This document shows positions 1 to 19,698 of a stretch of 19,698 bases of DNA, in pieces. The first letter of the stretch is position 1. Every line of letters starts with the position of its first letter. This DNA is from Sulfurimonas sp. (GTDB taxonomy: Bacteria > Campylobacterota > Campylobacteria > Campylobacterales > Sulfurimonadaceae): the NCBI GenBank assembly GCA_026988735.1, contig JALSKR010000235.1, forward strand, positions 1 to 19,698, read 5' to 3'. Under the pieces are notes generated by a model. That model saw only the letters and a program-made list of their open reading frames with translations, had not been told where the DNA came from and searched no databases. The position numbers and the translations under genes are program-made.

Positions 1-30
1 TAAAAAGAATTTAATTAGAAATATGGCAAA

Positions 31-58
31 ATGACATAATTTTAATCTGATTTATAAA
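31..58 (+). promoter_or_regulatory. Candidate sigma70-type promoter of recA
   Basis: An ATGACA hexamer at 31-36 (one mismatch to TTGACA) is followed after 16 bases by TATAAA at 53-58, about 45 bases before the recA start codon. The surroundings are very AT-rich, so other -10-like strings exist (for example TAAAAT near 67). No SOS-box-like operator is obvious. Seen in the sequence; promoter activity is inferred. Confidence 0.45.
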
Positions 59-102
59 ATTTACATAAAATAAGTCTAAATTTCATAATAAGTGAGTCCA
101 AA

Positions 103-1140
103 ATGGATGCAAACAAACAAAAATCATTAGACTTGGCAATGAAGCAGATAGATAAAGCTTTCGGAAAAGGCGCATTAATGCGCCTTGGCGACAAAGATAT
201 TGTACCAATACAGTCAATAAGTACAGGTTCTCTAGGGCTAGATTTGGCACTAGGAATAGGTGGTGTGCCACAAGGGAGAGTTGTCGAGATATATGGACCG
301 GAGAGTTCTGGCAAAACAACCTTAGCATTGCAAATTACGGCAGAGTGTCAAAAAAACGGTGGTGTATGTGCTTTTATAGATGCAGAGCATGCGCTTGATG
401 TAGTATATGCAAAAAATCTTGGTGTAGATATTGAAAATCTTTTAGTTTCTCAGCCAGATTACGGCGAGCAAGCATTAGATATAGTTGAAACGATTGCTAG
501 AAGTGGTGCTATTGATTTAATCGTCATAGATTCCGTTGCTGCACTGACACCAAAAGTAGAGCTAGAGGGTGAAATGACTGACCAGCAGGTCGGTGTTCAA
601 GCGCGCTTGATGTCTAAAGCGCTGAGAAAGCTCACAGGTGTTTTGAGTAAAATGAATTGTACGATTATTTTTATTAATCAGATTCGTATGAAAATTGGAA
701 TGATGGGCTATGGTTCTCCTGAGACGACAACAGGCGGAAATGCATTGAAATTTTATGCTTCTGTGCGTATTGATATCCGTCGCATTGCATCATTGAAGCA
801 AGGTGAAAGTCAAATCGGAAACAGAGTTAAAGCAAAAGTTATAAAAAATAAAGTAGCGCCTCCTTTTCGTCAGGCAGAATTTGATATAATGTTCGGTGAA
901 GGAATCTCCAAAGAAGGTGAGCTTGTTGATTATGGTGTAAAACTTGATATTGTAGACAAAAGTGGTTCGTGGTTTTCATATGAAGAAACGAAACTTGGTC
1001 AAGGTCGCGAAAATGTAAAGGCGAAGTTTAAAGAAGATCCAAAACTCGCAGCAGAGATTGAAGACAAGATTAAGCAAGCAATGGGAATAAGCTCTCTTAT
1101 GACGATGGATACTTCTGAAATAGCAGATACTGACGCATAA
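103..1140 (+). CDS. recA: Recombinase RecA
   Basis: RecA forms ATP-dependent filaments on single-stranded DNA in the cytoplasm, pairs homologous strands and triggers LexA-type self-cleavage where that system exists. The 345-residue product has the usual family length. The Walker A motif GPESSGKT is at residues 65-72, a Walker B segment of the [10 protein letters not shown] type lies near residue 140, and the L2/DNA-binding region with FINQIR...GNALKFYAS is intact. The ATG is preceded by AAGTGAG as a weak ribosome site. It is the first gene of a co-directional run, with eno starting 40 bases downstream. recA followed by eno is the order found in Helicobacter and Campylobacter. Nothing is truncated. 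Confidence 0.98.
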
Positions 1141-1180
1141 GAAGTCTTTGAGATTTAATTTTTTTAAGAAGGTAAGAGAG

Positions 1181-2446
1181 ATGTTTATTGATGATATAAG
1201 TGCAATAGAAGTAATGGATTCTCGTGGAAATCCGACGGTAAAGGCTACAGTACAATTAAGTGATGGAACAAGTGCGAGTGCGATTGTTCCCTCAGGTGCG
1301 AGTACAGGAAAACGAGAAGCCTTAGAATTACGCGACGGCGGAAAACGCTATATGGGCAAAGGTGTTTTGCAAGCAGTTGAAAATGTAAATTCTCAAATTT
1401 CTGATGTACTGATAGGCATGAGTCCATTTAATCAGGCTGTAATTGATGCTACTATGAAAGAACTTGATGGGACACAAAACTATGGTAATCTTGGTGCGAA
1501 TGCCGTACTGGGTGTTTCTATGGCTGTCGCGCGTGTGGCAGCAAAAAGTCTTGGCATTCCATTGTACCGTTACTTAGGTGGTGCGAATGCAATGGTTATG
1601 CCGACACCTATGCTCAATATCATCAATGGCGGAAGCCACGCTGACAATAATGTGGACTTTCAAGAATATATGATTGTGCCTGTTGGTTTTGAAGATTTTG
1701 CAACATCTCTTCGTGCTGCATCTGAAGTCTATCATAATCTTAAATCTATTCTTGGAGAAAAAGGTCACTCTACATCACTAGGAGATGAGGGTGGTTTCGC
1801 ACCAAATCTTTCATCCAATGAAGAACCGATTCAAGTCATAATGGAAGCAATCGAAAAAGCCGGATATATCCCAGGAGAGCAGATTGCTATAGCTCTTGAT
1901 GTTGCGGCAAGCGAAATTGTGACGGAAGGTGGCTACCGACTTGAATCTGAAGGGCGTACGCTTAACAGTGAAGAACTTGTAGCTTATTACGAAAATTTAT
2001 GTGCTAAGTATCCTATTGTATCTATTGAAGATGGTTTGAGTGAAGATGACTGGGACGGATTTAAACTTATGACAGAAAGATTGGGTGATAAAATCCAAAT
2101 TGTCGGTGATGATTTATTTGTAACAAATGCGAGCATACTTAATGAAGGTATCAGTAGAAATATAGCAAACTCTATATTAATCAAACCAAATCAAATCGGT
2201 TCTGTAAGTGAAACAATGCTGACAGTGCGTCTTGCACAAAGAAATGGCTATACCTGTGTAATGAGTCACCGTTCAGGTGAGAGTGAAGATGCTTTTATAG
2301 CAGATTTTGCAACTGCGCTTAACTGTGGTCAAATTAAAACAGGCTCAACTGCTCGAGGTGAGCGAACCGCTAAATACAATCGTTTACTAGAAATTGAAAA
2401 TGAAATAGTTTATGGTGAGTATTTAGGTTTGGCACTTTTTAACTAG
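1181..2446 (+). CDS. eno: Enolase (phosphopyruvate hydratase)
   Basis: Enolase interconverts 2-phosphoglycerate and phosphoenolpyruvate, and in autotrophic Campylobacterota it would serve mainly gluconeogenesis. I place the start at the ATG at 1181 because AAGG at 1169-1172 sits 8 bases upstream and the protein then opens with the family N-terminus [20 protein letters not shown]. An in-frame TTG at 1148 would add 11 residues with no homology. The 421-residue product carries the [10 protein letters not shown] and [16 protein letters not shown] segments, the Mg-binding EDGL and GDDL motifs, the [13 protein letters not shown] signature and SHRSGE near the C-terminus. It follows recA with a 40-base gap. 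Confidence 0.97.
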
Positions 2447-2453
2447 GTCTTGC

Positions 2454-2732
2454 ATGAACAAAGAAGAACTTTTTGAGGAAATTGATACATCACAAACGAT
2501 TACCCAAAAATATTTAGGGCTCTCTTTAAAAAAGTTTTTTCTTCTGTTTGTGCTTGTTATACTGCTTGGGATTTACCTTGGTGTATTACTGTATGGAACG
2601 AACTCTCTTGAAGTGCTTTTTGGACTTCAAGAGTATGAAAATTATCTTCAGGATGAAGTTGTTCATCTAAAAAAAGAAAATGCCGGGCTTCAGCGTGAGT
2701 ATTTTGAACTCAAAGAAATTTCTGCACAATAA
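2454..2732 (+). CDS. FtsB/DivIC-like septum protein candidate, small membrane coiled coil
   Basis: A 92-residue protein with a cytoplasmic N-terminus (about residues 1-27), one hydrophobic helix (about 28-48), then a charged, heptad-like segment (about 58-90) with no catalytic motif. That topology is typical of FtsB/DivIC-type cell-division proteins, which pair with FtsL through the periplasmic coiled coil. The position directly after eno and before an AMIN-domain gene matches the small hypothetical protein found there in Helicobacter and Campylobacter. It starts 7 bases after the eno stop and so is probably translated from the recA-eno transcript. The FtsB assignment rests on topology and synteny, since the sequence is too short for secure recognition. 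Confidence 0.7.
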   Translation: MNKEELFEEIDTSQTITQKYLGLSLKKFFLLFVLVILLGIYLGVLLYGTNSLEVLFGLQEYENYLQDEVVHLKKENAGLQREYFELKEISAQ

Positions 2733-2746
2733 CCATATAAATTTGC

Positions 2747-2752
2747 TATAAT
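2747..2752 (+). promoter_or_regulatory. Extended -10 promoter element ahead of the AMIN gene
   Basis: A perfect TATAAT within TTTGCTATAATG lies 28 bases before the ATG at 2780, in the 47-base gap after the FtsB-like gene. Campylobacterota sigma70 promoters often rely on this -10 with AT-rich upstream DNA and little -35 sequence, and that is what is seen here. It suggests the AMIN and downstream envelope genes have their own promoter inside the recA-eno run. Confidence 0.6.
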
Positions 2753-2779
2753 GTTCGTAAAAAAACAGGGTTTATTAAT

Positions 2780-3406
2780 ATGATAAAAGTTTTAGTATTG
2801 ATTTGTTTCTATTCTTTACTGCTTCAAGCAAGAGAAAATCCATTTTTCCCGGTAAACTCTGCTCAGGATATTCCTTATACTTCAAATCAAGTGGATACTT
2901 TGCCCCGATTAAAAAGAGCAACAGCTACACTGCCTTCAACTGCAAGAATTATTGAAAGCGTAACGGTGACTTATAAAAATTTAGACGGTTCTGTTGCGAA
3001 TAAAAAAGTATTGATTCAAAATAGGATAGATTGGCATTTGCCTATTTTTATTTCACAAAATTATAATGAAGTAATGACTAAGGTACCTTCTAAAAAAGTG
3101 AATTACAAAAAAATTGCAGCATTGAAGTTTATATCATTTTATGTAAATAAAAATGAGCTCAAGATAATAACAAAAGATAAACTGCTCAGAAATTTTTTAC
3201 TTGTGAAACCTCATAGAATAGTATGTGATTTTCGACGCCAAACAGATATAGGCAGTTTTGTGAAAAATGGATACAAGAAGTCATTATTTACAAAAATACG
3301 CATTGGAACACACAAAGGTTACTATAGAGTTGTTATAGAGCTAGATGGATATTACAGTTACAAACTTAATCATATTGCCGGTGGCTATATGATTACACTG
3401 TTATAA
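2780..3406 (+). CDS. AMIN-domain periplasmic protein
   Basis: A 208-residue exported protein. The first ~18 residues are hydrophobic and look like a cleavable signal peptide ending near QARENPF. The C-terminal ~100 residues (about 110-208) read as an AMIN domain: short alternating beta strands such as LKFISFYVNKNELKIIT, HRIVCDFRR, FTKIRIGTHKGYYRVVIEL and GGYMITLL. AMIN domains bind peptidoglycan and localise periplasmic amidases or secretion proteins to the septum or pole; no amidase domain is present here. The syntenic gene after eno in Helicobacter and Campylobacter is of the same type. A promoter-like TATAAT lies 28 bases upstream. The link to cell-wall work is a family inference. Confidence 0.75.
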   Translation: MIKVLVLICFYSLLLQARENPFFPVNSAQDIPYTSNQVDTLPRLKRATATLPSTARIIESVTVTYKNLDGSVANKKVLIQNRIDWHLPIFISQNYNEVMTKVPSKKVNYKKIAALKFISFYVNKNELKIITKDKLLRNFLLVKPHRIVCDFRRQTDIGSFVKNGYKKSLFTKIRIGTHKGYYRVVIELDGYYSYKLNHIAGGYMITLL

Positions 3407-3420
3407 AAATAAGGGTATTA

Positions 3421-4164
3421 ATGAAATTTCTGATTTTATTCATTATGAGTATAGTAAGTGCACAGGCGGTAATTACCATTGCCCCAGTTGACATAGGTGC
3501 ATATCCTGGTTTGAGCGGGAGTGTTAAAGGTTCTTTTGAAACAAAAAGGGGTAATACCGACAGTGATACATATAGTGCAGGGACAAGACTGCTATATGAT
3601 AACAATAAAAGTTATGTTGCATGGACGGATGTCTCTTTTAGTTATGCCAAAGCGTCGGGTGCAACAAATACAAACAAAGCTTATATACATGTAAGATATA
3701 TTCATACTATGTATAAAAAAGATCTCAATTGGGAAGCTTTTATGCAGTACCAAACAGATAAATTTACAAAGATTCAAAAAAGAATTTTAAATGGAATTGG
3801 ACTACGATACCATGCAAAAATACAAAAATACGGGAGTGTTTATTTTGGTTTTGGTGGTTTGGGTGAACATATTGTTTATACAAGCAGTATTGACCCAACA
3901 GAAGACAACATCCGATTGAATTGTTATATTGCATATAAAAAAGATTTTTCACAAAGTGCTAACATCTCCTATATTGGCTATTATCAGCCAAAGATAAACT
4001 CTTTTTCTGACTATATTTCATCAAATTCAGTACAATTGAAAGTGAAAATTTATCGGCAGTTGTCGATAAATTTTGAGATTACATACAATCAAGATACAAA
4101 ACCAGCTATTGGTGTACAAAAGTACGATTTCGCACAAAAAACAAGCTTTATATATGACTTTTAA
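3421..4164 (+). CDS. DUF481-like outer-membrane beta-barrel protein
   Basis: A 247-residue protein beginning with a short signal peptide (about residues 1-16, ending in SAQA). The mature part alternates polar and aromatic residues in strands (GSVKGSFETKRG, YAGTRLLYDNNKSYVAW, KAYIHVRYIHTMYKKDLNWEAFMQYQ, NGIGLRYH) and ends in an aromatic residue (FIYDF), as outer-membrane barrels do. The opening strand pair and the final DTKP-type turn resemble the DUF481/YdiY family, whose function is poorly known. It begins 14 bases after the AMIN gene with AAGGG as ribosome site, so co-transcription is likely. Substrate or role cannot be read from the sequence. Confidence 0.6.
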   Translation: MKFLILFIMSIVSAQAVITIAPVDIGAYPGLSGSVKGSFETKRGNTDSDTYSAGTRLLYDNNKSYVAWTDVSFSYAKASGATNTNKAYIHVRYIHTMYKKDLNWEAFMQYQTDKFTKIQKRILNGIGLRYHAKIQKYGSVYFGFGGLGEHIVYTSSIDPTEDNIRLNCYIAYKKDFSQSANISYIGYYQPKINSFSDYISSNSVQLKVKIYRQLSINFEITYNQDTKPAIGVQKYDFAQKTSFIYDF

Positions 4165-4182
4165 ATACACACAAGAGTATAA

Positions 4183-5511
4183 ATGAAAAAATTAAATAAA
4201 TATTTACAATCACATAATGCAAGCGAGATACATCCGGCGGAGATTGCAAAAATTTTAAAAGGGCTGAATGATAAGGATTTTAGTGAGGCAATTAAACTTG
4301 TTCCGAATGATTTAGTAGGTGATGTAGCACTTGCTTTGCCTGACAGATATTTTGATGATGTCGTAGAAAATCTGAGTGTCGATGAACTCTCACACGCAGT
4401 AAGTGAACTGGAATCAGATGACCAATTGGAATTTATGCAAGAACTTGAAGATGTTGATGAACATGTGGCATCTAAAGTTTTCAATACGCTTGATGCTGAA
4501 GATAAGCAAGAAATTTCAAAACTCAAAAAGTACGATGAAGACCAAGCCGGTGCATACATGCAGCTTGAAGTTTTTACGGCAAATGAAGATGAAATAGTTC
4601 AAAATGTTATAAAAAGATTTGCACATCTTAGAAAAGAGAATGAACTTGAGAATGTTCAAAATCTTTTTATAGTCGATAAAAATAACAAACTTTTATATAC
4701 TGTAGGTTTGGATGATTTACTTATTTTTGATTTTTCAAAAACATTGAGAGAAAATATAGAGACAAGTGAAGATTCCTTCGAGCCAAAAGTAGCTAAAGAT
4801 TCCGAAGATATAAAAGCGGTAGTAAATTACTTCAAAGAGTACGATTTGTCTGTTATGCCTGTAGTAAATGATGCAGGAATTTTGGTAGGCCGTATTACAT
4901 CTGACGATATTTATGATATTATTAACGAACATGCAACAGAACAGATGTATAATCTTGCTGGTGTTGATGATGAAGCTGAAGAAGATGAAGATGTACTAAA
5001 AGCAGCAAAAAAACGCGCTACTTGGCTTGGAATTAATCTTGTAACAGCGATTGCAGCTTCATTGGTTATCGGCTTGTTTGCAGATACCATTAATTCGATG
5101 GTAGCTCTTGCCGTTTTAATGCCGATAGTCGCTTCAATGGGAGGCAATGCAGGAACACAGAGTTTGACCGTTGTTGTACGCCAATTAGCACTTGGCGAAA
5201 TATCAAATAGGGATGCCTTTAGAACCATAAAAAAAGAGGTAATGATTTCTTTGATGAATGGTTTGCTTTTCGCTATTGCAATGGGAATCATAGCATGGAT
5301 ATGGTTTCATATACCGCTACTAGGGATGGTTATTGGTTTAAGTATGATTATAAATCTTTTGATGGCAGGTTTTTTTGGAGCAATGATTCCATTGGTACTA
5401 AAAATTTTAGGGATAGATCCTGCCATTGGAAGTACTGTAATCTTAACAACTATAACAGACATTGTAGGCTTTTTTAGCTTTTTAGCTTTAGCCAAATATA
5501 TATTACTTTAA
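4183..5511 (+). CDS. mgtE: Magnesium transporter MgtE
   Basis: MgtE is a dimeric inner-membrane Mg2+ channel gated by cytoplasmic Mg2+. The 442-residue protein shows the full plan: acidic superhelical N domain (about 1-125), two CBS domains (about 130-250), a charged connecting helix (about 255-280) and five membrane helices (about 282-442). The pore signature PIVASMGGNAGTQSLTVVVR occupies about 314-333, and the conserved acidic pore residue is D426 in TTITDIVGFF. The N domain and CBS region are rich in Asp and Glu, as expected for Mg2+ sensing. It starts 18 bases after the barrel gene and is followed 14 bases later by a CNNM/CorC-type gene. I see no Mg2+ riboswitch leader. Confidence 0.95.
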   Translation: MKKLNKYLQSHNASEIHPAEIAKILKGLNDKDFSEAIKLVPNDLVGDVALALPDRYFDDVVENLSVDELSHAVSELESDDQLEFMQELEDVDEHVASKVFNTLDAEDKQEISKLKKYDEDQAGAYMQLEVFTANEDEIVQNVIKRFAHLRKENELENVQNLFIVDKNNKLLYTVGLDDLLIFDFSKTLRENIETSEDSFEPKVAKDSEDIKAVVNYFKEYDLSVMPVVNDAGILVGRITSDDIYDIINEHATEQMYNLAGVDDEAEEDEDVLKAAKKRATWLGINLVTAIAASLVIGLFADTINSMVALAVLMPIVASMGGNAGTQSLTVVVRQLALGEISNRDAFRTIKKEVMISLMNGLLFAIAMGIIAWIWFHIPLLGMVIGLSMIINLLMAGFFGAMIPLVLKILGIDPAIGSTVILTTITDIVGFFSFLALAKYILL

Positions 5512-5525
5512 AGGATGTGTGAAAC

Positions 5526-6572
5526 TTGGAATTATTAATAATATTTTTTCTTCTTTCGGTGGGAGTATCATTTCTATGCTCGGTTTTAGAGTCGGTTTTA
5601 CTTTCTGTAAATATGTCGTATGTGGCAGTTTTAGAAAAAGAGAGAGCCTCTGTAGGTAAATTATTACGCCAACATAAAGAGAATATAAACAAATCAATAG
5701 CTTCTATTCTCATCCTCAACACCATAGCCAATACACTTGGTGCAGCCGCTGTCGGAGCGCAGGCTTCAAAAATATTTGGGAATGATGCTGTCGTATATGT
5801 TTCTGTCGTCCTCACATTTGCAATTTTATTTATATCAGAAATCATTCCAAAAACAATTGGTGCAATCTACTGGAAACAACTCGCACCGCTTGCAGCCTAT
5901 TTTATTCGAGTATTTATATGGATAACATACCCAATTATTTTAAGTACCTTGGCTGTAACAAACAGAATATCTAAAGGAAAAAAAGATGCACATTCTTTAA
6001 CAAAAGAGGAACTTTTAGAAAGTATGCTTATGAGTGAGGATGAGGGGATTATTGATGAAAAAGAATCCGATGTTATTGAAAATATTTTAAATCTTGACAA
6101 TATAAAAGTCAGTGAAGTTTTAACTCCTAGAAGTGTTGTTTTTGCTTTGAATAAAGATATGAAAATAAAAGATGTCATAAAATCAGAACCGGCTATTTTT
6201 AAATTTTCACGCATTCCTATTTATGGGAGCTCTTTTGAAGAGGTTACTGGACTTGTTTTGACAAAAAAAATCTTTCAACAGGCACTTGAAGATGACTCTG
6301 TCCCACTCTCTGCAATCAAAAAAGATATGTTTAGTATCAATGAAAATATTCCTGTAAGCAAGGCGCTTGATTTGTTTATATCAAAAAAAGACCATATGTT
6401 TTTAGTGACAGATAATTATGATCAGACAGAAGGCATTATAACCCTCGAAGACTGTGTTGAGACGATTTTAGGTGTTGAAATTATGGATGAGAGTGACACC
6501 ACAGAAGATATGCGAGAGCTTGCAAAACGGAAAATGAAAACAAAAAGAAAAATGAAAGAGCGAAGTTCTTAA
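5526..6572 (+). CDS. CNNM/CorC-type membrane protein (DUF21 plus CBS pair)
   Basis: A 348-residue protein of the CNNM/HlyC-CorC group, implicated in Mg2+/divalent cation export or homeostasis. Residues 1 to about 165 form the DUF21 membrane domain, with the conserved [12 protein letters not shown] and [10 protein letters not shown] motifs. The acidic linker [18 protein letters not shown] precedes a CBS pair (about 195-315). The C-terminal CorC/HlyC transporter-associated domain usual in bacterial members is absent; the protein ends in a Lys/Arg-rich tail. The start is a TTG, chosen because AAGGA at 5511-5515 lies 10 bases upstream and translation from it gives a complete first membrane helix. 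Its position beside mgtE suggests the pair handles the same ion. Confidence 0.85.
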
Positions 6573-6583
6573 GAAAGAACTTC
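6562..6583. terminator. Bidirectional hairpin shared by convergent genes
   Basis: GAAGTTCTT, a 4-base AAGA loop and AAGAACTTC form a perfect 9-bp stem. The plus-strand side is followed by TTCTTTC and the minus-strand side by CTCTTTC and a T-rich run, so either transcript could end here, although the stem is AT-rich. It covers the stop codons of both convergent genes (plus TAA 6570-6572, minus TAA 6569-6571). Termination is inferred from position and structure. Confidence 0.6.
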
Positions 6584-8029
6584 TTTCATATCTACACTAT
6601 CACCTACTTCTTCTATAAGCTCATCCATCAGATGAAAGAGTTTGCCAGAGGCAACTTCCGCTTCAAAAAATCTATTGATGATTTCTTCTTTTAGATCTTC
6701 TTTAGTTATACAACCGCCATTCAATGCGCAATCAAGATTTTTGTTTATGAGGGCATGAAACTCTTTATGAACAGCTTCCATTTTTTGAAAAGTTTGGTTT
6801 GAAGCAAAAACTTTTTGTCCTTGTGTATAGTACCAAGAACCAAAGCCACAATGTTTATAGTCCTTTTTAATTGCTTCGGTGACTGTACCGTTAACAACTG
6901 CTGAGTAAGCATTAGATTTAAAGATGATATGGTGTACTTTATATTTTGCTAAAAAGAGGGCAAAAGCATTTTTCCCAGCATCAAGTGAAACCGTATGGAT
7001 ATCTGTTTTTAAAGTATCTATCGTCTGTGCAAAATTTTCCATCGTATCGTTTGTATTGAGGGCAATTTCACTCATATTTGTGGCATTTTCAGAAATTTCA
7101 TTTGATTGTTGTTGTAAATTTTGAATGGTAATGCTGATCTCTCCGGTTGCTTTGCCTGTTCTTTCTGCAAGCTTACGCACTTCATCTGCAACAACGGCAA
7201 AACCACGACCGTGCTCTCCGGCACGGGCAGCTTCTATAGCAGCATTCAGTGCAAGAAGATTAGTTTGGTCGGCTATATCTTTAATGAGATTGACAACTGT
7301 GGTGATGTCGTTTACATTTGTATCCATTTGCTCTATCGCATCAACTGTTTTAGAAACGAGTTCGTTAAGGTTTGCTACTTCATCTTTGGTGGCTTCAACG
7401 GCATCATAAGTATGGTTTGCTGCTTGTGAAGCATTTGCAGTAAGTGCCGCTGCATTTGCAAAAGCAGTGGTTGATGTGTCTATATTATGACTGATAAGCT
7501 CATAATTTGTTTTTGTGCCACCGTTTAGTTTTGAAAACTCCGTAGTAAGAACCCCCATGAGTTTGTATTTTTCATTTGCTTTCATTGCGGAAATTGCTTT
7601 TTGGATGGCATTTGCCGTATCTTTAAATTCACCATGCAAACCGGATGGGAACATACTTCGGTACATTTCTCCTTGACTGACTGCTTGGATGGTATTTCTA
7701 GTTTCTCGTAAAATGATTTCCATTTGGTCAAGTGCGTTATTAATATTCCAAGCAATTTTTTCAAGTCGAGTTTCATTTTTGTATATGATGACACGATTAG
7801 CTAATTTTCCTTGTTGTACGCCTTGTAGGACAGTTTCAATTTTATCTATAATTGGGTCATTTGCGCGTCTTCTTTTTTTGTGCGGTATAAAAAAAGAAGC
7901 AATTCCTAAAAGAATACCTATGACACCATAAAGAGCCTGACCACTTAATATTAAAAAAATCCCCATCATGGCTATGATTGTTAAAAGAGCAAGAACCCGA
8001 GTGTTTTTCAGTATATTTAGTATATTCAT
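6569..8029 (-). CDS. CetA-like methyl-accepting chemoreceptor with C-terminal CZB domain
   Basis: A 486-residue chemotaxis transducer. Two closely spaced membrane helices (about 11-30 and 33-49) leave almost no periplasmic loop, so the signal must come from inside the cell or membrane. A basic stretch KKRRR and a HAMP-like region (about 55-145) follow. The kinase-control hairpin is around 252-300 with its tip motif [31 protein letters not shown]. Residues about 355-475 match a CZB zinc-binding domain: His366/367, HCGFGSWYY at 393-401 and H421/H425 supply the usual 3-His/1-Cys set. Its start overlaps the PAS gene stop (ATGA), so the two are translationally coupled. C. jejuni CetA has the same plan without ligand domain. 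Activity on CheA is inferred. Confidence 0.85.
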
Positions 8030-8574
8030 AATGTCATCCCTTTTTGAAGGTTCATAACAAATTCGTCATAAGAGAGTTTTTTTTCTGCTAAAAAATCATT
8101 TAAAATTGTTTGTGAAGCTGCCATTCCTCCACTTCGTTCGGCATCTACTAGTAGTTGATAAATAGGTGCTATCACTTGAATAGCAGAGGGTGTCGGTTTT
8201 CTTCGTACTGAAGTATAACTAATGACATTGTTGTTTGTATCAAAGTCGGGTGTAATGTAGGCAAATACCCAATAAAAACCACCATCCGAAGAAAGATTTT
8301 TCACAAAGCCAAAAAACTCTTTTTTTGCTTTAAGTAAATCCCAGAGTAATTTAAATGCCAATTTTGGCATATCTGGATGGCGAATAACATTATGATTTGA
8401 ACCGATTAAATCTGAAGCAGGGTAACCTGCCATGGCTGTAAATATTTCATTACAGTAGATGATTTTACCTTTTAAATCTGTTTTTGAAACAATAAAATCA
8501 TTTTCATTGAGTTGTTTTTCAATGTTTTTTATATCTTTTGGAGCATCTTTTTTCGATAAACTTTTATATGCCAT
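8026..8574 (-). CDS. CetB-like PAS-domain redox/energy sensor
   Basis: A soluble 182-residue protein with one PAS domain (about 28-128). It has the Aer/CetB-type core: [16 protein letters not shown], then [22 protein letters not shown] (about 61-82) and [15 protein letters not shown]. Aer-type PAS domains of this pattern bind FAD and report redox or electron-transport state. The ~50-residue tail is helical and may contact the partner. The strong ribosome site AGGAGG (minus strand, 8581-8586) is 7 bases from the ATG, and the stop overlaps the start of the chemoreceptor gene by ATGA. The order PAS then receptor mimics a bipartite Aer, as known for CetA/CetB. FAD binding is inferred from family resemblance. 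Confidence 0.82.
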
Positions 8575-8608
8575 ACGGTTCCTCCTCTATTTTCAAAACT
8601 TAACTATT

Positions 8609-8614
8609 TTTATA
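8609..8614 (-). promoter_or_regulatory. Candidate -10 of the PAS/chemoreceptor operon
   Basis: On the minus strand AAGTATAAAAATAG places TATAAA 35 bases upstream of the PAS start codon, between the AGGAGG ribosome site and the repeat array. No convincing -35 is visible, which is common in this group. Promoter activity is inferred. Confidence 0.4.
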
Positions 8615-8648
8615 CTTGAAATCTAGGTTTTAAAGTTTATTTCTTTTG

Positions 8649-8986
8649 GGAACCGGTACTTTAGTGCCGACTGTTTTAGCTTTCCTGCCACTCTCAGCCC
8701 ACTCTAAAGGATGGGTTCCGAAAAACTGCACTTTCTCGGAACCGGTACTTTAGTGCCGACTGTTTTAGCTTTCCTGCCATTCTTAGCCCACCCTAAAGGA
8801 TGGGTTCCGAAAAACTGCACTTCCTCGGAACTGGTACTTTAGTGCCAGCTAGTGTAGCTTTCCTGCCACTCTCAGCCCAGACTGAAGTCCGGGTTGAGAA
8901 AAACTGCACTTCCTCGGAACCGGTACTTTAGTGCCGGCTAGTGTAACTTTTTTGCCTCTCTCAGCCCAAACTGAAGTTTAGGTTCC
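8649..8986 (+). repeat. Repeat locus A: four tandem 71-bp double-hairpin elements
   Basis: Four copies start at 8649, 8738, 8827 and 8916, exactly 89 bases apart: a 71-base core plus an 18-base linker close to GAAAAACTGCACTTCCTC. Each core opens with an arm of the form GGAACCGGTACTTTAGTGCC and closes with an inverted arm ending GGGTTCC. Either arm can fold by itself (arm 1: CGGTAC, TTTA, GTGCCG), and the two ends can pair with each other. The ~30-base centre reads roughly CTGTTTTAGCTTTCCTGCCACTCTCA in segments. Copy 3 has lost the terminal TTCC, and copy 4 is the most diverged. The array lies upstream of the PAS gene and downstream of the SQR-like gene, both leftward. No open frame persists, because 89 is not a multiple of three. 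REPIN/BIME-like is my best reading; the family is not named from memory. Confidence 0.93.
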
Positions 8987-9138
8987 GAAAAAAATTAATA
9001 ATTTTTAGTATATAGTTGAATCTTGAATTATCGTGTAGATATATGGTATTGTACTCCTTATAAATAAATTAATAAACTAATTTAATTATATTATTTTTAT
9101 ATTATTTTAAATGTTACTTATAGTTACATAACTTATTT
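8987..9138. other. AT-rich gap between repeat locus A and the SQR-like gene
   Basis: About 150 bases, strongly AT-rich and without an open frame. A minus-strand AAGGAG (near 9054) is not followed by a usable start codon. I see no strong terminator for the leftward SQR-like gene, and no repeat arm beyond 8986. With locus A this accounts for the whole 8575-9138 gap. Confidence 0.6.
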
Positions 9139-10320
9139 TCACATACCTGGAATTCTAGGTATTTTACCGAGTTTCGAATTGCGGCAGTAAATGCCCCATC
9201 CTTTTTTTAGCCAGTGTCCGATAATAGGCAAAGGAAGCATGAAAGCACGCTTTTCATCTCTGTAAACAAAGGCTGCCCCATTTCCTGTATCCATGACGCA
9301 TAAAATATTTAAGTGTTCATTATAGCCTTTAAAGTCACTGCCCCCATTGTCTCTTTGCTCAATATTATGTGCTGTATTTTTTGCCATTACTTCTGCAACA
9401 TGACCTTGTTTGGCACGCCAATCATAGCCCTCAAGTGAAGCAACATCACCGATTGCATAAATATTACTCATTGAACCGTTTTCATTGACAACACATGAAT
9501 AGTCATCTGTTTTTATAAAACCTGCCTCATTCAGTGGCAAATCGGAATTTTTGATGACTTGGTGTCCGTCACCGGCAGGAATGAACATGGTAAAATCTGA
9601 TGGAAGTTTTGTGTCATCTTCAAATACAATACCATCTTTTTCAAACTCTTTAATTTTCTTGCCAAAATGTTGTGTAATGCCTAGTTTTTTAAACATAACA
9701 TCCATCATTTTAAGTGCTTGAGGACCCATGCGTTTTCCAGGTTCGGCCATTGGAGCAAAAAAAGTGAGTTCAAAATTGTCTCGTATGCCTTTTTTCTTTA
9801 ACATAGTATGAACATTAAAGAGCAGTTCAAACCCCGGTCCGCCACGAACAGCAGAGCTGTCTTTTGGATTGCCTCCAAATCCCATGCAAATTTTTCCACT
9901 GCCTTTTTCTATGAGTGCATCAAGCGCATCTCTGATTTGCAATGACTGCTCGGGTGCACCACAGATTGAGAGTGTGTTTTGTATGCCGGGTGCTTTCATT
10001 TTTGCAGCACCCATGGCAATAATAAGATAGTCATAATCGCTGATGACACCTGACTTTACAAGTGTGACACTATTTTTTTCTTTTGATATTTCTGCTACTT
10101 CATCAATGATGAGTGTAAAACCATGCGCCCGTTGCAACTCGTTTAAATCAACACAGACATCTTTGAATTCACTCTCATGCGTGGGTACCCAAATAGAAGT
10201 AGGATAAATATAAAAATATTCTCGGTTACTTACAAGTGTAACATCATAGTCCATTCTTTTAAGATAAGATGCCGCATCAACTCCGGCAAATCCGCCACCT
10301 AAAATAAGTACTTTTTTCAT
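9139..10320 (-). CDS. SQR/NDH-2-family FAD flavoprotein, sulfide:quinone oxidoreductase-like
   Basis: A 393-residue FAD-dependent oxidoreductase. The N-terminal dinucleotide fold is MKKVLILGGGFAGVDAASYL (GGGFAG at 8-13), the second FAD-contacting motif IYAIGDVAS is near 287-295, and a C-terminal region with hydrophobic and aromatic residues (about 355-380) could sit on the membrane. Cysteines fall at 120 (ICGAPEQS), 145 and 341 (ILCVMDTGNGAAFVYRD), a spacing reminiscent of the catalytic cysteines of sulfide:quinone oxidoreductases. SQR passes electrons from sulfide to quinone. Sulfur-oxidising Campylobacterota carry several such paralogues. The gene stands alone with its own -10-like TATAAT (minus strand, 10344-10349). 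A related NADH or other quinone reductase cannot be excluded. Confidence 0.75.
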   Translation of the reverse strand: MKKVLILGGGFAGVDAASYLKRMDYDVTLVSNREYFYIYPTSIWVPTHESEFKDVCVDLNELQRAHGFTLIIDEVAEISKEKNSVTLVKSGVISDYDYLIIAMGAAKMKAPGIQNTLSICGAPEQSLQIRDALDALIEKGSGKICMGFGGNPKDSSAVRGGPGFELLFNVHTMLKKKGIRDNFELTFFAPMAEPGKRMGPQALKMMDVMFKKLGITQHFGKKIKEFEKDGIVFEDDTKLPSDFTMFIPAGDGHQVIKNSDLPLNEAGFIKTDDYSCVVNENGSMSNIYAIGDVASLEGYDWRAKQGHVAEVMAKNTAHNIEQRDNGGSDFKGYNEHLNILCVMDTGNGAAFVYRDEKRAFMLPLPIIGHWLKKGWGIYCRNSKLGKIPRIPGM

Positions 10321-10343
10321 ATTTCAGCCTTTTATTGGTTCAA

Positions 10344-10349
10344 ATTATA
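10344..10349 (-). promoter_or_regulatory. Candidate -10 of the SQR-like gene
   Basis: Minus-strand CTTATAATTTG gives a perfect TATAAT 24 bases before the start codon, with AAGG as ribosome site in between. It sits in the 89-base gap after the EamA gene. The -35 region is not distinctive. Confidence 0.5.
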
Positions 10350-10409
10350 AGAAATATTATCTTAATTGATGTTAAAATTAGATTAAATAGGCTATTTTTA
10401 TCGTCAAAT

Positions 10410-11282
10410 TTATTTTTTGTTTATAAAGTATACGGCAATCATGCTGAGTAGTCCACCTATGATTACATGTAACTGTATAGGCTCATCTAAAATTAGCCAG
10501 GCACAAGAGAGGGCAAAAAAGGGGACTAAAAACATAAAAGAGCTTGTTTTCTGACTGCCGAGTTTACCGCTGGCAACAAAGAAAATAGTTGTTGCAAGTG
10601 TTTGCCCTAAAACAGCAAGATAAATCAAAGCTGTCCAAAATTTGACACCTTGAGTAAATACGGCACTTAAATCGGAATCATAGGCATAGAAAAAACTAAA
10701 AAAAGTGGCGATAACGGAAATAAAAAAACTGTAATGCACTGGATGAATATGTTTATGAGAGTGCTGCGCAAGCAAGGTCACACCTGCCCAGATAAGCGCA
10801 CTGAGTAAAAAGTAAATATTTGAACTGTTTAGAAAAAGAGAAAAATCATTCAACTGCAGTAAAATATAGCCACCGACAAGCCCGAGTAAAAGCCCGAAAT
10901 ATTGCCGTGTTGAAAGCCCGCTTTTAAAAAGCACGGCAACAAGTAAAAAGGTCATAATGGGGCTAAATGTTGTAATGATGACACTGCCGGCTCCTGCAAG
11001 ACCGTATTTGATACCTAAAAAAGAAAAAACCATAAAAGCGATGTTTAAAAAGGAACTGCCGAGGATATATTTGAGTGAGCCTCGTGTGAGTGTAATGGGT
11101 GTTTTAAAAAAATAGAGTATAGGTAAAAAAGAGAGGCTCATCAGAAAAAAACGCCAAAATATGACGACATCCATTGGCATTGCAGTGGTAAGAATTTTTA
11201 GTGCAGTCCATCCGCCTCCCCACAGTAGCATAGCCAGTATGAGTAGGTATTCATATGGCTTATCGTCGTTTTTCAAATTCAT
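10410..11282 (-). CDS. EamA/DMT-family transporter
   Basis: A 290-residue, ten-helix membrane protein of the drug/metabolite transporter superfamily, made of two EamA repeats (about 10-140 and 150-288). Family features include LLWGGGWTALKILTTAMPMDVVIFWRF at the start, SVIITTFSPIMTFLLVAVLFKS ending repeat 1, and FMFLVPFFALSCAWLILDEPIQLHVIIGGLLSMIAVYFINKK at the C-terminus. Substrate cannot be predicted; known relatives export amino acids or other metabolites. Its start overlaps the 3' end of the upstream symporter gene by 23 bases, so the two are probably co-transcribed and translationally coupled. The next Met is inside the first membrane helix, which supports the overlapping start. The C-terminal coding region contains a TTACATGTAA palindrome (10463-10472). 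Confidence 0.87.
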   Translation of the reverse strand: MNLKNDDKPYEYLLILAMLLWGGGWTALKILTTAMPMDVVIFWRFFLMSLSFLPILYFFKTPITLTRGSLKYILGSSFLNIAFMVFSFLGIKYGLAGAGSVIITTFSPIMTFLLVAVLFKSGLSTRQYFGLLLGLVGGYILLQLNDFSLFLNSSNIYFLLSALIWAGVTLLAQHSHKHIHPVHYSFFISVIATFFSFFYAYDSDLSAVFTQGVKFWTALIYLAVLGQTLATTIFFVASGKLGSQKTSSFMFLVPFFALSCAWLILDEPIQLHVIIGGLLSMIAVYFINKK

Positions 11283-12471
11283 CTACAATTTTTGTGACAA
11301 TTAAATCAGAGGTAACATTGAGTGAAGTACGACACATATCCAAAATTCTGTCCACGGCTACAATTAGAGCCATATATTCTACAGGTAGTCCAAGTTGGTT
11401 CAATATAATAACCATCATAACAAGTGAAGCACTCGGTAGTGCCGCAACACCGACACTGAGTGCGACAACGGTAATGCCCAAAAGGATTTGATCACCCAAG
11501 CTCAAAGCAACTCCGGCCAAATTTGCGATGTATAAAACGGCAACACTCAAATATGCCGCCGTACCGTCCATAGAAACCGTAGCACCCAAAGGCAGTACAA
11601 AAGAGGCTGTTTTTTTATCTATACCGCCCATTTCCTCCGTTACACGCATACTCACCGGTAATGTTGCTGCAGAAGATGCCGTGGAAAATGCCATAATCGG
11701 TGCTTCTCGAACATCTGAGAGGTAAGCATAAGGGTTTACTTTTGTAAAAAATCGCAGTACCGCAGGCAGGGTGACAAGGGCGTGAAAAATAATGACGCCG
11801 ACAACGAGTAAAACATATTTATAGAGTCCAAATACGACATCAATGCCTTGTTCTGCTATGACATAAGAGATGAGTGAAAAAACACCGATAGGTGTCAGCA
11901 GTATGACCCACTCTGCCATTTTGAGCATGGCTTCGCTGACTGCCGTGAAAAAAGTGCCGAGTATCTCCTTTTGTTTGGGTGCCAGATAGAGTGACGCCAC
12001 ACCAAAAAGAATGGCAAATATAATAATCTGCATCATTTTTCCCTCAGAAAGAGCATGAAAAATATTTGTAGGAATGAAGCTTAAAATCATATTTTCAAAA
12101 GAAAAAGGGGCAAGTGTCGTCGCTTTTGCATAAGCAAGCCCGCTGCTGCTGACATGCTCGCCAATGTGAAAAATATTCATGGCAACGATGGCGGCAACAA
12201 CGGCAAGAGCAGTTGTTAGAATATACAAGCCGATGGTTTTAAGCCCCATGCGTTTTAAGTGCTCAATAGAACCAAGCCCAAGAATGGCAACAAAAATACT
12301 GGCAAAAACAAGGGGTACGACAAGCATTTTTAAAAAATAGACAAAGGCAGTTCCTATCATCTTTTGTTTGAGGGCAAGTTCTGGAAAAAAGATGCCAAAC
12401 AAAACACCTAAAACAATGCCAAAAATGACAAGGGTATTCGTTGTTGCATATTTTTTTATTTTTTTAAGCAT
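11260..12471 (-). CDS. Dicarboxylate/amino acid:cation symporter (DAACS, GltP/DctA type)
   Basis: A 403-residue inner-membrane protein of the SLC1-like family that takes up glutamate, aspartate or C4-dicarboxylates with Na+ or H+. Family marks appear in order: SSAATLPVSMRVTEEMGG (hairpin HP1), SMDGTAAYLSVAVLYIANLAG (the NMDGT motif, with Ser for Asn), a Gly/Ala/Pro-rich HP2 segment and VDRILDMCRTSLNVTSDLIVTKIV, which carries the substrate-binding Asp and Arg of the last helix. The ribosome site AGAGGAAA precedes the ATG. A repeat array fills the upstream gap and the EamA gene overlaps downstream. Whether the substrate is glutamate or a dicarboxylate cannot be settled from these motifs. Confidence 0.9.
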   Translation of the reverse strand: MLKKIKKYATTNTLVIFGIVLGVLFGIFFPELALKQKMIGTAFVYFLKMLVVPLVFASIFVAILGLGSIEHLKRMGLKTIGLYILTTALAVVAAIVAMNIFHIGEHVSSSGLAYAKATTLAPFSFENMILSFIPTNIFHALSEGKMMQIIIFAILFGVASLYLAPKQKEILGTFFTAVSEAMLKMAEWVILLTPIGVFSLISYVIAEQGIDVVFGLYKYVLLVVGVIIFHALVTLPAVLRFFTKVNPYAYLSDVREAPIMAFSTASSAATLPVSMRVTEEMGGIDKKTASFVLPLGATVSMDGTAAYLSVAVLYIANLAGVALSLGDQILLGITVVALSVGVAALPSASLVMMVIILNQLGLPVEYMALIVAVDRILDMCRTSLNVTSDLIVTKIVDEFEKRR

Positions 12472-12506
12472 ATATAATTTCCTCTATTTAAGTGAAGTGG
12501 TTTTTT

Positions 12507-12852
12507 GGAATCGGTACTTCAGTGCCGACTGTTGCAACTTTAAAGCCACTCTCAGCCCGCACTAAAGTACGGGTTCCGAAGAGCTTATTCTTTTTCCTCG
12601 GAATCGGTACTTCAGTGCCGACTGTTGCAATTTTCCTGTCACTCCCAGCCCGCACTAAAGTACGGGTTCCGAAGAGCTTATTCTTTTTCCTCGGAATCGG
12701 TACTTCAGTGCCGACTATTGCAATTTTCCTGTCACTCTCAGCCCGCACTAAAGTACGGGTTCCAAAGAGCTTATTCCTTTTCCTCGGAATCGGTACTTCA
12801 GTGCCGACTATTGCTACTTTTTACCACTCTCAGTTTGTACTAAAGCAGGTTC
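12507..12852 (+). repeat. Repeat locus B: four tandem 71-bp double-hairpin elements, last one running into asnB
   Basis: Copies start at 12507, 12600, 12693 and 12786, every 93 bases: a 71-base core plus a 22-base linker of the GAAGAGCTTATTC..TTTTTCCTC type. Arm 1 is GGAATCGGTACTTCAGTGCC, and arm 2 ends in AAGTACGGGTTCC. The first three copies are nearly identical. The fourth is degenerate in arm 2 (GTACTAAAGCAGGTTC), and that arm overlaps the last 13 bases of asnB. Because 93 is a multiple of three, long open frames cross the array on both strands, but their products are just a 31-residue tandem repeat and not genuine proteins. With the flanking bases this accounts for the 12472-12839 gap. 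Confidence 0.93.
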
Positions 12853-14639
12853 GTCTTTATCCAGTACGATAGTACATAAAGTCCCCATACATGCTGCTTA
12901 AAACTCCCTCTTGATGCCGTGTTTATATATTCGTTTAACTTCTTTTTATGAAACATGCCTGTTTGGGCATTGACCTCTTGAATAAGATTGATTTTGTGAG
13001 AGTTGATGAGGTATTCCATATAAGGATTGGAAAAGCCTTTTTTCTTGCGTGTGAGTATTTTAGCATCAAGTTTATTTGCCATAATCTGCTTTAGTAGTGA
13101 CTTTGTCACACCCTCTTCATAACGCAATTTTGGATCAATGCTAAACACCAAAGATGCAAGTTTATGGTCTAAAAACGGGGTGCGTGATTCTATGGAGTGC
13201 GCCATGCTGACACGGTCGAGTTTTGTTAAGAAATGCTCTGCCTGAAAAATATTGAGGTCAATATAGCTGTACCAAATGCTTTCGTCACTGTGAGTAGAGG
13301 CTTCAAAGCGATTTCTGTAGCTTTGAAGATATTTCAGACTTTCATTGTCTTTGACATTACGACGCATCAGTTGGTTCTTTTGCAGGTCGGTAAACTTGTC
13401 ACCGCTCGTACGAAAAAGAAGCGTGTCATCAAAAATCCGTTTATACCACTCCCATTCTCGATTCATCGAAAAATTGGCACGGAAATATTTTTTGAGCCAG
13501 TTTTTATGTGCTAGATTTGCAGCACCCTCAATGTCAAGATATTCAAAATATTGCCTGTAGCCCAAGAAAAGCTCATCAGCACCCTCACCACTCAACACAA
13601 CTTTGTAACCGTCTTTTTTAATACGCTCAAAAAGCAGGTACAGAGGCACAGCAGCAGGGTCATTGAGCGGTTCATCAAGTGTATCAAGCACTTTGTCGCT
13701 TGCATTTATAAAGTCATTTTCATCTATGGCAAGCTGTTTGTTCTTTACATGTAAGGTCTTAGCACTCAATGCTGCATTTTCACGCTCATCATATTTGGCA
13801 AACTCTTTATATCCCAAAGTATAGGTTTGTAAGTTCATACCGTGTTGTTTGGCATAGTAGTTGATAGTGGCACTGTCTATACCGCCCGAAAGTAGTGAAG
13901 CCATAGGAACATCGGTGTTTAAACGCATCTGTATGGATTCTTCTAAAAGTTTTTCTAAACTCTCAAGTGCTTCTGATTTGTCGTTTATCATATTTGCAGG
14001 AGCCTCAAGCAGGTCAAAATAGCGTTTACATGTAACATGTCCGTCTTTATAGATGAGATACTCTCCCGCAGCGAGTTTTTTGATGCCTTCATAAAAAGTA
14101 TGTGGCGGTGTGGGTGCTAAAAAAGAGAGGTAGGACAAAAGGGCGTCGTTATTGAGTTTACATGTAGATAAAAAAGGCTTGAGTGCTTTTATTTCTGAAG
14201 CAAAAACAAAGCTAGAACCTTCAAGGTAAAAAAGCGGTTTTTTCCCGAGTCTGTCACGAAAAAGATAGAGTGTATCACCATCCATGAGGGCAATAGCAAA
14301 CATGCCACGCAAATGCTTGACAAAATCAACACCCCATTTCAAATAGGCAGCAATGATGACTTCGCTGTCACTTTGTGTTTGGAACTCAAAGTCAAGTTCA
14401 TGTTTGAGTTCTTGAAAATTATATATTTCTCCGTTAAAAGAGAGTAGAATGTTTTTGTGTTTGATTGGCTGATGGCTTCTGTGATGACTGTCTCTTATAG
14501 AGAGCCTTTGATGGGCGAAAAAGAGTCTGCTGTTTTGGATAATGCCACAGTAGTCAGGTCCACGGTGTGACAAAAGAGCAAGGACATTTTTTGCCTTGTT
14601 TTCATTATAATCACCGATGATACCAAAAATTGCACACAT
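12840..14639 (-). CDS. asnB: Asparagine synthetase B, glutamine-hydrolysing
   Basis: A 599-residue enzyme that makes asparagine from aspartate, ATP and glutamine in the cytosol. The N-terminal class II glutaminase domain starts with the nucleophile Cys2 (MCAIFG), followed by LSHRGPD (23-29) and FNGEIYNF (68-75). The synthetase domain has the PPi-loop SGGIDS at 251-256, LSGEGADELFLGY, and the SIESRTPFLDH segment. Length fits stand-alone AsnB. The ATG overlaps the methyltransferase stop by one base (TAATG), so the pair forms an operon. The last residues (KTNLL) and the TAG stop are encoded by a degenerate repeat arm of locus B. The gene holds three TACATGTA palindromes. Some relatives amidate other substrates in polysaccharide or peptide loci, but none is evident here. 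Confidence 0.93.
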   Translation of the reverse strand: MCAIFGIIGDYNENKAKNVLALLSHRGPDYCGIIQNSRLFFAHQRLSIRDSHHRSHQPIKHKNILLSFNGEIYNFQELKHELDFEFQTQSDSEVIIAAYLKWGVDFVKHLRGMFAIALMDGDTLYLFRDRLGKKPLFYLEGSSFVFASEIKALKPFLSTCKLNNDALLSYLSFLAPTPPHTFYEGIKKLAAGEYLIYKDGHVTCKRYFDLLEAPANMINDKSEALESLEKLLEESIQMRLNTDVPMASLLSGGIDSATINYYAKQHGMNLQTYTLGYKEFAKYDERENAALSAKTLHVKNKQLAIDENDFINASDKVLDTLDEPLNDPAAVPLYLLFERIKKDGYKVVLSGEGADELFLGYRQYFEYLDIEGAANLAHKNWLKKYFRANFSMNREWEWYKRIFDDTLLFRTSGDKFTDLQKNQLMRRNVKDNESLKYLQSYRNRFEASTHSDESIWYSYIDLNIFQAEHFLTKLDRVSMAHSIESRTPFLDHKLASLVFSIDPKLRYEEGVTKSLLKQIMANKLDAKILTRKKKGFSNPYMEYLINSHKINLIQEVNAQTGMFHKKKLNEYINTASRGSFKQHVWGLYVLSYWIKTNLL

Positions 14640-15220
14640 TATTTGAAAAATCCTACCGTGATGTCATGTTCAAGGTAGCCCTCAATGAAGCGGATATGCT
14701 TTACATGTAAACTTTTTGCAAGCGATTGGATTGTTTGCATGTTGATATAGTTGTAAATATCACTCTCTTTGTCGCCATACAGGGCATTGAAAATAAAAGC
14801 TTTTTGAGAGGATTCAAAGCAGTTTCGTATAAAAAGTTGTGTCTCAAAAGGGGTTAAAATATTTAAAGCACCACTGCAAATGTAGTAATGGGCAAGGGGA
14901 AGTTTGGCTTTTGTTATGTCGGCATGAAGAATTTCACATGATGTTCTTTGTTGGGCAATGTCACACATCTCTTGGAGCGAATCTATGCCGATATATTTGT
15001 TTACATGTACATCGTTGGTTTGTAAAAATCTGTAAAAATCCCCAAAACCGCAGCCTGCATCGGCAATCACACACTGTGCTAAATCTGTTTCAAGCATTTC
15101 TAATATTTTGTCAAATCGTATGCTTTGATGTGAGCCCGAGGACCAGTGAAGCCCACAAGAAGATACACCGTATTTTTTGAGTGCGGCTTTATAAAATTTT
15201 TCACTGTCAATACGCGGCAT
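14639..15220 (-). CDS. Class I SAM-dependent methyltransferase
   Basis: A 193-residue protein with a Rossmann-type methyltransferase core: motif I VIADAGCGFGDF (about 51-62), the acidic end of beta 2 at YIGIDSLQEMCDIA (about 77-90), and a motif II-like ILHADITKAKLP followed by YYICSGALNIL. The substrate is unknown; the small size and general fold suggest a small-molecule or generic class I enzyme. AAGGAGT is a good ribosome site and a palindromic -10 lies ~24 bases upstream. asnB follows with a one-base overlap, so the two are co-expressed. Two TACATGTA palindromes lie inside the gene, read as LHVK and VHVN. Confidence 0.82.
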   Translation of the reverse strand: MPRIDSEKFYKAALKKYGVSSCGLHWSSGSHQSIRFDKILEMLETDLAQCVIADAGCGFGDFYRFLQTNDVHVNKYIGIDSLQEMCDIAQQRTSCEILHADITKAKLPLAHYYICSGALNILTPFETQLFIRNCFESSQKAFIFNALYGDKESDIYNYINMQTIQSLAKSLHVKHIRFIEGYLEHDITVGFFK

Positions 15221-15241
15221 AAGACTCCTTTTTTATTTTTG

Positions 15242-15255
15242 CTATTATATAATAG
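15242..15255. promoter_or_regulatory. Palindromic, potentially bidirectional -10 element
   Basis: CTATTATATAATAG is a perfect 14-base palindrome that offers TATAAT on both strands (minus 15244-15249, plus 15248-15253). Leftward it is correctly spaced for the methyltransferase-asnB operon. Rightward it would start a transcript that crosses repeat locus C before reaching panE at 15523. It lies between divergent genes. The dual use is inferred. Confidence 0.5.
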
Positions 15256-15267
15256 TTATGTAAAAAA

Positions 15268-15488
15268 GCCGGCACTGAAGTACCGGTTCCGAGAAATTTT
15301 GGAACCCATCCTTTAGGGTGGGCTGAAAGTGGCATGAAAGTAGCAATAGTCGGCACTAAAGTACCGATTCCGAGAAATTTTGGAACCCGTACTTTAGTGC
15401 GGGCTGAGAGTGGCATGAAAGTAGCAATAGTCGGCACTAAAGTACCGATTCCGAGAAAGTTTTCGGAACCCATTCTGCAGTGCGGGCT
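15268..15488 (-). repeat. Repeat locus C: two full elements plus two half elements, inverted orientation
   Basis: The same family as loci A and B, read on the minus strand. From left to right: an isolated arm 1 (15268-15290), a full element (15301-15371), a second full element (15382-15452) and an isolated arm 2 (15465-15488). Linkers are short and alike (GAGAAATTTT twice, GAGAAAGTTTTC once). The full elements are again exactly 71 bases. The 81-base period is a multiple of three, so a long in-frame extension of panE crosses the array; I reject it as coding. The array lies in the divergent promoter region between the methyltransferase and panE genes and fills most of the 302-base gap. Confidence 0.92.
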
Positions 15489-15522
15489 TTGTGTGTTGAA
15501 AATCGAAAAAGAGGAAATAAAT

Positions 15523-16389
15523 ATGAAAATAGCAATAGTCGGTTTGGGCGGTGTCGGCGGGTATTTGGCGGCATCCTTTGCAAAAAGTGGGTTACATGTA
15601 ACGGGTTTTGCACGAGGCAAACATTTAGAGGCGATTCAAAAAGAGGGTATAACAATCAAAGAAGATGAAACACAGTGGAGTATTCCTTTACATGTAAGCA
15701 CACTTGAGGGGGCAGAGGGCTATTTTGATATAGTGATGTTTTGCGTCAAAAGTTATGACTTACAGGCTTCATGTAAAGCCTTAAAAAATCGTATAAATGC
15801 AAACTCGATTCTTCTCTCTTTTTCAAACGGTGTCAATAACGGCGATATGCTTAGAGAATATTGCAACGGTAGAGTCTTGGATGCCTGTATGTATATACTC
15901 GCACACAGAGAAGCCCCAGGAGTGATTCGTAAAAAAGGCAAGGTCTTTGCAGCACTTTTTGGTGGAGAAGATGCAGAGGCAGTTGCTACTGTTGCACAGT
16001 TATTTACACAAGCTGCCTTGCGTTATAAAACTCCGCAAAATATTAAAGAAGCGTTGTACAAAAAGTATATATTCATTGCTGCGTTTGCAACACTTACTAC
16101 TTACTACAATACAACAATAGGGGAAATTTATGAAAAACATTATGATGAAGCAAAAAAGCTTTTAAGAGAAATTGCCGAGTTTGCCAAAGAGAGTGAGGGG
16201 TTAGAGCTGTTTGATGAGGTACAAAAGTCTTTGGAAACGGCAAGAAAAGTGCCTTACGATTCTACAACCTCAATGTGGCTTGATTTTAAAAACGGTAAAA
16301 AAACTGAGCTTGAAAGTTTAAGTGGATATGTTCAAAAACCTTTTATGCAAAAACTCTATAATGAGTTAAAAAAGAGAGAAAAAGAATGA
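15523..16389 (+). CDS. panE: 2-dehydropantoate 2-reductase family protein (ApbA/PanE)
   Basis: A 288-residue NADPH-dependent reductase of the ketopantoate reductase family; PanE reduces 2-dehydropantoate to pantoate for coenzyme A synthesis. The start at 15523 is supported by GAGGAAAT at 15511-15518 and by the family N-terminus MKIAIVGLGGVGGYLA with the GxGGVGG nucleotide motif at 7-13. Further marks are VMFCVKSYD, SFSNGVNN, KKYIFIAAFATLTTYYNTTIGEI (catalytic Lys region) and STTSMWLDFKNGKKTELESLSG near the C-terminus. An in-frame extension upstream is only translated repeat DNA. The first 20 bases match the repeat centre at 19 positions. Its stop overlaps msrA by ATGA. Paralogues with other substrates exist, so PanE activity itself is not assured. 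Confidence 0.82.
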   Translation: MKIAIVGLGGVGGYLAASFAKSGLHVTGFARGKHLEAIQKEGITIKEDETQWSIPLHVSTLEGAEGYFDIVMFCVKSYDLQASCKALKNRINANSILLSFSNGVNNGDMLREYCNGRVLDACMYILAHREAPGVIRKKGKVFAALFGGEDAEAVATVAQLFTQAALRYKTPQNIKEALYKKYIFIAAFATLTTYYNTTIGEIYEKHYDEAKKLLREIAEFAKESEGLELFDEVQKSLETARKVPYDSTTSMWLDFKNGKKTELESLSGYVQKPFMQKLYNELKKREKE

Positions 16390-16913
16390 AAAAAGAGCGA
16401 ATTGTACTGGGTGGCGGATGTTTTTGGTGTATAGAAGCAGTTTTCAGAAATGTCAAAGGCGTATTCTCGGTAGTGAGTGGTTATGCCGGAGGTGCAAGAG
16501 CAAATCCTTCTTATGAAAATGTTTGCTCGGGGGCTACTGGGCATGCTGAAATTGTCGATATTATTTATGACGCAGATGTTATCAGTCTAAGTGAAATTTT
16601 GGATATATTTTTTGAAATTCATGACCCGACAACACTCAATGCTCAAGGTGCAGACAAAGGAACACAGTACCGTTCTGTAATTTATTACGGCGATGAAGAA
16701 CAAAAAAGAGTGATAGAGGAGTCCATAGCAAAACATCAACACGATTTTACAGACAAAATTGTAACTGAGCTAAGCTCTCTGCCTGAGGTTTATCCAGCTG
16801 AGGCGTATCATCAAAATTATTATAATCTGAATGCTTCACAAGGCTATTGTCAGATGGTTATTGCACCAAAACTACAAAAATTTATGACGAAGTTTTCTCA
16901 TGTATTATCGTAA
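16386..16913 (+). CDS. msrA: Peptide-methionine (S)-S-oxide reductase MsrA
   Basis: MsrA repairs the S-diastereomer of oxidised methionine, using thioredoxin-type reductants. The 175-residue single-domain protein has GGGCFWCIEAVF at 9-20 with catalytic Cys12, then VVSGYAGG, HAEIVDIIYD, GADKGTQYRSVIYY and YPAEAYHQNYY in the normal order. No MsrB domain is fused, and only Cys15 near the start and a few downstream cysteines could resolve the sulfenic acid. The start overlaps the panE stop (ATGA), and the flavoprotein gene follows after 41 bases, so oxidant repair and a flavin reductase are grouped together. Confidence 0.95.
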   Translation: MKKERIVLGGGCFWCIEAVFRNVKGVFSVVSGYAGGARANPSYENVCSGATGHAEIVDIIYDADVISLSEILDIFFEIHDPTTLNAQGADKGTQYRSVIYYGDEEQKRVIEESIAKHQHDFTDKIVTELSSLPEVYPAEAYHQNYYNLNASQGYCQMVIAPKLQKFMTKFSHVLS

Positions 16914-16954
16914 ATGTGTTACACTACATGTAGATTATTTAAGAGGTGATTTTT

Positions 16955-17920
16955 ATGGAAAAAATTTATAATTTAGCAATTATAGGTGCCGGACCTGCAG
17001 GGCTTGCCGCTGCAGTTGAGAGTTATTTGCAGGGTATAGACGATATTGTCGTGTTAGAAAAAGATGTCAATCATAACTCCACAATACGAAAATATTATAA
17101 AGACAACAAACGCGTCGACCTTGAATGGAAAGGACAAAAAGTTGAACTTAACGGTCGTATCGTCTTTGTAGATGGAACAAAAGAATCGACATTGGATTTA
17201 TTTGATGAGCTAATACAACATCATAATATTGAGCTAAAAACACAGGTTGAAGTCACTTCTATAGAAAAAGAGGATGAGTATTTCAGTGTTCATATGGCTG
17301 GCAGTAGTATAAAAGCCAAACGGGTTGTCGTAACCATAGGGCGTATGGGTAAACCAAATAAACCAAGCTATAAAATACCTCCAAGCATTAGAAAGAAAAT
17401 AAATTATACGCTTGATGAGTGTCAAGACGGTGAAAAAGTGCTTATTGTCGGCGGTGGTGATAGTGCCGTAGAGTATGCTGTGGACTTAGTCGGTAGAAAT
17501 GAAGTGGCAATCTGCTACAGAAGAGAAACTTTTCGCCGTGCAAATCCTTTAAATCAAAGAAATATTGCCAATGCAATTGCACATAATGAAGTGCGACCGA
17601 TTTTAGGGATGAATATTGAGTGTCTTGAAGATGATAACGGCAGAGTGAAAGTTCTTTTTAAAGAGATAGAACCCGAAACATTTGACAGAGTGATTTATGC
17701 TATCGGCGGGACAACACCAAGTGCATTTTTAGCAAGTTCGGGCATAGAAGAAGCAGATGGAAAACCCAAATATGACGAACATTATGAGACAAATATTAAT
17801 GGTCTTTTTGTCGCGGGGGATATAACACAAGAGAGCGGTGGCAGTATAGCTCTTGGACTTAACCAAGGTTATGAAATCGCCTGTTATATAAAAGGCGGAT
17901 GTAAAAACTGTAAAGATTAA
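16955..17920 (+). CDS. FqrB/TrxR2-like NAD(P)H flavoprotein lacking the TrxR redox motif
   Basis: A 321-residue FAD/NAD(P)H oxidoreductase with a thioredoxin reductase fold: FAD motif GAGPAG at 11-16, NAD(P)H motif VGGGDSAVEYA at 165-175 and FVAGDI at 285-290. The CxxC of thioredoxin reductase, expected near residue 135-150, is absent. The N-terminal stretch IRKYYKDNKRVD and the RMGKPNKPSYKIP region recall Helicobacter TrxR2/FqrB, an NADPH:flavodoxin/quinone reductase, and more distantly YpdA. The C-terminus ends in CKNC (316-319), an unusual tail pair. The start is the ATG at 16955 after AAGAGGTG; the GTG at 16946 lies inside that ribosome site. The stop directly abuts a broken repeat element. 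Confidence 0.78.
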   Translation: MEKIYNLAIIGAGPAGLAAAVESYLQGIDDIVVLEKDVNHNSTIRKYYKDNKRVDLEWKGQKVELNGRIVFVDGTKESTLDLFDELIQHHNIELKTQVEVTSIEKEDEYFSVHMAGSSIKAKRVVVTIGRMGKPNKPSYKIPPSIRKKINYTLDECQDGEKVLIVGGGDSAVEYAVDLVGRNEVAICYRRETFRRANPLNQRNIANAIAHNEVRPILGMNIECLEDDNGRVKVLFKEIEPETFDRVIYAIGGTTPSAFLASSGIEEADGKPKYDEHYETNINGLFVAGDITQESGGSIALGLNQGYEIACYIKGGCKNCKD

Positions 17921-18059
17921 TGCCATAGAGTGACAAAAAGTAGCAATAGTCGGCACTAAAGTACCGATTCCGAGGAGATGTTGTTTTCTTTGGAACCCGT
18001 ACTTTCTATGCTAAAGTATGACTTAGAAAAAAACTAAATTTTTTTCTGTAGTGCGGACT
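17921..18059 (-). repeat. Repeat locus D: broken copies of the 71-bp element
   Basis: Inverted orientation. It starts with a partial element, centre plus arm 1 (17921-17971), cut off exactly at the stop codon of the flavoprotein gene. After a 20-base linker comes arm 2 (GGAACCCGTACTTT at 17992-18005), which is interrupted by about 35 bases of foreign AT-rich sequence before it resumes as CTGTAGTGCGGACT (about 18046-18059). The locus fills the whole gap between convergent genes. Confidence 0.8.
18000..18047. terminator. Two hairpins between convergent genes
   Basis: TACTTT (18000-18005) pairs with AAAGTA (18013-18018). Directly after, AGAAAAAAA (18025-18033) pairs with TTTTTTTCT (18039-18047) across a 5-base loop. 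The second stem has an A tract on one arm and a T tract on the other, so it resembles a weak bidirectional terminator. It lies inside the disrupted arm of repeat locus D. GC content of the stems is low, so termination is uncertain. Confidence 0.4.
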
Positions 18060-18067
18060 TTGTATCT

Positions 18068-18433
18068 TTATACATTATCCCGTGTATCAGATAAAATGGC
18101 AGGGTCTTTTTCGCTTATAATCCCTTCAGGGGTGTCAAGTATGAGTTCAAGCTCACAATGAAGGTACTCTGAAGTAGAAATCGGCGTGAAAGTACTGTCT
18201 TGGAATGCTGCCTTTTTAGCTCCGATGATTATAGCGTCTGCTAAAGAGAGTGTTTTTGTGCTAGTGTAAGAACCTCTAAGTTCATTATTTATATAAAGAT
18301 TTGTTGTTGTTTTTATGTTTTGATGGAGTAAAGGGTGTTCATTTAAAAGAGCTTGTTTGTCGATGGAATTTTGTGCTTGAAGGACTTCTTGTATAGAATC
18401 GCGTGAGAGTTGCAGTAAAACCGAACGACTCAT
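18068..18433 (-). CDS. AMMECR1-domain-like protein
   Basis: A 121-residue soluble protein. The region from about 45 to 108 matches the AMMECR1 pattern: NLYINNELRGSYTS, then TLSLADAIIIGAKKAAFQDSTFTPIS and YLHCELELILDTPEGI. The LRGC motif, the most conserved part of the family, reads LRGS here (52-55), so the conserved cysteine is lost, and the protein is shorter than the usual ~180-200 residues. The function of the family is not established. It begins in an ATGA overlap with the upstream antiporter stop, so the two are made together. A diverged AMMECR1 protein is my best reading. Confidence 0.6.
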   Translation of the reverse strand: MSRSVLLQLSRDSIQEVLQAQNSIDKQALLNEHPLLHQNIKTTTNLYINNELRGSYTSTKTLSLADAIIIGAKKAAFQDSTFTPISTSEYLHCELELILDTPEGIISEKDPAILSDTRDNV

Positions 18434-19596
18434 TCCACACTCCTTTTCTCTTGTTTCGCTTTATAGATATTTACCAATTTTATGACAATCATAACACTTA
18501 TTACCTGAAACAGAGCCGCGAGAATAAAAGCATAGTAATGGAGTTTATCTATTGAATTAGCCGTATAGGCAAGTGTTGCCATTGCGATGAGAAGCGTCAG
18601 CGGCATAGAGTGCGAGAGTCCAAAAAGAATGGTATCTACAAGTCCGAGTTCTTTGAGAAAGACCAAAGAAGCAAAAAGACGCATAAAAACCATAACAAGC
18701 GTAATAATCAACGCTTCTTTAATGAGTCCGTTTATCAACAGTGCATCAAGATGAAAAGAGCTTCCTATGTGAATAAAAAAGATAGGAATGAGAAATCCGA
18801 AACCAAAAGAGGCAAGTTTTTCTGGCAGTTCGTGTTTGTGTTCAAAAAAAGTCGGGATGAAAATACCCGCTAAAAAGGCACCAAAAGCAAGTTCAAGATG
18901 TAAAAAAAGCATAGTACCGATGAGTAAAAAAAAGATGCCCATAGAGAGTCGAATGTCTTGTTCTTTGTTGTCATCGTGTGGCATTAGCGCTATGGCAACC
19001 TTTGGAAACCACCAAAACAGAAGCTGCATGGAACGAAAAAGAATGAACATAAAAAGTAAAAATGCCAAAAGTGCTATAATAGTTTGAAAAAGTCCTAGCC
19101 CAAAGCCGGACTTTAAAGCAGCAGAAGTGATGGTTAAAATGACGATACTCGCAACTTCTCCTATACCGCCGACGGTCATTGAAAGATTTAGCCAAGGGGT
19201 CTTTCCATACTCTTTTGAAAGAGAAGCAACCAGTCCGATGGAAATAAGTGGGAGTAAAACCATAAATATTTTCCCTGATTCAAACTGTATAGAAAAAGCG
19301 ACTGAAAAAGTATAGAGTAGTATCAAATATACAAGGGCTTTTTTCATAATACTTGCAGGTGTTTTGAGTACATTTTTTAAATTAATCTCCGTACCGGCAA
19401 TAAACATGAGATATAAAAATCCAAATTCAGCAACTAGATTAAACAGATGTTCATCATGCAAAAAGCCGACATAGCCTAAAAGTGAACCTAAAATAATTTC
19501 AATAGGAGTAGTAGGCAAGCGTAAAAATTTGGCAAGAAAAGGAGAAAATATAATGATGAGCGATATTGTAATGATGAGGGTTATATTGTCATTCAT
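18430..19596 (-). CDS. CPA2-family cation/proton antiporter (KefB/GerN type membrane domain)
   Basis: A 388-residue, roughly 12-helix membrane protein of the Na+/H+ exchanger superfamily (CPA2). Family features include LRLPTTPIEIILGSLLGYVGFL in the first third, EFGFLYLMFIAGTEINLKNV, MTVGGIGEVASIVILTITSAALKSG, ELAFGAFLAGIFIPTFFEHKHELPEKLASFGFGFLIPIFFIHIGSSF and FGLSHSMPLTLLIAMATLAY. No C-terminal RCK/TrkA-N domain is present, so nucleotide gating of the KefB kind is not encoded here. The ion (Na+ or K+) cannot be told. AAGGAG (minus strand, 19605-19610) is the ribosome site, and the AMMECR1-like gene is coupled downstream. Confidence 0.88.
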   Translation of the reverse strand: MNDNITLIITISLIIIFSPFLAKFLRLPTTPIEIILGSLLGYVGFLHDEHLFNLVAEFGFLYLMFIAGTEINLKNVLKTPASIMKKALVYLILLYTFSVAFSIQFESGKIFMVLLPLISIGLVASLSKEYGKTPWLNLSMTVGGIGEVASIVILTITSAALKSGFGLGLFQTIIALLAFLLFMFILFRSMQLLFWWFPKVAIALMPHDDNKEQDIRLSMGIFFLLIGTMLFLHLELAFGAFLAGIFIPTFFEHKHELPEKLASFGFGFLIPIFFIHIGSSFHLDALLINGLIKEALIITLVMVFMRLFASLVFLKELGLVDTILFGLSHSMPLTLLIAMATLAYTANSIDKLHYYAFILAALFQVISVMIVIKLVNIYKAKQEKRSVE

Positions 19597-19622
19597 TATT
19601 ATTTCTCCTTTGTAATTTTTTT

Positions 19623-19693
19623 GGAACCGGTACTTTAGTGCCGGCTATTGCAACTTTCTTGCCACTCTCAGCCCGGACTGAAGTCCGGGTTCC
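19623..19693 (+). repeat. Repeat locus E: one complete 71-bp double-hairpin element
   Basis: A single, well-preserved copy just upstream of the antiporter gene. Arm 1 is GGAACCGGTACTTTAGTGCC, and arm 2 contains the perfect stem CCCGGACT / AGTCCGGG. The window ends five bases later, so it may be the first unit of a longer array; the last bases (AAGAG) resemble the start of a linker. Confidence 0.9.
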
Positions 19694-19698
19694 AAGAG

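Follow-up and report, generated by a model that had tools for sequence, protein, structure and literature searches.

Repeat loci in the window

The window, a stretch of 19,698 nucleotides from a contig of a marine Sulfurimonas sp., holds ten complete 71-nt copies of one repeat and five degenerate or half copies, grouped in five clusters that all lie outside genes. These counts agree with the first-pass annotation, which had listed ten essentially complete 71-base copies, a degenerate fourth copy at Locus B and several half or broken copies at five intergenic loci. The partial copies are real, but one of the "broken" copies, at 17992-18059, is in fact a right arm whose loop is split by a 44-nt repeat, which had been missed. 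The features are as follows.

8649..8986, plus strand: Locus A, four 71-nt REPIN units in tandem (8649-8719, 8738-8808, 8827-8897, 8916-8986) with a period of 89; the last arm end of the unit at 8827 is altered to GGTTGA
12507..12853, plus strand: Locus B, three units (12507-12577, 12600-12670, 12693-12763) with a period of 93 and a degenerate fourth (12786-12853)
15267..15488, minus strand: Locus C, a half unit (15267-15290), two full units (15301-15371 and 15382-15452, period 81) and a decayed arm (15465-15488), flanked by divergent genes
17945..17971, minus strand: Locus D, left arm (half unit)
17992..18059, plus strand: Locus D, right REP arm with its loop split by a nested element; foot 17992-17995, stem 17996-18002 with 18051-18057, then CT
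18005..18048, plus strand: 44-nt element (TCTATGCTAAAG...TTTTTTTCTG) nested inside the loop of the Locus D REP, its position interpreted as T13|Y14
19623..19693, plus strand: Locus E, one full unit

With the copy at 8649 as query, the remaining nine full copies were recovered at E values of 1.3e-13 to 2.0e-28, far above chance, and no Rfam family reached its gathering score in the window. The unit at Locus E stops 5 nt short of the contig end, where the assembly probably broke at a repeat. As had been stated at first pass, the window shows no transposase: a scan of 18 of its 26 ORFs gave none, and PF01797 matched nothing in the whole MAG.

Hairpin design and spread of the 71-nt element

In each 71-nt unit a single asymmetric hairpin design occurs twice, in inverted orientation, on either side of a semi-conserved centre. 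A REP arm comprises a GGAA foot, a 7-bp stem with a T-G wobble and a TTYA loop, usually followed by CT. In an alignment of 33 copies, 92.0% of the cells of the two stems were paired, with double changes at 6 pairs in 37 cells, compared with 20-35% paired when the structure was slid along the alignment. None of 500 shuffles reached the stem values, whilst the number of further pair types was reached by 7 of 500. Covariation thus bears out the two inverted arms around a ~30-base centre described in the first-pass annotation. Its fixed T-G wobble, by which the arms were read as inverted copies of one asymmetric hairpin, is present in the left arm of 33/33 copies; the plus strand of the right arm carries C and A at this position in 29/33 (equivalent to T-G on the opposite strand) and standard pairs in the other 4. 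Inverted pairs of short REP hairpins are therefore present, though single-strand DNA folds were mixed: three of four unsplit strands paired arm with arm rather than as two hairpins (z-scores of the four folds -0.95, -1.63, -2.94 and -3.62).

Across 172 distinct arms, A4, T12 and A15 are invariant and T13 occurs in 170, C23 in 168 and T24 in 142, whilst Y14 is T in 90 and C in 82. The foot lies outside the stem, and its positions are each kept in 165-172 of the 172 arms. The suspicion that the GTAG foot is not consistently present, and that the lineage may be a different one, was right as to the foot: in place of the GTAG or GTGG of REP-RAYT systems we find GGAA. The absence of GTAG lowers the case for membership in the GTAG superfamily, not that for an association with a RAYT.

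The number of model matches, which the first-pass annotation had proposed counting across the genome and its relatives, is 76 in the window's own MAG and, in ascending order, at least 144, at least 149 and at least 158 in the three relatives S. sediminis (G138), S. hydrogeniphila (G117) and a related MAG (G151), with no more than 150 candidates scored per genome. Of 135 genomes of the genus, 12 contain a match at E<=1e-4. The element thus reaches the copy number of REP-RAYT systems, about 100 upwards, and shares their mainly intergenic location, with 70/75 and 48/54 arms in intergenic DNA in two samples of 400 kb each. In some cases CCATTAAGTTAAG inverted repeats, 110-111 nt from start to start, surround a copy and form a longer TIR element, with which the copy may hitchhike.

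A RAYT gene among the elements

REPINs and BIMEs are spread by RAYT transposases, which are Y1 enzymes of the IS200/IS605 type. A PF01797 gene lies directly among the elements in G151, S. hydrogeniphila and S. sediminis (FJR45_04300 in the last). In the first two it is bounded by a left and a right half-element (loci L066 and L067), so that the Y1 gene flanked by single arms suggested as a check does exist in relatives; S. sediminis has no right half-element on the 5′ side of the gene. The product, about 169 aa long, is a Y1/HUH tyrosine transposase that scores above the PF01797 cut-off, with the motifs NHIH and YIKNNP and mostly A, L or V rather than Q after W. Its best NCBIfam match is REP_Tyr_transpos (NF047646; E 1e-19 to 6e-21), although the score of 70.6-74.8 falls under the cut-off of 80, and its profile matches IS200 transposases (E 6e-9) and the TnpAREP chain 4er8 (E 9e-6). 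As expected of a RAYT it is usually single-copy: of 25 genomes that bear it, 23 have one match.

The RAYT is present in 6/12 REPIN carriers compared with 19/123 non-carriers (Fisher p 0.01, uncorrected for relatedness). Of the six element-bearing genomes in which it was undetected, four are 70-80% complete, whilst G039 is 100% complete (2 matches) and G127 99% (1 match). Cognate REPs flank the RAYT in 3/5 inspected RAYT-bearing carriers (G218, with a partial RAYT, was left out); in the carriers G053 and G170 the GGAA-footed hairpins beside the RAYT have other stems. A search of the window's whole MAG gave neither a PF01797 nor a RAYT match, and the neighbour gene of the RAYT locus was likewise not found there; the locus may therefore belong to the portion that the MAG lacks. 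This MAG is about 80% complete and contains two recA genes and two versions of one spacer, so that the strain of the window cannot be assigned with certainty.

The pairing of foot and transposase extends beyond these carriers. We searched for hairpins, with no foot specified, around 32 RAYT loci (31 distinct, L078 and L110 being the same genome; 26 from Campylobacterota), which include the best 17 of 80 loci of one set. This yielded 109 hairpins compared with 5.4 in shuffles. The foot is GGAA at 14 loci, the next commonest at 3 and GTAG at 2; the loop is TTTA at 15 and TTCA at 9. Divergent RAYTs are thus flanked by GGAA hairpins of other sequence. A Marinomonas RAYT requires the REP loop T12-T13-N14-A15 (PMC8266576), and T12, T13 and A15 in our 172-arm profile agree with this requirement as given there. 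The guide-sequence rule described in the same source, by which GTAG selects CT (PMC8266576), does not carry over simply to GGAA, and CT is for this reason a candidate cleavage site only.

Orthologous sites were compared as the first-pass annotation had advised. Of 27 S. hydrogeniphila clusters placed in S. sediminis, 18 are occupied in both species and 9 lack an element above threshold; in the reverse direction 2/19 placed clusters lack one. Alignment of these 11 candidate empty sites showed 6 to be traceless (3 of them opposite full elements), 1 to be unclear and 4 to retain either an arm that is decayed or hybrid or a different REP-like hairpin. Occupancy differs at some sites, but no REPIN insertion with exact boundaries was seen: a clean empty site sought in 400 kb of each of the two species had exact ends in no case. 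Array length and some sites vary between species. One S. hydrogeniphila cluster (251305) resembles a loop-to-loop deletion joining two arms.

Taken together, an inverted doublet with covarying stems, high copy number, a mainly intergenic place and tandem arrays, which has a RAYT among its copies, is present or absent at some orthologous sites of two species and shares GGAA and TTYA with hairpins beside related RAYTs, is very probably a REPIN dispersed through Sulfurimonas genomes by a RAYT acting in trans. The REPIN/RAYT assignment made at first pass is thus supported by copies, transposase and site differences, with no RAYT detected in the window's own MAG. That the doublet is instead a host regulatory element, a terminator or mRNA-stabilising hairpin pair under selection with the RAYT as an incidental neighbour, is very unlikely: intergenic arms and the 18/27 sites occupied in both species would suit such a role, but it leaves unexplained a foot conserved outside the stem, a RAYT bounded by half-elements, divergent RAYTs flanked by other GGAA hairpins, and the variation of arrays and sites between species. 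An ordinary DDE-type MITE with GGAACC/GGTTCC as terminal inverted repeats is very unlikely, since each arm is a covarying stem with a conserved loop and fixed wobble and half-elements flank a Y1 gene, for all that the ends are inverted and the copies within CCATTAAGTTAAG repeats look like a MITE composite.

If the element is a REPIN, the RAYT would bind the GGAA-footed strand of the single-stranded hairpin, which it may distinguish from the complement through the foot, the T-G wobble and the loop. Cleavage close to the foot, or else at the conserved CT that follows the stem, would then move or copy doublets, and loci would subsequently grow in place into arrays, each with spacers of its own.

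A second element in the REP loop

A second element of 44-45 nt, whose location and precision are observed, would insert into the REP loop. One copy lies in the window, and we collected 48 distinct copies, including ones from relatives; the hairpins that house them have several stems unrelated to one another. In two pairs of orthologous sites, one site with the element and one lacking it, it maps to T13|Y14 with no target duplication, and three more pairs are compatible. Columns 16-17 are TT in at least 90% of the 48 copies, and orientation is constant wherever a foot is recognisable; 11/48 have no exact GGAA or GGAT foot. Flanking bases are paired at fewer than 6 of 7 positions in 5/48, in a wider-frame control adopted after the result of a narrower one. 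In a separate tally of the element's basal stem, rows of the G053 type are shifted by one column. The pattern occurs in 13 genomes, although the single match in G174 lacks the left part and the single copies in G195 and G223 lie outside GGAA hairpins.

When non-autonomous elements of the IS200/IS605 type insert, they do so in a fixed orientation, on the 3′ side of a short constant target, and leave no duplication. The loop element behaves likewise, and it has the look of a parasite of REPs that homes to their loops. A possible mover is an unrelated REP-targeting IS, as with IS1397 or IS621. Such elements are already known (PMC1525189), and one S. hydrogeniphila REP loop holds a DDE insertion sequence (PF01609) with a ACTGAAGT duplication; the loop element makes no duplication, differs in sequence from this IS, and showed no longer form with its ends in 800 kb of two carriers, where every left end was paired with a right end no more than 60 nt away. 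In S. hydrogeniphila a pattern search gives 23 copies, and the one PF01797 match of this genome is its RAYT. We put forward tentatively, as a somewhat unlikely course, that the coding-free element homes by single-strand insertion into TT|YA of GGAA hairpins regardless of stem and is moved by the REP's own RAYT. One domesticated transposase would then serve two nested repeat populations.

It is unlikely that the loop sequence is immobile and represents an ancestral Y-shaped REP from which short REPs arose by precise deletion. A reading of the sequence as one stem enclosing two inner hairpins is possible, a full basal stem forms in one of the two copies that were folded, and precise loss would yield identical orthologue pairs. 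However, hairpins with several different, unrelated stems carry this same module, and one site has it in S. sediminis and lacks it in both S. hydrogeniphila and G151. Moreover, the other species has no counterpart to any of the 12 copies whose interval was mapped, and the loop element is a minority state (the 23 copies in S. hydrogeniphila compare with at least 144 REPIN matches).

Relation to known systems

With the RAYT/REPIN systems (TnpAREP-REP, BIME) of Pseudomonas fluorescens and E. coli the Sulfurimonas element shares inverted doublets, high copy number, intergenic location, arrays, a REP-flanked Y1 transposase gene, a strand-asymmetric stem and CT after the hairpin. It differs in its GGAA rather than GT[AG]G foot, its 7-bp stem with a T-G wobble and its host phylum, Campylobacterota, and its RAYT in the motifs NHIH and YIKNNP and the replacement of Q after W, mostly by A, L or V. 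The Marinomonas group 3 REPtron Mb, as described, has its loop T12 T13 N14 A15 equally far from the foot and CT among its cleavage sites, but a GTAG foot, a 5-bp stem separated by 2 nt and a RAYT of another group (PMC8266576). HuH subclass 2.6 and class 3 also comprise RAYT-like genes flanked by non-GT[AG]G hairpins with copies elsewhere in the genome; the former is mostly from Bacteroidetes and the latter has a CnGA foot, and their Y motifs, YIH[QN]NP and YV..EQ, differ from YIKNNP, which reads like subclass 2.4 (YIxNNP) in that classification (PMC6006769). CGTC-tagged REPs are likewise tagged palindromes, with Sulfurovum NBC37-1 listed as a Campylobacterota carrier, but have a CGTC foot and, in the account cited, no linked transposase (PMC3733652). 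IS1397, ISKpn1, IS621 and ISPpu9 resemble the loop element in preferring REPs as insertion sites; they are full IS, whereas it is 44-45 nt long, non-coding and without target duplication (PMC1525189).

REPs with an uncommon GGAA foot, tied to their own RAYT clade in Campylobacterota, make foot recognition comparable across independent solutions. Moreover, the TTNA loop rule, established in vitro for a Marinomonas RAYT, is now seen in nearly all of 172 natural arms. Lastly, with the loop element one can ask of natural genomes whether RAYTs insert DNA in living cells, the question at issue in how REPs spread.

The 71-nt REPIN and its sites

The first-pass annotation was right to read the 71-nt element as a REPIN, and its ten complete copies at five intergenic loci were borne out; the partial copies number five. 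Array periods differ by locus (89, 93 and 81 nt). In an alignment of 33 copies (10 from the window and 23 from relatives) the two 7-bp stems are kept, with 92.0% of 462 cells paired and two-sided changes at 6 pairs (37 cells). Pairing and these values were reached by 0/500 shuffles and the number of further pair types was matched by 7/500. The T-G wobble described earlier as fixed in both arms is indeed present: the left-arm pair 9-18 is T-G in 33/33 copies, and at the corresponding right-arm position 29/33 copies have C and A on the + strand, which reads as T-G on the opposite one. When four unsplit strands were folded as isolated DNA (z-scores -0.95 to -3.62), one formed two separate hairpins and three showed arm-to-arm pairing. 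Open frames at window 12492-12872 and 15207-15620, and at 4544-4828 of locus L066, are largely repeat copies, with peptides such as GTxVPx and ARTKVRVP; these look spurious and may be mis-annotated as proteins.

Beyond the window, where a count had been proposed, copies are many in the window metagenome-assembled genome (MAG; G000), S. hydrogeniphila, Sulfurimonas sediminis and a related MAG, G151. A covariance model run on seven genomes (E<=0.01) gave 76, 144, 149 and 158 matches in these, respectively, and 9, 2 and 0 in G053, G039 and G178; as 150 candidates were scored per genome, the large counts are lower bounds. Under stricter filters a match at E<=1e-4 was found in 12/135 genomes of the genus. 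A plain DNA query matched 5/200 genomes of the family sample, including the window MAG itself and, by a partial copy only, G039. The window MAG is probably a mix of two related strains or species, since it holds two recA genes (window 103-1140 and G000:C240:5542-6576; proteins 96% identical) and one gene spacer in two versions (window 12460-12880 and locus L086 3500-3800).

In 400 kb each of two species, 70/75 and 48/54 arms lie between genes. Stretches of this length contain 37 element clusters in S. hydrogeniphila and 24 in S. sediminis. The former could be placed in S. sediminis in 27 cases (18 occupied, 9 empty; 10 not placeable) and the latter in S. hydrogeniphila in 19 (2 empty; 5 not placeable). 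The suggested comparison of empty orthologous sites gave 11 aligned "empty" cases: 6 are without trace, 1 is ambiguous and 4 retain an arm that is decayed or hybrid, or carry some other REP-like hairpin. Exact REPIN insertion ends were seen at none of the 11. Three of the traceless sites correspond to full elements (S. hydrogeniphila 215941 and 314659; S. sediminis 195708). At 251305-251371 of the joined S. hydrogeniphila stretch, two foot-to-foot arms have as their S. sediminis counterpart one hybrid hairpin, as if by a loop-to-loop deletion, to judge from the alignment.

The RAYT gene and the GGAA foot

PF01797 is present in 105/200 family genomes and its presence alone is therefore a weak indicator; gene position is telling. 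A RAYT beside single arms, as had been anticipated, was found with half-elements on both sides in two genomes and with the left one only in a third. The 169-aa Y1 gene of G151 is bounded by two half-elements, the left one (positions 1-28) at the 3′ end of the gene and the right one (48-71) on the 5′ side. The S. hydrogeniphila gene shows the same arrangement, and in S. sediminis the left half-element is kept, with a REPIN on the other side that is interrupted by the loop element described below. The gene neighbourhood is common to all three. The RAYTs of carriers G053 and G170 have adjacent hairpins that are GGAA-footed but with other stems. No RAYT was found by PF01797 and RAYT searches in the window MAG (1.86 Mb, 291 contigs, 80% complete).

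The proteins score over the PF01797 cut-off; their best NCBIfam match is the REP-associated tyrosine transposase (70.6-74.8 bits, below the cut-off of 80), and several of 120 database homologues listed are named "RayT". The RAYT of the genome called S. sediminis here is identical to a database protein of that species. Among structures, the profile of the proteins picks up IS200 transposases at E 6e-9 and, at E 9e-6, TnpAREP of E. coli (4er8). The clade occurs in 25/135 genus genomes, with a single match in 23, and in 6/12 REPIN carriers compared with 19/123 others (Fisher p 0.01, kinship ignored).

Hairpins were listed at 32 RAYT loci (15 from genus genomes and the best 17 of 80 named contigs; one genome occurs twice, leaving 31 distinct), 26 of them Campylobacterota as judged by title or genus. 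All 7-bp stems with 4-nt loops within 400 nt of the gene were taken, with foot and loop left free, yielding 109 hairpins, with 5.4 the shuffle expectation. The tetranucleotide before the stem is GGAA at 14/32 loci; the feet ranking second reach 3 loci each and GTAG 2, so that the earlier doubt about a GTAG foot was well placed. Loops are TTTA at 15 loci, TTCA at 9 and TAAA (complement of TTTA) at 9. No such hairpin occurs at 8/32 loci, some of which, by eye, have GGAA or GGAG ahead of bulged hairpins.

Among 172 distinct arms of the 71-nt family, gathered with the family model so that part of the conservation reflects how they were selected, T12 and A15 never vary. T13 is found in 170, C23 in 168 and T24 in 142, and position 14 is divided between T (90) and C (82). 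The same T12, T13 and A15 are required in a Marinomonas REP, where any base is tolerated at 14, according to PMC8266576, which also covers RAYT use of CT and GTAG. In PMC6006769, RAYT subclasses 2.2, 2.4, 2.5, 2.7 and 2.8 have GT[AG]G feet, and the feet of subclass 2.6 and of class 3 are atypical; the paper names Epsilonproteobacteria for subclass 2.1, where no REPs were found, and also among groups with other subclasses co-occurring. By motif alone (NHIH, YIKNNP) the Sulfurimonas RAYT resembles subclass 2.4 as described there. Among the matches listed, titles and abstracts, including those on Epsilonproteobacteria and Campylobacterota, revealed no published RAYT-REP link in Sulfurimonas and no REP-loop element. 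A table row for S. gotlandica in PMC12306157 gives 931, which we read as tool-predicted REPs, with RAYT absent from the portion of text available, and an extract of PMC3733652 lists Sulfurovum NBC37-1 among CGTC carriers.

A nested element in REP loops

Loop elements were located as follows.

Window 18005-18048: 44-nt loop element, splitting the right arm 17992-18059 in its loop
Loci L068, L086, L088 and L193-L276: further loop elements, 44-45 nt, lodged in REP loops of several stem families

A loop-element pattern (<=2 mismatches) occurs in 13/135 genus genomes, with 23 copies in S. hydrogeniphila, 22 in S. sediminis, 11 in G151, 7 each in the window MAG and G218, and 1-4 in others, at least three of the single-copy matches being doubtful. 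The reversed pattern gave 0 matches in the listed genomes. A stricter pattern matched 2/398 genomes of the order, both Sulfurimonas, in a sample without S. hydrogeniphila, S. sediminis and G151.

The flanks of 48 distinct loop elements pair at a mean of 6.52/7 bases, compared with 5.14 when permuted (maximum 5.54), and 43/48 pair at >=6 bases against a permuted mean of 19 (maximum 28). Host stems include CGGTAC, CCGTAC, CCCAGAC, GCAAGGT, CCTAGGT and GTGTGGC types. The foot on the expected side is exactly GGAA in 33 copies and GGAT in 4, giving a single orientation for these 37. A three-helix reading leaves 91.5% of 956 cells paired, with two-sided changes in 101 (0/500 shuffles); its number of doubly changed pairs was equalled by 30/500. 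Within the first inner hairpin both partners vary at 3/5 pairs, and its lowest pair is open in 21/48 copies.

The two 400-kb stretches hold 13 loop elements. For 12 of them an interval could be mapped in the other species, several such intervals being rearranged or of zero length, and 0/12 contain the element. The same REP with and without the element was seen for five copies (in joined-stretch coordinates, S. sediminis 292598, 260355 and 200160 and S. hydrogeniphila 342489; also S. sediminis 202558); for 202558 the counterpart REP lacks it in both S. hydrogeniphila and G151. Base 14 (C) is retained right of the insert in 260355 and 342489, placing the insertion point between arm positions T13 and Y14. 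Copy 292598 fits this point; base 14 differs in 200160 and 202558. No target duplication was found in the orthologue pairs seen.

In S. hydrogeniphila a REP loop houses a DDE insertion sequence (PF01609; locus L067 1776-3185) that has CATAAGTATCTACACAACT ends and is accompanied by an ACTGAAGT duplication. Inverted CCATTAAGTTAAG repeats flank some of the REPIN-like doublets at a distance of ~110 nt (146 nt for the copy with a loop insert), forming a MITE-like composite; S. sediminis positions are joined coordinates:

S. sediminis 400-kb stretch, 195686/195796: CCATTAAGTTAAG-enclosed doublet
S. sediminis 400-kb stretch, 299980/300091: CCATTAAGTTAAG-enclosed doublet
S. sediminis 400-kb stretch, 343837/343983: CCATTAAGTTAAG-enclosed doublet
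Locus L085, 1395/1506: CCATTAAGTTAAG-enclosed doublet

RAYT is found in 7/13 loop-element carriers compared with 18/122 other genomes (p 0.003, kinship ignored), and the one PF01797 match of S. hydrogeniphila is its RAYT. These figures make the RAYT a candidate mover of the loop element but are no proof. The Sulfurimonas REPIN is unusual in its foot and in its host phylum; more surprising than the REPIN is the loop element.
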